This document shows positions 1 to 64,000 of a DNA stretch of 64,000 nucleotides, in pieces (positions within the stretch are counted from its first letter, which is position 1; every line of letters starts with the position of its first letter). The stretch is from Flavonifractor sp. An92 (GTDB lineage Bacteria > Bacillota > Clostridia > Oscillospirales > Oscillospiraceae). The stretch lies in the NCBI RefSeq assembly GCF_002159175.1, contig NZ_NFGZ01000003.1:62001-126000 (forward strand), written 5' to 3'. The translations under genes and the position numbers were made by a program. The notes below the pieces were generated by a model that did no database searches, was not told the DNA's origin, and saw only the letters and a list, made by a program, of their open reading frames with translations.

Positions 1-3000
1 CAGACTGACCTGGTCCAGGCGCTCATCCGGGACCTGGAGGCGCAGAGCCGTCGGGCGCAGACCGAACTGGAGCAGTGGGAACAGAAGCCCGCCTGCCGCA
101 TGGTGAGCGCCGCCATCGCCTTTCTCCAGAGCTGCGAGGGAAGCGATGGCCTCTCCAAAGCGGCGGGCCGTGTGTGCCACGCGCTCATCCTGGAGACGGC
201 CCGCCGCTGTCTGGCGGCGGCTGAGGCAGAGAAGGCAGAGCGGAGCCTGCTGAGCTACGACGACCTGCTCCGCCGCACCCGGGATCTGCTCCGGGACGAC
301 CGGCAGGCCCGCAGTCGTTTCCGCTCCCGCTATCGGGTCCTCTACGTGGACGAGTTCCAGGACACCGACCCGGTACAGGCCCAGATCCTCTTCTACCTCA
401 CCACGCCGGAGGAGGATTTTTCCGCCGACTGGACGAAATGCCACCCCCGTCCGGGGAGCCTCTTTCTGGTGGGGGACCCCAAGCAGTCCATTTATCGCTT
501 CCGGGGGGCAGACCTCAACATCTACAACCAGGTACACCAGCTGTTTGAGGAGGAGCGGGCCCGGAGCGGCGGCTATACCATCGCGGTACTGCGGCAGAAT
601 TTCCGCAGCACCCGGCGCATCTGCACAGATGTGACTGCCACCTTCCGGCCTCTGCTGACCGGGCGGGACGGACAGGCCGCCTTTACCGAGATGGAGGCAG
701 CTGGCGCGGGCGCCGGGCAATCGGACGTGGGTTTTCGCTCTTTTGTGTCGGAAGGGGATGCCCAGTGCGCCGCTCAGATCGCCGCGTTCATCGAACAGGC
801 CGTGCGGGACGGCAAGGCCCGCTTCGGGGACTTCCTGGTGCTCACGCCCCGGCGGAAGGACGCCAATCTGTACCGGGAGGCCCTGTGCCGCCGGGCCATC
901 CCCACCGAGCTGAGCGGGCAGCATTTCCTGGGGGACACCGTCCCCATCCGCCGTGCGGCGGAGTGGTGCGATCTTCTGCTCCACAGCGGGGACGATGTGG
1001 CCCTCTACCAGGTGCTCCACAGCTGCTTCGGCGCGGAGCCGGAGGGGCTCTACGCCCTCCAACAGCAGACCGGCAAGAGCCTGCGGCAGCTGCGCTATGC
1101 CGGAGCGGAAGAGCTGGAAGCCCTGCGCGCCCAGGTCAAGCCGGAGCAGCAGACTTTGCTGGACGCTTTAAAAGTGGTGGAGCGGGTGACCGGCCTGGCC
1201 CGGAGCCTGCCGCCGGTGGCTCTGCTGAAGGAGCTTTTTGGGGGCGACTACGGCCTGTGGCCCGGCGGGACACGGGACGGGGAGGACTATGGCTGGGTGT
1301 GCCAGTACCTGGAGAAGCTGCGCAGCTTGCCCCGGCAGACCTTCCAGAGTGTACTGCGCGCCGCGGTCTCCCTGGCGGAAAGCCAGATGGAGCGGGCGCT
1401 TCCCCTGGACGCCGGAGAGGACCGGGTGCGGGTGATGAACCTCCACAAGGCCAAGGGCCTGGAGAGCCGGATCGTGATCCTGACCAGCTATTCCGTCCGC
1501 CACCGGGCCCCCATGTCCCATATTCAGGAGGGGAAAGGCTGGTTTGCCGCCCGTGAGACCAACTTTTTCCCCGATGGCAGCAGCTGTGCGATCCACGCCA
1601 TGCCGCCGGACTGGGACCGGCTGGAGCAGCTGGAGGAGGCGGCCCATCGGGCGGAGGCGGAGCGGGTGCGCTACGTGGCCGCCACCCGGGCCAAGGAGCT
1701 GCTGCTGGTTTGCCGTCTGCCGAATGGGGCGGACGGAGAGCCCAAAGACACCGATTTCTGGCGGAGCATCCAGGCCCTTCCCTTAAAACGGGAGGATGCC
1801 CCGCTGGGGTGTTCCACCGCGCCGCTTTTTGACCCGGACGGGGTGACGCCCAAGCTGACGGCGGTGTGTCCGGTGCTGCCGGACGGGGCCTGGGACCGGG
1901 CACTGAAAGCGGCGGTCACCGCCCTCCCGCCCAGCGGAGACCTGGCCATCACTCCCAGCGGCCTGGACCACCCGGCCCCGCCTGCGGGCGGGGAGGAGGA
2001 TGGGGCTTCCGCCGCCGAAGCCAGCCTTTCCGCCCCGGAACCCCGGGAGGAAGCGCCCGCTTCGGAAGGACCATTCCACCCCTACGGACCGGACTGGGGC
2101 ACCATCGTCCACCGGACGCTGGAGCTGCTGGTGAACCGTGGGGACTATGGAGAAGAGAGCCGCCTTTCCTGTGCTGCCCGGGCAGTCCGGGAGACCCTCC
2201 CTCCGGAGGTCCCGCTCACGGCGGCACAGCGCCGGTATCTGGCCAATGGGGAGCCCATCGCCCCCGAGGCGCTGGCCGAGGATCTGAGCCGGGCGGCAGC
2301 GGCGGCTACCGCCTTCTTGGACCGGCCCGACAGCCCGCTGCGGGACGTGCTGGGGCGCGGGACGCCCTGGACGGAGCTGCCTTTCTACCTCCATGTGCCC
2401 GACCGGACTGACCCGCTCTATGCGCACATCACCGCCCATCTGAAAATGGGGAGCATCCCGCCGGAGACGCTGGACGTGCAGGGAGTCATCGACCTGGCGG
2501 TCCAGACGCCGGAGGGCTGGCTGGTGGTGGACTACAAGACCGACCGCCTTCGTCCCGGCGAGAGCGAAGCTGCCTACCGGCAGCGGCTGCGGGCGGAGTA
2601 CGCCCCCCAGATCCGGGCCTATACCCTGGTGCTGGAGCGGCTGGGCATGGGCGCGGCGGGGGAGGCCTGGCTGTGCTCCATCCCGCTGGGCGGTGCGCTG
2701 ATTCCGCTGTTTTCCGAGGATGACCCGCCACAGTCCCAAGGGGAGGAACAGAACGACGAAAAGGAGAGAGAACAAGGCATGGGACAGAATACCTCTAACA
2801 TTTGGACGCTGACCGATTTCCCTCAGATGGAGAGCTGGACCAACACCCGGGCCGTAAAGCTGGAGATCTATAAGAACGGCGTACTGGACAAGTGCATGAA
2901 AGCCGACAACTGCAAGGCTAAGGCCACGGCCACCTATCTGCGCACCTTTCAGATGCTGCAGGACTACCTGAAGGAGGAGCCGGACTGGACCAATTGGCTG

Positions 3001-4374
3001 TCCGATTATCTGCTGAGGCAGGGACCCAATTACGCGGTGCGGACGGAAACGGAGATGACCGGCGAACCGAAGCGATACGCGCGGTGGAACAAAGCGCCCT
3101 ATTCCCATCTGCCGGAGCTCTACGTCTATACCAACCTCAATTCCCGCAGAGAGTACACGGAAAAAAGCCCGGCCAGCACATTGGTGGGCCGTATCCATCT
3201 GATGGCCAAGGCACTGAAAGAAAAGCGCCCTGACCTGGAGCTGAAGCTCTATACCGAGACGGTTTCCGGAGCAAATGTGGGGCAGAAGGCCCCTTCCTCC
3301 GGAGCGAATCAGAGCGCCGACGGCGACGAGGAGGGAGACGGGGCGTCCGGGACAGAGAGCTGTGAGCTGGAGTTGAACACCATCCTCTACGGCCCGCCGG
3401 GCACCGGCAAGACCTACCACACCCGCTATTACGCCGTGGCCATCGCCCGGGATGAACCGCTGGAAAAGGTGCTGAAGGAGCCCTATGAGGACATCTGCAA
3501 CGAGTATCAGGCGCTGGAGAAGGATGGTCGGGTGCACATGGTGACCTTCCACCAGTCCTACGGGTACGAGGAGTTTGTGCAGGGCATCCGCCCGGTGATG
3601 GAGGGGGAGAAGGGCGACAGCGGCGAGCTGCGCTATGAGGTCCGCAGCGGCAGCTTTGTGGCGTTCTGCAATCAGGCGCGGGAGCACCAGGAGCAGCACT
3701 ACATCTTCATCATCGACGAGATCAACCGGGGCAATATCTCCCGGATCTTCGGCGAGCTCATTACCCTCATCGAGAAGTCCAAGCGGGAGGGAGGCTCTGA
3801 GCCTCTGAAGGTCCATCTGCCCTATAATAACGAAACCTTCTGTGTGCCGGCAAACGTGTACCTTCTGGGCACTATGAACACGGCGGACCGCTCTCTGGCG
3901 CTGCTGGATACAGCGCTGCGTCGCCGCTTTGCCTTCCGGTTCATGGCCCCGGACCCCACCTGTCTGCGTGGGATGGAGGTGCAGGACGCCAAGGGGGAGA
4001 AGCTGGAGCTGGATGAACTGCTTGAGAAGCTCAACGAGCGCCTGGAGCTGGCCCTGGACCGGGAACACACCCTGGGCCACGCCTATTTCCTCGATGTACA
4101 GACCATGGACATGCTGGCCGACGTGATGGAGCAGAAGGTGATCCCTCTGCTGCAGGAGTTCTTCTATGAGGAAGACTCGATGCTGGCGTGGGTCCTGGGC
4201 AAGCAGATCATCCGGGCAAAACCGGCCAACAGCAGGCTGGCGCAGAGCATACCGGGCCGCCGGAGCAGCCAGACGCCCTTGCTCTATACCGTGGACCGGG
4301 CAGCCCTGCGGCGGGTGAGCGCTTACCAGTCGATTCTGGGAAAGGCCGATCCGGAGAGCAGCGCAGATGAGTAA
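1..4374 (+). CDS. AddA/RecB-type helicase-nuclease fused in frame to McrB (5' end outside window)
   Basis: The frame is open from base 1, so the N-terminus, including the helicase P-loop, lies outside the window; 1457 residues are visible. Residues about 115-570 carry UvrD-family helicase motifs: DEFQDTD, LVGDPKQSIYR, QNFRST and, near 559, VAATRAKELL. Residues about 700-875 form a RecB-family nuclease (GTIVHRTLE, GVIDL, VVDYKTDR, then QIRAY). A charged linker at about 905-926 leads to a McrB module that begins at an in-frame ATG (base 2779). It has Walker A GPPGTGKT at 1131-1138, Walker B FIIDE at 1236-1240 and the McrB hallmark MNTADRS at 1292-1298. McrB is the GTP-driven motor of the McrBC type IV restriction system, and its N-terminal part here is a specificity domain I do not recognise. 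AddA-type enzymes resect DNA ends. There is no stop codon between the two halves. Alternative: two genes with a lost stop or a sequencing error. Domain calls are firm; a single polypeptide is inferred. Confidence 0.85.
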   Translation, partial: QTDLVQALIRDLEAQSRRAQTELEQWEQKPACRMVSAAIAFLQSCEGSDGLSKAAGRVCHALILETARRCLAAAEAEKAERSLLSYDDLLRRTRDLLRDDRQARSRFRSRYRVLYVDEFQDTDPVQAQILFYLTTPEEDFSADWTKCHPRPGSLFLVGDPKQSIYRFRGADLNIYNQVHQLFEEERARSGGYTIAVLRQNFRSTRRICTDVTATFRPLLTGRDGQAAFTEMEAAGAGAGQSDVGFRSFVSEGDAQCAAQIAAFIEQAVRDGKARFGDFLVLTPRRKDANLYREALCRRAIPTELSGQHFLGDTVPIRRAAEWCDLLLHSGDDVALYQVLHSCFGAEPEGLYALQQQTGKSLRQLRYAGAEELEALRAQVKPEQQTLLDALKVVERVTGLARSLPPVALLKELFGGDYGLWPGGTRDGEDYGWVCQYLEKLRSLPRQTFQSVLRAAVSLAESQMERALPLDAGEDRVRVMNLHKAKGLESRIVILTSYSVRHRAPMSHIQEGKGWFAARETNFFPDGSSCAIHAMPPDWDRLEQLEEAAHRAEAERVRYVAATRAKELLLVCRLPNGADGEPKDTDFWRSIQALPLKREDAPLGCSTAPLFDPDGVTPKLTAVCPVLPDGAWDRALKAAVTALPPSGDLAITPSGLDHPAPPAGGEEDGASAAEASLSAPEPREEAPASEGPFHPYGPDWGTIVHRTLELLVNRGDYGEESRLSCAARAVRETLPPEVPLTAAQRRYLANGEPIAPEALAEDLSRAAAAATAFLDRPDSPLRDVLGRGTPWTELPFYLHVPDRTDPLYAHITAHLKMGSIPPETLDVQGVIDLAVQTPEGWLVVDYKTDRLRPGESEAAYRQRLRAEYAPQIRAYTLVLERLGMGAAGEAWLCSIPLGGALIPLFSEDDPPQSQGEEQNDEKEREQGMGQNTSNIWTLTDFPQMESWTNTRAVKLEIYKNGVLDKCMKADNCKAKATATYLRTFQMLQDYLKEEPDWTNWLSDYLLRQGPNYAVRTETEMTGEPKRYARWNKAPYSHLPELYVYTNLNSRREYTEKSPASTLVGRIHLMAKALKEKRPDLELKLYTETVSGANVGQKAPSSGANQSADGDEEGDGASGTESCELELNTILYGPPGTGKTYHTRYYAVAIARDEPLEKVLKEPYEDICNEYQALEKDGRVHMVTFHQSYGYEEFVQGIRPVMEGEKGDSGELRYEVRSGSFVAFCNQAREHQEQHYIFIIDEINRGNISRIFGELITLIEKSKREGGSEPLKVHLPYNNETFCVPANVYLLGTMNTADRSLALLDTALRRRFAFRFMAPDPTCLRGMEVQDAKGEKLELDELLEKLNERLELALDREHTLGHAYFLDVQTMDMLADVMEQKVIPLLQEFFYEEDSMLAWVLGKQIIRAKPANSRLAQSIPGRRSSQTPLLYTVDRAALRRVSAYQSILGKADPESSADE
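2761..2781 (+). promoter_or_regulatory. Internal ribosome binding site and ATG for a free-standing McrB
   Basis: AAGGAG at 2761-2766 lies 12 bases upstream of an ATG at 2779, exactly where homology to the helicase-nuclease ends and McrB-type sequence begins. This would allow a separate McrB of about 531 residues as well as the fused product. The spacing is longer than ideal, so initiation strength is uncertain. Confidence 0.5.
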
Positions 4375-5671
4375 GACCGTCTGTCTGTTGGAGTACGAGC
4401 GCCTCAGCGAGCGGGACAGACGGCTGGAACCAGGGGATTTTTCGGCCATCCAGGCATACATCGGGGACTGCGAGGAGCAGAAGATTCCCTGCGGCCTGAA
4501 AATGGGCTGCCAGAAGGGGGCTCTCTATGTCACCGCTTCCAATTACGTGGGCCTCATTGCCTTTCCCGGGGATTTCAAGCTGGAGATCCTCCCCAAGCTG
4601 CACCTGAGCTGGGAAGGGGAGGATGAGGAGGCGCGACGGGACCGGACCCGGCAGTTTTTCTTCCATATGCTGACCAGCTGCGGGGTGATCCCCTCCCGGC
4701 CCTCCACCCACACGGGACTGGACCGCCGGGAGCAGGATATGCTGGAGTGCTTCTATGACGCCTTTGTGGCGCAGGCCCGCCGCCTGGTGCGGCAGGGCCT
4801 GGCCTCGGGCTACCACCCCCACACCGAAAACCAGCCCTTTTTAAGGGGACGGCTGGAGACAAACGGCCATCTGCGGTACAATCTGGCCCACCGGGAGCGT
4901 TTCTATGTGACCTATGAGGTGTTCGACCAGGACCGGCCGGAGAACCGGCTCCTCAAGACCGCCCTCACACTGGTGGGGCGGCGGACCGGCTCCCTGGAAT
5001 TGAAGCGGCAGGTCCGGGGTCTGCTGGACGACATGGATGCCATTCCGCTCTCCGCCCATCCGGACATCGATTTCCAGCGCTGTACAGGGGAGCGCTCGGT
5101 ACGGCGCTACGACTGCGCCCTGAGCTGGTGCCGCCTCTTCCTCCAGCACGAGAGCTTTACCACCTACTCCGGCGACAACGGGACTCAGGCGGTGCTCTTC
5201 CCCATGGAGCGGATCTTTCAGGACTACGTGGCCGGGGAGCTGGAGCGATGCCTGCCCGCGTGGAGCATCTCCACCCAGGAACACCGCCACCATCTCTTTT
5301 ATCAGGATGGGCAAGGTAAATTCCGCCTGACACCGGACATTGTGGCCCGACACCGTCAGAGCGGCCATGTGGTGGTCATGGACACCAAGTGGAAGAAGCT
5401 GGACCGGACCAAGCAGGGCAACGGGATTGCCCAGGCCGACCTCTACCAGATGTACGCCTATGGCAAGAAGTACCGGGCGTCCCGGATGGTGCTGCTCTAC
5501 CCGGACCCCGGCGAGGAGGGCGTCCGGGAGCTGGACGGCCTGCGCCTTCACAGCGGGACAGAGGAGCGGGAGCCGGTGGAGGTGCTTCTCCGCTTGGTGC
5601 GGCTGGACCGCCTGGAGAAGGAGCTGATCCCCGCCCTGAATACGGAACTGGAAGAGGTCCTTTCTTCCTAA
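4367..5671 (+). CDS. mcrC: McrC, nuclease subunit of the McrBC restriction system
   Basis: A 434-residue protein of the McrC family. McrC binds the McrB hexamer, stimulates its GTPase and carries the DNA-cleaving PD-(D/E)xK nuclease. The visible catalytic core is TPD at 322-324 and DTK at 339-341 in the strand-turn-strand arrangement of this fold, followed by ADLYQMYAY, the conserved helix after the active site. The N-terminal half (about 1-200) is the McrB-binding region in the family. The ATG overlaps the end of the mcrB frame by 8 bases, so translation is coupled and the two make one unit. A strong terminator follows directly. Known McrBC systems cut methylated or otherwise modified DNA, usually of phage or plasmid origin; the target here cannot be read from sequence. 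Confidence 0.92.
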   Translation: MSKTVCLLEYERLSERDRRLEPGDFSAIQAYIGDCEEQKIPCGLKMGCQKGALYVTASNYVGLIAFPGDFKLEILPKLHLSWEGEDEEARRDRTRQFFFHMLTSCGVIPSRPSTHTGLDRREQDMLECFYDAFVAQARRLVRQGLASGYHPHTENQPFLRGRLETNGHLRYNLAHRERFYVTYEVFDQDRPENRLLKTALTLVGRRTGSLELKRQVRGLLDDMDAIPLSAHPDIDFQRCTGERSVRRYDCALSWCRLFLQHESFTTYSGDNGTQAVLFPMERIFQDYVAGELERCLPAWSISTQEHRHHLFYQDGQGKFRLTPDIVARHRQSGHVVVMDTKWKKLDRTKQGNGIAQADLYQMYAYGKKYRASRMVLLYPDPGEEGVRELDGLRLHSGTEEREPVEVLLRLVRLDRLEKELIPALNTELEEVLSS

Positions 5672-5679
5672 AAGAATCA

Positions 5680-5720
5680 ACACGGCCCGGGCAGACAAAC
5701 GTCTGCCCGGGCCGTGTTTT
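5680..5720. terminator. Bidirectional terminator between mcrC and the response regulator gene
   Basis: Perfect 16-bp stem (CACGGCCCGGGCAGAC and its complement) with a 4-base loop and a T run on the right. It sits between two convergent genes and ends within the last bases of the response regulator frame. Confidence 0.9.
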
Positions 5721-6387
5721 AATTCTGGGGCCGGTAGAGGCGGCAGGGCCGCCCGCCGGTGTCGTAATTCACCGTGCTGGCCGCCTCGCCCCGCTTCACC
5801 AGATAGTTGACATAACGGCGCACCGTTACCACCGAGAGACCGGTCTGGCGGGAGACGGCCTCGCTGGTGAGCCCCTCCTTCGGGGCGGAGGCGAGGCACT
5901 GCCGGATGCGCTCCAGCGTGCTCTCCTGCATGCCCTTGGGAGCACCGGTCCCGGCGCTCCCGCCGTGGGCGAAGAGCCGGTCCAGCGCGCCCTGGGTGAC
6001 CGCCTCTCCGGCCATGGCCTCCCGGTGGCGGCAGAAGGTGTCCAGCGCCTGCTGGAAGCGCTCAAAGGTGAAGGGTTTCACCAGATAATCCACCACACCC
6101 AGCTTCAGGAGCTGGTCCACGGTGGACGAGTCGTTGGCGGCGGTGACCATGATGGCGTCCACCGGGATGTCCCGCTCCCGCAGGGCGTGAAGAAGCTCCA
6201 CACCGGTGAAGAGGGGCATGTACACATCCACCACCGCCAGATCGGCGGGGTTCTGCGACAGCCACTCCAGGGCGGACCGCCCGTCGGAAAAGGTCTGCAC
6301 CACCCGGAAGCGGGGGTCTTTTTCGGTAAAGGTGCGGTCCAGCAGGGAGACCATGGGGTCGTCCTCCACGATGACAACGCGGTACAA
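5719..6387 (-). CDS. CitB/DcuR-type response regulator
   Basis: A 222-residue two-component response regulator. The receiver domain (1-120) has the acidic pair D9/D10, phosphoacceptor D54 in VVDVYMP and the conserved lysine in DYLVKPF. The C-terminal part carries a helix-turn-helix (about 165-200), as in CitB, DpiA and DcuR, which control uptake and use of citrate, malate or fumarate. The start chosen is a TTG at 6387, preceded on its strand by AAGGAG 8 bases away. That RBS overlaps the stop codon of the sensor kinase gene, so the pair is translationally coupled. The target genes are not obvious; no dicarboxylate transporter lies in the window. Confidence 0.88.
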   Translation of the reverse strand: MYRVVIVEDDPMVSLLDRTFTEKDPRFRVVQTFSDGRSALEWLSQNPADLAVVDVYMPLFTGVELLHALRERDIPVDAIMVTAANDSSTVDQLLKLGVVDYLVKPFTFERFQQALDTFCRHREAMAGEAVTQGALDRLFAHGGSAGTGAPKGMQESTLERIRQCLASAPKEGLTSEAVSRQTGLSVVTVRRYVNYLVKRGEAASTVNYDTGGRPCRLYRPQN

Positions 6388-6392
6388 TGCGA

Positions 6393-8012
6393 TCACTCCT
6401 TGACGGCCGGGGATTCCTCCTCCCGGCAAAAGCTGAGAAAGAACGACGTACCCACGCCGCTCTCGGATTCGACACGGATCTGGCCGTGATAGGCCTCGGT
6501 TACCTCCCACACCAGGGAGAGGCCGGTGCCGCGGCCCTTGCCCTTGGTGGTGGCGCCCCGCTGGAAGAGGGTCTGCTGCAACTCGGCCGGGATGCCCGGG
6601 CCGGTGTCCTCCACGCACAACAGCAGGCTCTCCTCGCTCTCCCGGATGCTGACGGTGATCTCCTTGGAGCCGCTCCGGGACTGATTGAGCCCCTCAATGG
6701 CGTTTTCGATGAGGTTGCCCAGAATGGTGACGTAGGCGTCGGGGGGGAGCCAGGGGCTCTCCTCGCTGAGAGTGCTCTCCCGGTCCAGGGTCAGGCGGAT
6801 GCCCAGCTCGTTGGCCCGGCTGGTCTTGCCCACCAGCAGCGCCGCCACCGAGGGCTGATGGATCTGGTTCATGATGCGGCTGACGCCCTTGCGCTGGGTC
6901 TGGGTGGTGTCCATGATGTACTCCTGGGCCCGCTCGGGCTGGCCGATCTGCAACAGGCCCAGGATCACATGGAGCTTGTTCATGAATTCGTGGGTGTAGG
7001 CCCGCATGGCGTCCACCATGTGGCGCACACCGGTCAGGTCGTCGGCCAGCCGGGTGAGCTCGGTGCGGTTGCGGAAGATGCTCACCGCCCCGGCCAGCCG
7101 GCCGTCCTCGTAGAGGGGGAGGCGGTCGGCCAGGACGCGGATGTCCTTGAGGGAGCTCATGCTCACGTTGTACTCGGCCTGCCCGGTGCGGAGGATGCGG
7201 TCCAGGGTGGAGCGGGGGTAGACCTCGTGGAGGGGCTTGCCCAGCACGGTCTTGGGGTCCAGCGAGAGCATGGCTGCCGCGGCGGTGTTGAGGAAGATGA
7301 CGTTTTTCGCCCCGTCGATGGCCAGGATGCCCTCCTCCAGGGCGTCCAGGATGTCCTCCCGCTGGTGGAACTGGTGGGCGAAGGCGTCGGGCTCATAGCC
7401 CAGAAGGGAGCGCTTGATGCGCTGGGACAGGCGCAGCGCCAGCAGGCACCCCAGGGCCGCGGCCACCACGCCCACGGCCAGCAGCTGGGCGGCCAGGCGC
7501 AGGGACACCAGGGCCATGCTGCGGAAGTAGACGCCCACGATGACGAAGCCGATGACCTGGCCGCTGCTGTCCCGCACCGGCGCGTAGGCCGAGTGGTCGG
7601 AGCCCATGGGTCCGGTCTCGTTGGAGGTATGGGGGGCGGCGCCCAGCAGGGCCTGCTCCTGGGCGGTACCCGTGTAGGTGGTGCCGATGAGGTCGTGGTC
7701 GGGCACGTAGAGAAGCTCCTTTTCGGTGTTGCCCACCAGGATCAGGTCGATGTCGGAGGTGTGCCGGATGGTCTCGTCCAGGTAGGAGGCCAGGTCCTCC
7801 TCGGACAGCTCCCCCTGGAGCGCCTCCTGGATGAGGGGCACCTGGGAGAGGATGGAGGCGGAGTTGAGCAGGTTGTTGTCCAGGGCGGCCTGTTCGCTGT
7901 TGAGGGTAAAATAGAGCGTACCGATCAGGGACAGGGTGATGGACACCACCACGATCACCAGGCTCAGCCACATGAGCTGGGAGCGGATGGAAGGTCTGGC
8001 CTGTACATGCAT
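6393..8012 (-). CDS. CitA/DcuS-type sensor histidine kinase
   Basis: A 539-residue membrane sensor. It has a first transmembrane segment at about 12-36, an extracytoplasmic PASC/Cache-like domain to about 165 and a second membrane segment at about 168-192. A cytoplasmic PAS domain follows, then a SpoOB-like H box with the phosphorylated histidine at H341 (THEFMNK) and a HATPase domain with an N box (NLIENAIEG) and glycine-rich boxes DTGPGIP and GRGTGLSL. This order is typical of CitA, DcuS and MalK kinases, which sense C4-dicarboxylates or citrate outside the cell. The ligand here is not determined. It is cotranscribed with the downstream response regulator from a good promoter. Confidence 0.9.
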   Translation of the reverse strand: MHVQARPSIRSQLMWLSLVIVVVSITLSLIGTLYFTLNSEQAALDNNLLNSASILSQVPLIQEALQGELSEEDLASYLDETIRHTSDIDLILVGNTEKELLYVPDHDLIGTTYTGTAQEQALLGAAPHTSNETGPMGSDHSAYAPVRDSSGQVIGFVIVGVYFRSMALVSLRLAAQLLAVGVVAAALGCLLALRLSQRIKRSLLGYEPDAFAHQFHQREDILDALEEGILAIDGAKNVIFLNTAAAAMLSLDPKTVLGKPLHEVYPRSTLDRILRTGQAEYNVSMSSLKDIRVLADRLPLYEDGRLAGAVSIFRNRTELTRLADDLTGVRHMVDAMRAYTHEFMNKLHVILGLLQIGQPERAQEYIMDTTQTQRKGVSRIMNQIHQPSVAALLVGKTSRANELGIRLTLDRESTLSEESPWLPPDAYVTILGNLIENAIEGLNQSRSGSKEITVSIRESEESLLLCVEDTGPGIPAELQQTLFQRGATTKGKGRGTGLSLVWEVTEAYHGQIRVESESGVGTSFFLSFCREEESPAVKE

Positions 8013-8035
8013 GGCGTTCCGCCTCCTTTTCTATC

Positions 8036-8064
8036 AGTATAGGGGAAATCGGGAGGGCTGTCAA
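8036..8064 (-). promoter_or_regulatory. Promoter of the sensor kinase/response regulator operon
   Basis: On the minus strand TTGACA (8059-8064) and TATACT (8036-8041) are separated by 17 bases, close to consensus for the housekeeping sigma factor. The kinase ATG lies about 24 bases downstream after an AGGAGG-type RBS. Confidence 0.85.
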
Positions 8065-8139
8065 ACCGGTGGGGGAGGGGCCCAGTTTTTGGCTGTGGGA
8101 AAACCTTCGGTTTCGATACTTTTTTTACTTTCGAAAGGG

Positions 8140-8168
8140 TTACACAAATCCGGCGGAAGGAGTATGAT
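8140..8168 (+). promoter_or_regulatory. Promoter of the ATP synthase operon
   Basis: TTACAC (8140-8145) and TATGAT (8163-8168) with a 17-base spacer. The predicted transcript starts about 20 bases before the first gene, so there is no long leader. It is divergent from the two-component promoter, about 75 bases away. Confidence 0.7.
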
Positions 8169-8195
8169 AGCCCACGCGAAAACGAGGTGATGTGT

Positions 8196-8891
8196 TTGGA
8201 TGCATTCAAGGAATCCCTGGTGGAAGAGCTGGGGAACCACACCGCCTTCACGATCCCGCTGCTGGGCGGTATCCAGGTGGCGGAGTCGGTGGTGGTGTCC
8301 TGGATCATCATGGCGTTGCTGATGGTGTTGACCCTCCTGCTCACCAGGAGGCTCAGCGTGCGGGAGCCGGGCAAGGTACAGACGGCGCTGGAGAGCGCGG
8401 TATCGTTCCTCAACGGTTTCGTCAAGACCAACATCGGCAGCCACTGGCGGTCCTTCGCCCCCTATCTGGGCACGGTGGCGCTGTACATCGCCCTGTCCAA
8501 TGTCATTGGGATCTTCGGCCTGACGCCGCCCACCAAGGACATCAGTGTGACAGCGGCGCTGGCGCTGATGAGCATGCTGCTCATCTATGGAGCGCAGTTC
8601 CGGTACAACGGGCTGCTGGGCGGGCTGAAGAAGTTCGCCGAGCCCATGCCGCTGCTGCTGCCCATCAATCTGATGGAGGTGGCCATCCGGCCCCTGGCGC
8701 TGTGTATGCGGCTGTTCGGCAACATTCTCGGCGCGTTCATCATCATGGAGATGCTCAAGTTCGTCGTTCCGGTGGTCCTGCCGGCGGTGTTCAGCATCTA
8801 CTTCGATCTGTTTGACGGGATCATCCAGACCGTTGTCTTTGTGTTCCTGACCACCCTGTTCACCGGTGAGGGCATCAAAGAGGAAGAGTAA
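8196..8891 (+). CDS. atpB: F1Fo ATP synthase subunit a
   Basis: Subunit a of the membrane Fo sector, which supplies the two half-channels for the coupling ion and contacts the c ring. It is hydrophobic, with about five to six membrane segments. The family helix containing the essential arginine is visible in NLMEVAIRPLALCMRLFGN. Possible starts are GTG 8187, ATG 8190 and TTG 8196. GAGGTG at 8184-8189 is correctly spaced only for TTG 8196, which gives 231 residues beginning MDAFKESL; the other two would overlap the RBS. It opens an eight-gene operon. No atpI homolog precedes it, although atpI is common at this position in other bacteria. Confidence 0.93.
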   Translation: MDAFKESLVEELGNHTAFTIPLLGGIQVAESVVVSWIIMALLMVLTLLLTRRLSVREPGKVQTALESAVSFLNGFVKTNIGSHWRSFAPYLGTVALYIALSNVIGIFGLTPPTKDISVTAALALMSMLLIYGAQFRYNGLLGGLKKFAEPMPLLLPINLMEVAIRPLALCMRLFGNILGAFIIMEMLKFVVPVVLPAVFSIYFDLFDGIIQTVVFVFLTTLFTGEGIKEEE

Positions 8892-8924
8892 AACCACGTG
8901 ATTCATTGATTGGAGGAAACTACT

Positions 8925-9143
8925 ATGTCTATGGGTATCATCGCTGCTGCTATCGCAGTTTTCACCGGCATCGGCGCCGGCATCGGCATCGGCTTCGCCA
9001 CCGGCAAGGCCAGTGAGGCCATTGCCCGCCAGCCCGAGGCCTCCGGCAAGATCAACAGCGCTCTGCTGCTGGGCTGCGCCCTGGCGGAAGGCACCGCGAT
9101 CTTCGGCTTCATCACCGCCCTGCTGATCATCTTCGTGGGTTAA
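8925..9143 (+). CDS. atpE: F1Fo ATP synthase subunit c (proteolipid)
   Basis: A 72-residue hairpin of two membrane helices that forms the rotor ring. Helix 1 has the glycine-repeat GIGAGIGIG; the polar loop is ARQPE; the ion-binding carboxylate is E55 in helix 2 (CALAEGTAIF). Sodium-type c subunits have a glutamine next to the last glycine of helix 1 and a serine after the glutamate. Here these positions are I22 and G56, so proton coupling is more likely; this is inference from known family rules. The ATG at 8925 is chosen because TTGGAGG lies 10 bases upstream. Confidence 0.93.
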   Translation: MSMGIIAAAIAVFTGIGAGIGIGFATGKASEAIARQPEASGKINSALLLGCALAEGTAIFGFITALLIIFVG

Positions 9144-9156
9144 GGGGGCGGCCCCG

Positions 9157-9645
9157 ATGCTGGAGTTCCATGTTTCCACCATCCTCTTTACCGTGATCAA
9201 TCTGCTGGTGCTGTACGCCTTCCTGCGCAAGTTCCTCTTTGGCCGGGTCAACGCCGTGCTGGAGGAGCGGTCCGCGCTGGTCCGGCAGGAGCTGGCCTCC
9301 GCGGAGGAGCAGAACCGCCAGGCGGAGGAGCGGAAGAACGAGTATGAGGAGAAGCTGACCGGCGCCCGCCAGGAGGCGGCCAAGATCGTGGCCGACGCCC
9401 AGACCCGGGCCCAGCGGGCCTACGAGGGGCGGCTGGCCCAGGCGGAGGCGGACGCCAAGCGTCTGCGGGGCGAGGCGGAGGCCCAGATCGCGTCCGAGCG
9501 GGACGCCATGCTGCGGGGCGTCCGGAGCGAGGTGGCCTCGCTGGCGCTGCTGGCCGCGTCCAAGGCGGCCCAGCGGGCCCTGGACGGCAGCGACGACCAG
9601 GCTCTGGTGGACGCTTTCCTATCGGAAGTGGGTGAGCGGGTATGA
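9157..9645 (+). CDS. atpF: F1Fo ATP synthase subunit b
   Basis: A 162-residue peripheral stalk subunit. An N-terminal membrane helix (about 5-25, FHVSTILFTVINLLVLYAFL) is followed by a long, highly charged coiled coil (about 30-140, rich in E, A, Q and R) that reaches up to the delta subunit on F1. There is one b gene only, so the stalk is a homodimer. It is 13 bases downstream of atpE and overlaps atpH by 4 bases. Confidence 0.93.
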   Translation: MLEFHVSTILFTVINLLVLYAFLRKFLFGRVNAVLEERSALVRQELASAEEQNRQAEERKNEYEEKLTGARQEAAKIVADAQTRAQRAYEGRLAQAEADAKRLRGEAEAQIASERDAMLRGVRSEVASLALLAASKAAQRALDGSDDQALVDAFLSEVGERV

Positions 9646-10166
9646 ACGAGCTCTCCCGCCGCTACGCCCGGGCGCTCTACGCCGTCTCCCCGGACGGGGA
9701 GGGGCTGCGCGCCACGGCCGGAGCCCTGATGGAGGACGCCGCCCTGTGGGAGGCTCTGCGCTCTCCCGCCATCCAGTCCTGGGAGAAGGCCCGGGTGCTG
9801 GAGCGGCTGCCGCAGCTGGACGGCCACACGCTGCTGCGTCAGTTTTACCGCCTGCTGGCGGAGAAGGGGAGAATGGCCCTGCTGCCGGACATTCTGAAGG
9901 CCTATGAGGACCTGGAGCTGGCCGGGCGGGGGGCGGTGCGCTGCCGCATGACCTGCGCCCGCGTCCCCGGCGAGGCAGAGCAGGAAAAACTCAAAAAGGC
10001 CCTGTGCCGCCTCCATCACAAGGCGGACGTGGTCTTTGATATCCAGGTCGACCCGGCCCTGCTGGGCGGCTTCATTCTGGAGCTGGAAGGGGTCACCTAT
10101 GACAAGAGCGTCCGCGGGGCGCTCTCCGGCCTGAGCCGGCAACTGGAAGAGAGGCGAATGGCATGA
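9642..10166 (+). CDS. atpH: F1Fo ATP synthase subunit delta
   Basis: A 174-residue delta (OSCP) subunit linking the b stalk to the top of the F1 head. The N-terminal helical domain begins with the family pattern [13 protein letters not shown], and the C-terminal part contains [14 protein letters not shown], matching the conserved glycine-rich end of the family. It overlaps atpF and atpA by ATGA, so the genes are translationally coupled. Confidence 0.93.
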
Positions 10167-11683
10167 ACGCAAAACCCGAAGAGATCGTCTCCATCCTGCG
10201 GGAGGAGATCGAGGGGTATGATACCCGCGTCCGGCGGGAGGAGACCGGCACCGTTCTGGAGGTGGGCGACGGCATCGCCACCGTCTACGGCCTGGACAAG
10301 GCGGTGTACGGCGAGCTGGTGGAGCTGGACACCGGCGTGAAGGGCATGGTAATGAACCTGGCCCGGGACAGCGTGGGCGTGGTGCTGCTGGGCAGCGACG
10401 CCGGCGTGAAGGAGGGCACCGTGGTGCGCCGCACCGGCCGTGCCGCCGACGTGCCGGTGGGGGACGCCCTCGTCGGCCGCGTGGTGGACGTGCTGGGCCA
10501 GCCCCTGGACGGCCTGGGCCCCATCGCGAGCACCGAGACCCGCCCCATCGAGCACGAGGCCAGCGGCGTGGTCACCCGCGAGCCGGTGAATGTGCCCCTC
10601 CAGACCGGCATCCTGGCCATCGACGCCATGGTGCCCATCGGCCGGGGCCAGCGTGAGCTCATCATCGGCGACCGCCAGACCGGCAAGACCGCCATCGCGG
10701 TGGACGCCATCCTGAACCAGAAGGGCCAGGACGTCATCTGCATCTACGTGGCCATCGGCCAGAAGGCCTCCACCGTGGCCCGCATCCAGGACACCCTGAA
10801 AAAGCACGGGGCCATGGAGTACTCCATCATCGTCTCCTCCACCGCCAGCGACCCCGCGCCGCTGCAGTATGTGGCGCCCTATTCCGGCGCGGCCATGGGC
10901 GAGTACTTCATGAGCAAGGGCAAGGACGTGCTCATCGTCTACGATGACCTCTCCAAGCACGCGGTGGCCTACCGCACCCTGTCCCTGCTCCTCAAGCGAT
11001 CTCCCGGCCGTGAGGCCTACCCCGGCGACGTCTTTTACCTGCACTCCCGTCTGCTGGAGCGGGCCTGCCGTCTCACCAAGGAGTACGGCGGCGGCTCCAT
11101 GACGGCTCTGCCCATCATCGAGACCCAGGCCGGCGACGTGTCGGCCTACATCCCCACCAACGTCATCTCCATCACCGACGGCCAGATCTATCTGGAGAAC
11201 GACCTGTTCTTCGCCGGCCAGCGGCCCGCCGTCAACGTGGGCCTGTCCGTGTCCCGTGTGGGCGGCTCCGCCCAGACCCGGGCCATCAAAAAGACCGCCG
11301 GCACCCTGCGCATCGACCTGGCCCGGTTCCGCGAGCTGGAGGTGTTCACCCAGTTCGCCTCCGATCTGGACAGCGCCACCCAGCAGGCTCTGGACCACGG
11401 CCGGCGTCTCCTGGAGCTGCTGAAGCAGCCCCTCTACCACCCTATGCCGGTGAGCCGTCAGGCCATCATCCTCTATGTGGCCACCAACGGCCTGGTGGAC
11501 GACGTGCCGCTGGACAAGGTGCGCTCCTTCGTCCTGGACTTCGCCCAGGAGATGGAGGACGAGCACGCCGACGTGGTGGAGGAGATCCAGACCACCGGCA
11601 ATCTGAGCGGCCCGGCCATTGAGCTCATCCGCTCGGTGCTGGAGAACGCCAAGAAGCGGGTGAGCGCCACATGGCAAGCATAA
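10163..11683 (+). CDS. atpA: F1Fo ATP synthase subunit alpha
   Basis: A 506-residue alpha subunit, full length. The non-catalytic nucleotide site has a P-loop GDRQTGKTA; the family signature [17 protein letters not shown] is present with its catalytic-site arginine. Three alpha and three beta subunits form the F1 head in the cytoplasm. It overlaps atpH by 4 bases and atpG by 13 bases. Confidence 0.97.
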
Positions 11684-12549
11684 AGGAGATCCGGACCCAC
11701 ATCAAGAGCGTGGAGCAGACGTTGAAGATCACCAACGCCATGTATCTCATCTCCTCCTCCAACCTGCGCAAGGCCCGCAAGCAGCTCAATGATGTGGAGC
11801 CCTATTTTCAGAAGATCGAGACCACCATCTCCGACATCCTCCACCATTCGCCGGAGATCGACCACCGCTTTTTCGACAAGCGCCCCGAAATTCCCGCTGA
11901 GAAGCGGAAAGTGGGCTACATCGTGGTCACCGGCGACAAGGGCCTGGCCGGCGCCTACAACCACAACATTCTGAAGCTGGCCGAGCACAAGCTGGAGAAA
12001 ACACCCAACGCCTCCCTCTTTGTGGTGGGGCAGGTGGGGCGCTCCTACTTCCAGGAGCACGGCATCCCCATCGACGTGGAATTCCTCTACACCGCCCAGG
12101 ACCCCAATATCGGCCGGGCCCGGGACATGTCCGAGCTCATGGTGGAGCTCTTTTTAAAGGAGAGCCTGGACGAGGTGTACATCCTCTTCACCAAAATGGT
12201 CAACTCCTTCCGCATGGAGCCCACCGTCCACAAGCTGCTGCCGCTGGACCCGGACGTGTTCCCCGTCTGTGAGGACCACTCGCCCTACCACCAGCATGTG
12301 ACCTATGTGCCCTCGGTGAAGGCGGTCATGGACCGTCTGGTGCCCGGGTATGTGAAGGGCGACATCTTCGGCGCGCTGGTGGAGTCCTATTGCTCGGAGC
12401 AGAACGCCCGCATGACGGCCATGAAGTCCTCCAGCGACAACGCCCGGGCCATGCTCCAGAACCTGAACCTGTCCTACAACCGGGCCCGGCAGGCCGCCAT
12501 CACCCAGGAGATCACCGAGGTGGTGGGCGGGGCCCAGGCTTCCATGTGA
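11671..12549 (+). CDS. atpG: F1Fo ATP synthase subunit gamma
   Basis: A 292-residue central shaft subunit. N- and C-terminal helices (beginning [17 protein letters not shown] and ending with [18 protein letters not shown]) form the coiled coil that rotates inside the alpha/beta ring; the middle is a Rossmann-like domain. The start overlaps the end of atpA. A 42-base gap to atpD holds only an RBS. Confidence 0.95.
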
Positions 12550-13992
<1,443 letters not shown>

Positions 13993-14397
13993 ATGGCCGA
14001 TCAGAGCACCTTCTATCTGGAGATCATCACCCCCGAGCGGCAGTTCTACATCGGCCCCGCCGAGGCACTGGTCTTTCCGGCGGTGGACGGCGAGATGGGC
14101 GTCTATCCCGGCCATGAGCCGGTGGTCACCGCCATCGAGCCAGGCGAGCTGCGCTACAAGGCCAACGGCCAGTGGGAGCCCGCCGCGGTGGGCTCCGGCT
14201 TTGCCGAGATCAAGCCGGACTACGTCATCCTCCTGGTGGGCTTTGCCGAGCACCCCGAGGAGATCGACCGCAAGCGGGCCGAGGCCGCCAAAGCCCGGGC
14301 CGAGGAGCGCCTGCGCCAGAAGCAGAGCATCCAGGAGTACTACCACTCCAAGGCCGCCCTGGCCCGCGCCATGGCCCGCCTGAAAGCAAAACGCTAA
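13993..14397 (+). CDS. atpC: F1Fo ATP synthase subunit epsilon
   Basis: A 134-residue subunit with an N-terminal beta sandwich (about 1-85, including FPAVDGEMGVYPGHEP) and a C-terminal helical hairpin that in many bacteria inhibits ATP hydrolysis. It begins on the base after the atpD stop codon and ends the operon; a strong terminator follows 19 bases later. Confidence 0.94.
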   Translation: MADQSTFYLEIITPERQFYIGPAEALVFPAVDGEMGVYPGHEPVVTAIEPGELRYKANGQWEPAAVGSGFAEIKPDYVILLVGFAEHPEEIDRKRAEAAKARAEERLRQKQSIQEYYHSKAALARAMARLKAKR

Positions 14398-14415
14398 CCC
14401 TCTCTCTTTGATATA

Positions 14416-14463
14416 CGGCAGAGGTCCGGGAACCCCACGGGGTCCCGGACCTCTGTCGTTTTC
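14416..14463 (+). terminator. Terminator of the ATP synthase operon
   Basis: Inverted repeat CAGAGGTCCGGGA / TCCCGGACCTCTG with a CCCC/GGGG inner stem, followed by a T-rich tail. Confidence 0.9.
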
Positions 14464-14514
14464 GCATAAGGGGCTGCGCCCGGGCATAGGCTTGGGTCAG
14501 GGAGCGTGAGAGCG

Positions 14515-14658
14515 ATGGAGAGCGCCGTGGAAACGCTGGTCCCCCTGAAGCGGGAGCTGATGCTCCAGGCGAACCAGCGGCTCTATGAACAAAAGACGAT
14601 CCCGCGGGACCTGTACGAGGCCACGCAGCAGCTGATCCTGGCCTGGAAATCGACCTAG
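14515..14658 (+). CDS. Short protein related to the one upstream of the serine recombinase
   Basis: A 47-residue frame (ATG 14515, TAG 14656) beginning MESAVETLVPLKREL. It shares the pattern MLQAN, LY, then I-R-LYE with a second short frame at 18251-18418. Both look like two short amphipathic helices separated by a turn, similar in style to SHOCT-type C-terminal domains, though I cannot assign a family. A GGAG lies about 11 bases upstream, and a GTG three codons earlier is an alternative start. A strong terminator follows directly, which supports a real transcript. The function is unknown; homology to the recombinase-linked copy suggests it is a remnant or relative of mobile-element cargo. 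Confidence 0.6.
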   Translation: MESAVETLVPLKRELMLQANQRLYEQKTIPRDLYEATQQLILAWKST

Positions 14659-14703
14659 CGCAAAGCGGCAAGCCCTTTCAATTGAGGGCTTGCCGCTTTG
14701 CCA
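14659..14703 (+). terminator. Terminator after the 47-residue gene
   Basis: Seventeen-base stem GCAAAGCGGCAAGCCCT with its exact complement and an 8-base loop. Its T run is weak, but the stem is very stable. Confidence 0.75.
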
Positions 14704-14722
14704 TACTATGCACAGCGCATAC

Positions 14723-14751
14723 TGGACAGGCCCTCTCTCCCGCGCTACAAT
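14723..14751 (+). promoter_or_regulatory. Promoter of the LRR/BRCT gene pair
   Basis: TGGACA (14723-14728) and TACAAT (14746-14751) with a 17-base spacer, about 31 bases before the LRR gene start. Confidence 0.7.
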
Positions 14752-14781
14752 GGCCATAAGAAGCGGAAGGAGGGTAAACCC

Positions 14782-15819
14782 ATGAAGCTGCACATCGAAA
14801 ACGGCCTGTTAAAACAGGTGGAGCTGGAGGAGGGTGAGACCGAGGTGGTCCTCCCGGAGGGAGTCACCGCCCTGGCGCCCGGCGCATTTGACGGCTGCAC
14901 GGCGCTCCGGTCCGTCACCATTCCCCAGAGCATCCGGGAGGGGAACCCCGAGGCCTTCGCGGGCTGCAAGCAGCTGCGCCGGGCCACTCTGCCCTTTGGC
15001 TGGAAGATCCGGGATTTCTTCGATCTGAAACGGATGGGGGCCTTTTCCTTTTCCGTCTCCACCTCCGGCGCGGAGGGCTGGGTGGGGGGCGACGGCTGGC
15101 AGACTCGCAGACACGAGACAGCCTACGGCTATACCATGGCTTTCCGGGGACCCAAGCGGGCCATGACCCACCTGCTGGAGGCCATCCTGGAGCGGGCAGG
15201 CGACCAGGACGCCGGAGGCTGTCTGGCCACGCTGGAGATGTTCCAGGGCTCCTATCTGGACCACTGCTCCGGCGGGGCGAAGCTCAGCGCCTCTTTTGCC
15301 GACCTGGGGGAGGAGGAAGAGGCGTGGTTCGTGTCCGGCGGCGGCTTTCTGGACGAGATGCTGGACGGACTGCCGGAGGCGGTGCGGGAGCACTTCCGCT
15401 GGCTGCTGACCCGGGAGCCGGAGCTGGAAGGCTGCATCCGTGCGGCGGATGGGGGACAGAATGACTGCCCCGCCGAGCAGGAATTCTGGTTCTACACCCC
15501 TGCCGGGTCCGATGAGGTGCGGGAGGGGACCTTGGATGCCCTGGAATCCCCGGAGTTGGAGTATGACGAGGACTGGGAGGACCTGGGCGACCTCTGCGCC
15601 GTCTCCGTGGACCCGGCGGATCGCGAGGCCTGGTTCCCGGCTGCGTTGGGCCGGAGCTATGCCGATCTCTGCGCGCTGCTGGATGACCTGGACGAAGAGG
15701 ACGAGGAAGAAGAGGAGGACTGGGAGGACGAGGAGAATGGCCCAGTGGACGGACTCACAGAGGAATCCCCGGTCCTGGACGAGTACCGCCGCCGCCTGCG
15801 GGAGAAGCGGCGGGAGTAA
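14782..15819 (+). CDS. Leucine-rich-repeat protein with acidic C-terminus, function unknown
   Basis: A 345-residue cytoplasmic protein (no signal peptide or membrane segment). Residues about 15-75 hold two BspA/TpLRR-type repeats (LPEGVTALAPGAFDGCTAL; IPQSIREGNPEAFAGC). The middle is unassigned. Residues about 290-330 are a glutamate/aspartate-rich tract, and the end is basic (YRRRLREKRRE). ATG 14782 is preceded by GGAAGGAGG. The next gene begins 24 bases after the stop and also has an acidic tract, so the two probably act together. Short bacterial LRR proteins often mediate protein contacts. No enzymatic motif was recognised. Confidence 0.75.
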   Translation: MKLHIENGLLKQVELEEGETEVVLPEGVTALAPGAFDGCTALRSVTIPQSIREGNPEAFAGCKQLRRATLPFGWKIRDFFDLKRMGAFSFSVSTSGAEGWVGGDGWQTRRHETAYGYTMAFRGPKRAMTHLLEAILERAGDQDAGGCLATLEMFQGSYLDHCSGGAKLSASFADLGEEEEAWFVSGGGFLDEMLDGLPEAVREHFRWLLTREPELEGCIRAADGGQNDCPAEQEFWFYTPAGSDEVREGTLDALESPELEYDEDWEDLGDLCAVSVDPADREAWFPAALGRSYADLCALLDDLDEEDEEEEEDWEDEENGPVDGLTEESPVLDEYRRRLREKRRE

Positions 15820-15843
15820 ACACATCGAAAGGGGAACCGGAAC

Positions 15844-17439
15844 ATGAGTGTTGGCTATCAGATGCAGTATACCGCCATCATCAAGGGTGGGAGGAGCGAC
15901 TTTGCGCAGATCCCCAGCATCGTAAAGCAGGTCCTGGACGACTATACGGCCCGTCTGGAGGCGGCCCGGAACGAGGGCAAGCTGGGTTGGGACCTGACGT
16001 GGTGCTATCGGAAGTGGATGCAGACCTTCACGGAGCAGGCGGAGGAGGCCCTGGAGCGGGGGGAAGAGCCCATGTTCCTCCACCTGGAGAGCGAGGACGG
16101 GGACGATACCCACGGGATTTTTGAGGCATTTATGGACGCCCTGGATGAACAGCTTCCGGGCCTTGCCAGCGTGGTGGCCATCTCCCAGATCGATACCGAG
16201 TACGGCCAGGACGACGAACACTACATCCGCTATTCTCCTGCCAACAGCGGCGTGTTTCTGCATCTGGATCCCATGAAGCGGTACGACACGCCCTGGGTAA
16301 TGTCCCCTCCGCTGCCGGAGGAGGATTGGATCCCCTACGGCTGGCGGCACCCGGAGATCAAGGCCCCCGCGGCCAAGGCCGAGGGCGTCCTCTCCTTCCT
16401 GGGGGCGTGGAGCGAGGAGGAGCAGGAGCGCCTGGAACAGCTCCTGATGGAAAAAGAGCTGCCCAAAGCACTTTACCTCTATCAGAGCCCCGACGCCGGG
16501 GATCGTCCCCTCTTTGTCAAAACAGAGGAGGGACTCCGGTTCTCCCTGTGTGGCCGGAGCGAATTCATCCCGCTGGTGCAGAATCTGGAGTTTGCCCTGG
16601 GGGCCTATATCCGGGGGCACGCTGAGACCTATGGGGCTTTCTGTCAGAGGATGCGGGAGAAGCGGCAGCTTCTGCACTTGGCGTTCGACGCCTATTCCGG
16701 TGTCAATGAGGCCTGGCACTACGGCAACCACACCAAATGCCATTTCCTGCTCTCCAGCGATGGCGCGCATCTGATCTCCACCGGCACCTGGTTCGCAACC
16801 CAATCGTCCGGCACCTATTTTTGCCCGGAGACGCCGGCCCGCGATGTCTATCAGATGCTCACCGGCGCAGAGGACGGGGAGGTCTGGCTGGACCCCGATA
16901 CCGCCTTTACACTGGAGTGGGCCCTGTATCACTTCAGCGCTGCCACGGAGCCCATCCGCAACTTCCGGGACTTCGAGGCAGCCAACCAGAGTGACGACGA
17001 GTACGATGAGGACTACGACGAGTATGATGAGGACGAGGACTATGACGACGAGGACGGGTACTACGATGAGGAGGCCTGCTACGACGCCTATCGGGAGGCC
17101 GTCCGGACCTATGTCAAGAAATACCGGAAGAAGTTGCTCCCCCTCTTCCGGCAGGCCGGGGCCGCGGCCAACCCGCCGGTGCCGGAGCGCTTCCGCCCCG
17201 AGACCTTTGACGGCCGCTTCCAGGGTAAGAAATTCGTCGTGAAGGGGGAGCGCACCGGCTATGCCACCGAAGAGCTGGCCGCCATCCTCACCGGCTTCGG
17301 CGCGGAGGTGGAGGAGGAGGTCACCGAACAGACCGACTACCTTATCTGCGGCAGCGGCGTAGGGGAGCCCTTCCGCACGGCGCTGGCGCTGGGCACGACC
17401 ATCCTCACGGCGGATTATCTGGAGGATTTGATGAAATAA
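15844..17439 (+). CDS. Uncharacterised protein with acidic tract and C-terminal BRCT domain
   Basis: A 531-residue protein. Residues 1-370 match no family I recognise. Residues about 380-415 are almost entirely D, E and Y. The last 80 residues form a BRCT fold (FQGKKFVVKGERTGYATEE, then LICGSGVGEPFRTALALG and ILTADYLEDLM), like the C-terminal domain of NAD-dependent DNA ligase. BRCT domains bind partner proteins or DNA ends. It is cotranscribed with the LRR gene. Nothing links it directly to repair here beyond the BRCT domain, so its role is open. Confidence 0.75.
   Translation: MSVGYQMQYTAIIKGGRSDFAQIPSIVKQVLDDYTARLEAARNEGKLGWDLTWCYRKWMQTFTEQAEEALERGEEPMFLHLESEDGDDTHGIFEAFMDALDEQLPGLASVVAISQIDTEYGQDDEHYIRYSPANSGVFLHLDPMKRYDTPWVMSPPLPEEDWIPYGWRHPEIKAPAAKAEGVLSFLGAWSEEEQERLEQLLMEKELPKALYLYQSPDAGDRPLFVKTEEGLRFSLCGRSEFIPLVQNLEFALGAYIRGHAETYGAFCQRMREKRQLLHLAFDAYSGVNEAWHYGNHTKCHFLLSSDGAHLISTGTWFATQSSGTYFCPETPARDVYQMLTGAEDGEVWLDPDTAFTLEWALYHFSAATEPIRNFRDFEAANQSDDEYDEDYDEYDEDEDYDDEDGYYDEEACYDAYREAVRTYVKKYRKKLLPLFRQAGAAANPPVPERFRPETFDGRFQGKKFVVKGERTGYATEELAAILTGFGAEVEEEVTEQTDYLICGSGVGEPFRTALALGTTILTADYLEDLMK
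16987..17080 (+). repeat. Low-complexity GAC/GAG/TAC codon repeat encoding an acidic tract
   Basis: Degenerate tandem units of the type GAY-GAR-TAY run for about 90 bases inside the BRCT gene and encode a D/E/Y tract. Such repeats can change length by slippage; the reading frame is intact here. Confidence 0.7.
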
Positions 17440-17457
17440 CGCGCTTTGACCCTGAAC

Positions 17458-17500
17458 GCACCCCGCTGGTCCGGCCATAGACGGCTGACCGGCGGGGTGC
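17458..17500 (+). terminator. Terminator after the BRCT gene
   Basis: GCACCCCGC(T)GGTC pairs with GACCGGCGGGGTGC around a short loop; the T run is weak. Confidence 0.6.
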
Positions 17501-17504
17501 TTGC

Positions 17505-17612
17505 TGTCATAGCTGAAGGACTGAATCGACTCATAGTTCAGCTTGTCTACGAACAGCCCGACGTGGACGACCTCTTCCTGCATGTGATCAACTCCCTGCC
17601 CTATCCGGGCAG
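17505..17612 (-). other. Short open stretch, possible gene remnant
   Basis: Minus-strand ATG at 17612-17610, after a GGGAG about 9 bases upstream, opens a frame starting MQEEVVHVGLFVDKLNYESI. Unlike typical shadow frames, its composition looks protein-like for about 35 codons, after which it runs into the terminator and antisense of the BRCT gene. I do not recognise it. It may be the 5' end of a gene cut off by insertion or deletion beside the acetyltransferase gene. Confidence 0.3.
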
Positions 17613-17621
17613 TCGTGGATA

Positions 17622-18113
17622 TCAACATGCTTCGAAGGTCAGACGCATCTGATACCAGGTCACATCTCCATGCACCGATTGGGACACGCCCTCGCAGGAA
17701 AAGCCAAACTTGGCATAATAATGGATCAGATGCTCCCTGCAGGTCAGCACCAGACCTTTACGGCCTTCCGCTCTGGACACCGCGATCACATACTCCAGCA
17801 GACGGGCTGCACATCCCTGCCGACGGCGACTTGGAACAGTATCCACACCAAAAATCATCTGCCATTCTCCTGTTTCCTTGTGGAGCGTGGGGTCGGTATA
17901 CATCTCGTCACGAAGATCTGGCTCATCAGTGCACATCCCATTTACGAATCCAATCACCGCGCCGCCATCCAGCAGAAGCCAGAAGCGGTCCGGATAAGCA
18001 GCCAGACGTCCGGCCATATCAGTACGGGAGGCGGCCTGTTCAGCTGGAAAGCAGGCCGCTTCAATGGCGGTTACGGCTTCCAGATCGGTGGGAATTGCGG
18101 TACGAATTTCCAA
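17622..18113 (-). CDS. GNAT-family N-acetyltransferase
   Basis: A 163-residue single-domain acetyltransferase. The acetyl-CoA binding motif is VDTVPSRRRQGCAARLLEYV (about 90-110), and a later YAKFGF is the conserved motif B tyrosine region. The layout resembles arylalkylamine-type GNATs, but the substrate is unknown. It starts with TTG at 18113, preceded by AAGGAG 8 bases upstream. The base composition is less GC-biased than its neighbours, consistent with accessory origin together with the recombinase region. Confidence 0.85.
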   Translation of the reverse strand: MEIRTAIPTDLEAVTAIEAACFPAEQAASRTDMAGRLAAYPDRFWLLLDGGAVIGFVNGMCTDEPDLRDEMYTDPTLHKETGEWQMIFGVDTVPSRRRQGCAARLLEYVIAVSRAEGRKGLVLTCREHLIHYYAKFGFSCEGVSQSVHGDVTWYQMRLTFEAC

Positions 18114-18250
18114 TGTATGATCTCCTTATATACTAAGATTTGCAGACAGTTGGACGCGCTACTTATACTACCGGCATTACGCCGTCTGTGTCAAGACTCA
18201 AGCCTTGAAAACCCTATGCCCGGTAGACATAGAGACCGAAGAGGTGTCAT

Positions 18251-18418
18251 ATGGTTGTCCCATGGGGGGATGCGATATTGGCAAAAGGGAAAAGAGCTTT
18301 GGTCCTGGAAATCATGCTGCAAGCAAATGAAAAACTGTACATAAAAGGGAAAATCAGCCGTGAGCTGTATGAGCAGGCAAAATTGAAGATCGTGGAGATG
18401 GGCGGCGGAGGAGGATAA
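18251..18418 (+). CDS. Short protein encoded upstream of the serine recombinase
   Basis: A 55-residue frame starting MVVPWGDAIL and ending in five glycines, with GAGGTG six bases before ATG 18251. Its core (MLQANEKLY, then KISRELYEQAK) matches the 47-residue gene at 14515-14658. It precedes the recombinase with a terminator between them. Short proteins in this position in integrative elements can be directionality or accessory factors; that role is a guess here. A TTG at 18278 is an alternative start. Confidence 0.6.
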   Translation: MVVPWGDAILAKGKRALVLEIMLQANEKLYIKGKISRELYEQAKLKIVEMGGGGG

Positions 18419-18428
18419 GGGCTGCCTG

Positions 18429-18477
18429 AAGCGGTGAGAGAGAACGGTTGCCCCGATGGCTCTTTCACCGCTTTTCT
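18429..18477 (+). terminator. Terminator between the 55-residue gene and the recombinase
   Basis: AAGCGGTGAGAGA and TCTTTCACCGCTT pair with one G-T wobble; CTTTTC follows. Confidence 0.8.
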
Positions 18478-18527
18478 ATTTGCACAGAAGGAACATGAAA
18501 CAAACAGAAGTTGAGGAGGGGCATTCC

Positions 18528-20183
18528 TTGGATATATATGATATTCGCACTGCTCTTCACTCCGGTAAGAGCATCTATGACCTTCCCCTTAGAGTGACCT
18601 ATTATGCCCGGGTATCCACGGATAAGGATGAGCAGATCCACTCCTTGACGGCTCAGGTACGGTATTATACGGAGTATATCCAGCGTAATCCCCAGTGGGT
18701 ATTCGTCGAAGGCTATGTGGACGAGGGAATCAGCGGTACGACGGTTGGGAAGCGTGAGAACTTTCTGAAGATGGTGCAGGACGCGGAAGCGGGGCACTTT
18801 GATTTCATTCTGACGAAAGAGATCTCCCGTTTTTCCCGCAATACCCTGGACAGCATCAAGTATACCCAGGACTTGCTGCGCTTCGGCGTTGGGGTGCTGT
18901 TTGAGTCGGACAATATCAATACCCTCATGCCGGACGCAGAGCTGCGGCTGACCATCATGTCCTCTATCGCCCAGGACGAGGTACGCAAGATCTCCGAGCG
19001 GGTGAAGTTCGGCTTCAAGCGGGCCATCGAAAATGGCGTTGTACTGGGGAATAACAAGATCTGGGGCTATGAGAAGAGAGACGGTCGTCTGGTCATCCAA
19101 GAAGAGGAGGCCGAGATGGTACGTACCATCTTCAACCTCTATGCCAATGAGCGGGTGGGAATCCGCGGTATCGCGCAACACCTTGCCAGTATGGGCTATA
19201 AAAATACCCGTGGAAACGATTTCTCATTCAGCACGATTCGCGGCATCCTGTCCAATCCCAAATATAAGGGATATTACTGCGGCAGAAAGAGCAGCAAGCT
19301 GGATTATCGCACCAAGGACATCAAGGTCTTTGATCCGGAGGATTGGGTCCTATACAAGGATGAGAGCGGACAGGTCGTGCCTGCCATTGTCTCGGAGGAG
19401 CTTTGGGACAAGGCCAACCGGATTTTGGAAAAGCGTTCTGTGAAGCAGAGCGAAGACGGCAAAACAAGCTATCAAAACCGCTACCCGTACAGCGGGAAAA
19501 TCATCTGCGGCGTCCACAAGCAGCCCTATTACCGCTCGCTCTACCGATATAAGAGTGGCAATAAGGAGGTTTGGCAGTGCCAGGAGTACAGCCGAAAGGG
19601 GAGAGCGGGATGCTCGTCTCCCGTCCTCTATACGTCTGAGCTGGATGCAATCATGCGTCAGGTGCTGGAGGAACTGTCGCTCAACAAGGCGGAGATCATT
19701 CAGGACCTGCTTCGCCTTTATACCTCAATCGGAAATGGGAGCAATGTCGAAGAGGAGATCGGCAGATGTAAGGGCAATATCGAAGCGATCTTAAAACGGA
19801 AGGACAAGCTTCTCGATTTGAGTATCGACGGAAAAATCGCTGATGATGAATTTGCCCGGCGCAACGATCGCTTCAATGACGAAATTCAGCGTCTGAGACA
19901 GCGGCTGGATACACTGGAGCAGGAGCGGAGCAAGAATCGGGAGATGCTTCAGTCGATTGACACGCTGCGGCAGGCGATCACCCGAGATCTGGACTTTACC
20001 GACGGTTTTTCCATCGGTGTGATTGATAGCCTTCTGGATCGCATTGAAGTACACCCCCAGGACGGGGAAAAGAAGTCAGAGATCCATGTTTCCGTCTACC
20101 TGAATGTCATCTCTGAGGAGGAGCAGTTCACCATCCGGCGAGGGCGCGGAAAAACTTCGGTTTGTACCAGACAACACACATGA
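18528..20183 (+). CDS. Large serine recombinase (integrase/transposase family)
   Basis: A 551-residue site-specific recombinase. The N-terminal resolvase domain has the nucleophile at S30 in YARVSTD, with the family arginine two residues earlier. The DNA-binding Recombinase domain follows (WGYEKRDGR to about 275), then a zinc-ribbon with Cys/His pairs (IICGVH, WQCQEY, GCSS) and a long coiled coil (about 395-490), the part that controls synapsis in this family. TTG 18528 is chosen because GAGGAGGGG lies 6-7 bases upstream; ATG 18495 has a poorly spaced RBS. Such enzymes integrate and excise mobile elements, and here the stop codon overlaps the spoIVA fragment. Codon use is less GC-rich than in neighbouring genes, a sign of transfer. 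Confidence 0.92.
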   Translation: MDIYDIRTALHSGKSIYDLPLRVTYYARVSTDKDEQIHSLTAQVRYYTEYIQRNPQWVFVEGYVDEGISGTTVGKRENFLKMVQDAEAGHFDFILTKEISRFSRNTLDSIKYTQDLLRFGVGVLFESDNINTLMPDAELRLTIMSSIAQDEVRKISERVKFGFKRAIENGVVLGNNKIWGYEKRDGRLVIQEEEAEMVRTIFNLYANERVGIRGIAQHLASMGYKNTRGNDFSFSTIRGILSNPKYKGYYCGRKSSKLDYRTKDIKVFDPEDWVLYKDESGQVVPAIVSEELWDKANRILEKRSVKQSEDGKTSYQNRYPYSGKIICGVHKQPYYRSLYRYKSGNKEVWQCQEYSRKGRAGCSSPVLYTSELDAIMRQVLEELSLNKAEIIQDLLRLYTSIGNGSNVEEEIGRCKGNIEAILKRKDKLLDLSIDGKIADDEFARRNDRFNDEIQRLRQRLDTLEQERSKNREMLQSIDTLRQAITRDLDFTDGFSIGVIDSLLDRIEVHPQDGEKKSEIHVSVYLNVISEEEQFTIRRGRGKTSVCTRQHT

Positions 20184-20455
20184 TCCGGGCCGATATTGAG
20201 ACCGAGGTGGCCCCCATCGTGGGCAGCGAGAAGCAGAGCGAGGAGATGGTGCGCTATCTCCTCCAGGAGTTCGAGGGGGACACCAAGGCCATCTGGCAGT
20301 CCAATATTTTCGGCAAGTCCTTCCACGAGCTGGTCAGCGAGGACCTGAACACCAAGCTGCGCCGCATGCCCGACGATGCCCGCACCAAGCTCCAGGAGAC
20401 CCTCCAGCGCATCCTCAACGAGGGCTCCGGCGGGCTCATCTGCATCCTCTTATAA
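20178..20455 (+). pseudogene. spoIVA: 3' fragment of spoIVA, spore coat/cortex morphogenetic ATPase
   Basis: From HMIRADIETEVAPIVGSEK onward the frame matches the C-terminal domain of SpoIVA to its characteristic end, EGSGGLICILL. This is about 91 of about 490 residues. SpoIVA is the ATPase that polymerises on the forespore surface as the coat basement layer; the C-terminal domain is needed for membrane localisation and SpoVM contact. The N-terminal GTPase-like part is absent: homology starts at the recombinase stop codon and no other spoIVA sequence was found in the window. An ATG at 20180 could start a short product but no RBS is evident. I read it as the host side of a recombination junction. 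Confidence 0.85.
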
Positions 20456-20458
20456 AAG

Positions 20459-20502
20459 AAAAGAGCCGCTCTCCCGTTGTCCGGGAGGGCGGCTCTTGTT
20501 GT
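20459..20502. terminator. Bidirectional terminator between spoIVA fragment and crp-like gene
   Basis: AAGAGCCGCTCTCCCG pairs with CGGGAGGGCGGCTCTT around a five-base loop, between convergent genes. Confidence 0.88.
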
Positions 20503-21116
20503 CAGCGTTCCTCTTCACACAGGTTTTCCAGGGCCTTGCGGTCCAGCAGCTCCACCGAGCGGTAGCCGGTGCGCAGCCAGCCGTTGTGGGCGAAACGACT
20601 GAGCACCCGGCTCACCGTCACCCGGCTCACCCCCACCGACGCGCCGATGTCCTCATGGGTGCAGGGGATGGCGCCGTCCTCGCCGGGGGTGAGGGAGAGA
20701 AGGTGCCGTGCCACCCGCTGGTCGGCCTGGAGGAAAGCCCCGTCCACATGGCCGGAGAGGAGGCGCACCCGCCGGGCCAGGTTCTCCAGCATGGCGATGG
20801 CCAGCTCCGGGTGGAGGCGGAACACCTGTGCCAGCCGGGCGTGGTCCACCTCCACCAGCTCGCATTTCGTCACCGCCACCGCCGAGGACATCCGGGGCTG
20901 TTTATCGAAGAAGGCGGCTTCTCCGATCAGCTCCCCTGCCCGCAGGAGAGTGAGGGTCCGCTCCTCGCCGCTCTCGGCGCTGAGGAAGCACTTCACCGTC
21001 CCGGACACGATGTAGTAGAAGCGGTCGGCCTGGGTGTCCTGGAGGTAGATGAACTGGCCCGGGGCATAGTGCAGTACCGGCTGGCCCTCGGCCAGGGGAG
21101 TCCAGGTGTCGTTCAT
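20502..21116 (-). CDS. Crp/Fnr-family transcriptional regulator
   Basis: A 204-residue regulator. The N-terminal cyclic-nucleotide-binding-type beta barrel (about 15-125) includes GELIGEAAFFDKQPR. The C-terminal winged helix (about 145-200) has the recognition helix SVGVSRVTVSRVLSRF. No cluster-binding cysteine set of Fnr type is present, so an iron-sulfur sensor is unlikely. The ligand and regulon are unknown. The ATG overlaps the upstream NUDIX stop by 4 bases, so the two are one operon. Confidence 0.88.
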   Translation of the reverse strand: MNDTWTPLAEGQPVLHYAPGQFIYLQDTQADRFYYIVSGTVKCFLSAESGEERTLTLLRAGELIGEAAFFDKQPRMSSAVAVTKCELVEVDHARLAQVFRLHPELAIAMLENLARRVRLLSGHVDGAFLQADQRVARHLLSLTPGEDGAIPCTHEDIGASVGVSRVTVSRVLSRFAHNGWLRTGYRSVELLDRKALENLCEEER

Positions 21117-21613
21117 AGCGTTCCTCCTTCCAGACAGGGGGTGAGCCGCCCCCGCAAACCGGGCACAAAGTCGCTGGATGCCACCAGTTCCACCAACTCC
21201 TCCCGGCTGAGCCAGCGGTACGCGATTGTCTCTCCGGCCTGGAGGTGCACGGCGTCCTTGGGGCGGTCGGTCACGCAGAGAAAGCCGCCGTAGAGGGCGT
21301 GTTTTTCCTCACTGCGTACCTGGTAGAGCGGGGAGAGGGCATCGGCCTCGATGCCGGTCTCCTCCCACAGCTCCCGCCGGGCCCCCTCCAGGAGGTGCTC
21401 ACCCTTGCACACGCTGCCCCCCGCGCCGGCCTGCCACAGCCCCGGGGCGTTGGGCAGATCCTCGCAGCGGCGGGTGACCAGGTAGGTCCCGTCGGTGTGG
21501 CGCACCACCACATCCGCCACCAGGTGATAGAGCCCCTCCGGGATGGGCTCTCCCCGCACCAGGTCCACCCCGGTCTGATTCCACTGCCCGTCGTATCCGT
21601 CCCAAAGCTCCAT
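21113..21613 (-). CDS. NUDIX hydrolase
   Basis: A 166-residue protein. The NUDIX box is visible as [20 protein letters not shown] followed by ETGIEA, with the GX5EX7REUXEEXGU spacing that places the metal-binding glutamates. The family hydrolyses nucleoside diphosphates linked to another group; the exact substrate is not predictable, though the N-terminus ([17 protein letters not shown]) resembles Idi/YfcD-like subgroups. The ATG at 21613 follows GAAGGAGG by 7 bases. Confidence 0.85.
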
Positions 21614-21641
21614 GGCGCATCCTCCTTCCGGCTTTTTCAGC

Positions 21642-21671
21642 ATTGTATCATAGTTTACATTCTTTTGGCAA
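21642..21671 (-). promoter_or_regulatory. Promoter of the NUDIX-crp operon
   Basis: Minus-strand TTGCCA (21666-21671) and TACAAT (21642-21647), 18-base spacer. No equally convincing promoter for leuC could be picked in the same interval. Confidence 0.7.
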
Positions 21672-21732
21672 GGGTTCTGGCATAATAGGAGCTACCATGA
21701 CAGCACAAGTGAACACGAGGAGGAATATCACG

Positions 21733-22992
21733 ATGGGAATGACCATGACCCAGAAGATCCTGGCCCGCTGCGCCGGCAAAGACCGGGTAGAGGTGGGCGA
21801 GCTCATCGAGGGCAAGCTGGACCTGGTGCTGGGCAACGACATCACCACCCCGGTGGCCATCACCGAGTTTAACAAGGCTGGACTGACCCAGGTGTTCGAC
21901 AAGGACAAGATCGCCATTGTCCTGGACCACTCCACCCCCTGTAAGGATATCAAATCCGCGCAGCTCTGCGCCCAGGCGCGGGAGTTTGCCCAGCGGTTCG
22001 ACATCACCCACTTCTATGATGTGGGCTGCATGGGCGTGGAGCACGCCCTCCTGCCCGAAAAGGGCCTGACCGCCCCCGGCGAGGTCATCATCGGCGCCGA
22101 CTCCCATACCTGTACTTACGGCGCGCTGGGCGCCTTCTCCACCGGCGTGGGCTCCACCGACATGGCCGCCGGCATGGCCACGGGCCTGGCCTGGTTCAAG
22201 GTCCCCGCCGCCATCAAGGTCACCCTCACCGGCAAACTGGCCCCCTTTGTGAGCGGTAAGGACATCGTGCTCCACCTCATCGGCACCATCGGCGTGGACG
22301 GCGCGCTGTACCAGTCCCTGGAGTTCGCCGGGGACGGCGTGGCGCAGCTCACCATGGACGACCGCTTCACCATCTCCAACATGGCCATTGAGGCCGGTGC
22401 CAAGAACGGCATCTTCCCAGTGGACGACGTGACCCGGGCCTACCTCGACGGCCGGGTGGACCGCCCCTGGCAGGCCGTGGAGCCCGACCCCGACGCCGAG
22501 TACACCCGCGAGGTGGTCATTGACCTGAGTACCCTCCGGCCCACTGTGGCGCTGCCCCACCTGCCCTCCAACACCCGCACCGTGGACCAGGTGGCCGGCA
22601 CTCCCATCCAGCAGGTGGTGATCGGCTCCTGCACCAACGGACGCCTGAAGGACCTGCAGGAGGCCGCCGCCATCCTCAAGGGCCGCAAGGTGGCCAAGGG
22701 CGTACGCTGCATCGTGCTGCCCGCCACCCAGCAGATCATGCTGGACGCCATGGCCCAGGGCCTGGTGCAGATCTTCATCGAGGCCGGCTGCGCCGTCTCC
22801 ACCCCCACCTGCGGCCCTTGCCTGGGCGGACATATGGGCGTGCTCTCCAACGGGGAGCGGGCCATCTCCACCACCAACCGCAACTTCGTGGGCCGCATGG
22901 GTCCCACCGATTCCGAGATCATCCTGGCCAGCCCCGCCGTGGCCGCGGCTTCCGCCGTCACCGGCGTGGTCACCGACCCGGCCAGCCTGTAA
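21733..22992 (+). CDS. leuC: 3-isopropylmalate dehydratase large subunit
   Basis: A 419-residue subunit of the HacA/LeuC (bacterial/archaeal short) type. With LeuD it isomerises 2-isopropylmalate to 3-isopropylmalate in leucine synthesis, using a 4Fe-4S cluster. Cluster cysteines lie in GSCTNGR and CGPCLGG. ATG 21733 follows GAGGAGG. It opens a leuCDB operon; no leuA is present in the window. No T-box leader is visible in the short 5' region. Confidence 0.95.
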
Positions 22993-23013
22993 TGGAAAGG
23001 AGCACGCTTCGAC

Positions 23014-23499
23014 ATGAAGGTCTATAAATACGGCGACAACGTGGATACCGACGTCATCATCCCCGCCCGCCACCTGAACAACCCCGACCCTAAGGCCCTG
23101 GCCTCCCACTGCATGGAGGACATCGACGCCAACTTCGCCTCCACCGTGGAGACCGGCGACATCGTAGTGGCGGGCGCCAACTTCGGCTGTGGCTCCTCCC
23201 GGGAGCACGCCCCCCTGGCCCTGAAGTCCTGCGGCGTGCAGTGCGTCATCGCCAAGAGCTTCGCCCGCATCTTCTACCGCAACGCCATCAACATCGGTTT
23301 CCCCATCCTGGAGTGCCCCGAGGCCGCCGAGGAGATCGTCCCCGGCGACACCCTGAGCGTGGACTTTGCCAAGGGCACCATCACCGCTGAGACCTCCGGC
23401 AAGACCTACCAGGCCGCGCCGTTCCCCGCCTTTGTGGACGGCATCATCCAGCACGGCGGCCTCCTCAATTCTCTGAAAGCGAGAGGTGTGGCGAAATGA
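23014..23499 (+). CDS. leuD: 3-isopropylmalate dehydratase small subunit
   Basis: A 161-residue swivel-domain partner of LeuC. It begins with [19 protein letters not shown] and has the substrate-binding [14 protein letters not shown]. The short length is that of the LeuD/HacB subgroup that pairs with the 420-residue LeuC type seen next door. It overlaps leuB by 4 bases. Confidence 0.95.
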
Positions 23500-24578
23500 A
23501 TTACAAAATCGCTTTGATCCGGGGCGACGGCATTGGCCCCGAGGTGGTCGGGGAGGCCGTGAAGGTCCTCAACGCCGTGGGCGAGAAGTTCGGCCACACC
23601 TTTACCTATGAAGATGTGCTTCTGGGCGGCTGCGCTACCGACGCAGTGGGGAAGAGCTACCCCGACGGCACCGCCGAGAAGTGTAAGGCCTGCGACGCCG
23701 TGCTGCTGGGCGCGGTGGGCGGCCCCAAGTGGGGCAGTGACAAGCCCGCCGAGCAGCGGCCCGAGACCGCGCTGCTGGCCATCCGCAAGGACCTGGGCCT
23801 GTACGCCAACCTGCGCCCCGCCGCCCTGCGCCCGGCCATGGCGGATGCCTGCCCCCTGAAGAAAGAGACCGCCGAGAAGGGCATCGACCTCATGATGGTG
23901 CGGGAGCTCACCGGCGGCATCTACTTCGGCAAGCGGGACAAGTATGAGACCGAGGACCGCGGCCTGGAGGCCACCGATCTGATGGCCTACTCCGAGAAGG
24001 AGATCGAGCGCATCGGCCGCCGGGCCTTTGAGCTGGCCCGCCTGCGCCGGAAGAAGGTCTCCAGCGTGGACAAGGCCAACGTCCTGGAGACCTCCCGCCT
24101 GTGGCGGAGCGTCATGCACCGCCTGGCGGAGGAGTACTCCGACGTGCAGTACGAGGACGTGCTGGTGGACAACTGCGCCATGCAGCTGGTCCGGGACCCC
24201 GGCCAGTTTGACGTGGTGGTCACCGAGAACATGTTCGGCGACATCCTCTCCGACGAGGCCTCCATGGTCACCGGCTCCATCGGCCTGCTGCCCTCTGCCT
24301 CCATCGGCGACACCGCCCCCGGCCTCTATGAGCCCATCCACGGCTCCGCCCCCGACATCGCCGGGCAGGACAAGGCCAACCCCATCGCCACCATCCTGTC
24401 GGTGGCCATGATGTTCCGCTATTCCTTCCAGCTCCCCGCCGAGGCCGACGCAGTGGAGCAGGCCGTGGACGCCGTCCTGGCCGACGGCTGGCGCACCGCC
24501 GATATTGCCGAGCCGGGCGTCACCCCCATCGGCACCAAGCAGATGGGCGACCTCATCTGCGCCAAGATCAAGGGCTGA
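23496..24578 (+). CDS. leuB: 3-isopropylmalate dehydrogenase
   Basis: A 360-residue NAD-dependent beta-decarboxylating dehydrogenase that makes 2-oxoisocaproate from 3-isopropylmalate. Family landmarks are [11 protein letters not shown] at the N-terminus, the substrate loop [10 protein letters not shown], and the signature [13 protein letters not shown] with metal-binding aspartates. It is the last gene of the leuCDB operon. Confidence 0.96.
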
Positions 24579-24585
24579 TCCCCGC

Positions 24586-24614
24586 TTGCCAGCGGGCGGG
24601 AAGTTTGATACAAT
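24586..24614 (+). promoter_or_regulatory. Promoter of coaX
   Basis: TTGCCA (24586-24591) and TACAAT (24609-24614), 17-base spacer, immediately after the leuB stop. Confidence 0.8.
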
Positions 24615-24652
24615 ATCCCTTGCTGAAAAACGTGAGCAGGGGAGGGGTCTTT

Positions 24653-25444
24653 GTGATCTTGGCCGTGGATATGGGAAATTCCGTCACCACCGTGGGGATG
24701 TTCAGTGAGGAGGGGAAGCTGCGCTTCCGCTCGGAGCTGCCCACCGTCAAGGGTGGGACACAGGACCAGTACGCCATTCAGCTGCTGGACGTGTTCCGGC
24801 TCCACCGCTGCAGCGCGGAGGACGTCACCGGGGCCATTCTCTCCAGCGTGGTGCCGCCTGCCACCGCCGCGCTGTGCGGCGCGGTGCGCTTCCTCACCGG
24901 GAAGGCCCCCATGGTCATGGGCCCCGGCGTGCGCACCGGTCTGAATATCAAATCGGACCTCCACGCCCAGCTGGGCAGCGACATCGTGGCCTTCTCCATC
25001 GCCGCAGCGGAGCACTACCCCAGCCCCCTCATCGTCATCGACATGGGCACCGCCGTGACCATGTCCCTCCTGCGGGGGAACGTGTACGAGGGCTGCATCA
25101 TCATGCCGGGGGTGTGCCTGTCGGTGGAGGCCCTGTCCCAGGAGGCCGCCGAGCTGCCCCACATCTCCATCCAGGCGCCCGCCGCCCTGCTGGGCCACAA
25201 CACCGTGGACGCCATGCGCTCCGGGGTGGTGTACGGCAGCGCCAGCATGATCGACGGCATGATCGACCGGGTGGAGGAGGTCAACGGCGGACCTGTGGCG
25301 GCCGTGGTGGCCACCGGCTCCAACGCGCCGGAGGTACTGCATTACTGCAAGCACACCATCGTCTATGACGCCGACCTCATTCTCCACGGACTCTACCTCA
25401 TCTATCGCAAGAACACCGCCCCGCGGCAGCGGAAAGGCTCCTGA
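24653..25444 (+). CDS. coaX: Type III pantothenate kinase
   Basis: A 263-residue kinase that phosphorylates pantothenate in the first step of coenzyme A synthesis. The N-terminal phosphate loop DMGNSVTTVG and the later VIDMGTAVTMS, both ASKHA-fold signatures, define CoaX; type III enzymes need a monovalent cation and are not feedback-inhibited by CoA. GTG 24653 is chosen because GGGGAGGGG lies about 6 bases upstream. Single-gene unit with its own promoter and terminator. Confidence 0.93.
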   Translation: MILAVDMGNSVTTVGMFSEEGKLRFRSELPTVKGGTQDQYAIQLLDVFRLHRCSAEDVTGAILSSVVPPATAALCGAVRFLTGKAPMVMGPGVRTGLNIKSDLHAQLGSDIVAFSIAAAEHYPSPLIVIDMGTAVTMSLLRGNVYEGCIIMPGVCLSVEALSQEAAELPHISIQAPAALLGHNTVDAMRSGVVYGSASMIDGMIDRVEEVNGGPVAAVVATGSNAPEVLHYCKHTIVYDADLILHGLYLIYRKNTAPRQRKGS

Positions 25445-25459
25445 ATTGCAGCATCTTGA

Positions 25460-25512
25460 TTCGGGGGTTCCTGCGTTTTGTGGAAAAAGCACAGGAACCC
25501 CCGAAAATTTTG
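25460..25512 (+). terminator. Terminator of coaX
   Basis: TTCGGGGGTTCCTG and its exact complement, separated by an 18-base loop, followed by AATTTT. The rest of the gap to 25,644 holds the next promoter and leader; nothing else seen. Confidence 0.85.
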
Positions 25513-25572
25513 CGCTTTTTCCGGGCTGATTGGTCAAAAGGCGCAAAGATTTGAAAGTTACAAGAAATCATC

Positions 25573-25601
25573 TTGCATTTTCGGTCCGCTGAGCATATAA
25601 T
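25573..25601 (+). promoter_or_regulatory. Promoter of the aminotransferase gene
   Basis: TTGCAT (25573-25578) and TATAAT (25596-25601), 17-base spacer, about 44 bases before the GTG start. Confidence 0.85.
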
Positions 25602-25644
25602 AGTGCGTACCGAAACTGTTGTTTGTGTTTGGAGGAGATTCATC

Positions 25645-26835
<1,191 letters not shown>

Positions 26836-26874
26836 AGAGAGCCCGGTCTGCGAAATGCAGACCGGGCTCTTTGC
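26836..26874 (+). terminator. Terminator of the aminotransferase gene
   Basis: AGAGCCCGGTCTGC with its exact complement and a five-base loop, then TTT. Confidence 0.85.
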
Positions 26875-26881
26875 ATGCAGG

Positions 26882-26929
26882 GAAAAAGGGAAGCGGGCCG
26901 CGGAGAAGGATTCTCTCCGCGGCCCGCTT
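26882..26929 (-). terminator. Terminator of the PTS operon
   Basis: Sixteen-base stem AAGCGGGCCGCGGAGA with exact complement. On the minus strand it is followed by a T run (26,883-26,887). Confidence 0.85.
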
Positions 26930-26971
26930 GACGTGTCAGGCCTTGGGCCCCGGCCGGACACGAGATAGGTT

Positions 26972-28414
26972 TTAGTGGACCAGCTTCTTGAATTCGTCGG
27001 CCACGAACTGGACCTTGGGCCCGATGATGACCTGAACACTGGTCTTGCCCGGGCGGACCACACCGGCGGCGCCGGCGGCCTTGATCTTCTTCTCATCCAC
27101 CAGCAGGCGGTCCTTGACCTCCAGGCGCAGGCGGGTGATGCAGTTGTCCACGTTGGTAACGTTGGCAGCGCCGCCCACGCCCTCCAGGATGGCCTTGGCC
27201 ATAGCGGCGTAGTCGCTGCTGCCCAGCTCGATGTTCATCTCGGCGCTGTTGTCGTCGTCCTCACGGCCGGGAGTCTTGAAGTTGAAGGCGGTGATGAGGG
27301 CACGGAACACCACATAGTAGATGACAAAGAAAGCCACACCGATGGGAATCAAGAGGATGGGATTCAGGGCGAAGGGGGCCTTGAAGGACAGGAACCAATC
27401 CACGAAACCGGCGCTGAACTGGAAGCCGGCGCGGACGGGCAGGGCGGCCACGATACCCACGGAGATACCGGTCAGGATGGCGTGGACCACATACAGGGCG
27501 GGAGCCAGGAACATGAAGGAGAACTCCAGGGGCTCGGTAACGCCGGTGAAGAAGGAACACAGAGCGGCGGACATCAGGATGCCGGCGGCGACCTTCTTCT
27601 TGTTGGTCTTGGCGGTGTGGTACATAGCCAGAGCAGCGCCGGGCAGACCGAACATCATCACGGGGAAGAAGCCGGCCTGGTACTGGCCGGTCTGGCCCAG
27701 CACGCCGCCTTCCAGGATGCCCCAGAAACGGTTGATGTCAGAGATATTGGCCACATCGAACCAGAACACGCTGTTGAGGGCGTGGTGCAGTCCGACCGGG
27801 ATGAGCAGGCGGTTGAGGAAGCCGTAGATACCGGCGCCCACAGGGCCCAGGCCCAGGATGGTCTCGCCGACGCCCACCAGGAAGCTGTACACCACGGGCC
27901 AGACGAAGTAGAGGGGGATGCACACGATGAGGGTGGTGACCACGGTCATGATGGGCACGAACCGGCGGCCGGCAAAGAAGCCCAGGAAGTCGGGCATATT
28001 TGCCTTGTAGAACCGGTTGTAGCAGCCGGCGGCGATGAGGCCGCACAGGATGCCGATGAACTGGTTGTTGATCTTGGTAAAAGCGGCGGGGACGGTGGCG
28101 TCAGCACCGAGGATGAGCTGCACCACGCCGGCACCCAGCATGGTCTGGACGGTCAGCCAGGAAATGATGGCCGCCAGAGCAGAGGTGCCCTCCTGGTCCT
28201 TGGACATGCCGATGGCAACGCCCAGGGCGAACAGGATCGCCATGTTGTCGATGAGGATACCGCCGGACTTGATGAGCAGCAGGGCCAGCAAGTTGTTGGC
28301 GCCCCATCCGGAGGGATCAATCCAGTAGCCGATACCCATGAGCAGGCCGCCGATGGGGAGGCACGCCACGGGGAGCATCAGAGATTTGCCCAGTCTTTGG
28401 AAAAATCGCATCAT
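26972..28414 (-). CDS. PTS glucose/N-acetylglucosamine-family permease, IICB
   Basis: A 480-residue fused PTS permease. The IIC membrane domain (about 1-370; begins MMRFFQRLGKSLMLPVACLP, with ten or so membrane segments and the motif GVTEPLEFSFMF) transports the sugar. The C-terminal IIB domain (about 395-480) carries the phosphorylated cysteine C425 in NVDNCITRL. This is the NagE/PtsG family, so glucose, GlcNAc or a related sugar is expected; the sequence does not decide. The IIA partner is encoded separately just upstream, rather than fused as in NagE of enterobacteria. Confidence 0.92.
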   Translation of the reverse strand: MMRFFQRLGKSLMLPVACLPIGGLLMGIGYWIDPSGWGANNLLALLLIKSGGILIDNMAILFALGVAIGMSKDQEGTSALAAIISWLTVQTMLGAGVVQLILGADATVPAAFTKINNQFIGILCGLIAAGCYNRFYKANMPDFLGFFAGRRFVPIMTVVTTLIVCIPLYFVWPVVYSFLVGVGETILGLGPVGAGIYGFLNRLLIPVGLHHALNSVFWFDVANISDINRFWGILEGGVLGQTGQYQAGFFPVMMFGLPGAALAMYHTAKTNKKKVAAGILMSAALCSFFTGVTEPLEFSFMFLAPALYVVHAILTGISVGIVAALPVRAGFQFSAGFVDWFLSFKAPFALNPILLIPIGVAFFVIYYVVFRALITAFNFKTPGREDDDNSAEMNIELGSSDYAAMAKAILEGVGGAANVTNVDNCITRLRLEVKDRLLVDEKKIKAAGAAGVVRPGKTSVQVIIGPKVQFVADEFKKLVH

Positions 28415-28544
28415 AGAAACAAAACTCCTCTCCTATATGAACTTGTCGTTGCGATATGCAGGGACGTCGGGGAGGTGACACACAGTTCCCCGCCCGTCCC
28501 CCAAAGGAGCGCCGGCCCACAGCGCCCCTGTGGTGCCAGGGGGA

Positions 28545-29036
28545 TTACTTCACCAGGCCGATGACCTTGTCGCCCACCGCCACGGCGGCGCCGGTGTAGG
28601 TCTTGACCTCCTTGAAGTTGTCGGAATTGCAGATGACCATGGGGGTGATGGTGTCGAAGCCCTCAGCGGCGATGGCCTCCCGGTCGAACTCGATGAGGAG
28701 CTGACCGGCCTTGACGGAGTCGCCGTTGGCGGCGTGGACGGTGAAGTGCTTGCCGCCCAGGGACACGGTCTCCAGACCCACGTGGATGAGGATCTCAGCG
28801 CCGTTCACGCCGGTCATGCTGACGGCGTGGCCGGTCTCGAACATCATGTCCACGGTGCCGTCGCAGGGGGCGCAGACCTGGTTGCCGGTGGGGCGGATGG
28901 CGATGCCCTTGCCCAGGATCTCCTCACCGAAGGTGGGATCGCTCACCTCGGACACCGGAACGGCCTGGCCGGCCACGGGGGCCTTCAGCTCGATCTCGGA
29001 GGAACCGCCTCCGAACAGCTTATTCAGAAAACCCAT
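28545..29036 (-). CDS. PTS IIA component, glucose family (Crr type)
   Basis: A 163-residue soluble IIA-Glc protein. H85 in EILIHVGLET is the phosphorylated histidine and H70 in FETGHAVS is its conserved partner. It receives phosphate from HPr and passes it to the IIB domain of the neighbouring permease. ATG 29036 follows AAAGGAG by 8 bases; a longer frame upstream lacks an RBS. It lies between the antiterminator gene (17-base gap) and the permease gene (130-base gap with no other recognisable feature). Confidence 0.93.
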   Translation of the reverse strand: MGFLNKLFGGGSSEIELKAPVAGQAVPVSEVSDPTFGEEILGKGIAIRPTGNQVCAPCDGTVDMMFETGHAVSMTGVNGAEILIHVGLETVSLGGKHFTVHAANGDSVKAGQLLIEFDREAIAAEGFDTITPMVICNSDNFKEVKTYTGAAVAVGDKVIGLVK

Positions 29037-29053
29037 ACTTCTCTTTTCTCCTT

Positions 29054-29902
29054 TCATTCCTCAGACGAACATGTAGTGATTCGGTGGATGTATACGCACA
29101 GATAGGCGATACATTCATCCGGAAGGGGACAATGGCTCTGCCTGGACAGATACTGGATCATAGCCTCGGCACAGGCGTACTCCGTGGGGAAGAGCTGCCG
29201 CACCAGAGCGACAAAATCCCGCTCCTCCCGCACATTGGGCTGACCGGAAAAGGCGCTGAGGGCGACGAATTTCAGATGGACGATCAGCTCGTCGAAGTAG
29301 AGCGAGCCGTGGTCCACATTCAGCCCCTCCCACTGGTCCAGCAGCCCCACCAGATCGTGCATGGCCTGGACGGTGTGCATGGTCACGCTGATGGAGGTGG
29401 AGTACTCGGCGTTGACGATGTGCAGGGCGATGGTGGCGGCCTCATCCTCCGGCAGGCGCATCTTGAGCTGCTGCTCGATGAGGTCCAGCGCGTGCAGCCC
29501 CACGGCGTACTCCTTGGGGTAGAAGATGCGGACCTCGGTCTGCAGGGCGTTGGAAAACTGAACGCCCTTGCGGATGCGCTGGAGGGTGAAGCTGATGTGG
29601 TCGGTGAGGGTGTAGTAGATGCCCTCGTTGAGCTCCTTGCCCAGAGTCTCCTTGGCGTACTCGATGATGGAGGCGCACAGGCGGATCTGCTCGGGGGGAA
29701 GGGCGGCGAACAGGCTTTTCAGGCGGTTGGCCTCGGTGGGGTCCTCCATGCGGAACACCTTTTCCACCCGGTCCTCGCTGAGCCGTGCGCCGCTTTTGAC
29801 GCCGAAACCAAGTCCACGCCCCATGATGATAAGCTCTTTTCCCTGGGCGTCTACGCAGCTGACGATGTTGTTGTTGATGGTCTTCAACACGAGATAGGAC
29901 AT
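29054..29902 (-). CDS. BglG/LicT-family transcription antiterminator
   Basis: A 282-residue RNA-binding antiterminator. The N-terminal CAT domain (1-57; KTINNNIVSCVD, KELIIMGRGLGFG) binds a RAT hairpin in nascent mRNA. Two PTS-regulation domains follow, with candidate phosphorylated histidines in LTDHISF and ALHIVNAE (PRD1) and LIVHLKF and CVYIHRI (PRD2). Phosphorylation by the PTS tells the protein whether sugar is being transported. ATG 29902 follows GGAGGTG. It is the first gene of the operon, whose leader has a RAT and terminator, so it controls itself along with the permease genes. Closest roles are GlcT (glucose) or LicT/SacY. Confidence 0.93.
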   Translation of the reverse strand: MSYLVLKTINNNIVSCVDAQGKELIIMGRGLGFGVKSGARLSEDRVEKVFRMEDPTEANRLKSLFAALPPEQIRLCASIIEYAKETLGKELNEGIYYTLTDHISFTLQRIRKGVQFSNALQTEVRIFYPKEYAVGLHALDLIEQQLKMRLPEDEAATIALHIVNAEYSTSISVTMHTVQAMHDLVGLLDQWEGLNVDHGSLYFDELIVHLKFVALSAFSGQPNVREERDFVALVRQLFPTEYACAEAMIQYLSRQSHCPLPDECIAYLCVYIHRITTCSSEE

Positions 29903-30002
29903 CGGGCTCACCTCCGTAGAATCGGCTCGGCCGATGGCCGCTTTTCCCCGGGAAAAGCGCATGGCCCATGGGCCATGATCGGTCATTGCCGGCAAAAAGG
30001 GA

Positions 30003-30096
30003 CAAAAAAAGCAAGCCTCGAAAGGGGCACCCACGAACCTATGTCGTGCGTGAACTCCGTTCAAGGCTTGGTTTTGCCTGTTTCCAGTAACAACCC
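30003..30096 (-). promoter_or_regulatory. RAT antiterminator site overlapping a transcription terminator
   Basis: On the minus strand the RAT (30096 to 30070) begins GGGTTGTTACTG and ends CAGGCAAAACC, matching the classic LicT/SacY/GlcT RAT consensus. Its end overlaps the 5' arm of a terminator: CAAGCCTTGA pairs with TCGAGGCTTG (about 30,020-30,011), followed by a run of seven T on the transcript (30,010-30,004). RAT and terminator are mutually exclusive, so bound antiterminator allows read-through into the PTS genes. Confidence 0.93.
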
Positions 30097-30111
30097 AAGC
30101 TGTCTGCTGAA

Positions 30112-30141
30112 AGCATAACAGACTTGTTCACAGTTTGTCAA
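30112..30141 (-). promoter_or_regulatory. Promoter of the PTS operon
   Basis: Minus-strand TTGACA (30136-30141) and TATGCT (30112-30117), 18-base spacer. It lies 15 bases upstream of the RAT. Confidence 0.85.
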
Positions 30142-30204
30142 TAAGTTTGAATCTTGAAAAAATTTTTCAGAGACTTTGCCAGAAAACGGGGATACAATTT
30201 GTGA

Positions 30205-30219
30205 GAATTTCCGAAATTC
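30205..30219. promoter_or_regulatory. Short perfect dyad upstream of the PTS promoter
   Basis: GAATTTC-C-GAAATTC, about 64 bases upstream of the -35 box. It could be a regulator site or the tail of the cobC transcript; no protein can be assigned. Confidence 0.25.
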
Positions 30220-30276
30220 GAAGGGTTATAAAGTGCGTTCTTTCTCTGAATGACGAAAGGGTCGCTGAACCTCCGC

Positions 30277-30840
30277 TCAGAGGATTTTCACATCGGTGAG
30301 GACGCCGCCCTCCAGTGTGCAGCGGTAGCCCCGTCCGTTTTTCACCTGGTAGGAGAAGTACGTGCGCTCCGGTTTGGCGAAGCCGGAGAGGATGGCCATG
30401 ATGGTGCCGCCGTGGACCACCAGAGCGGTGACGCCCTCCGCCGGATGCTCCAGCAGAGGGGCGAAGGCGGCCCGGCAGCGCGCCATGAACTGGTCGGGGT
30501 GCTCCCCGCCGGGGATGGGCCCGGCGCAGTTGCCCTCCACCCAGGCGCGGTAGGCCCCGTCGTGCTCCAGGTCGTGAAAATTCCGGTTCTCAAAGTCCCC
30601 AAAGTCGCACTCCCGAAAGTCCTCCACCACAACGGGTTCCAGCCCCGGGAAGAGGATGGCGGCGGTCTGGCGGCAGCGGAGCATGGGGCTCACATAGAGC
30701 CGGTCCGCCGGATAGCGGTGGAGGGCCTCCAGCTCGGCCACCCCCTGGGGGCACAGGGGCTGGTCGGTGCGGCAGCCCACATAGTTGCCGGTGAGATTCC
30801 CGGCGGTTTTGCCGTGCCGGAGGAAGAGGAATTCCGTCAT
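30277..30840 (-). CDS. cobC: Histidine phosphatase, probable alpha-ribazole phosphatase
   Basis: A 187-residue phosphoglycerate-mutase-superfamily phosphatase with the RHG motif FLRHGKT at the N-terminus and the second catalytic histidine in VVHGGT. In a cluster with cobS and cobU, the likely role is removing phosphate from alpha-ribazole 5'-phosphate or cobalamin phosphate in nucleotide loop assembly. The function call rests on context; the superfamily itself is broad. ATG 30840 overlaps the end of the upstream cobU-like gene by 4 bases. Confidence 0.82.
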   Translation of the reverse strand: MTEFLFLRHGKTAGNLTGNYVGCRTDQPLCPQGVAELEALHRYPADRLYVSPMLRCRQTAAILFPGLEPVVVEDFRECDFGDFENRNFHDLEHDGAYRAWVEGNCAGPIPGGEHPDQFMARCRAAFAPLLEHPAEGVTALVVHGGTIMAILSGFAKPERTYFSYQVKNGRGYRCTLEGGVLTDVKIL

Positions 30841-31202
30841 TTCAGCCGCACCCCCAGTCCGCAGCACACCCGCTCCACCCGCTCCGAGGCGGCGGCCAGA
30901 CGGCACAGGGCCCGGCCGGTCTCCTCCCGCCAGCGGCGCTCGAAGGGGTCCATAGGCACGACGCCCAGACCGATCTCGTCGCTCACCACCACCACGCCGG
31001 GGTTTTCAGCCAACAGCCGGTCTACGAAAGCGTTCACCTCGCCATCCTGTTCCAGAATGGCCCGGCAGAGGAGATGGAACTGGTCGATGGCAGAGGAGGA
31101 GAGTGCCTCCTCCGGCGCGGCACAGGGTACGGGGGTGTGGCCGGTGACGGCGGCGGCGTACTCCGCCTGACCCTGGGCCTGTCCGCCCACAAAGAGCATC
31201 AT
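30837..31202 (-). CDS. CobU-like protein with degenerate P-loop
   Basis: A 121-residue relative of adenosylcobinamide kinase/guanylyltransferase. The C-terminal half keeps CobU features (GVVVVSDEIGLGVVPMDPFER, then RWREETGRALCRLAA). The N-terminal nucleotide loop, which is GGxxxGKS in CobU, reads VGGQAQGQAEYA, so the Walker lysine and serine are missing. It is also about 55 residues shorter. A normal CobU with intact GGSGSGKS is encoded two genes upstream. This copy is therefore probably not a kinase by itself. It could be a partner or regulatory subunit, or it could supply only the guanylyltransferase-type part. Start at 31202 after GAGGTGAT. Confidence 0.75.
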   Translation of the reverse strand: MMLFVGGQAQGQAEYAAAVTGHTPVPCAAPEEALSSSAIDQFHLLCRAILEQDGEVNAFVDRLLAENPGVVVVSDEIGLGVVPMDPFERRWREETGRALCRLAAASERVERVCCGLGVRLK

Positions 31203-31212
31203 AGGGATCACC

Positions 31213-31971
31213 TCAAACCAGCGGCGCGGTGAAGGCCAGGGCCAGAGCCACGGCCAGCTCGCACAGCTGCACAAAATAACCGGCCAGATCGCCGGTGATG
31301 CCGCCGAAGCGGGAGTAGGAAATGTGGCGATAATGGAGGAATGCCAGCCCCGCCGCAATCAGGGCCACACCGCCCCGGATGGGGGAGAGCAGGAGCATCC
31401 CGGCGGCGGAGAGGACCAAAAAGACCACCATGGTAATGGTGACCGCCTTCCGGTGGGAGGCGTCGGCGAAGGCCTGGAGCATGCCGGAGGGCCGGGCGCC
31501 CTTCCAGTTGGCCAGCGCCAGACCGCTGAGGGCGCGGGAGAGCACAAACCCCAGGGCCAGGAGGCCCGCCTCCCGCAGCGAATTTACCGACTGCACGGCG
31601 GCGGTGTACAGCAGCAGCCACACCCCGGCGAAGATGACGGCGAAGGCCCCGCAGTGGGAGTCCTTCAAAATTTCCAGCATCCGCTCCCGGGTCTGGTGGG
31701 AGGAGAGGGCGTCCACCGTGTCGCAGAAGCCGTCCATGTGGATGCCGCCGGTGAGGAGGAGGGGGAGAGCGGTGAGCCCGGCGGCGGGCAGGAGCCCGGT
31801 CAGCCCCAGCGCCCCGCACAGCCACACCCACAGAAGGGCGCACACACCCACCGCCGCCCCCACCAGGGGGAAGAAGCAGATGGCGTATTTCATGGCCCGC
31901 TCGCCCCACTCCACCCGGGGCATGGGGATGCGGGAGTAGGTGGAGAAGGCGATCACGAAGGAATCTCGCAT
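31213..31971 (-). CDS. cobS: Adenosylcobinamide-GDP ribazoletransferase
   Basis: A 252-residue membrane enzyme, cobalamin synthase, with about six to seven membrane segments. It joins adenosylcobinamide-GDP to alpha-ribazole. The conserved aspartate-rich motif GGIHMDGFCDTVDALSS, the probable metal/substrate site, is intact, and KDSHCGAFA follows as in the family. The start at 31971 overlaps the end of cobU by 19 bases. Confidence 0.93.
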   Translation of the reverse strand: MRDSFVIAFSTYSRIPMPRVEWGERAMKYAICFFPLVGAAVGVCALLWVWLCGALGLTGLLPAAGLTALPLLLTGGIHMDGFCDTVDALSSHQTRERMLEILKDSHCGAFAVIFAGVWLLLYTAAVQSVNSLREAGLLALGFVLSRALSGLALANWKGARPSGMLQAFADASHRKAVTITMVVFLVLSAAGMLLLSPIRGGVALIAAGLAFLHYRHISYSRFGGITGDLAGYFVQLCELAVALALAFTAPLV

Positions 31972-32492
31972 GGGGGAAGGGCTCCTTTCAGCACCAGCGG
32001 CAGGCCGCACACCACCTCGGCCACCAGGTCGGCCCGCTGAGCCAGTTCCCGGTTCAGGGCGGCCAGAGCGGTCACAAAGGCGGTGGTGTCCGGGTCGTAG
32101 GACCTGCCGTCGGAGAAGATCTCGTTGCTTACGATGATGAGGTGGCCGCAGCGGGGGAGAAGGGTGTTCAGGCCCTCCAGCACCGCGGAAACCGGGTCCG
32201 TGGGCGGCTCCGGGGAGAAGAGAAGATTGGCCAGGAGGTTGGAGAGGTCCTCCAGCAGCACCGTGCTCCCGGCGGGGATCTCCTCCGGAGTCGGGATACC
32301 GGGCCGCTCCAGGGTGGAAAATCCCTTGCCCGCGCGAAGGGAGCGGTGCCGGGCGATGCGTTTGTCTGCCTCCGCTCCGCCCGGAGCCATGGTAGCCCAG
32401 TAAATTTTCTCGCCCGGGCAGAGGGCCGTAGTGAGGCCCTCCGCCCAGGCGGATTTTCCGCTGCCGCTGCCGCCGGTAATGAGCGCCAGCAT
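31953..32492 (-). CDS. cobU: Adenosylcobinamide kinase/adenosylcobinamide-phosphate guanylyltransferase
   Basis: A 179-residue bifunctional enzyme with intact P-loop ITGGSGSGKSAWAE. The RHR-type region (IARHRSLRAGKGFST) contains the histidine that accepts GMP in CobU, and VLLEDLSNLLANL and IIVSNEIFSDG are the usual later motifs. It phosphorylates adenosylcobinamide and then attaches GMP. The ATG overlaps the proC stop (TGATG). Confidence 0.93.
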   Translation of the reverse strand: MLALITGGSGSGKSAWAEGLTTALCPGEKIYWATMAPGGAEADKRIARHRSLRAGKGFSTLERPGIPTPEEIPAGSTVLLEDLSNLLANLLFSPEPPTDPVSAVLEGLNTLLPRCGHLIIVSNEIFSDGRSYDPDTTAFVTALAALNRELAQRADLVAEVVCGLPLVLKGALPPCEIPS

Positions 32493-33292
32493 CACTGCTT
32501 GCCCAGGGCGGTGTTCTTCTTCCACGCGGCGATCACCGCGTCCATGACCACACCCCGGAAGCCGCCTCGCTCCAGCGCGGCCACGCCCTCGATGGTGGAG
32601 CCGCCGGGGGAGCACACCGCGTCCTTCAGCGCGCCGGGGTGCTCCTCGCTCTCCAGCACCAGACAGGCCGCGCCGATGAGGGTCTGGGCGGCGAAGGCCA
32701 TGGCCTTCTGCCGGGGGAGGCCAGCCAGCACGCCGCCGTCGGCCATGGCCTCGATGAAGGGATAGACGAAGGCGGGGCCGCACCCGGCTACCGCCGAGAA
32801 CGCGTCCATAAGCCCCTCATCCAGCCGCTCCACCCGCCCGGCAAAGCGGAGGATGTGCTCCACCGCCTGAAGGTGGGAGGCCTGGGCGTTGGGACCGGCG
32901 CACAGGGCGATCATACCCTTGCCGATGGAGCAGGGGGTGTTGGGCATGATGCGCAGGATGGGGGTGCCCGGAGGGGCCCAGCCGGCCAGGGTCTCGGCGG
33001 TGAGGCCGGCGGCCATGGACACCAGTACCTGGCCCGGGGTGAGGACGGGGCCGATCTCCTCCAGCAGGGCGCGCATCATGTGGGGCTTCACGCCCAAGAA
33101 GAGGTAGCGGGCGGCACAGGCGGCCTCCAGGTTGTTGGCGGCCACGGTGCAGCCCGTGTCGTTCTCCAGGTCCAGGGCCTTGGAGCGGGTGCGGTTGGAG
33201 ATGATGACGTCCTGAGGGGGCACCGACTGACAGGCCGCCCGGACCAGCGCCCCGCCCATGTTGCCCGTGCCGATGAATGCGGCTTGTTTCAT
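32492..33292 (-). CDS. proC: Pyrroline-5-carboxylate reductase
   Basis: A 266-residue NAD(P)H-dependent reductase for the last step of proline synthesis. The N-terminal dinucleotide fold has FIGTGNMGGALV. The C-terminal dimerisation domain carries the family signature region PGGSTIEGVAALERGGFR. It is first in a transcription unit with cobalamin genes; no functional link between proline and cobalamin synthesis is implied. Confidence 0.94.
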   Translation of the reverse strand: MKQAAFIGTGNMGGALVRAACQSVPPQDVIISNRTRSKALDLENDTGCTVAANNLEAACAARYLFLGVKPHMMRALLEEIGPVLTPGQVLVSMAAGLTAETLAGWAPPGTPILRIMPNTPCSIGKGMIALCAGPNAQASHLQAVEHILRFAGRVERLDEGLMDAFSAVAGCGPAFVYPFIEAMADGGVLAGLPRQKAMAFAAQTLIGAACLVLESEEHPGALKDAVCSPGGSTIEGVAALERGGFRGVVMDAVIAAWKKNTALGKQ

Positions 33293-33324
33293 GTGTAAGA
33301 CCTCGCTTTCCCTTGATTTCGTCC

Positions 33325-33353
33325 AGTGTACCACATCCCGCTGTCCCAGGCAA
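33325..33353 (-). promoter_or_regulatory. Promoter of the proC-cob operon
   Basis: Minus-strand TTGCCT (33348-33353) and TACACT (33325-33330), 17-base spacer. The leader is only about 25 bases, so no cobalamin riboswitch fits here. Confidence 0.7.
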
Positions 33354-33359
33354 GCAGGG

Positions 33360-33388
33360 GCATAGGACGGGCCGGTGGAGGCATACAA
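33360..33388 (+). promoter_or_regulatory. Possible forespore (sigma-G/F type) promoter of the ylmC-like gene
   Basis: GCATA (33360-33364) and CATACAA (33382-33388) with a 17-base spacer resemble the sigma-G pattern (GHATR and CATNHTA) at all but one position. This fits a sporulation gene but is a short match found by eye. Confidence 0.35.
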
Positions 33389-33419
33389 TGTCGCCAGCCG
33401 GAGGAAAGGAGCGAGGGCC

Positions 33420-33737
33420 ATGGGCGAGCGGGTGACGGAGCTGCGCTGCAAAGAGATCATCGGACTGGGAGACGGGATGCGCTACGGCTATGTGGGGGAC
33501 GTGGAGGTGGACCTGGACAGCGGCAAGGTGCTCGCGCTGGTGGTGCCGGGGCGGCTGCGGCTGTTGGGACTGCTGGGCCGGGAGCCGGAGCGGGTATTTG
33601 CCTGGGAGCAGGTGAAGCGCATCGGGGCGGACATCGTGCTGGTGGAGGGCTTGCCCCGCCCGCCGGAGGAGCGGCAGCGCCGCCGCCGTCCGCCCCACAC
33701 CCGGGCGCGGGAAGAGCGGTCGGATTTCCAAAGTTAA
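33420..33737 (+). CDS. YlmC/YmxH-family sporulation protein (PRC-barrel)
   Basis: A 105-residue protein. The first 80 residues (VTELRCKEII, YGYVGDVEVDLDSGKVLALVVPG) form a PRC-barrel as in YlmC and YmxH of endospore formers. The C-terminal 25 residues are arginine-rich. The family is linked to sporulation but the molecular role is not known. ATG 33420 follows AAGGAG by 8 bases. Divergent from proC. Confidence 0.82.
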   Translation: MGERVTELRCKEIIGLGDGMRYGYVGDVEVDLDSGKVLALVVPGRLRLLGLLGREPERVFAWEQVKRIGADIVLVEGLPRPPEERQRRRRPPHTRAREERSDFQS

Positions 33738-33760
33738 GACAGGAAATCGTACGGAACCTC

Positions 33761-33788
33761 TTTACGAGGGGCGATTCTGTGGTATAAT
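33761..33788 (+). promoter_or_regulatory. Promoter of glmS
   Basis: TTTACG (33761-33766) and TATAAT (33783-33788), 16-base spacer. The leader of about 70 bases is too short and lacks the conserved core for a glmS ribozyme. Confidence 0.8.
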
Positions 33789-33865
33789 ACGGTTATGGTG
33801 GTGGAATAGTTTTTAAACTCACCAGTATAAAAATCTATGGACCGTTCCGGGGGAGCGAATCGAAT

Positions 33866-35695
33866 ATGTGTGGAATCGTGGGATTTGTAGGAAGAAAAGA
33901 GGCCGCACCCATCTTGCTGGAGGGCCTGCGCCGGCTGGAGTACCGCGGATACGACTCCGCCGGCGTGGCGGTCTACGGATCGGACGGCCTCCAGGTCGTC
34001 AAGACCAAGGGCCGCATCCAGGCTCTGGCCGAACAGGTGGAGACCCGCGGCGGGCTGAACGGGTCCATTGGCCTGGGACACACCCGCTGGGCCACCCACG
34101 GCGCCCCTTCCGACATCAACTCCCATCCCCACGTCAGTGAGAACGGCCGCATTGCGGTGGTCCACAACGGCATCATCGAGAACTATGCCGAGATCCGGGA
34201 ATTCCTGGAGTCCACGGGGGTCCACTTCGTCTCGGAGACCGATACCGAGGTGGTGGCCCAGCTGCTGGAGTACTACTACCAGGGCAACATCCTGGACGCG
34301 GTGACCAAGGCGCTCCACCGCATCCGGGGCGCCTATGCGCTGGGCATCCTGTGCGCCGACTGCCCGGACCGGCTCATCGCCGCCCGGAAGGACAGCCCCC
34401 TCATCCTGGGCTTCGGCGAGGGCTTCCACGTGCTGGCCAGCGATGTGACCGCCGTCATCGAGCACACCCGTGACGTGTGCTACCTGGACGACGGGGAGAT
34501 CGCCGAGCTCACTGCCGACCACTGCTGGGTGTACGACGCCTACCTCCGCCCGGTGGAGAAGGAGCACCGCCACGTGGACTGGGAGATCTCCGCCGCTGAG
34601 AAGGGCGGATACGAGCACTTCATGCTCAAGGAGATCATGGAGCAGCCCAAGGCGGTGCGGGACACCATCACCCCCCGCATCCGGGACGGAAAGGTGGTGC
34701 TGGACGAGCTGGAATTCTCGCCGGAGTACCTGAAAAACCTGGACAAGATCTACATCATCGCCTGCGGGTCCTCCTACCACGTGGGTATGGCGGCCAAGTA
34801 TGTGCTGGAGCGGCTCCTCCGCAAGCCGGTGGAGGTGGCTCTGGCCTCGGAGTTCCGCTACTGTGACCCCATCGTCACGGAGAAAACCCTGGCCCTGGTC
34901 ATCAGCCAGTCCGGCGAGACTATCGACACCCTGGCCGCCCTGCGGGAGGCCAAGCGCCTGGGGGCCCGGGTGCTGTCCATCGTCAACGTGGTGGGCTCCT
35001 CCATCGCCCGGGAGAGCGACGGAGTGCTCTACACCTGGGCCGGGCCGGAGATCGCCGTGGCCACCACCAAGGCCTATTCCACCCAGCTGGCGGTGGTGGA
35101 CCTGATCGGCCTGGCCTTCGCCAGGGCCATGGGCACCATCGGGGAGGAGGAGTACGCCAAGCTGCTCGCCGCGCTGGAGGACCTGCCCCGGCAGCTGGAA
35201 GAAGTGCTCTCCCACCGGGAGCAGATCCAGTATCTGGCCTCCATCTACTTCAACCACCCCTCGGTGTTCTTCATCGGGCGGAATCTGGACTACGCCGTGG
35301 GTCTGGAGGGCTCCCTGAAGCTGAAGGAGATCTCCTATCTGCACTCCGAGGCCTACGCCGCCGGAGAGCTGAAGCACGGCACCATCTCCCTCATCGAGTC
35401 GGGCACCCTGGTGGTGGCTCTGGCGGGCTGCCGCCCGGTCTTTGAAAAGACCATGAGCAACGTGGTGGAGGTCAAGAGCCGCGGGGCCGACGTGCTGGGC
35501 CTCACCATCGCCCCGCTGGAGGAGGCGGTGGGCAAGGTGGTAGACCACACCCTCACCGTGCCGGAGACCCACCCGCTGCTGCTCCCCTCGCTGGAGGTGG
35601 TGCCCATGCAGCTGTTCGCCTACTATGTGGCGCTGATGCACGGTTGCGATATCGACAAGCCGCGCAACCTGGCCAAATCCGTAACGGTGGAGTAA
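33866..35695 (+). CDS. glmS: Glutamine-fructose-6-phosphate aminotransferase
   Basis: A 609-residue enzyme, full length. It makes glucosamine 6-phosphate for peptidoglycan. The N-terminal glutaminase domain has the nucleophile cysteine right after the initiator (MCGIVGFVG), with the GHTRWATHG loop. Two SIS sugar-isomerase domains follow (CGSSYHVGMAA; SQSGETIDT; then EGSLKLKEISYLHSEAY), and the protein ends in LAKSVTVE as usual. Own promoter and terminator. Cytoplasmic. Confidence 0.97.
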   Translation: MCGIVGFVGRKEAAPILLEGLRRLEYRGYDSAGVAVYGSDGLQVVKTKGRIQALAEQVETRGGLNGSIGLGHTRWATHGAPSDINSHPHVSENGRIAVVHNGIIENYAEIREFLESTGVHFVSETDTEVVAQLLEYYYQGNILDAVTKALHRIRGAYALGILCADCPDRLIAARKDSPLILGFGEGFHVLASDVTAVIEHTRDVCYLDDGEIAELTADHCWVYDAYLRPVEKEHRHVDWEISAAEKGGYEHFMLKEIMEQPKAVRDTITPRIRDGKVVLDELEFSPEYLKNLDKIYIIACGSSYHVGMAAKYVLERLLRKPVEVALASEFRYCDPIVTEKTLALVISQSGETIDTLAALREAKRLGARVLSIVNVVGSSIARESDGVLYTWAGPEIAVATTKAYSTQLAVVDLIGLAFARAMGTIGEEEYAKLLAALEDLPRQLEEVLSHREQIQYLASIYFNHPSVFFIGRNLDYAVGLEGSLKLKEISYLHSEAYAAGELKHGTISLIESGTLVVALAGCRPVFEKTMSNVVEVKSRGADVLGLTIAPLEEAVGKVVDHTLTVPETHPLLLPSLEVVPMQLFAYYVALMHGCDIDKPRNLAKSVTVE

Positions 35696-35723
35696 CGAGA
35701 GCTCCAACCGTGGATTTCTGCAA

Positions 35724-35776
35724 GACGCGCGCCCATGGCTCCCGCCTGCCGGGAGCAGGGCGCGCGCCCCTGTTGT
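35724..35776 (+). terminator. Terminator of glmS
   Basis: GCGCGCCC-GCTCCCG pairs with CGGGAGC-GGGCGCGC with one interior bulge; a T-rich tail follows. Confidence 0.8.
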
Positions 35777-35801
35777 TTCAAAGAGAGAAAGGAAGGATCA
35801 C

Positions 35802-37406
35802 TTGAAGAAGAGACCGATCGCCCTGGCAGCGGCCCTGACGCTGACGGTCAGCCTGACCGCCTGTAACCAGGCAGCCCCCGCTCCCAGCGACAACCAGCCT
35901 CAGACCACCTCGGACGCGCCTGTTGTGGTGAGCTACGGCATTTCCAACCCCTGGGACTCCCTCATGCCCTACAACAGCGCCTCGGGCAGCAACTACTCCC
36001 GCATGATCTATGACAAGATCTACGACCGCCTGGCCTATGTCCACGCCGACGGCACCCTCAGCCCCCGGGCCGCCAAGTCCTGGGAGAGCGCCGACGACGG
36101 GCTCTCGGTGCGCTTCTTCCTGGACGAGAAGGCCGCCTTCCACGACGGCACCCCGGTGACCGCCCAGCACTGGGTGGACACCATCCTGCGCATGACCGAT
36201 CCGGAGTGTCCCACCCTGGGCCGCTCGGCCTTCTCGGTCCTGGCCGGCACCGACTCCAGCGGCGTGGCCGTGGCAGGTGAGACGGTGGGCGTGGTAGCGG
36301 AGGACGACTACACCCTGAAGCTCACCTTCAAGACCCCCACCACCCCGGAGGACTTCCTGCTGGACCGCAATCGGGAGTACTATGTGCTACCCACTCACCT
36401 GATGGAGGACGTGGCCCCGGCGGACACCATGACCATGGACCTGTGGTCGGCTCCCATCGGCTCCGGCCCCTGCAAGTTTGAGTCGGAGGTGATGGGTTCC
36501 TCCATGGTCCTCACCGCCAATGAGGACTATCAGCTGGGGGCCCCCGGCTTTGACGAGCTGGACATCACGGTGATGGACAAGAACAGTCTCCTCACCGCCC
36601 TCATCGCCGGGGATCTGGACTACTACGCCATCGGTGGCAGCGTCTCGGCCAACGACCAGCCCACGGCGGAAAATGCCGGGTTCCAGGTGCTGGAGGGCAC
36701 GGTGCCCAACACCTTCTTCGAGCTGATGCTGAATAACAAGTCCATCGACGACGCCCGCATCCGCCGGGCCATCGAGCTCGCCTTGGACAAGGAGCTGCTG
36801 TGCGAGCAGTCCACCCAGGGCCACGGAACGGTGACCGGCACGTCGGTGCTGCCCACCTGCGCCAGCTACGCCGGGGACTATAACGTAGAGTACAATGTGG
36901 ACGCCGCCAAGGAGCTCCTGGACGAGGCGGGGTACGACGGCACCACGTACAGCCTGGCCTGTACCTCCAACCGCCAGGGCCTGGCCGCCCTCATGCAGCA
37001 GCAGCTGGAGGAGGCGGGCTTCTCCATCCAGGTGGAGACGGTAGACTCCACCACCATGTTCGCCGGCATGGCCGACGGCACCTACGACATGGGCATCGCC
37101 AGCCACACCCCCAACGCGCTGCCCCTGTGGTTCACCGAGAGCCGCTTCAACGCGGAGAATAACATCTTCCGTGTGCCGGACACCGCGCCCTATGAGGAGC
37201 GCATCGCCGCGGTGAAGAACGAGACCGACCCGGACAAGCGCACCGCCGCTCTGGCGGAGCTGGAGGACTATCTGGCCCAGGAGCGGCCCTTCATCCCCCT
37301 GTGGTTCGGCACCGCCCTCCACGTCCAGTCCAACACCGTCTCCGGCATCGACTACCCCTCCGCCAGCTTCTCCAACGAGAACGTGTGGGAGTGGGTCAAG
37401 GAATAA
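35802..37406 (+). CDS. ABC transporter substrate-binding lipoprotein (family 5, peptide/nickel)
   Basis: A 534-residue extracytoplasmic binding protein. A lipoprotein signal peptide ends at the lipobox LTAC (cysteine at residue 21), then a flexible Ala/Pro/Ser linker. The mature part is of the SBP_bac_5 type (DppA, OppA, NikA): TLSPRAAKSWESADDG and FFLDEKAAFHDGTPVTAQHW are the usual N-terminal motifs. TTG 35802 follows AAAGGAAGG. Two permeases follow, but no ATPase genes are present here, so the transporter must borrow dppD/dppF-like subunits from elsewhere. Substrate (peptide, nickel or other) not determined. Confidence 0.9.
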   Translation: MKKRPIALAAALTLTVSLTACNQAAPAPSDNQPQTTSDAPVVVSYGISNPWDSLMPYNSASGSNYSRMIYDKIYDRLAYVHADGTLSPRAAKSWESADDGLSVRFFLDEKAAFHDGTPVTAQHWVDTILRMTDPECPTLGRSAFSVLAGTDSSGVAVAGETVGVVAEDDYTLKLTFKTPTTPEDFLLDRNREYYVLPTHLMEDVAPADTMTMDLWSAPIGSGPCKFESEVMGSSMVLTANEDYQLGAPGFDELDITVMDKNSLLTALIAGDLDYYAIGGSVSANDQPTAENAGFQVLEGTVPNTFFELMLNNKSIDDARIRRAIELALDKELLCEQSTQGHGTVTGTSVLPTCASYAGDYNVEYNVDAAKELLDEAGYDGTTYSLACTSNRQGLAALMQQQLEEAGFSIQVETVDSTTMFAGMADGTYDMGIASHTPNALPLWFTESRFNAENNIFRVPDTAPYEERIAAVKNETDPDKRTAALAELEDYLAQERPFIPLWFGTALHVQSNTVSGIDYPSASFSNENVWEWVKE

Positions 37407-37446
37407 CCCAAGTTTGACCTCCGTAGGGCTGTTGCGAGCGGCCCAT

Positions 37447-37470
37447 GCTCCCCGGGGTGACCCGGGGAGC
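37447..37470 (+). other. Intergenic stem-loop between the binding-protein and permease genes
   Basis: Perfect 10-bp stem GCTCCCCGGG with a four-base loop and no T run. Such hairpins often stabilise the upstream message and give the binding protein higher expression than the permeases; that role is inferred. Confidence 0.6.
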
Positions 37471-37493
37471 CGGAAGTGCAGGAGGAACCAAGA

Positions 37494-38459
37494 TTGATTC
37501 GTTACGTTCGCAGGCGGCTTATGACCGTCATCCCCGTTTTTTTTGGCATTACCCTTTTGGTATTCATTTTTCTCAGCATCGCCCCCGGCACCATCGCCGA
37601 CCTGATGGGGGAGGGGGGCAACGCCATCTCCTCCGATCAGGCCGCGCTGGAGGAGCGCCTGGGGCTCAATGACCCGCTGCCGGTGCGCTATCTGGAGTGG
37701 CTTGGGAACCTCTTCCACGGGGACCTGGGCCTCTCCTGGCAGACCGGCCGCCCGGTGGCCGAGAGCATCGCCCAGCGGGTGGGGCCCTCTCTGATCCTCA
37801 CCGGCACCGGAGTGGCGCTGGCCATTTTGCTGGCCATCCCGCTGGGCACGCTGGCCGCGTGGAAGCCCCGCTCAATCTGGAACAAGCTGGCCTCTGTTTG
37901 CTCTATGGTGAGCTTCGGCGTGCCCGGTTTTCTCCTCAGTCTGGTGCTGGTCTACATCTTTTCCCTCACGCTGGGCCTGCTGCCCGCCTCCCGGATGTAC
38001 ACCACCGGCTCGTCGGGGAGCTTTGGAGATCTCCTGTACCATCTGGCCCTCCCGGCGGCGGTGATCTGCATCAGCAACCTGGGCGAGCTGGTGAAGCAGA
38101 CCCGGGCGGCCTGTCTGGAGACCATTGGTGAGGACTACATCCGCACCGCCTGGGCCAAGGGCCTCAAGGGGCGGGTGGTGCTGGTCCGCCATGTGTTCCG
38201 CGGGTCCCTCACCCCCATTCTCACCACCGTGCTCACCCACATCCCCCACATCATCGGCGGTTCGGTGGTGGTGGAGCGGCTCTTCGGCTGGCCGGGGATG
38301 GGGAGCCTCATGTTCACCGCCATCCTCAGCCGGGACTACGCCATGGTCATGGGGGTGACGGTGGTCATCGCGCTGACCGTGTTCTCCACCAATCTGCTCC
38401 TGGACCTGGTCTACGGTCTGGTGGACCCCCGGGTGCGGCAGGGGAGGGGCGGCGTATGA
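37494..38459 (+). CDS. ABC transporter permease (DppB/NikB type)
   Basis: A 321-residue inner-membrane permease with six membrane segments. The N-terminus (MIRYVRRRLMTVIPVFFGITLLVF) and the EAA-type loop (EDYIRTAWAKGLKGRVV) that meets the ATPase are typical of DppB. TTG 37494 is chosen because AGGAGG lies 7-8 bases upstream; the frame extends further but without an RBS. It overlaps the next permease by 4 bases. Confidence 0.9.
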   Translation: MIRYVRRRLMTVIPVFFGITLLVFIFLSIAPGTIADLMGEGGNAISSDQAALEERLGLNDPLPVRYLEWLGNLFHGDLGLSWQTGRPVAESIAQRVGPSLILTGTGVALAILLAIPLGTLAAWKPRSIWNKLASVCSMVSFGVPGFLLSLVLVYIFSLTLGLLPASRMYTTGSSGSFGDLLYHLALPAAVICISNLGELVKQTRAACLETIGEDYIRTAWAKGLKGRVVLVRHVFRGSLTPILTTVLTHIPHIIGGSVVVERLFGWPGMGSLMFTAILSRDYAMVMGVTVVIALTVFSTNLLLDLVYGLVDPRVRQGRGGV

Positions 38460-39400
38460 GAGCGAAAAAGGTACGCGGCTCCGGCCCCTGGCAGCGGTTC
38501 CGCCGGGACCGCTGGGCCATGGTGGGCCTGGGCATCCTGATCGCGGAAGTGCTGCTGGTCCTGCTGCTGCCCCCGCTGATGGGCCTGGAGCCCAACGCTA
38601 CCGACCGCGTCGCCGGGTTCTGGGCGCCGCCCTCCTGGGAGCACTGGCTGGGCACCGACGACGTGGGCCGGGACGTGTTCGCCCGCCTCGTCTACGGCGG
38701 GCGGATCTCCCTGCTGGTGGGCTTTTCCGCCGCCGCCATCAGTGTGGCGGTGGGTGTGCCGCTGGGGCTGCTGGCGGGCTACCGCCGGGGCGCCTGCGAA
38801 TTCTGGATCATGCGTCTGGCCGACGTGTTCCAGTCCTTTCCCACCACTGTGCTGGTGCTGTGTCTGGTGGCGCTGGTGGGCGCTTCGGTGTGGAACATTG
38901 TGGTGGTAATCGGCCTACTGGGCTGGACCTCCATCGCCCGGCTGGTGTATGGAAATACCCTCTCGGTGCGGGAACAGGAGTACATCCTGGCGGTGCGGGC
39001 CCTGGGCGGCAGTACCGCCACCATCCTGCGGCGCAACGTTCTGCCAAACGCCGTCTCGCCGGTGTGGGCGGCGCTGGCCCAGCGGGTGGGACGGGCCATC
39101 CTGTCCGAGTCCAGCCTGAGCTTTCTGGGCGTGGGTATCCGCACCCCCCAGGCCTCCTGGGGCAACATCGTGCAGTATGCCACCAACGTCACCGTCTTTG
39201 CCGAGCGCCCCTGGATCTGGGTGCCCCCCAGCATCTGCATCGTGGTGACAGTGTTCGCCCTCCAGTTCGTGGGGGACGGGCTGCGGGACGCCATGGACCC
39301 CAAATATGTCTCCTCCACCGGCGTGGAAGAGAGCCCGGTGTTCTGCCGGGAGACGCCGGAGGAACTGCTGTCCGTCCTGGAAGAGGACGCGGAAGCATAA
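38456..39400 (+). CDS. ABC transporter permease (DppC/NikC type)
   Basis: A 314-residue permease. It has the N-terminal oligopeptide-transport domain (RFRRDRWAMVGLGILIAEVLL), the GTDDVGRDVFARLVYGGRISL motif region after the first membrane helix, and the cytoplasmic EAA loop EQEYILAVRALGGSTATIL. It partners with the upstream permease. The last 25 residues (CRETPEELLSVLEEDAEA) are an acidic extension beyond the usual family end. A terminator follows the stop. Confidence 0.9.
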   Translation: MRAKKVRGSGPWQRFRRDRWAMVGLGILIAEVLLVLLLPPLMGLEPNATDRVAGFWAPPSWEHWLGTDDVGRDVFARLVYGGRISLLVGFSAAAISVAVGVPLGLLAGYRRGACEFWIMRLADVFQSFPTTVLVLCLVALVGASVWNIVVVIGLLGWTSIARLVYGNTLSVREQEYILAVRALGGSTATILRRNVLPNAVSPVWAALAQRVGRAILSESSLSFLGVGIRTPQASWGNIVQYATNVTVFAERPWIWVPPSICIVVTVFALQFVGDGLRDAMDPKYVSSTGVEESPVFCRETPEELLSVLEEDAEA

Positions 39401-39435
39401 AAAAGGCCTGACACCTTGGTGTCAGGCCTTTTTTT
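39399..39435. terminator. Bidirectional terminator between the ABC permease and arsR-like genes
   Basis: AAAAAAGGCCTGACACC, three-base loop, then the exact complement ending in seven T. It works for both convergent genes and overlaps the last codons of the ArsR-like frame. Confidence 0.92.
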
Positions 39436-39724
39436 CCTGTGATTCCTGTGAGCCGGTGAGCCGCTCCAGCAGCGAGAGCGCCTGGCTGCGCCCCTCCTCG
39501 GAGATGGAGTAGTGCATCCACTTGCCCTCCTTGCGTCCGGTGACCAGGCCGGAGTCGCACAGCACCTTCATGTGGTGGGAGAGGGTGGGCTGGCTGATCT
39601 CCAGCTGCTCCAGCAGCGCACAGGCGCAGACCTCTCCGGTTTGCAGCAGTTCCAGGATCCGTACCCGGTTGGGGTCGCACAGAGCCTTAAAGACCCGCGC
39701 GGCCTGCGTATAGGACGTGTCCAC
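39422..39724 (-). CDS. ArsR-family transcriptional regulator
   Basis: A 100-residue winged-helix repressor. The recognition helix region reads LEISQPTLSHHMKVLCDSGLV. Just before it, GEVCACALLEQL keeps the CxC pair of the ELCVCDL metal-binding motif of arsenic/antimony-sensing ArsR. Metal-responsive repression is therefore plausible. No ars transport or reductase gene is in the window. GTG 39724 follows GGGAGG by 7 bases; the frame stays open for another 2 kb upstream but that is antisense to guaA. Confidence 0.85.
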   Translation of the reverse strand: MDTSYTQAARVFKALCDPNRVRILELLQTGEVCACALLEQLEISQPTLSHHMKVLCDSGLVTGRKEGKWMHYSISEEGRSQALSLLERLTGSQESQEKKA

Positions 39725-39758
39725 TTGCTGACCTCCCTTTCGGACAGTCTTTGGAATC

Positions 39759-39787
39759 AGTATACCGGATAAATCGAATGCTGTCAA
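39759..39787 (-). promoter_or_regulatory. Promoter of the arsR-like gene
   Basis: Minus-strand TTGACA (39782-39787) and TATACT (39759-39764), 17-base spacer, a near-consensus promoter that would suit a repressed gene. Confidence 0.88.
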
Positions 39788-39835
39788 TCTGATTCCCGGA
39801 GGGAAGGACCGGCCTCCTCTTCCGTTGAGGAACTC

Positions 39836-39864
39836 TTGCACTTTTGGACAAGATATGGTATTCT
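39836..39864 (+). promoter_or_regulatory. Promoter of guaA
   Basis: TTGCAC (39836-39841) and TATTCT (39859-39864), 17-base spacer. The leader of about 60 bases has a small GCCCAC/GTGGGC hairpin but no purine riboswitch core. Confidence 0.75.
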
Positions 39865-39928
39865 GAATCGTAAATGTGTAGCCCACCCTGTGGGCAAGTT
39901 GAGATTTCACGAGAAAGAAGGCAAGTTC

Positions 39929-41470
39929 ATGTCCCATCAGACTGTGATCGTCCTGGACTTTGGCGGTCAGTACAACCAGCTCATCGCACGCCGGGTGCGT
40001 GAGTGCAGCGTGTACTGCGAAGTCAAGCCCTATACCACACCCCTGGCTGAGCTGAAAGCCATGAATCCCATCGGCTTCATCTTCACCGGCGGCCCCAACA
40101 GCGTGTATGACGAGAAGGCCCCCCACGTGGACCCGGCCATTTTTGAGCTGGGGGTGCCGGTGCTGGGCATCTGCTACGGCTGCCAGCTCATGGCCCACAC
40201 CCTGGGTGGCGAGGTCACTGCCGCTCAGGACGACACCGCCCGGGAGTACGGCAAGACGGAGACCTTCTTTGACACCTCCTGCAAGCTCTTCAAGGGCCTG
40301 CCCGAGCGGGGCATCTCCTGGATGAGCCATGGAGACTATATGGCCAAGGTGCCCCAGGGCTTCGCCCTCACCGCCCACAGCGCCGCCTGCCCCAACGTGG
40401 CCATCGCCGATGAGTCCCGTGGCTTTTACGGCGTGCAGTTCCACCCCGAGGTCAACCACACCCAGCACGGCGTGGACATGATCCGCAACTTCCTCTATGA
40501 GGTCTGCCACGCCGCCGGCGACTGGACCATGGGCGACTACCTCAAGACCGCCGTGGCCTCCATCCGCGAGAAGGTGGGCGACGGCAAGGTGCTGCTGGCC
40601 CTCAGCGGCGGCGTGGACTCCTCCGTGTGTGCCGCTCTGCTGGCCGAGGCGGTGGGATCTCAGCTCACCTGCGTGTTCGTGGACCACGGCCTCATGCGCA
40701 AGAACGAGGGCGACGAGGTGGAGCAGGCCTTCTCCAAGTGGGCCATGAACTTCGTCCGGGTGGACGCCGAGACCCGCTTCCTCCTGAAGCTGGCCGGTGT
40801 CACCGAGCCTGAGCACAAGCGCAAGATCATCGGCGAGGAGTTCATCCGCGTCTTTGAGGAAGAGGCCAAGAAGATCGGCGCCGTGGACTTCCTGGCCCAG
40901 GGCACCATCTATCCCGACGTGATCGAGTCCGGCGCCGGCGATGCCGCCGTGATCAAGAGCCACCACAACGTGGGCGGCCTGCCTGACTACGTGGACTTCA
41001 AGGAGATCATCGAGCCCCTGCGCCTCCTCTTCAAGGACGAGGTGCGCCAGCTGGGCCGTGAGCTGGGTCTGCCCGAGTACCTGGTCATGCGCCAGCCCTT
41101 CCCGGGCCCCGGTCTTGCCATCCGCATCATCGGCGACATCACCAAGGAGAAGGCCGACCTGCTGCGGGAGGCCGACGCCATCTTCCGGGAGGAAGCTGCC
41201 CGCTCCGGCGAGGACAAGAAGATGAACCAGTTCTTCGCGGCCCTCACCAACATGCGTTCCGTGGGCGTCATGGGCGACGGCCGGACCTACGACTACGCCG
41301 TGGCCCTGCGCGCCGTCACCACCGACGACTTCATGACCGCCGACTGGGCCCGCATCCCCTATGAGCTGCTGGACCGCATCAGCGTGCGCATCGTCAACGA
41401 GGTGCCGGGCATCAACCGTGTGCTTTACGACATCACCTCCAAGCCCCCCGCCACCGTGGAGTTCGAGTAA
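39929..41470 (+). CDS. guaA: GMP synthase (glutamine-hydrolysing)
   Basis: A 513-residue enzyme converting XMP to GMP. The N-terminal class I glutaminase has [11 protein letters not shown] with the nucleophile cysteine and FHPEVNHT with the catalytic His/Glu. The ATP pyrophosphatase domain has the PP-loop LSGGVDSSV. The C-terminal dimerisation domain ends [13 protein letters not shown] as is usual. ATG 39929 lies just downstream of GAAAGAAGG. Single-gene unit. Confidence 0.97.
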
Positions 41471-41483
41471 TCCAATCAAATGA

Positions 41484-41525
41484 ACATGGCCGGAGACCCG
41501 ATGACGGGCCTCCGGCCATATTTTT
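41484..41525 (+). terminator. Terminator of guaA
   Basis: ATGGCCGGAG-CCCG pairs with CGGG-CTCCGGCCAT, then ATTTTT. Confidence 0.88.
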
Positions 41526-43647
41526 ATGCGTTGTGGTTGAGGAGCGTGATACAGCTCACGGCGTCGTCCGTGAAATAGAAGAGGATGGCGGCTCCCCAGC
41601 CGTCGGAGCGGCGGCAGTACCAGAGATATTCGTCCGTTTTGTCGTAGATGTTGGTGATGTCGTCGCCGGCGTCGTCCCAATAGGGCGTGTCGTAGAGTTG
41701 ATCGCCGTAGGCCGCCTCCACCTCGGCCCGGGTGGAGCCGATGCCGATGCCGCGGGTGGTGACGATATCCGCCCGGGTGGTGGAGAGGGATTCGATGGAG
41801 TAGGTGTCTACATCGTCCAGAGAGTGAAAGTCGGTCTCGCTCATGCTGCACACGGCGACAAAGTCGCTCCACTCCAGGCGATACCAGGCATAGCCTTCGC
41901 TGCTGGGGGTACGGTCCTCAAGAGGGATGCGGCCGTAGGGCAGGTCGATCATGAACCGGATGCCGCTCGCCCCCGGCCCAGCGGGGATGGGATAGCCCAG
42001 ACGCCAGAAGGCAACTTCGCCATCCACCAGCTGGTAGGCCTGCCCCAGCAGGGCGTTGCTGGAGTTCTCAGAGGGGGCACCCTCCGCCGAAACCGTGCTG
42101 AAGCTCTCGTCCATCTGGAGACGCAGCAGCACCTGGGTGGGTTCCAGGGAAGTCCAGGCGCCGTTTTCATAGCGGCTTTTTTCCACGAGATATGACACGC
42201 CCTGAGCCTCATAGAGGAAGCAGAACTCAACAAATTCCGTGCGGTCGATGCGCAGGGACCCTTCGGGCACGGAGAGAGGCGGCGTGTCCGCGAAGAACAC
42301 CGGCGCGCCCCAGTTACTTGCGCCCTGCTGGTCGTAGTAGAAGGTCAGAAGCACGGACCGGGCGGACTGGGGCATAGGGGCGTCCTGCAGCATGGCGGCG
42401 GTGTCTGGGAGATCGGTGAGGACACCGGCCTCCAGCAGGACCGCGCGTACCCGTGCGTTGTAGGGCCCCACAGAGGCCAGACGGGTGGGTTCCACCAGGT
42501 ACTCGTTGTCGGAGAAGGCACCCAGGTAGGTGTAATCCTCTCCCTTGCGAAGAAAGACCAGGTGGGCGGCGGCGGTGGTGTCAGGGAGGGTGTAGAGGAC
42601 GCGGTAGGTCTCCACGGCGTCGTAGCCGTCCCAGCCCTCGGCCCAGGAGAGCCCGCTCAGGTCGGGAAAGGCGGCATAGAGCAAGGTCTGGTCCGGCGGA
42701 GCGTAGTAGCCCTGCTCCTCCAGATAGGCCTGGGCCTGCGCCTCGACTTCCTCCGGGATGTGGGTGAGGGCGAAGCCGCCCTCGGGCTCACCGTCGGCTG
42801 GGCCCCACTGGTACCAGAGGGGATCGTCCAGGGCGGTCAGCTCCTCCGCGGGGACCAGCAGGGCGTTGGGGTCCGTGCTCCCGGCGTGGCAGTTGTAATG
42901 AGTGTAGGTGCCGTCGGAGCACGCCAGCAGGTGCTGCCAGCCGTCAAAGGCGTCCTGACTCGGGTCGGCGTCGTCCACCAGACAGGTGAGGTAGAAGTCC
43001 GCCCCGCCGTCCTCCCGCAGGCGGAAGCCGGTCACGGTCGCGTCCCGGGCGGCCAGGGCGTACTCCCCGTCCAGGGTGGAATCCAGAAAGGCCTCCGCGC
43101 CGCGGCACAGCTCGGGCTCGGTGGTCCCGGCCAGGGCCAGGGCATCGCTCAGGTCCACCAGCCGGTCCTCCTGCCGGTCGTAGGTGAGGGTATACACGTC
43201 GCCGTCGTTTCCGGAGCTGGAGGAGTCCAGGTAAAAGACCAGACTGTCGTAGCGTTCCGTGATGGTGGGGTAAAGTACACAGTGGTTGTCTCCCACCTGG
43301 TTATAGGGAGTGTCCATGACGGCCTGGTACTGGCTTTTCAGGACGGCCAGCGCGTCATTGGCGGCCTGAGCCCCGTCGGGGAGGTCCCCGCTGGACATGG
43401 TAAAGGCGGGAATCTCCACATAATTGCCCAGCGCGTCATAGTACTGGGTGTCCATGGTGAGGCCTACCGAGGGGGGCGTGCTCTGACAGGACACCAGCGC
43501 GCCGCACAGGGCGATGAGCCCCGCCGCCGCCAGCATCAACGCCAGGGCGGGGCGGCGATGGTCCCCAAAGAGGGCCCGGACCCGCCGCTCGGTCTCCCTG
43601 GCCGAGCCGGACATGCGGGTAGAGAAGGGGGTCTTGGGAGGTATCAT
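41524..43647 (-). CDS. Extracytoplasmic sensor part of a split M56/BlaR1-type protein
   Basis: A 707-residue frame. Near the N-terminus, ETERRVRALFGDHRRP resembles the cytoplasmic segment after the protease domain of BlaR1-type proteins, and a membrane helix follows (ALMLAAAGLIALCGALVSC). The remaining 650 residues are extracytoplasmic, acidic and aromatic, and match no binding domain I can name. The intact second M56 protein at 60.2-62.9 kb has the same order (protease, RxxRRPK segment, membrane helix, large outer domain) in one chain, so this frame is most likely the second half of the gene at 43,652-44,563. AAAGGAG 10 bases before ATG 43647 would allow separate translation. Confidence 0.7.
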   Translation of the reverse strand: MIPPKTPFSTRMSGSARETERRVRALFGDHRRPALALMLAAAGLIALCGALVSCQSTPPSVGLTMDTQYYDALGNYVEIPAFTMSSGDLPDGAQAANDALAVLKSQYQAVMDTPYNQVGDNHCVLYPTITERYDSLVFYLDSSSSGNDGDVYTLTYDRQEDRLVDLSDALALAGTTEPELCRGAEAFLDSTLDGEYALAARDATVTGFRLREDGGADFYLTCLVDDADPSQDAFDGWQHLLACSDGTYTHYNCHAGSTDPNALLVPAEELTALDDPLWYQWGPADGEPEGGFALTHIPEEVEAQAQAYLEEQGYYAPPDQTLLYAAFPDLSGLSWAEGWDGYDAVETYRVLYTLPDTTAAAHLVFLRKGEDYTYLGAFSDNEYLVEPTRLASVGPYNARVRAVLLEAGVLTDLPDTAAMLQDAPMPQSARSVLLTFYYDQQGASNWGAPVFFADTPPLSVPEGSLRIDRTEFVEFCFLYEAQGVSYLVEKSRYENGAWTSLEPTQVLLRLQMDESFSTVSAEGAPSENSSNALLGQAYQLVDGEVAFWRLGYPIPAGPGASGIRFMIDLPYGRIPLEDRTPSSEGYAWYRLEWSDFVAVCSMSETDFHSLDDVDTYSIESLSTTRADIVTTRGIGIGSTRAEVEAAYGDQLYDTPYWDDAGDDITNIYDKTDEYLWYCRRSDGWGAAILFYFTDDAVSCITLLNHNA

Positions 43648-43651
43648 AGGA

Positions 43652-44563
43652 TCATAGCTCCTTTCCGGCCGCGGCGGCCTGCAAGATGGCCCGGCCATAG
43701 GCGGCCCGCTCGCCGCAGGAGAGCCATTTCAGGGCCCCCTCGTCGCAGGCCAGTTCGGTGTCCCGCTCTACTGCCTGGGCCATGAGCCAGACGGCGGGGT
43801 TGAACCAGTGGAGGGCGCACACCCAAACCATCAGGGTTTTGAGCCAGATGTCCCGGCGGCGGTAGTGGGTGAGCTCGTGGAGAAGGGAATAGCACCGGGC
43901 TTTCCCGGGCGGAAAATCCTCGGGCAGCAGAAGGACCGGCCGGACCACCCCGGCCAGCATGGGCACGGTGAGCCCGGCGCAGGTGCGCAGCTGGGGCATC
44001 CGGCGGAGGTTTAGGCGCTCTCCCAGCCACTGGTACTCCCGAAGCAGCTGGGGGTCTTCCGCGGGGGCGCTCCACCGGCGCAGGTACCGGCAGAAGCGCA
44101 GGTGCGCCGCGCCATTCCACACCAGCACGCCCACCGCACCCAGGAGCCAAACCCCCAGCAGCACATCCCCCAGGGTGAGGGAGAAGGCCGTTTGCGTCGC
44201 CTCCGGAGCGGCTGGGACAGTCTGCACTCCGCGGTCCGATTCCGTTTCCGGGGGATCTGTTGCCGGAACAGGGGAAGAGGCCGACGGGAGCTGGAGCCCA
44301 GTCTGTGCCTGGACGGTGGGGGCGGCGCGGTAGAGGACAGCGTTTTCCGGTGCGGAGAGGACGATGGGGGCGGGGCGTGCGGTATTCTCCACGGGCAGGG
44401 GAGGGGAGAAGGGAAGGGCCAGCCGCAGCCCTAGCAGCACCCAGGCCCAGCACCGCCACCGGGCGGCATAGCGCCCGCCGGTGAGCTTCGTGAACAGGAG
44501 CAGCAGCAGGATCACCCCGCCCGCCCCCAGACTGATCCCGGCCAGATCCAGCAGGAAGTCCAT
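43652..44563 (-). CDS. M56-family antirepressor metalloprotease (BlaR1/MecR1 type), truncated
   Basis: A 303-residue membrane protease with N-terminal membrane helices, another at about 130-155, and the zinc motif HELTH at 229-233, followed by WFNPAVWLMAQAVERDTELACDEGAL, where the second helix supplies a zinc glutamate. In BlaR1/MecR1 systems a signal sensed outside activates this protease, which removes the BlaI-type repressor. The frame stops shortly after the conserved GERAAYGRAIL, before the outer sensor domain, which continues in the next frame. The start overlaps the blaI stop (TGATG). Confidence 0.85.
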   Translation of the reverse strand: MDFLLDLAGISLGAGGVILLLLLFTKLTGGRYAARWRCWAWVLLGLRLALPFSPPLPVENTARPAPIVLSAPENAVLYRAAPTVQAQTGLQLPSASSPVPATDPPETESDRGVQTVPAAPEATQTAFSLTLGDVLLGVWLLGAVGVLVWNGAAHLRFCRYLRRWSAPAEDPQLLREYQWLGERLNLRRMPQLRTCAGLTVPMLAGVVRPVLLLPEDFPPGKARCYSLLHELTHYRRRDIWLKTLMVWVCALHWFNPAVWLMAQAVERDTELACDEGALKWLSCGERAAYGRAILQAAAAGKEL

Positions 44564-44940
44564 CACTGGTCCCCTCCGCTCAACTCGTCCAGCAGGGAGC
44601 GCAGGTCATCCAGCTCCTCCTGCTTGAGGCCGTTCCGGGCCAGGGCGGCCACGAAATTCCGGGGCGAGGAGCCGTAGAGCTTATTGAGCACCGCATGGCT
44701 GTCGAAAGCCAGGTATTCCTCCCGGCTCACCAGGGGGGTGTAGCGGTTGCTCTTTCCGTCCCGGCGGGCGGAGACAAAACCCTTCTCCTCCAGGCGCTTC
44801 AGATAGGTGTTCACCGTGTTGGAGGCCCAGCCGAAGGGGGCGAGCGCCTCCTCCAGCTCGGCCCGGGCGGTGTCGGGCCCGGAGGCCCACAGGGCCTTCA
44901 GGACTTCCAGTTCGGTATCGGGCAGTCGTTTCATTTCCAT
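44563..44940 (-). CDS. BlaI/MecI-family repressor (first module)
   Basis: A 125-residue winged-helix repressor. The N-terminal DNA-binding domain has LPDTELEVLKALWASGP and the recognition helix ASNTVNTYLKRLEEKGFV. The C-terminal helices dimerise, and the region between them is where M56 proteases cut in the family. It is first in an operon with the split M56 gene. A dyad operator overlaps its own promoter, so it should repress itself. The controlled trait need not be beta-lactam resistance: no beta-lactamase or PBP gene is nearby. Confidence 0.9.
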   Translation of the reverse strand: MEMKRLPDTELEVLKALWASGPDTARAELEEALAPFGWASNTVNTYLKRLEEKGFVSARRDGKSNRYTPLVSREEYLAFDSHAVLNKLYGSSPRNFVAALARNGLKQEELDDLRSLLDELSGGDQ

Positions 44941-44952
44941 CACTCACTTCAT

Positions 44953-44978
44953 TTGTAGTAGGTAGTTATATACTACAA
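44953..44978. promoter_or_regulatory. BlaI-type operator over the promoter of the first M56 module
   Basis: Inverted repeat TTGTAGTA - 10 bases - TACTACAA, containing the TACTACA-type half-sites of BlaI/MecI operators. On the minus strand, TGGACA (revcomp of 44997-44992 region) and TAGTAT, 17 bases apart, place the -10 box inside the repeat. Confidence 0.75.
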
Positions 44979-45032
44979 TTGAAGTTGATGATTGTCCAGT
45001 TACAATTCGGATACAAATCCAGGCGGGATTTC

Positions 45033-45061
45033 TTGACAGTTGTCGGAAAATCAGTTAAACT
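45033..45061 (+). promoter_or_regulatory. Promoter of the cytidylate-kinase-like gene
   Basis: TTGACA (45033-45038) and TAAACT (45056-45061), 17-base spacer. A leader of about 130 bases follows, with no riboswitch or terminator that I recognise. Confidence 0.75.
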
Positions 45062-45199
45062 GAACTCAGAAGTAAGAAAAACGGCATCCAGCACTTCATC
45101 TCCGCATCGCGACATCCCGGAAGAGCACGGCGGGCAGCTACGCCCTCCGTCAGGCACAGACAGGTCCACGGGAAGGGGACCGGAAAGGGAGCGTGCGCA

Positions 45200-45802
45200 A
45201 TGAAAACGAGGATCGTCACCATCAGCCGGGAGTACGGCAGCGGCGGCCGGGCCGTGGGCCAGCAGCTGGCGGCCAGACTGGGCATCGCCTGCTATGACCA
45301 GGCCCTCATCGGAAAGATCGCCATGGAGACCGGCTTTGCCCGGGAGTACATCTCCAAGCGAGGGGAGGACGCGCCCCGGGGCGCGTGGCTGGGCGGCGTG
45401 TTCGCCGGGAAGGATTTTTACGGCCTGTCCATTCAGGACGAGCTGTGGAACGCCCAGCGGAAGGTGATCCTGAGCCTGGCGGAGCGGGAGCCCTGCGTCA
45501 TCGTGGGCCGGTGCGCCGACTACATCCTGCGGGAGCGGGAGGACTGCCTGACGGCGTTCATCCACGCAGATATCCGGGTGCGGGCCAAGCGCATCGTGGA
45601 GGAATACGGCGAAAAGCCGGACAATCCGGAGAAACGCCTGCGGGACAAGGACAAGCGCCGGGCGGCGTACTACCAGGTCTACACCGACCAGGTGTGGGGC
45701 GACCCGCACCACTACCATCTGATGCTCAACAGCGGCGTGCTGGGCATTGAGCGCTGTGTGGACCTGCTGGCTGGCCTGTACGGGCAGGATTTCCACGCAT
45801 AA
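45200..45802 (+). CDS. Cytidylate kinase-like family protein
   Basis: A 200-residue P-loop protein. It begins RIVTISREYGSGGRAVGQQLA, the unusual nucleotide loop of the cytidylate-kinase-like family common in Clostridia, with a later REPCVIVGRCADYIL and RIVEEYGEKP typical of that group. It differs from true CMP kinase (cmk), so a role in pyrimidine salvage is only suggested by similarity. ATG 45200 follows GGGAG. Single-gene unit with promoter and terminator. Confidence 0.85.
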   Translation: MKTRIVTISREYGSGGRAVGQQLAARLGIACYDQALIGKIAMETGFAREYISKRGEDAPRGAWLGGVFAGKDFYGLSIQDELWNAQRKVILSLAEREPCVIVGRCADYILREREDCLTAFIHADIRVRAKRIVEEYGEKPDNPEKRLRDKDKRRAAYYQVYTDQVWGDPHHYHLMLNSGVLGIERCVDLLAGLYGQDFHA

Positions 45803-45819
45803 TGCCCCAGTGAGACCCA

Positions 45820-45853
45820 GCGCCCCCGGAGCAGCACGCTCCGGGGGCTTTTT
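45820..45853 (+). terminator. Terminator of the cytidylate-kinase-like gene
   Basis: GCCCCCGGAGC with exact complement GCTCCGGGGGC, five-base loop, then TTTTT. Confidence 0.92.
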
Positions 45854-45869
45854 GACCGGTGTCCGCCGA

Positions 45870-45898
45870 TTGAAATTTGGGTACAGATGGGGTATACT
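45870..45898 (+). promoter_or_regulatory. Promoter of the murD operon
   Basis: TTGAAA (45870-45875) and TATACT (45893-45898), 17-base spacer. Confidence 0.8.
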
Positions 45899-45953
45899 AT
45901 CTCAGTTCAGGAAACTACTTCTATTATCATAGACAGGAAAGGGGAATCGGTCT

Positions 45954-47345
45954 ATGGAATTGACCTTAAAGGAATATCTCTCCGGCCTGAAGGGACAGCG
46001 GGTAGCCGTGGTGGGCATCGGCGTGTCCAACACCCCCCTCATCAAGCTTCTGGTCCGCGCGGGCGTGAAAGTGACCGCCTGCGACAAGCGCACCCGGGAA
46101 CAGTTTGACGGCCAGGCCGCCGCGCTGGAGAGCCTGGGCGTGGAGCTCCATCTGGGGCCGGACTATCTGGACGGCCTGCGGAATTACAGCGTGATTTTCC
46201 GCACGCCTGGCCTGCGGCCCGACGTGCCCCAGCTTCTGGACGCCGTGGAGCACGGCGCAGTGCTCACCTCCGAGATGGAGGTGTTCTTCCAGACCTGCCC
46301 CTGCCGCATCATCGCGGTGACCGGCAGCGACGGCAAGACCACCACGACTTCTATCATTGCGGGCCTTCTGGAGAAGGCGGGCTACAACACCTACGTGGGC
46401 GGCAACATCGGCCGGCCTCTGCTGGCGGACGCCGAAGGCATGTCCCCCGAGGACATGGCGGTGGTGGAGCTGTCCTCCTTCCAGCTCATGACCATGGACC
46501 GCAGCGCCGACATCGCCGTGGTCACCAATCTGGCTCCCAACCATCTGGACGTCCACACCTCCATGGAGGAGTATGTCACCGCCAAGCAGAACATCTACCG
46601 CCACCAGAACGCCGGCGGGCTGGTGGTGCTCAACCACGACAACGACATCACCCGGGGCTTTGCCGCCGACGCGGTGGGGGAGGTCACCTTCTTCAGCCGC
46701 CGGGAGCGCCTGGAGAAGGGTGTGTTCGTGGAGGACGGGGCCATCTGGGTGTCTGACGACAACGGCATCCGGAAGGTGCTGCCGCTGCTGGACATCCTGC
46801 TGCCCGGCGACCACAACGTGGAGAACTACATGGCGGCCATCGGTGCGGTGAACGGTCTGGTGCCTGATGAGGTCATCCGGGCCTTCGCCTCCTCCTTCCA
46901 GGGCGTGGAGCACCGCATCGAGCTGGTGCGCACTCTGCGGGACGTGCGGTATTATAACGACTCCATCGCCTCCAGCCCCTCCCGCACCATTGCGGGGCTG
47001 CGCTGCTTCCCGGAGAAGGTGATCCTCATCGCCGGCGGATACGACAAGCACATCCCCTTCGACACCCTGGGGCCGGAGATCGTGGAGCATGTGAAGAAGC
47101 TCTTCCTCACCGGCGCCACCGCCGCCAAGATCCGCGCCGCTGTGGAGGCCTCTCCCAACTACGCCCCCGGCGCGCCGGAGATCGTGGAGATCGACGATTT
47201 CCGGGAGACCGTCCTGGCGGCGCACAAGGCTGCCGAGCCCGGGGACGTGGTGATCCTCTCTCCGGCGGGAGCCGCCTTCGACAAATTCAAGAACTTCATG
47301 GAGCGGGGCGCTTTCTTCAAAGAGATCGTCAACGGCCTGGAGTAA
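45954..47345 (+). CDS. murD: UDP-N-acetylmuramoyl-L-alanine--D-glutamate ligase
   Basis: A 463-residue Mur ligase adding D-glutamate to the peptidoglycan precursor. The N-terminal Rossmann domain (VAVVGIGVSNTPLIKLL) replaces the usual GLGxSG with GIGVSN. The central ATPase domain has the P-loop VTGSDGKTTTT and NHLDVH. The C-terminal domain has YYNDSIASSPSRTIAGL and ILIAGGYDKH. It is first in a run of seven same-strand genes with gaps of 7 overlapping to 49 bases, and is apart from any other mur or division genes. Confidence 0.94.
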   Translation: MELTLKEYLSGLKGQRVAVVGIGVSNTPLIKLLVRAGVKVTACDKRTREQFDGQAAALESLGVELHLGPDYLDGLRNYSVIFRTPGLRPDVPQLLDAVEHGAVLTSEMEVFFQTCPCRIIAVTGSDGKTTTTSIIAGLLEKAGYNTYVGGNIGRPLLADAEGMSPEDMAVVELSSFQLMTMDRSADIAVVTNLAPNHLDVHTSMEEYVTAKQNIYRHQNAGGLVVLNHDNDITRGFAADAVGEVTFFSRRERLEKGVFVEDGAIWVSDDNGIRKVLPLLDILLPGDHNVENYMAAIGAVNGLVPDEVIRAFASSFQGVEHRIELVRTLRDVRYYNDSIASSPSRTIAGLRCFPEKVILIAGGYDKHIPFDTLGPEIVEHVKKLFLTGATAAKIRAAVEASPNYAPGAPEIVEIDDFRETVLAAHKAAEPGDVVILSPAGAAFDKFKNFMERGAFFKEIVNGLE

Positions 47346-47360
47346 GGGAGAAGAAGATAC

Positions 47361-48398
47361 ATGGATTCACTGCATACGCTGGAGGCCCTCTGCGCGCAGA
47401 ACGCCCCCTCCGGCTTTGAAGGACCGGCGGCCCGCACCGCCGCGGGCCTGCTGGCGCCGCTGATGGATCAGGTGACGGTGGACCGGATGGGCAACGTCAT
47501 CGGCGTGCGCCGCTGCGGCAAGCCGGGCGCCAAGCGCCTGCTGCTGGACGCCCACCTGGATGAGATCGGCCTCATCGTCACCGGCGTGGAGGACGGCTTC
47601 CTTCGCTTCCAGACCATCGGCGGGGTGGACCCCCGGATGCTGCCTGACCGGGAGGTGACCGTCCTCACCGAGCCGCCCCTCTTCGGCGTGGTGGCCTGCC
47701 TGCCCCCCCACGTCCAGAAGAAGGGGGATGAGAACCGCTCGGTGCCCATCGACGAGCTTTTCGTGGACATCGGCATGGACCAGGAGACGGCCGAAAAGAC
47801 CGTACCCATCGGCACGCCCATGGTGTTCCGGGGCGGCTGTTTCCCTCTGAGCCACGGCAAGATCTGCGGCAAGGCCATGGATGACCGCTCCTGCTTCACG
47901 GCGCTGGTGCGCTGCGCGGAACTGCTGCGGGGCGAGGCACTGGATGTGGACCTCTATATCATGGGCTCCACCCGGGAGGAGATCAGCGGCGCGGGGGCCC
48001 TGTGCGCCACCTTCGCTCTGGAGCCCGACTGCTGCGTGGCGGTGGACGTGACCCACGGCGCCACCCCCGACGCCCCCAAGGACAAGTGCTTCACCCTGGG
48101 CGGCGGCCCGGCCATCGGGGTGGGCCCCAACATGACCGGCTGGATGACCCGGCTCCTGTGCAGCCGGGCGGAGGCCGCGGGCATCCCCTACGACCTGGAG
48201 GTCATGGGAGGTCACACCGGCACCAACGCCTGGGAGATGCAGATCTGCCGGGAGGGGGTGGCCACCGCGGTGGTGAGCCTGCCCCTGCGGTATATGCACA
48301 GCCCCATTGAAGTGCTGGACAGCGGCGATCTGGAGCAGACCGCCCGCCTGCTGGCCTCCTTCGTGCGGGCGCTGGGAAAGGAGGGAGACCTGTGCTGA
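47361..48398 (+). CDS. M42-family aminopeptidase (first of three)
   Basis: A 345-residue zinc-dependent peptidase of the M42 (glutamyl aminopeptidase/endoglucanase M/TET) family. Landmarks are the N-terminal APSGFEGPA, LLDAHLDEIGLIV (first metal-binding His/Asp), KAMDDRSC (bridging aspartate), STREEISGAGA (catalytic glutamates), VAVDVTHG (metal aspartate) and the late metal histidine GHTGTNA. These enzymes form dodecamers and trim N-terminal residues from peptides in the cytoplasm. It starts 15 bases after murD and overlaps the next gene. Confidence 0.93.
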   Translation: MDSLHTLEALCAQNAPSGFEGPAARTAAGLLAPLMDQVTVDRMGNVIGVRRCGKPGAKRLLLDAHLDEIGLIVTGVEDGFLRFQTIGGVDPRMLPDREVTVLTEPPLFGVVACLPPHVQKKGDENRSVPIDELFVDIGMDQETAEKTVPIGTPMVFRGGCFPLSHGKICGKAMDDRSCFTALVRCAELLRGEALDVDLYIMGSTREEISGAGALCATFALEPDCCVAVDVTHGATPDAPKDKCFTLGGGPAIGVGPNMTGWMTRLLCSRAEAAGIPYDLEVMGGHTGTNAWEMQICREGVATAVVSLPLRYMHSPIEVLDSGDLEQTARLLASFVRALGKEGDLC

Positions 48399-49417
48399 AT
48401 CTGGTGAAGGAGCTGTGTGCCCTCAGCGGCGTATCCAGCTTTGAGGAGCCGGTGCGGGACTTCATCCGGCAGCGAGTGGCCCCCTATGCCGACGAGGTGC
48501 GGGTGGACGCCCTGGGCAACCTCATCGTCTTTAAGAAGGGCAAGAAGAACACCGGCAGCCGCTTTGTGGTGTGCGCCCATATGGACGAGGTGGGCCTGAT
48601 GGTCCGCCGCATCACCCCGGAGGGCTATCTGAAGGTGACCACCGTGGGCGGCATCGACCGCCGGGTGCTCATCGGAAAGCCGGTCAAGGTCGGGCCCAAT
48701 CAGGTGCCCGGTGTCATCGGCCTGAAGGCCTACCACCTGGTCAGCGACGAGGAGGAAAAACGGGTCCCCAAGCTGGAGGACCTCTATATCGACATCGGCG
48801 CGGGCAGCAAGGCGGAGGCCGAAGCCATGGTGTCCCTGGGGGACTGCGCGGTCTTTGACAGCGACTGCGTGGAATTCGGCCAGGGCATGCTGAAGGCCAA
48901 GGCTCTGGACGACCGCATCGGCTGCGCGGTGATGATGAAGCTGCTGGAGGAGGAACTTCCCCTGGACGTGACCTTCGTCTTTGCCGTGCAGGAGGAGGTG
49001 GGGAACCGGGGCGCCTTCGGCGCGGCCTTTTCAGTGAAGCCGGAGGCGGCGCTGGTGCTGGAGACCACCACTGCCGCGGATCTGCCCGGCATGGAGGACT
49101 ACCAGAAGGTGTGTCTCCCCGGCAAGGGGCCGGTGGTGCCCTTCATGGACATGGGCTCCATCGCCGACCGGGAATACTATCGCCTGCTGCGGGATCTGGC
49201 CCGGAAAAACGGCATTCCCTGGCAGACCAAGCACTACCTCTCCGGCGGCAATGACGCCGCCGCGTTCCAGCGCTCCCGGGCCGGTGTGCGTACCGCCACC
49301 ATCGCCGCCGCGGTGCGCTATCTCCACGCCCCGGCCAGTGTGTGTGCGATCCGGGACCTGGAGGACATTCTGAAACTCTCGCGGCTCTTCCTCGGCGCAA
49401 TGGCCGAGGGCCTGTAA
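48392..49417 (+). CDS. M42-family aminopeptidase (second of three)
   Basis: A 341-residue paralog. It has LSGVSSFEEPV, VVCAHMDEVGLMV, KALDDRIGC, QEEVGNRGAFGAAF, VLETTTAADLPG and the active-site late segment YLSGGNDAAAFQRS, in which the usual H/T-G residues are replaced by GGNDA. The metal-site histidine in this last motif seen in the first paralog is not obvious, so substrate preference may differ. GTG 48392 overlaps the preceding stop. Confidence 0.9.
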   Translation: MLNLVKELCALSGVSSFEEPVRDFIRQRVAPYADEVRVDALGNLIVFKKGKKNTGSRFVVCAHMDEVGLMVRRITPEGYLKVTTVGGIDRRVLIGKPVKVGPNQVPGVIGLKAYHLVSDEEEKRVPKLEDLYIDIGAGSKAEAEAMVSLGDCAVFDSDCVEFGQGMLKAKALDDRIGCAVMMKLLEEELPLDVTFVFAVQEEVGNRGAFGAAFSVKPEAALVLETTTAADLPGMEDYQKVCLPGKGPVVPFMDMGSIADREYYRLLRDLARKNGIPWQTKHYLSGGNDAAAFQRSRAGVRTATIAAAVRYLHAPASVCAIRDLEDILKLSRLFLGAMAEGL

Positions 49418-49429
49418 AGGAGCGATCTT

Positions 49430-50440
49430 ATGGATTTATTGGAAATTCTCCGCACCCTCAACGCCAGCCACGGCCCCACCGGGGACGAGGGCGGCGTGCG
49501 CGCCGCAATCCGCGCCCTGGCCGAGCCTCTGGCCGATGAAGTGAAGGAGGACGCCCTGGGCAACCTCATCGTCCGCCGGAAGGGGAAGGGCCCCAAGGTG
49601 ATGCTGGCGGCCCACATGGACTCCATCGGCTTCATCGTCACTCACATTGAAGAAAACGGCTACCTGCGCTTCGGCCGCCTGGGCGGCCTCTCGGCCATCG
49701 AGCTGTGCGCCACTCCGGTGCGCTTCGCCAACGGCGTGAAGGGCGTGGTGTGCCTCCCCGAGGACGCCGACCCCAAGGATCTGAAGCTGGACCAGCTCTC
49801 CATCGACGTGGGCGCGGAGAGCGCCAAAGCCGTGGAGGCCCTGGGCCTGGACCTGGGGGACACGGCGGTGTATAACACCGGCCTCTTCACCACCGGCGAG
49901 CGGGTGGTGTCCCCCTACCTCGATGACCGCATCGCCTGCGCGGTGCTCCTCCAGGTGCTGGAGGCGCTGAAAGGGGAGAAGGTCAAAAACGACCTCTACT
50001 TCGTCTTTACCGTCCAGGAGGAGGTGGGCCTGCGGGGCGCCCGCACCGCCGCCTTCGCGGTGAAGCCGGACTACGCCCTGGCTATGGACGTCACCTCCAC
50101 CGACGACGAGCCCGGTTCCAAGCACACCTCCACCGCCCGCCTGGGCAAGGGCGCGGCAGTGAAGGTGATGGACCACTCGGTGCTCTGCCACCCCCAGGTG
50201 GTGCAGAAGCTGCGGGACCTGGCGGCGGAGGGGAATATCCCTGTCCAGACCGACATCATGCGCTCCGGCGGCACTGACGCCGGGGCCATCCACCAGAGCC
50301 GCAAGGGTGTCCTCACCGGGGGCATCTCGGTGCCCTGCCGGTATATCCACACCCCCCAGGAGATGGCCGACCGCCGGGACGTGGCGGCCTGCGTGGACCT
50401 GGCGCTGGCCTTTGTGCGCGCCGAGCTCCCCGCCCTTTAA
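49430..50440 (+). CDS. M42-family aminopeptidase (third of three)
   Basis: A 336-residue paralog with SHGPTGDEGGVR, LAAHMDSIGFIV, YLDDRIACAVLL, QEEVGLRGARTAAF, MDVTSTDDEPG and RSGGTDAGAIHQS. The three genes differ substantially and look like old, diverged duplicates instead of recent copies. Archaeal and bacterial M42 sets often combine enzymes for acidic, basic and hydrophobic residues; a similar division of labour is plausible here. Confidence 0.92.
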   Translation: MDLLEILRTLNASHGPTGDEGGVRAAIRALAEPLADEVKEDALGNLIVRRKGKGPKVMLAAHMDSIGFIVTHIEENGYLRFGRLGGLSAIELCATPVRFANGVKGVVCLPEDADPKDLKLDQLSIDVGAESAKAVEALGLDLGDTAVYNTGLFTTGERVVSPYLDDRIACAVLLQVLEALKGEKVKNDLYFVFTVQEEVGLRGARTAAFAVKPDYALAMDVTSTDDEPGSKHTSTARLGKGAAVKVMDHSVLCHPQVVQKLRDLAAEGNIPVQTDIMRSGGTDAGAIHQSRKGVLTGGISVPCRYIHTPQEMADRRDVAACVDLALAFVRAELPAL

Positions 50441-50464
50441 TACACAAGGAAGGAAACCGAAATC

Positions 50465-51715
50465 ATGTCGCTTGAGATCAGTCAGCCGGTCCGGGATCTG
50501 GCGGCCCGGGCCCAGGCCGGACTGCGGGAGCAGTTCGACCGCATCGACGCCATTGCTGAGTTCAACAGTCTGAAAGTCCTCTCTGCGTTCCAGAAGCACC
50601 GGGTGGCCGAGGCCTACTTTGCCGGTACCACCGGCTACGGCTACGACGACCTGGGCCGGGACAAGTTGGAGGAGATCTATGCCGATATCTTCCACACCGA
50701 GGACGCCCTGGTCCGCATCGGCTTTGTGAACGGCACCCACGCCATCGCCTGCGCCCTGTACGGGGCGCTGAAGCCGGGAGACATCCTGGTCTCCGCCGTG
50801 GGGGCCCCCTACGACACCATGCTGGGCGTCATCGGCGTGTCCGACAAGGGCCCCGGCTCCCTCATGAGCTATGGCGTGGAGTACCGCCAGGTGGAGCTGA
50901 AAAACGACGCCCCCGACCCGGAGGGGCTGGCCGAGGCGGTGAAGGACCCCCGGGTAAAGGCGGTGCTTATCCAGCGCTCCAAGGGCTACTCCACCCGCTC
51001 GTCCCTGTCCGTGGACGAGATCGGGGCCCTGTGCGCCGTGGTGAAGGCCAACAACCCGGGTGCCGCTATCCTGGTGGACAACTGTTACGGCGAGTTCGTG
51101 GAGGAGAAGGAGCCCACCGAGGTGGGCGCCGACCTGGTGGTGGGCTCGCTCATCAAAAACCCCGGCGGCGGCCTGGCCCCCACCGGCGGCTACATCGCCG
51201 GGCGGAAGGACCTCATCGAGGGCGCAGCGGCCCGGATGACCGTGCCCGGCATCGGCCGGGAGTGCGGCTCCACCCTGGGCAACAACCGGCTGCTCTATCA
51301 GGGCCTGTTCCTGGCCCCCCACACGGTGGCCCAGGCGGTCAAGACCGCCGTGTTTGCCGCCAAGGTCATGGAGGAGCTGGGCTATAAGACCGAGCCCACC
51401 TCTGACCAGGTGCGCCACGACATCATCCAGATGATCCACTTCGGCTCCCCTGAGCCCCTCAAAAAGTTCTGCAAGGGCATCCAGTTCGGGGCGCCGGTGG
51501 ACTCTTACGTTACCCCGGAGCCTTGGGACATGCCGGGCTATGACTGCCCGGTCATCATGGCGGCGGGCGCCTTCATCCAGGGCGCGTCCATCGAGCTCTC
51601 CTGCGACGCCCCCATGCGGGAGCCCTACACCGCCTATCTCCAGGGCGGCCTCACCTTTGAGAGCGGCAAGGCCGGTGTGATGCTGGCGGTGGAGGAGCTG
51701 CTGCGCCAGGCATAA
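50465..51715 (+). CDS. Methionine gamma-lyase family protein (YnbB-like, PLP-dependent)
   Basis: A 416-residue fold-type I PLP enzyme of the aluminum-resistance/YnbB group. It has TGYGYDDLGRDKLE near the N-terminus and VDNCYGEFVE for cofactor binding. The Schiff-base lysine lies in GSLIKNPGGGLAPTGGYIAG. The family is annotated by distant similarity to methionine gamma-lyase, but the reaction is not established. It lies in the murD-ligA run between the peptidases and yunB, so a role in amino acid breakdown after peptide trimming is possible but unproven. Confidence 0.88.
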   Translation: MSLEISQPVRDLAARAQAGLREQFDRIDAIAEFNSLKVLSAFQKHRVAEAYFAGTTGYGYDDLGRDKLEEIYADIFHTEDALVRIGFVNGTHAIACALYGALKPGDILVSAVGAPYDTMLGVIGVSDKGPGSLMSYGVEYRQVELKNDAPDPEGLAEAVKDPRVKAVLIQRSKGYSTRSSLSVDEIGALCAVVKANNPGAAILVDNCYGEFVEEKEPTEVGADLVVGSLIKNPGGGLAPTGGYIAGRKDLIEGAAARMTVPGIGRECGSTLGNNRLLYQGLFLAPHTVAQAVKTAVFAAKVMEELGYKTEPTSDQVRHDIIQMIHFGSPEPLKKFCKGIQFGAPVDSYVTPEPWDMPGYDCPVIMAAGAFIQGASIELSCDAPMREPYTAYLQGGLTFESGKAGVMLAVEELLRQA

Positions 51716-51759
51716 TCCGCCCTTCTTTGCGCATAGGCTCTCCCGGGAGGTGAGGGCCT

Positions 51760-52431
51760 GTGGCGCGATGGCTGCGCCGGGTGTGGCCCCGGCGGCTCCG
51801 GCAAAGTTCTGACAAGCAAAAAGGCTTTACCATTCTTCCGGCCCTGCTGGGAGTGGCGGCGGCGCTGCTGCTCTTGGCGTGGTTGGAGAGCACGATCCAG
51901 CCCACCCTGGCCGATCTGGCCGCCGCCCAGGTGGAGCAGGCGGTGCGCAAAGCGGCAGAGGAGGCCTTTGGGCAGCTTCTGGCCGAGGAGCCGGACCTGT
52001 GCCGGGAGCTGTACACGGTTGGGACCGGTCCGGACGGAGCGGTGGCGACCCTAGAGGCCGACTCCGCCAAGCTCAGCGCCCTGCGCACTGCGCTTTTGGA
52101 GCGGATCACCCAGCAAGTGGAATCCCTTGACAGCCAGGAGCTGTCCATCCCCCTGGGCAGCCTCACCGGTTGGAGCCTGCTGTCTAACCGTGGCCCGTCC
52201 CTGGGTGTGGAGGTGCTGGCGGTGAGTATCCCCTCGGCGGAGTTTCGCAGTTCCTTCCAGGCCGCCGGGGTAAACCAGACCCTCCACCGGGTCACCCTGG
52301 AGGTAAATGTGGAGGTAACGCTGCTGCTGCCCGGCGGTACCACCGTGGAGAACGTAGACCTCTCCCTGCCGGTCAGCGAGATCGTGGTGGTGGGGGAGGT
52401 GCCCCAGACCTACCTGAGCCTGACACCATGA
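51760..52431 (+). CDS. yunB: Sporulation protein YunB
   Basis: A 223-residue protein with one membrane segment (about 22-42, GFTILPALLGVAAALLLLAW) and an outer domain of the YunB family. That domain includes LSIPLGSLTGWSLLSNRGP and ends EIVVVGEVPQTYLSL. In Bacillus yunB is a sigma-E gene needed for normal sporulation. It starts with GTG 51760 after GGGAGG. Its place between the lyase-like gene and ligA suggests it is transcribed from the murD promoter or from an internal promoter not identified. Confidence 0.88.
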   Translation: MARWLRRVWPRRLRQSSDKQKGFTILPALLGVAAALLLLAWLESTIQPTLADLAAAQVEQAVRKAAEEAFGQLLAEEPDLCRELYTVGTGPDGAVATLEADSAKLSALRTALLERITQQVESLDSQELSIPLGSLTGWSLLSNRGPSLGVEVLAVSIPSAEFRSSFQAAGVNQTLHRVTLEVNVEVTLLLPGGTTVENVDLSLPVSEIVVVGEVPQTYLSLTP

Positions 52432-54444
<2,013 letters not shown>

Positions 54445-54451
54445 TCTATAA

Positions 54452-54490
54452 ACAAAAACAGCCTGGACCGATCTGGTCCAGGCTGTTTGG
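54452..54490. terminator. Bidirectional terminator between ligA and the PPK2 gene
   Basis: AACAGCCTGGACC with exact complement around a five-base loop; A-rich on the left and T-rich on the right. Confidence 0.88.
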
Positions 54491-54493
54491 CAT

Positions 54494-55960
54494 TTAAAGA
54501 GCCGCTTCGATGGCGTCAATGACGATCTTCATGGCCTTGATGCGGGCGTAGCGCTTGTCCACCGACTCCAGAATGTGCCAGGGGGCGTTTTCGGTGTTGG
54601 TCTTTTGGAGCATCTCGTTGACCGCCACCTCGTAGGCGTCCCACTTCTCCCGGTTGCGCCAGTCCTCATCGGTGATCTTCCAGTGCTTTTCCGGGGTGTT
54701 CTGCCGCTCGTTGAAGCGGGCCAGCTGGGTGTCCTTGTCGATCTGGACCCAGAACTTGACGACCACCATGCCCGCGTCGGTGAGCTCCCGCTCGAACTCG
54801 TTGATCTCGTCATAGGCCCGTTTCCAGTCGTTCTCGGTACAAAAACCCTCCAGGCGCTCCACCATCACCCGGCCGTACCAGCTCCGGTCAAAAATGGCGA
54901 TGTGGCCGGTCTTGGGGAGCCGCGTCCAGAAGCGCCACAGATAGTGCCGGGCCAGCTCATCGGGGGTGGGGCTGGCGATGGGGATGACCTCATAGCCCCG
55001 GGGGTCCAGCGCCGAGGCCAAGCGCTTGATGTTGCCGCCCTTGCCGGCGGCGTCCCAGCCCTCGTAGAGCACCACCACCGGTACCTTTTTCCGATAGAGC
55101 TCGTTGTGGAGGGCCTCCAGCTTCTTGCGGCATTTCTTCAGCTGCTCCTGGTACTTTTTCTCCTCCAGGTGGTGGTCCAGCGACACCTCAGCCAGGGGCT
55201 CCATGGGGAAGAGAGGCCAGGCCCGCCGGGGCGGCGCGGGATAGACCGGGTGCTCCAGCGCGGCGCAGATGCGCTCATAGAGATAATCCGCCGCCGTGAG
55301 GTTCGCCTGGGCGGCGTTGGTACTCTCGATGATCTTCCAGGGCGCCCAGGGGTAGTGGGTGGACTCCAGATAGTGGTCGAAGGCCTCCAGCGTGCGGTGG
55401 TAGTTTTTGTTCTGCCGCCAGTCCGACTCGGAGGCCCGCCAGGCGGTGTCCTTATCGTCGGCCAGCTTGGTCAGGCGGGTGTGCTGGGTCTCGGCATCGA
55501 TGTGGAAGAACAACTTGATGAGCAGATACCCCGCCGCGGCCAGCTGCCGCTCAAACATCTGGATGCTCACCAGCCGCCGGGCGTACTCCTCGTCGGACAG
55601 ATCGCCCCGCAGGTACTCCCGCACCGTCTCGTCCATCCAGCCCAAGTCCAGAAAGAGGAGCTTCCCCTGGGCGGGGATGGCGGCGAAATGCCGCTTGAGG
55701 AAGGGCCAGCGGCGTTCCTCCTCCGTGGGCATCCCCACGGAGCGCACCTGGAAAAAGCGGGGGTCCAGCTCTTTGATGAGCGAGCGAATGGCGCTGCCTT
55801 TCCCAGCGGCGCCCCAGCCCTCGATGAGCACGATGACCGGCAGTTTATGCTCCCGCAGCTTCTGCTGGAGACCCGCCAGATCCAGACGGCGGGTCTTGAG
55901 GAGTTCCTTACACTCGGCGGTCGTGCGCGTGTCTTCGCCAAAGTTCCAATCGGTCAGCAT
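54494..55960 (-). CDS. Two-domain polyphosphate kinase 2 (polyphosphate:AMP phosphotransferase type)
   Basis: A 488-residue protein made of two PPK2 domains. The first (about 30-240) has Walker A EGWGAAGKGSAIR and a degenerate lid; the second (about 270-488) has EGWDAAGKGGNIKR, a Walker B FDRSWYGRVMVERLEGF and the basic lid region. In the family, two-domain (class II) members transfer phosphate from polyphosphate to AMP, and the C-terminal domain is the active one. The first domain reads LFLDLGWMDETV where the second reads FDRSWYGRV, consistent with loss of activity. It has its own promoter. Confidence 0.9.
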   Translation of the reverse strand: MLTDWNFGEDTRTTAECKELLKTRRLDLAGLQQKLREHKLPVIVLIEGWGAAGKGSAIRSLIKELDPRFFQVRSVGMPTEEERRWPFLKRHFAAIPAQGKLLFLDLGWMDETVREYLRGDLSDEEYARRLVSIQMFERQLAAAGYLLIKLFFHIDAETQHTRLTKLADDKDTAWRASESDWRQNKNYHRTLEAFDHYLESTHYPWAPWKIIESTNAAQANLTAADYLYERICAALEHPVYPAPPRRAWPLFPMEPLAEVSLDHHLEEKKYQEQLKKCRKKLEALHNELYRKKVPVVVLYEGWDAAGKGGNIKRLASALDPRGYEVIPIASPTPDELARHYLWRFWTRLPKTGHIAIFDRSWYGRVMVERLEGFCTENDWKRAYDEINEFERELTDAGMVVVKFWVQIDKDTQLARFNERQNTPEKHWKITDEDWRNREKWDAYEVAVNEMLQKTNTENAPWHILESVDKRYARIKAMKIVIDAIEAAL

Positions 55961-56000
55961 CTCCGTGTCCTCCTTTTGTTCAAATTGCCTGCTTAATCAT

Positions 56001-56029
56001 AGTGTACCGCACTCCGACCCGGATGACAA
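56001..56029 (-). promoter_or_regulatory. Promoter of the PPK2 gene
   Basis: Minus-strand TTGTCA (56024-56029) and TACACT (56001-56006), 17-base spacer. Confidence 0.7.
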
Positions 56030-56061
56030 GCCGCAAGCTGAAATCCAAATCGGGCTTACCC

Positions 56062-56090
56062 TTGTGGGAGAGCGGCTTTTGTGCTATAAT
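56062..56090 (+). promoter_or_regulatory. Promoter of purB
   Basis: TTGTGG (56062-56067) and TATAAT (56085-56090), 17-base spacer; purB starts about 58 bases downstream. Confidence 0.75.
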
Positions 56091-56148
56091 TCCTACGTTA
56101 GACATGCCGGGGCGGGGAGGCCGCTCCGGTGGGAAGCGAGGTTGAGCG

Positions 56149-57588
56149 ATGAGTAAAAACGCGTACGAGAGCCCGCTGTGTTCCCGCTATGCCAGTGCGG
56201 AGATGCAGTATATTTTCTCCCCCGACCAGAAATTCTACACCTGGAGACGGCTGTGGGTGGCCCTGGCCCGGGCCGAGATGGAGCTGGGTCTGCCGGTGAC
56301 CCAGGAGCAGATCGACGAGATGGAGGCCCATCTCACCGACATCGACTACGAGATGGCCGCTGAGAAGGAGAAGCAGCTCCGCCATGATGTCATGGCCCAC
56401 ATCCACACCTTTGGAACGGCCTGCCCCAAGGCCATGTCCATCATCCACCTGGGCGCTACCAGCTGCTATGTGGGCGACAACACCGATGTGATCCTCATGC
56501 GCCAGGCTCTGGAGCTGGTGCGGGACAAGCTGGTGCAGGTGCTGAACCATCTGGCCGCCTTCGCCAGACAGTATAAGGCCCTGCCCACCCTGGGCTTCAC
56601 CCATTTCCAGCCCGCCCAGCTGGTCACCGTGGGCAAGCGTGCCACCCTCTGGATGAACGAGCTGCTCATGGACCTGGAGGAAGTGGAGCACCGCATCTCC
56701 AGCCTGAAGCTGCTGGGCTGTAAGGGCACCACCGGCACCCAGGCCTCCTTCCTGGAGCTCTTCGAGGGCGATCACGAGAAGTGCCGCGCCCTGGAGCAGA
56801 AGATCGCCGCCGAGATGGGCTTTGACGCGGTGGTGCCGGTGTCCGGCCAGACCTATTCCCGCAAAATGGACTACGCCGTGCTGTCCACCCTCTCCGGCAT
56901 CGCCCAGAGCGCCAGCAAGTTCGCCACCGACCTGCGGCTGCTGTGCCACCTGAAGGAAGTGGAGGAGCCCTTTGAGAAGCATCAGATCGGCTCTTCCGCC
57001 ATGCCCTACAAGCGCAACCCCATGCGCTGCGAGCGGATCTGCTCCCTGGCCCGCTATGTGATGTGCGACGCCCTCAACCCCGCCGTCACCGCGGCCACTC
57101 AGTGGTTCGAGCGGACCCTGGACGACTCGGCCAACAAGCGCATCTCGGTGCCCGAGGCTTTCCTGGCCGTGGACGCCATTCTGAACATCTATTCCAACGT
57201 GGCAGCCGGACTGGTGGTCCACGAGAAGGTCATCCGCAAGCATGTGATGGAGGAGCTGCCCTTCATGGCCAGCGAGAACATCATGATGGACGCCGTCAAG
57301 AAGGGCGGCGACCGGCAGGCCCTCCACGAGCGCATCCGCGTCCTGTCCCAGGAGGCGGGCGCCAACGTGAAGGACCGTGGTCTGAGCAACAACCTGGTGG
57401 ACCTTATCGCCGAGGACCCGGCCTTCTCCATGCTCAGCCGGGACGAGCTCACCGCCCATCTGGAGCCCGAGCGCTACATCGGCCGCTGCCCGGAGCAGGT
57501 GGAGGAGTTCCTCCAGTCCTGCGTCCAGCCGGTGCTGGAGCGCTACGCCGCGGCTCTGGGCCGCGCGGAGACCGAGCTGACGGTGTAA
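56149..57588 (+). CDS. purB: Adenylosuccinate lyase
   Basis: A 479-residue fumarate-lyase-superfamily enzyme acting twice in purine synthesis (SAICAR to AICAR; adenylosuccinate to AMP). The superfamily signature is SSAMPYKRNPMRCE, and the catalytic regions HLGATSCYVGDN and TLGFTHFQPAQ are present. ATG 56149 follows GAGG. The 67-base gap to pfkA contains a small CCGCCG/CGGCGG hairpin without a clear T run, so the two may be cotranscribed. Confidence 0.95.
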   Translation: MSKNAYESPLCSRYASAEMQYIFSPDQKFYTWRRLWVALARAEMELGLPVTQEQIDEMEAHLTDIDYEMAAEKEKQLRHDVMAHIHTFGTACPKAMSIIHLGATSCYVGDNTDVILMRQALELVRDKLVQVLNHLAAFARQYKALPTLGFTHFQPAQLVTVGKRATLWMNELLMDLEEVEHRISSLKLLGCKGTTGTQASFLELFEGDHEKCRALEQKIAAEMGFDAVVPVSGQTYSRKMDYAVLSTLSGIAQSASKFATDLRLLCHLKEVEEPFEKHQIGSSAMPYKRNPMRCERICSLARYVMCDALNPAVTAATQWFERTLDDSANKRISVPEAFLAVDAILNIYSNVAAGLVVHEKVIRKHVMEELPFMASENIMMDAVKKGGDRQALHERIRVLSQEAGANVKDRGLSNNLVDLIAEDPAFSMLSRDELTAHLEPERYIGRCPEQVEEFLQSCVQPVLERYAAALGRAETELTV

Positions 57589-57655
57589 GCCAGCATCCCA
57601 CCATCCCAACCGGACCCGCCGAAACGCGGCGGGCATTTGTAAGGAGGTCTTTCTC

Positions 57656-58663
57656 ATGGAAAACAGCAAGGTGCGCCGTATTGGCGTCTTTACCAGCGGC
57701 GGCGACGCTCCCGGCATGAATGCCGTGGTCCGTTCGGTGGTCCGTACCGCCATCCACATGGGCATTGAGTGCATCGGCATCCGCCGCGGCTATCACGGGC
57801 TCATCAACGGCGACTTCACCACCCTGGACTTCAACAGCGTCAGCGGTCTGTCCCGTCGGGGCGGCACCATGCTCTACTCCGCCCGCAGCAAGGAGTTCAT
57901 GGTCCCCGAGGGCCGTGAGAAGGCCGTGGCTACCTGCAAGCTGCTGGGAATCGACGGCCTGGTTGGCATCGGCGGCGACGGTACCTTCCGTGGCCTGCAG
58001 GAGCTGTCCAAGCTGGGCATCGCCGTGGTGGGTGTCCCCGGCACCATCGACAACGACATCGCCTGCTCCTCCTACACCATCGGCTATGATACCGCCTGCA
58101 ACACCGCCATCGACTCCATCGATAAGCTCCGCGACACCATGCAGTCCCACGAGCGCTGCTCCGTGGTAGAGGTCATGGGCCGCCACGCCGGGCATCTGGC
58201 CCTGTATGTGGGCGTGGCCTGCGGCGCTACTGCCGTGGTGGTCCCGGAGCAGGACATCGACTATGAGCACGACCTCATCGAGCCTATCCGCCGTGCCCGT
58301 ATCAGCGGCCGCACCCACTTCATGGTCATCGTGGCCGAGGGTGTCGAGGGCGGCGCTTACGGTGTGGCCGAGAAGATCCGCGAGGCCACTTCGCTGGACA
58401 CCCGCGTCACCATCCTGGGCCACGTGCAGCGCGGCGGTGCGCCCAGCGCCCGGGACCGCGTCACCGCCACCTATATGGGCTATGAGGCGGTGAAGCTCTT
58501 GGCCGCCGGCAAGACCAACCGGGTCATCTGCCTCCAGGAGGACAAGTACGTGGACTTCGACATCAACGAGGCCCTGTCCATGAAGAAGAGCCTGGATGTG
58601 CAGACCTACACCGTCATGCGGGCGCTCACCGGTATGGAGCAGGTGAAGCTGAAGAATCCCTAA
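57656..58663 (+). CDS. pfkA: ATP-dependent 6-phosphofructokinase
   Basis: A 335-residue glycolytic kinase. It has the N-terminal phosphate loop FTSGGDAPGMNAV, the GIGGDGTFRG motif with the glycine (not aspartate) that marks ATP instead of pyrophosphate as donor, the catalytic PGTIDNDI and MGRHAGHLA. ATG 57656 follows AAGGAGG. It converts fructose 6-phosphate to the 1,6-bisphosphate. Confidence 0.95.
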   Translation: MENSKVRRIGVFTSGGDAPGMNAVVRSVVRTAIHMGIECIGIRRGYHGLINGDFTTLDFNSVSGLSRRGGTMLYSARSKEFMVPEGREKAVATCKLLGIDGLVGIGGDGTFRGLQELSKLGIAVVGVPGTIDNDIACSSYTIGYDTACNTAIDSIDKLRDTMQSHERCSVVEVMGRHAGHLALYVGVACGATAVVVPEQDIDYEHDLIEPIRRARISGRTHFMVIVAEGVEGGAYGVAEKIREATSLDTRVTILGHVQRGGAPSARDRVTATYMGYEAVKLLAAGKTNRVICLQEDKYVDFDINEALSMKKSLDVQTYTVMRALTGMEQVKLKNP

Positions 58664-58674
58664 TTGGATCAAAG

Positions 58675-58710
58675 CAAACCGGAGAGGAAATCCTCTCCGG
58701 TTTCTTTTTG
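58675..58710 (+). terminator. Terminator of pfkA
   Basis: AAACCGGAGAGGA with exact complement and a two- to four-base loop, then CTTTTT. Confidence 0.92.
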
Positions 58711-58727
58711 ACCATTTTCGAACATGA

Positions 58728-58756
58728 TTGACGAATTTATAGAGAACTGTTATAAT
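58728..58756 (+). promoter_or_regulatory. Promoter of the MATE exporter gene
   Basis: TTGACG (58728-58733) and TATAAT (58751-58756), 17-base spacer. Its position rules out the earliest in-frame ATG at 58724 as the start. Confidence 0.85.
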
Positions 58757-58777
58757 CCCATCAGCTGCTTGGAATAC

Positions 58778-60133
58778 ATGACGAGAGTTCTGCTGGAACA
58801 CCAAATGGCGGATCACAGCCTTTTAGGCAGCAAAGCGATCGGAACGATTCTGTTGAAGCTGGCTCCTCCGGTGATGCTGGCGCAGTTGATCCAGGCTCTC
58901 TATAACATCGTCGACAGCTTTTTCGTCGGAAAATACTCCACGCACGCCCTCACGGCGCTCAGTGTCATTTTTCCCATTCAGGTCATCATCATTGCGCTGG
59001 CGGTGGGAACCGGAGTAGGGGTCAATACCTATATGGCCCGGATGTACGCACTGGGACGGGACGACGAGGCGGACCAGACCGCAGGGACCGGCGTTGTGTT
59101 GGCGCTGCTGACCTGGGCAGCCTTTGCACTGGTCTCATCGGCCATCATGAAGCCCTATGTGATGACCTCTGCCACCTCGCCCATCGCCATCGAATACGCG
59201 ATGACCTATGGTACCATCGTCTGCGTCGGAAGTATTGGCACATTCCTGGAGGGGATCTGGACCAAAGTCCATCAATCCTCCGGCCATATGTGGATACCCA
59301 TGGCGGCGCAGGCGACCGGCGCGGTTACGAATATGATCCTGGACCCGCTTCTGATCTTTGGAATCGGACCGATTCCGGAATTGGGCGTTGCCGGAGCGGC
59401 CTGGGCCACTGTTTCCGGCCAGGTCGTCGCCGCGGTCATTACCGGGATTGGCGGCTTTCGCATCCCGCCGCTGCCGCGCACGATGCGGTACATCGCCGGC
59501 AAAATTTACTTTTACGGCTACTCGTCCATAGCCATTCAGATCCTGTACACAGTATATATCGTGATCCTGAATATGATCCTGGCCGGCTTTTCCGACGCCG
59601 CGATCACCGTTCTGGGACTGTACTACAAAATGCAGAGCTTCTTCTTCATTCCGCTGTTTGGCTTACAGACCTGTGCGGTCCCCGTCATCAGCTATAACTA
59701 TGCCCATGGAAGCCATGACCGCTGCCGAAGCACCATGCGATGGTCTCTGTTGATCTCGTCGGTGTTCATGATCGCCGGAATCCTTTGCTTTGTCTTTTTT
59801 CCGAGCGGAATCATCCGCCTGTTCTCTGACAGCGCAGAAGTTTTGGAGATTGGCAGGATCGCGTTCCCAATCATCGGATGCAGCTTTATTTCTGCCGTGT
59901 TCTCTCTGATGATGCCGGTGTTTTTCCAGGCGATCGGGGACGGAAAGACCAGTCTGCTTCTGGGCTTCACCCGTCAGATCTTCTGTTTAGTCCCCATCTT
60001 CTGGCTGCTGTCTCAAATCGGCCTGAACTACACCTGGCTGGCATTTCCGCTTTCTGAGACGATCACCGGTGGAGTAGGCACCTGGATCTACCTGAAACGA
60101 ATCCGTACCTGGAGCGCGATACAAAAAGCTTAA
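58778..60133 (+). CDS. MATE-family efflux transporter
   Basis: A 451-residue membrane protein with twelve predicted segments in two similar halves. The family pattern appears in LLKLAPPVMLAQLIQALYNIVDSFFVG and is echoed in the second half near YGYSSIAIQILYTVYIVIL. MATE transporters export cationic drugs or metabolites in exchange for sodium or protons; the substrate is unknown. ATG 58778 is used because it lies downstream of the promoter; ATG 58805 is an alternative, and neither has a strong RBS. The gene uses more A/T-ending codons than its neighbours, a sign of separate origin. Confidence 0.9.
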   Translation: MTRVLLEHQMADHSLLGSKAIGTILLKLAPPVMLAQLIQALYNIVDSFFVGKYSTHALTALSVIFPIQVIIIALAVGTGVGVNTYMARMYALGRDDEADQTAGTGVVLALLTWAAFALVSSAIMKPYVMTSATSPIAIEYAMTYGTIVCVGSIGTFLEGIWTKVHQSSGHMWIPMAAQATGAVTNMILDPLLIFGIGPIPELGVAGAAWATVSGQVVAAVITGIGGFRIPPLPRTMRYIAGKIYFYGYSSIAIQILYTVYIVILNMILAGFSDAAITVLGLYYKMQSFFFIPLFGLQTCAVPVISYNYAHGSHDRCRSTMRWSLLISSVFMIAGILCFVFFPSGIIRLFSDSAEVLEIGRIAFPIIGCSFISAVFSLMMPVFFQAIGDGKTSLLLGFTRQIFCLVPIFWLLSQIGLNYTWLAFPLSETITGGVGTWIYLKRIRTWSAIQKA

Positions 60134-60141
60134 GGAAAAGG

Positions 60142-60184
60142 AAAAATCGGAGCCTTTGGCAATATGCCAAAGGCTCCGATTTTC
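60142..60184. terminator. Bidirectional terminator between MATE and the second M56 gene
   Basis: AAAATCGGAGCCTTTGGCA with exact complement and a three-base loop; A run on one side, T run on the other. Confidence 0.93.
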
Positions 60185-60188
60185 TATA

Positions 60189-62885
60189 TCAGGCTGCTTT
60201 CGCCAGGGTCTCTGTCAGATAATCAAAGAAAACGGTGCCGCCCACATCGCAGTCAAGTGGGATCAAACTCTCCAGGAAGGTGCGTTCCCCGTTTTCGTCC
60301 AGGGTGCAGACCAGGAAGTTGCTTTGACCGTAGAGGATGCCACCGGCCCAGCCATTCTCGTCCATATAGGCGCCGCCGGCCAGCACCATGTTGGCGGGAT
60401 CGGCGGAGTGAAACTCACAGACCACTCGGTAGACCTCCACCTCCGGACCGTCCCAGCTCCAGCCGTAATAGCTGAGGGGAACCTTCTCCACGGCAGAGAC
60501 GCGCCAGTCATCCAGATCCCCGTCCTGGGCGCTCTCATAGCGGGCCTCGCCCATGGCCAGGGCCTCCTGGAGCACCTCCTCCGGCACGTCGATGGTACCC
60601 AGGATGTGATTCTCGGTGGGGCGCTCATCCCGGTAGACCAGGATGTTTTCACCATTAAAGTAAATATCCCGATCGCAACTGGCCAGTTGTTCGCCCCAGC
60701 CCTCCACAGTCATCAGACCGCTGAGGGAGACCGCCTTGGTGTTGGGATCCAGAGAGGAGTAGTCCCAGTATTCCAGCTCCGGCCAATGGTCGGTGAGCAG
60801 CTCCTTCAGATTGGCTTCATAGAGCTTGCCGTCCCGCTGATAAAAGAACTGGTAGGGGGAGGCCAGTTCATTCTCTCCATCGCCGTCCAGGTCCAGGATC
60901 TGTCCCTCGAAATAGACCCGGGCCAGGATAGACGGGGTCCCATCCTCCGCGAAGGTGTAGTAGTCCTGAATGGTGGTGGAGTAGCCCGGCTCCATCTCGC
61001 CAAAGTAGCTGATGACCAGACCTTCCTGCCCGAAGAGGTCGGAGAAGAAGGAGATGGACCAGCTCTCGCTGTCGGGAAACGTGACAAAGCATCGCGCGTC
61101 CCAGGTACCGTCGGTGCTCTCCACATCGACCACGGCGGCATAGATGTTGCCGTCGGTGGAGCGGTAGGGCCGGATGGTGTGGTCACTCGTCTGGTAGCCG
61201 CCCAGCCGCTCGGCGCAGTCGTTGGTGTGGCGCTCTACGGTGACGGTGGGGGCTTGATAGGGCTCCAGATCCTCCAGAGGGATGGTCAGGGTCGGCTCCC
61301 AGTCGGGGACCGCGGTTGGGATAGTAGGCTGTTCGGCGGCGACATTGGAGCGGAACTGCCAGGTGCCGTCCTCCATCTCCTCCAGGGTCACGCACTTCCA
61401 GCCGTCGCCGAAGAAGCTGTCCTCATAGTAGAGGGAGACCAGGTTCCCGTTCCGGGTACCGGCGGAGATAATGACGTTTCCCCGGTAATTGGTGTCGCCG
61501 TGGAAGTGGTAATAGAGGTCAAAGTCCGCGAGATACTGGAAGTGGTCGAAGCCGACCTGGTTCATGTCCTCCAGGGTGAGGCCGGTGTTGGCAGTGAGGA
61601 CCGCGTCCATCTGCGCCACGGTCAGGATGGTGGCCGGGCACGCCTGGTTTTTCATATCCAGCGCGGCGTCCAGCGCCTCCTGGTCCACCCCCTCCGGGGC
61701 GGTGCGGTCATTACCGTCGCCGTTGTAGAAGAGCTCGAAGAGATCGATGTCCTCGGGCTTTTCATAGGAGCAGCAGAGGAACTGGTTATGCATATTGATG
61801 CCGGTGTTGTAGGCGTTATTGAAAAACTGCTCGTTGAAAAACGCCAGCTCCTCACCGGTGAGGGGCGTGTCCTCCGAGGAGTGGGTGGGCTGGGGCGCGG
61901 CGAAGGTACAGGCGCTCACCACAGCGGCCAGCAGCGCCGCCGACAGGATGGCCGGGGCCGCCCACTTGGGCCGGCGTGCGATGCGCTGGACCCGGTCCTT
62001 GAGCTGCCGCTTTCCGGCGGCCATGGTGGTGGCGGTGAGCAGGGGATTGGCGGGGGTGCGCTCCACGGGAATGAGGGACAGCAGGGTCTGACCGTAGGCG
62101 AAACGCTCGCCGTCGCCCAGTCGGTGGAGGGCGCCCTCGTCACAGGCCAGCTCGCAGTCGATGCGGGAGCAGATGGCCGCCGCCCATACCAGCGGATCAA
62201 ACCAGTAGATGGTGAGGCACACGCAGCGCAACAGGGACCAGAGGGGGTCCAGGTGCCGGGCGTGGGTCTCCTCGTGGATGAGCACATGGCGCAGCCGATC
62301 CGGGTCAGCCGCCACCTCCGGCGTCAGATAGATGGAGGGACGGAAGAGACCGAAGAGACAGGGGGAGGCGAGGCTGGGGCAGAGGTAGACCGGCCGCCGC
62401 TGGTGTTCCAGGGGGAAGGGAGTGCGCCGTCTGCGCAGCTGATACCAGAAGTGGAGGTTACAGCCCAGGAAATAGAGGGCCATCACCGCCATACCCGCCG
62501 CCCAGATCCAGCCCAGTACCTGGGACAGAGGGATGGAGTGGTTTTGGGCGGGTGCAGGCGTATTGCTCTGAACATCGGTGGTAACGGCCGTTTCCGGCGC
62601 GTGGTTGAGGACCGGCGCGCCCGCAGACGGCTTCCGGTCCGTCTGGGGTTGGATGGGAAGGTACACCGGGCGGGCCATGGTCTGGCTGACCGCCTGTTGG
62701 ACCTCAGTCCCGGCGTTGAGCACCGAGAAGGGGAGGGCGGGCAGCTCCACCGGCACCAGCAGGCGGATCAGCACCAGCCCCCACAGGGCGTACTGAAAGC
62801 GGCGGGGAATGCGGCTGCGGAAACAGAAGCGGAGGATCAGCAGCGCCGCAATGAGGACCGAAGAGGTGATGAGGATGTCTTTCAT
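60189..62885 (-). CDS. M56-family (BlaR1/MecR1-type) sensor protease with large outer domain
   Basis: An 898-residue membrane sensor. N-terminal membrane helices and another at about 125-148 precede the zinc protease motif HEETH at 204-208 and the glutamate helix ICSRIDCELACDEGAL. A basic cytoplasmic segment (KRQLKDRVQRIARRPK) and a membrane helix (APAILSAALLAAVVSAC) follow. The last 570 residues lie outside and do not resemble the penicillin-binding sensor of BlaR1; I do not recognise them. DLDGDGENE at about 673-681 looks like a calcium-binding loop. The ligand is therefore unknown. It overlaps its blaI partner by 4 bases. Confidence 0.88.
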   Translation of the reverse strand: MKDILITSSVLIAALLILRFCFRSRIPRRFQYALWGLVLIRLLVPVELPALPFSVLNAGTEVQQAVSQTMARPVYLPIQPQTDRKPSAGAPVLNHAPETAVTTDVQSNTPAPAQNHSIPLSQVLGWIWAAGMAVMALYFLGCNLHFWYQLRRRRTPFPLEHQRRPVYLCPSLASPCLFGLFRPSIYLTPEVAADPDRLRHVLIHEETHARHLDPLWSLLRCVCLTIYWFDPLVWAAAICSRIDCELACDEGALHRLGDGERFAYGQTLLSLIPVERTPANPLLTATTMAAGKRQLKDRVQRIARRPKWAAPAILSAALLAAVVSACTFAAPQPTHSSEDTPLTGEELAFFNEQFFNNAYNTGINMHNQFLCCSYEKPEDIDLFELFYNGDGNDRTAPEGVDQEALDAALDMKNQACPATILTVAQMDAVLTANTGLTLEDMNQVGFDHFQYLADFDLYYHFHGDTNYRGNVIISAGTRNGNLVSLYYEDSFFGDGWKCVTLEEMEDGTWQFRSNVAAEQPTIPTAVPDWEPTLTIPLEDLEPYQAPTVTVERHTNDCAERLGGYQTSDHTIRPYRSTDGNIYAAVVDVESTDGTWDARCFVTFPDSESWSISFFSDLFGQEGLVISYFGEMEPGYSTTIQDYYTFAEDGTPSILARVYFEGQILDLDGDGENELASPYQFFYQRDGKLYEANLKELLTDHWPELEYWDYSSLDPNTKAVSLSGLMTVEGWGEQLASCDRDIYFNGENILVYRDERPTENHILGTIDVPEEVLQEALAMGEARYESAQDGDLDDWRVSAVEKVPLSYYGWSWDGPEVEVYRVVCEFHSADPANMVLAGGAYMDENGWAGGILYGQSNFLVCTLDENGERTFLESLIPLDCDVGGTVFFDYLTETLAKAA

Positions 62886-63262
62886 AAAGCGTCTCCCTCC
62901 TTTGCCTGCTCCAGAATGGAGGCCAACTCGTCAATGTCCTGCTGGGAGAGGGCCCGGCCGCGGACCATGGCACTCATCATCAGACCCAGGCTTCCGCCAT
63001 AAACTTTGCCGAGAAACTGCTCGGTGGCGGTGCGCTGGGCGTCGCTGCGGGAGAGGAGCGGGGCATACCGCTTGGCGCGGCCCTCCTCCGTGTGAGTCAC
63101 CGCGCCCTTGCTCTCCAGACGGGCGAGCATGGTGATGATGGTGTTCTTGGACCAGCCGGTGTCCGGGGCCATGGCCCGGGTGAGCTCGGTGATGGTGGAC
63201 CCGTTTCCGCTCCAGAGCGCGTCCATCAGCTTCCACTCACTGTCGGACAGATGCACTCTCAT
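62882..63262 (-). CDS. BlaI/MecI-family repressor (second module)
   Basis: A 126-residue repressor: winged helix with LSDSEWKLMDALWSGNG and recognition helix SKNTIITMLARLESKGAV, then the dimerisation helices ending ELASILEQAKEGDAL. It is only moderately similar to the first BlaI at 44.6-44.9 kb and has a different operator sequence, so the two modules should not cross-regulate. ATG 63262 follows GAAAGGAGGG. Confidence 0.92.
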   Translation of the reverse strand: MRVHLSDSEWKLMDALWSGNGSTITELTRAMAPDTGWSKNTIITMLARLESKGAVTHTEEGRAKRYAPLLSRSDAQRTATEQFLGKVYGGSLGLMMSAMVRGRALSQQDIDELASILEQAKEGDAL

Positions 63263-63290
63263 GTGATTTCCCTCCTTTCGGTATACAAGT

Positions 63291-63335
63291 GTCTACCTTC
63301 ATCTTGAGCATAGCAGAAAGGTAGACGTCTGTCAA
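63291..63335 (-). promoter_or_regulatory. Promoter and dyad operator of the second M56 module
   Basis: Minus-strand TTGACA (63330-63335) and TATGCT (63307-63312), 17-base spacer. GTCTACCTT (63291-63299) and AAGGTAGAC (63318-63326) form an inverted repeat, one arm in the spacer and one just past the -10 box, well placed for autorepression by BlaI. Confidence 0.75.
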
Positions 63336-63348
63336 CCTCTTTTCGGTG

Positions 63349-63377
63349 TTGTACAGCCGGGCTTTTTTTGCTAGAAT
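63349..63377 (+). promoter_or_regulatory. Promoter of the membrane-protein gene at the right edge
   Basis: TTGTAC (63349-63354) and TAGAAT (63372-63377), 17-base spacer, divergent from the blaI promoter and 14 bases from it. Confidence 0.65.
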
Positions 63378-63417
63378 AAAACCGGAACGATGCCTCACGA
63401 CGAAGGAGGGATCCCTT

Positions 63418-64000
63418 ATGCGGCGAACCGGAACGGTGTTTTTGCTCCTGCTTATCCTGTTCCTTCCCATCTCCGCCTCGGCGGATACCGGACCCAAGCC
63501 CTCGGTGCGCATCGCCTTCACCGGCGGAGAGGGGTTGACCTTCTACGGGACGCTCCTCTCGCGGTACGACTCTACCGGGCCAGCCTCGGCCTGGAATGGC
63601 CAGGAGGAATATGCCTCTTATCATCCGGGGGAGGAGGGCTATGAGGTCTGGCGGAAGTTTGTGGACTACAAGGACGCCGACGGCTTCTATTTCCTCCAGG
63701 AGTGGTGGGACTGCTCCGAGAATCAGGCGCTGAACTGGATCTATTACCCGCCGTCCACCTTCAAGATCCTGCTCTATTTCCCGGACAGCGACACCTTCTG
63801 CATCAGTCCTGTTTATGAGAAATACGCCTTTGACAGCTACTATACCGCCGATCTCTCCCAGTGGGAGAGCGGGACGCTCTCTGCGGTGCGGAGCTACGAC
63901 TATACCGGAGAAATACTTGCTCTGGCGGCCCGCATCGTGCTCACCATCGCACTGGAGCTGCTCGTGGCCTTCTGTTTCGGCTACCGGGGGAAGCGTGTTT
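63418..64000 (+). CDS. Secreted/membrane protein of unknown function (3' end outside window)
   Basis: The first 194 residues are visible and the frame is open at the window end. Residues 1-22 are a signal peptide (MRRTGTVFLLLLILFLPISA, then SADTG). An outer domain rich in aromatic residues follows (about 23-160; two cysteines at DCSENQ and FCISP could pair). A membrane segment begins at about 170 (LALAARIVLTIALELLVAFCF), followed by basic residues GYRGKRV, so the chain re-enters the cytoplasm. GAAGGAGG precedes ATG 63418. No family recognised. It is divergent from the second BlaI/M56 module and could be one of its targets, but the shared promoter region is the only evidence. Confidence 0.75.
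   Translation, partial: MRRTGTVFLLLLILFLPISASADTGPKPSVRIAFTGGEGLTFYGTLLSRYDSTGPASAWNGQEEYASYHPGEEGYEVWRKFVDYKDADGFYFLQEWWDCSENQALNWIYYPPSTFKILLYFPDSDTFCISPVYEKYAFDSYYTADLSQWESGTLSAVRSYDYTGEILALAARIVLTIALELLVAFCFGYRGKRV

What the first reader, a model, noticed from the sequence alone, without database searches (positions are those of the whole stretch)
1..5671. AddA/RecB-type helicase-nuclease joined in frame to McrB, with overlapping McrC
Sequence shows one stop-free frame from a UvrD-family helicase with a RecB nuclease domain into a McrB GTPase with intact Walker A, Walker B and MNTADRS, followed by McrC. Known McrBC systems pair McrB with McrC and rely on host enzymes to process cut ends. 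A resection enzyme physically attached to the restriction motor would couple cleavage of modified DNA to its degradation and could be an undescribed type IV restriction variant. The alternative is that the core addA gene lost its stop beside an inserted mcrBC pair.
Basis: partly seen in the sequence, partly recalled or inferred. Interest (0 to 1): 0.72.

Follow-up and report, generated by a model that had tools for sequence, protein, structure and literature searches.

The report
Accessory helicase-nuclease fused to restriction motor
One long bacterial gene joins a DNA-unwinding and DNA-cutting enzyme to the motor of a restriction system; the join is really in the sequence but was seen in only this genome, so it is an intriguing one-off whose joint function is unproven.

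Summary
One stop-free frame of 1,776 codons (contig C23:61044-66374; it ends at window 4374) encodes a complete RecB/AddA-type helicase-nuclease, a 23-residue acidic linker and McrB; mcrC overlaps its end by 8 bases. The helicase part ("AddA2") is not the core addA: canonical addBA lies elsewhere in the genome, and AddA2 has its own AddB-like partner directly upstream. Seven other AddB2-AddA2 loci were found. In the six with a visible end, AddA2 stops on its own and no McrB follows in the stretch held, including the closest relative (46% identity). G+C falls from 71% to 55-57% at the junction, and similarity to four same-genus genomes ends 59-62 bases after mcrC. So an mcrBC pair of different origin probably joined an accessory helicase-nuclease cluster (WYL, vWA, MoxR, AAA, ankyrin-like genes). 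The linker scores coding-like (0 of 42 intergenic leaders score as high), though its reverse strand scores equally well. AddA2 cannot be made without McrB unless the sequence is wrong; internal McrB initiation at 2779 is possible. A separate, unfused McrBC lies upstream of AddB2-AddA2 in Colidextribacter. Verdict: real in-frame fusion gene, singleton, new McrBC variant; functional coupling plausible but unshown.

The parts
1..2709 (+). AddA2: RecB/AddA-type SF1 helicase with C-terminal PD-(D/E)XK nuclease; the window holds it from residue 320 on (gene starts 957 bases before window base 1, L004:9044)
2710..2778 (+). In-frame linker FSEDDPPQSQGEEQNDEKEREQG; acidic; about as long as the AddA2 tail of the closest relative; G+C 55%; none of 42 intergenic leaders has as high a codon score, but the reverse strand in the same phase scores as high as the forward one
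2779..3336 (+). McrB N-terminal part, 186 aa, no relative found; ATG at 2779 with a Shine-Dalgarno-like AAGGAG about 11 bases away (possible internal start)
3337..4374 (+). McrB AAA+ GTPase part (Walker A 3391, Walker B 3709, MNTADRS 3874) and stop
4367..5671 (+). mcrC, 434 aa, Pfam McrBC over positions 2-318 of 318; TPD...DTK at 5330 and 5375
5672..5733 (.). Right edge of the genome-specific segment: nucleotide similarity to four same-genus genomes begins at 5730-5733

Best explanation
An mcrBC pair of separate origin became attached to the 3' end of an accessory addB-addA-like gene pair, in frame and without a stop, so the locus makes an AddA2-McrB chimera plus AddB2 and McrC. Shown: gene order, open frame, intact motifs, composition change at the join, standalone AddA2 in relatives. 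Inferred: McrB still forms its GTP-driven ring and recruits McrC to cut recognised DNA, while the tethered AddA2-AddB2 acts on the new ends, unwinding and degrading them. Free McrB from the internal start at 2779 could dilute the bulky fused subunits in mixed rings. The setting (WYL regulator, vWA, MoxR, AAA and ankyrin-like genes at a variable site) fits a defence or conflict locus. The confidence covers the chimera being a main product with some functional tie; the full coupled machine is rated lower in the section on the most novel reading.
For: Open 1,776-codon frame. AddA2 aligns along its length with standalone relatives and reaches their usual end at PLGG..I, then linker, then McrB. Linker codon score 0.005 per codon; the best of 42 intergenic leaders has -0.089, and 0 of 42 reach it. 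The other two forward frames score -0.51 and -1.36 against 0.025 (another training set). Catalytic motifs intact in AddA2, AddB2, McrB and McrC. G+C 70.8% at the AddA2 end, 55.1% linker, 57.2% McrB N-part, 61.8% AAA part, 63.4% McrC. One of four other McrBs scanned carries a large foreign enzyme, HsdM_N + N6_Mtase. McrBC adjoins AddB2-AddA2 in a second lineage.
Against: The fusion is seen in one genome only, so selection on the fused state cannot be measured. The linker score lies near the 5th percentile of in-frame windows of the neighbouring coding parts, and the reverse strand in the same phase scores slightly higher (0.050, 0.053), so the codon signal is not strand-specific. McrBC is near AddB2-AddA2 in 2 of 8 loci and not in the same place or subfamily, so defence-island clustering could explain it. 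The McrB N-part has no recognised fold, so modified-DNA recognition is assumed. No expression, read or structure data.
Confidence: 0.5

Rival explanations
1. Incidental join: two independently working systems. The stop of AddA2 was lost recently, McrB is mainly made from its own start at 2779, and AddA2 merely carries a tolerated extension.
For: In-frame ATG at 2779 with AAGGAG (-8.7 kcal/mol, spacing 11). The linker is about as long as the natural AddA2 tail in two relatives (19 and 16 residues after PLGG..I). Composition break at the junction. Open 69-base leaders are common (25 of 42). No other genome searched has the join.
Against: 13 of 58 other in-frame ATGs inside five ORFs of the cluster have as good a pairing at any spacing, and only 6 of 71 called genes with pairing of -7 or better have spacing of 11 or more (start choice in that caller favoured spacings of 3-14). 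Even so, all AddA2 made would carry McrB.
Confidence: 0.33
2. Sequence or assembly error hides a stop or frameshift; AddA2 and McrB are ordinary neighbouring genes.
For: One genome, one assembly, no reads available. A stop lies in another frame at L004:12721 (window 2721), close to where AddA2 of relatives ends.
Against: The join falls between complete domains, inside a 217 kb contig, and the joined frame scores better than the other two forward frames (0.025 against -0.51 and -1.36), though not better than one reverse frame (0.050).
Confidence: 0.1
3. The McrB ring no longer works as a restriction motor; it serves as an oligomerising, GTP-regulated hub that gates the AddA2-AddB2 helicase-nuclease, with McrC as its activator.
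For: The McrB N-part has no recognised DNA-recognition domain; the cluster carries several other AAA+ genes.
Against: McrC keeps its PD-(D/E)XK-type residues. An N-part without Pfam match is not telling: another McrB scanned (L080) also has about 300 N-terminal residues without one.
Confidence: 0.07

Closest known systems
McrBC type IV restriction (E. coli McrBC; solved relatives 6ut3, 6ut5, 6hz4)
   Same: AAA+ GTPase with Walker A, Walker B and MNTAD (NxxD form), followed by an overlapping McrC (Pfam McrBC); internal initiation in mcrB has a precedent in E. coli McrBS (passage in PMC12707154)
   Different: McrB is joined behind a helicase-nuclease of about 1,220 residues and has an N-part with no recognised domain
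AddAB / RecBCD (canonical addBA of the same genome, L005)
   Same: SF1 helicase plus C-terminal nuclease with an AddB-type nuclease partner in tandem; best solved match is AddA 3u44 (B. subtilis origin recalled)
   Different: AddA2 fails the AddA and RecB equivalog cut-offs (recB 224 bits against 696; addA_Gpos 185 against 707.65) while the core AddA passes addA_Gpos (930); AddB2 reaches only 52 against 486.5 for addB_alphas; absent from same-genus genomes; fused to McrB
CoCoNuT (PMC11090510; passages and sections 6 and 7 read)
   Same: McrBC-type GTPase operons; types II and III are associated with an SF1 helicase and nucleases
   Different: CoCoNuT GTPases all have an NxD motif and a separate UPF1-like helicase; here NxxD and a fused UvrD/RecB-type helicase
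HsdM-McrB fusion (G124, L084:5415-9689)
   Same: McrB AAA part carrying a large foreign enzyme at its N-terminus, followed by mcrC
   Different: The partner is a type I methyltransferase, not a helicase-nuclease
vWA-MoxR conflict systems (PMC7159879, passages read)
   Same: The cluster carries MoxR-type AAA and DUF2201 vWA genes (MoxR label recalled)
   Different: The passages name SF-II helicase partners and an SF-I helicase module with PIN; AddA, RecB, McrB and UvrD do not occur in the main text
AddB-like PD-(D/E)XK protein with inactivated helicase beside CRISPR-like repeats (PMC10910872, passage read)
   Same: An AddB-like nuclease outside the core repair pair
   Different: Associated with a repeat array; McrB does not occur in that text

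Membership tests
McrBC type IV restriction | McrB GTPase: Walker A, Walker B, MNTAD signature | tested here: met
McrBC type IV restriction | McrC partner with PD-(D/E)XK nuclease, adjacent | tested here: met
   Pfam McrBC 4.7e-85; TPD...DTK residues (motif assignment recalled)
McrBC type IV restriction | Known N-terminal DNA-recognition domain (SRA, EVE, YTH, B3 and the like) | tested here: inconclusive
   No Pfam match up to E = 10; structure prediction switched off
McrBC type IV restriction | Cleavage that depends on modified bases and GTP | not testable with these tools
   none
AddAB helicase-nuclease (AddA equivalog) | Score above the curated NCBIfam cut-off for AddA | tested here: not met
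   185.4 against 707.65; positive control, the core AddA, 930.4
AddAB-like (wider RecB/AddA superfamily) | UvrD helicase motifs plus C-terminal RecB-type nuclease motifs | tested here: met
   (motif names recalled)
AddAB-like (wider RecB/AddA superfamily) | AddB-type partner: PDDEXK nuclease, no helicase family match, Fe-S cysteines | tested here: met
   Pfam PDDEXK_1 1.4e-32 and no helicase family; cysteines in ECPYRFYL and ACGTFCPYRELC (Fe-S reading recalled); below every AddB-type NCBIfam cut-off
CoCoNuT | NxD GTPase signature; UPF1-like helicase in types II and III | tested here: not met
   NTAD is NxxD (rule); helicase is UvrD/RecB-type
Gabija | GajB UvrD helicase with GajA partner | tested here: not met
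   GajB profiles match helicase motifs of AddA2 (best 1.9e-28) but match the core AddA better (2.1e-45); no GajA match among eight cluster proteins in PADLOC

The most novel reading that the evidence does not exclude
The gene encodes a single-chain restriction-and-resection machine: a McrB ring carrying its own RecB-type helicase-nuclease arms, partnered by AddB2 and McrC and set in a vWA-MoxR cluster with a WYL regulator, in which cutting and degradation of invading DNA are physically coupled.
Probability: 0.27. Interest if true: 0.65.

Novelty: new variant of a known kind. Interest (0 to 1): 0.42.

Why it matters
If the chain is made and works as one machine, type IV restriction need not rely on the host's AddAB or RecBCD to finish off cut DNA, and phage inhibitors of the host enzyme (known for RecBCD; recalled) would not necessarily disarm it. 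It would also show that the variable N-terminal slot of McrB accepts a whole helicase-nuclease. Even if the join is incidental, the work points to a family of accessory AddB2-AddA2 pairs in relatives of Oscillibacter, Flavonifractor and Colidextribacter that often lies beside vWA-MoxR genes and in two of eight loci beside McrBC.

Tried and rejected
Core addA with a lost stop: rejected, because canonical addB-addA is on C58. Open frame as proof of fusion: uninformative (25 of 42 leaders open), so codon scores were used.

Search for other fusions: genus 10 genomes, family 400, order 394, class 245 (own genome included in each), genus of G216 86, of G189 20, of G346 7 (samples overlap). Only the own genome has AddA2 and McrB in one frame. 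Limits: only the best two candidates per genome were scored, at E 1e-45 to 1e-60. At that threshold AddA2-part matches were in 4 of 400 and 2 of 394. Genome contigs and viral-contig scans with the fused protein found nothing. The A2 scan of genome contigs gave 131 confirmed relatives, 80 kept; the top five are AddB2-AddA2 loci, L119 and L153 were looked at and dropped as distant, and 73, which match a short stretch of the nuclease part, were not examined. The A2 scan of viral contigs found nothing. Plasmids: 264 records match AddA2 and 281 match McrB, none over 80% of the query. G938, G896, G770 and G967 are more distant RecB-like genes and left out of the count of eight; their open frames are 1,067-1,240 aa, so not fused; the wider stretches fetched for them (L076-L079) were not analysed.

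McrB N-part: only the own genome of 300 family (E 1e-5) and of 226 class genomes (E 0.001) matches; none in plasmids, phages or viral contigs.

Literature: eight answered searches, listings only, and passages of PMC11090510 (with sections 6 and 7), PMC7159879, PMC12707154, PMC10910872 and PMC3710099. I saw no report of a RecB/UvrD/AddA-McrB fusion in these. PMC3710099 tabulates a HEPN family (DUF4145-like) that is fused to a UvrD helicase in some proteins and lies in operons with McrB/C. Subscription papers and supplements were not searched.

Full report
Observation. The window is contig C23:62001-126000 of a 3.49 Mb, 60-contig genome. With the upstream DNA (L004; window position = L004 position minus 10,000), the frame runs from an ATG at L004:9044, three bases after the stop of the previous gene, to a stop ending at 14374: 1,776 codons. 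Pfam finds UvrD helicase, UvrD_C and PDDEXK_1, then AAA_5. The helicase motifs, including the P-loop AGAGAGKT upstream of the window, the nuclease motifs GVIDLA, VVDYKTD and PQIRAY, and McrB GPPGTGKT, IIDEINRG and MNTADRS are intact (motif roles recalled). mcrC begins inside the last codons of mcrB.

Not the core enzyme. The same genome has addB and addA on C58. The core AddA passes NCBIfam addA_Gpos (930 bits, cut-off 707.65); the core AddB matches addB_Gpos best but below cut-off (685 of 903.7). The window protein passes no cut-off (addA_Gpos 185; recB 224 of 696). I call it AddA2. Its upstream neighbour (873 aa from the ATG at L004:6419, strong Shine-Dalgarno pairing) is AddB-like: a PDDEXK_1 nuclease without a helicase family match.

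Relatives. L043 runs off its contig inside AddA2. In the other six AddA2 ends with its own stop, 5-19 residues after PLGG..I, and profile searches find no McrB or McrC in the stretch held, except in L090, where a partial mcrB and an mcrC lie upstream of AAA-AddB2-AddA2. The downstream view is short in L174 (707 bases) and L090 (2.3 kb). L174 is the closest relative: AddA2 46% over its length, AddB2 50%, and vWA, MoxR, ankyrin-like and AAA-N-like genes upstream in the same order. Searches of 10 genus, 400 family, 394 order and 245 class genomes, overlapping samples with only the top two candidates scored in the last three, found the fusion only in the window genome.

Origin of the join. G+C is 68.6% in AddA2 (70.8% in its last 633 bases), 55.1% in the linker, 57.2% in the McrB N-part, 61.8% in its AAA part and 63.4% in McrC; the core addA has 69.1%, the window 64.0%. 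Two other genes of the cluster (L004:4121-6382) also have about 62%, so lower G+C is not confined to mcrBC. Of six same-genus genomes that hold the neighbouring kinase gene, four were compared: DNA similarity from the atp operon through the kinase and regulator genes stops at window 5730-5733 in all four, just after mcrC. None of the nine other genus genomes has AddA2-McrB. So the segment is genome-specific, and mcrBC probably has another source than AddA2.

Is the linker translated? A 69-base open stretch is ordinary: 25 of 42 intergenic leaders are open, and simulation gives 0.45-0.54. Its codon score is high for a leader: the best of 42 has -0.089, the linker 0.005. Against this, it is low for coding sequence, near the 5th percentile of in-frame windows, and the reverse strand in the same phase scores slightly higher (0.050 and 0.053). 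The gene calls behind the control are crude (81 genes from 127 kb). The linker may be the native tail of AddA2 with only the stop lost, which tail lengths in relatives allow. An internal start at 2779 has AAGGAG at about 11 bases; pairing as good occurs at 13 of 58 other in-frame ATGs, so it is possible but not marked. E. coli mcrB is known for internal initiation, giving McrBS (passage in PMC12707154), though there the short form lacks the N-domain.

How it probably works. Shown: a gene that, as sequenced, can only give AddA2 with McrB attached. Inferred: McrB and McrC assemble and cut recognised DNA as in E. coli, and AddA2-AddB2 held on the ring resects the ends; free McrB from 2779 would relieve crowding. 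The McrB N-part, the likely specificity element, has no relative found, so the target is unknown. Of four other McrBs scanned, one has HsdM_N plus N6_Mtase in front (G124), one a YgjP-like domain (G189), one an HTH domain and one no known domain, so the slot does take foreign enzymes.

Known work. In the McrBC census (PMC11090510; sections 6 and 7 and passages read) RecB, UvrD and AddA do not occur in the main text. In eight searches no listed paper was seen to describe this fusion. I rate it a new variant of a known kind, from one genome, of moderate interest. The odds are as first drafted; the reverse-strand score weakens the codon argument but not the open frame.

Noticed in passing
G000:C23:48014-58382 (L176:16014-19998 and L004:32-6382): AddB2-AddA2 lies behind a divergent WYL regulator, vWA (DUF2201), MoxR-type AAA, AAA/AAA_lid_6, ankyrin-like and zinc-ribbon genes; different subsets of these recur near AddB2-AddA2 in L174, L041, L042, L088 and L090: possibly an undescribed conflict system.
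   Followed up: partly
L174:7188-8696 and L043:6669-8576: An HD phosphohydrolase gene (HD and HD_assoc in L174; the L043 gene is 47% identical over 295 aa) lies directly upstream of AddB2 in two relatives; no such gene was seen at that place in the window locus.
   Followed up: partly
L084:5415-9689: McrB fused to a type I methyltransferase (HsdM_N + N6_Mtase), followed by mcrC.
   Followed up: partly
G000:C6:75452-77955 (L086:7452-9955): A second, divergent mcrB-mcrC pair in the same genome.
   Followed up: no
L090:3-2128: Partial mcrB and an mcrC of another subfamily upstream of AAA-AddB2-AddA2 in Colidextribacter sp. OB.20, cut by the contig edge.
   Followed up: partly
window 5672-5733: The stretch beside the regulator/kinase genes and the atp operon looks like a variable site: four same-genus genomes lose similarity to the window at the same place.
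   Followed up: partly
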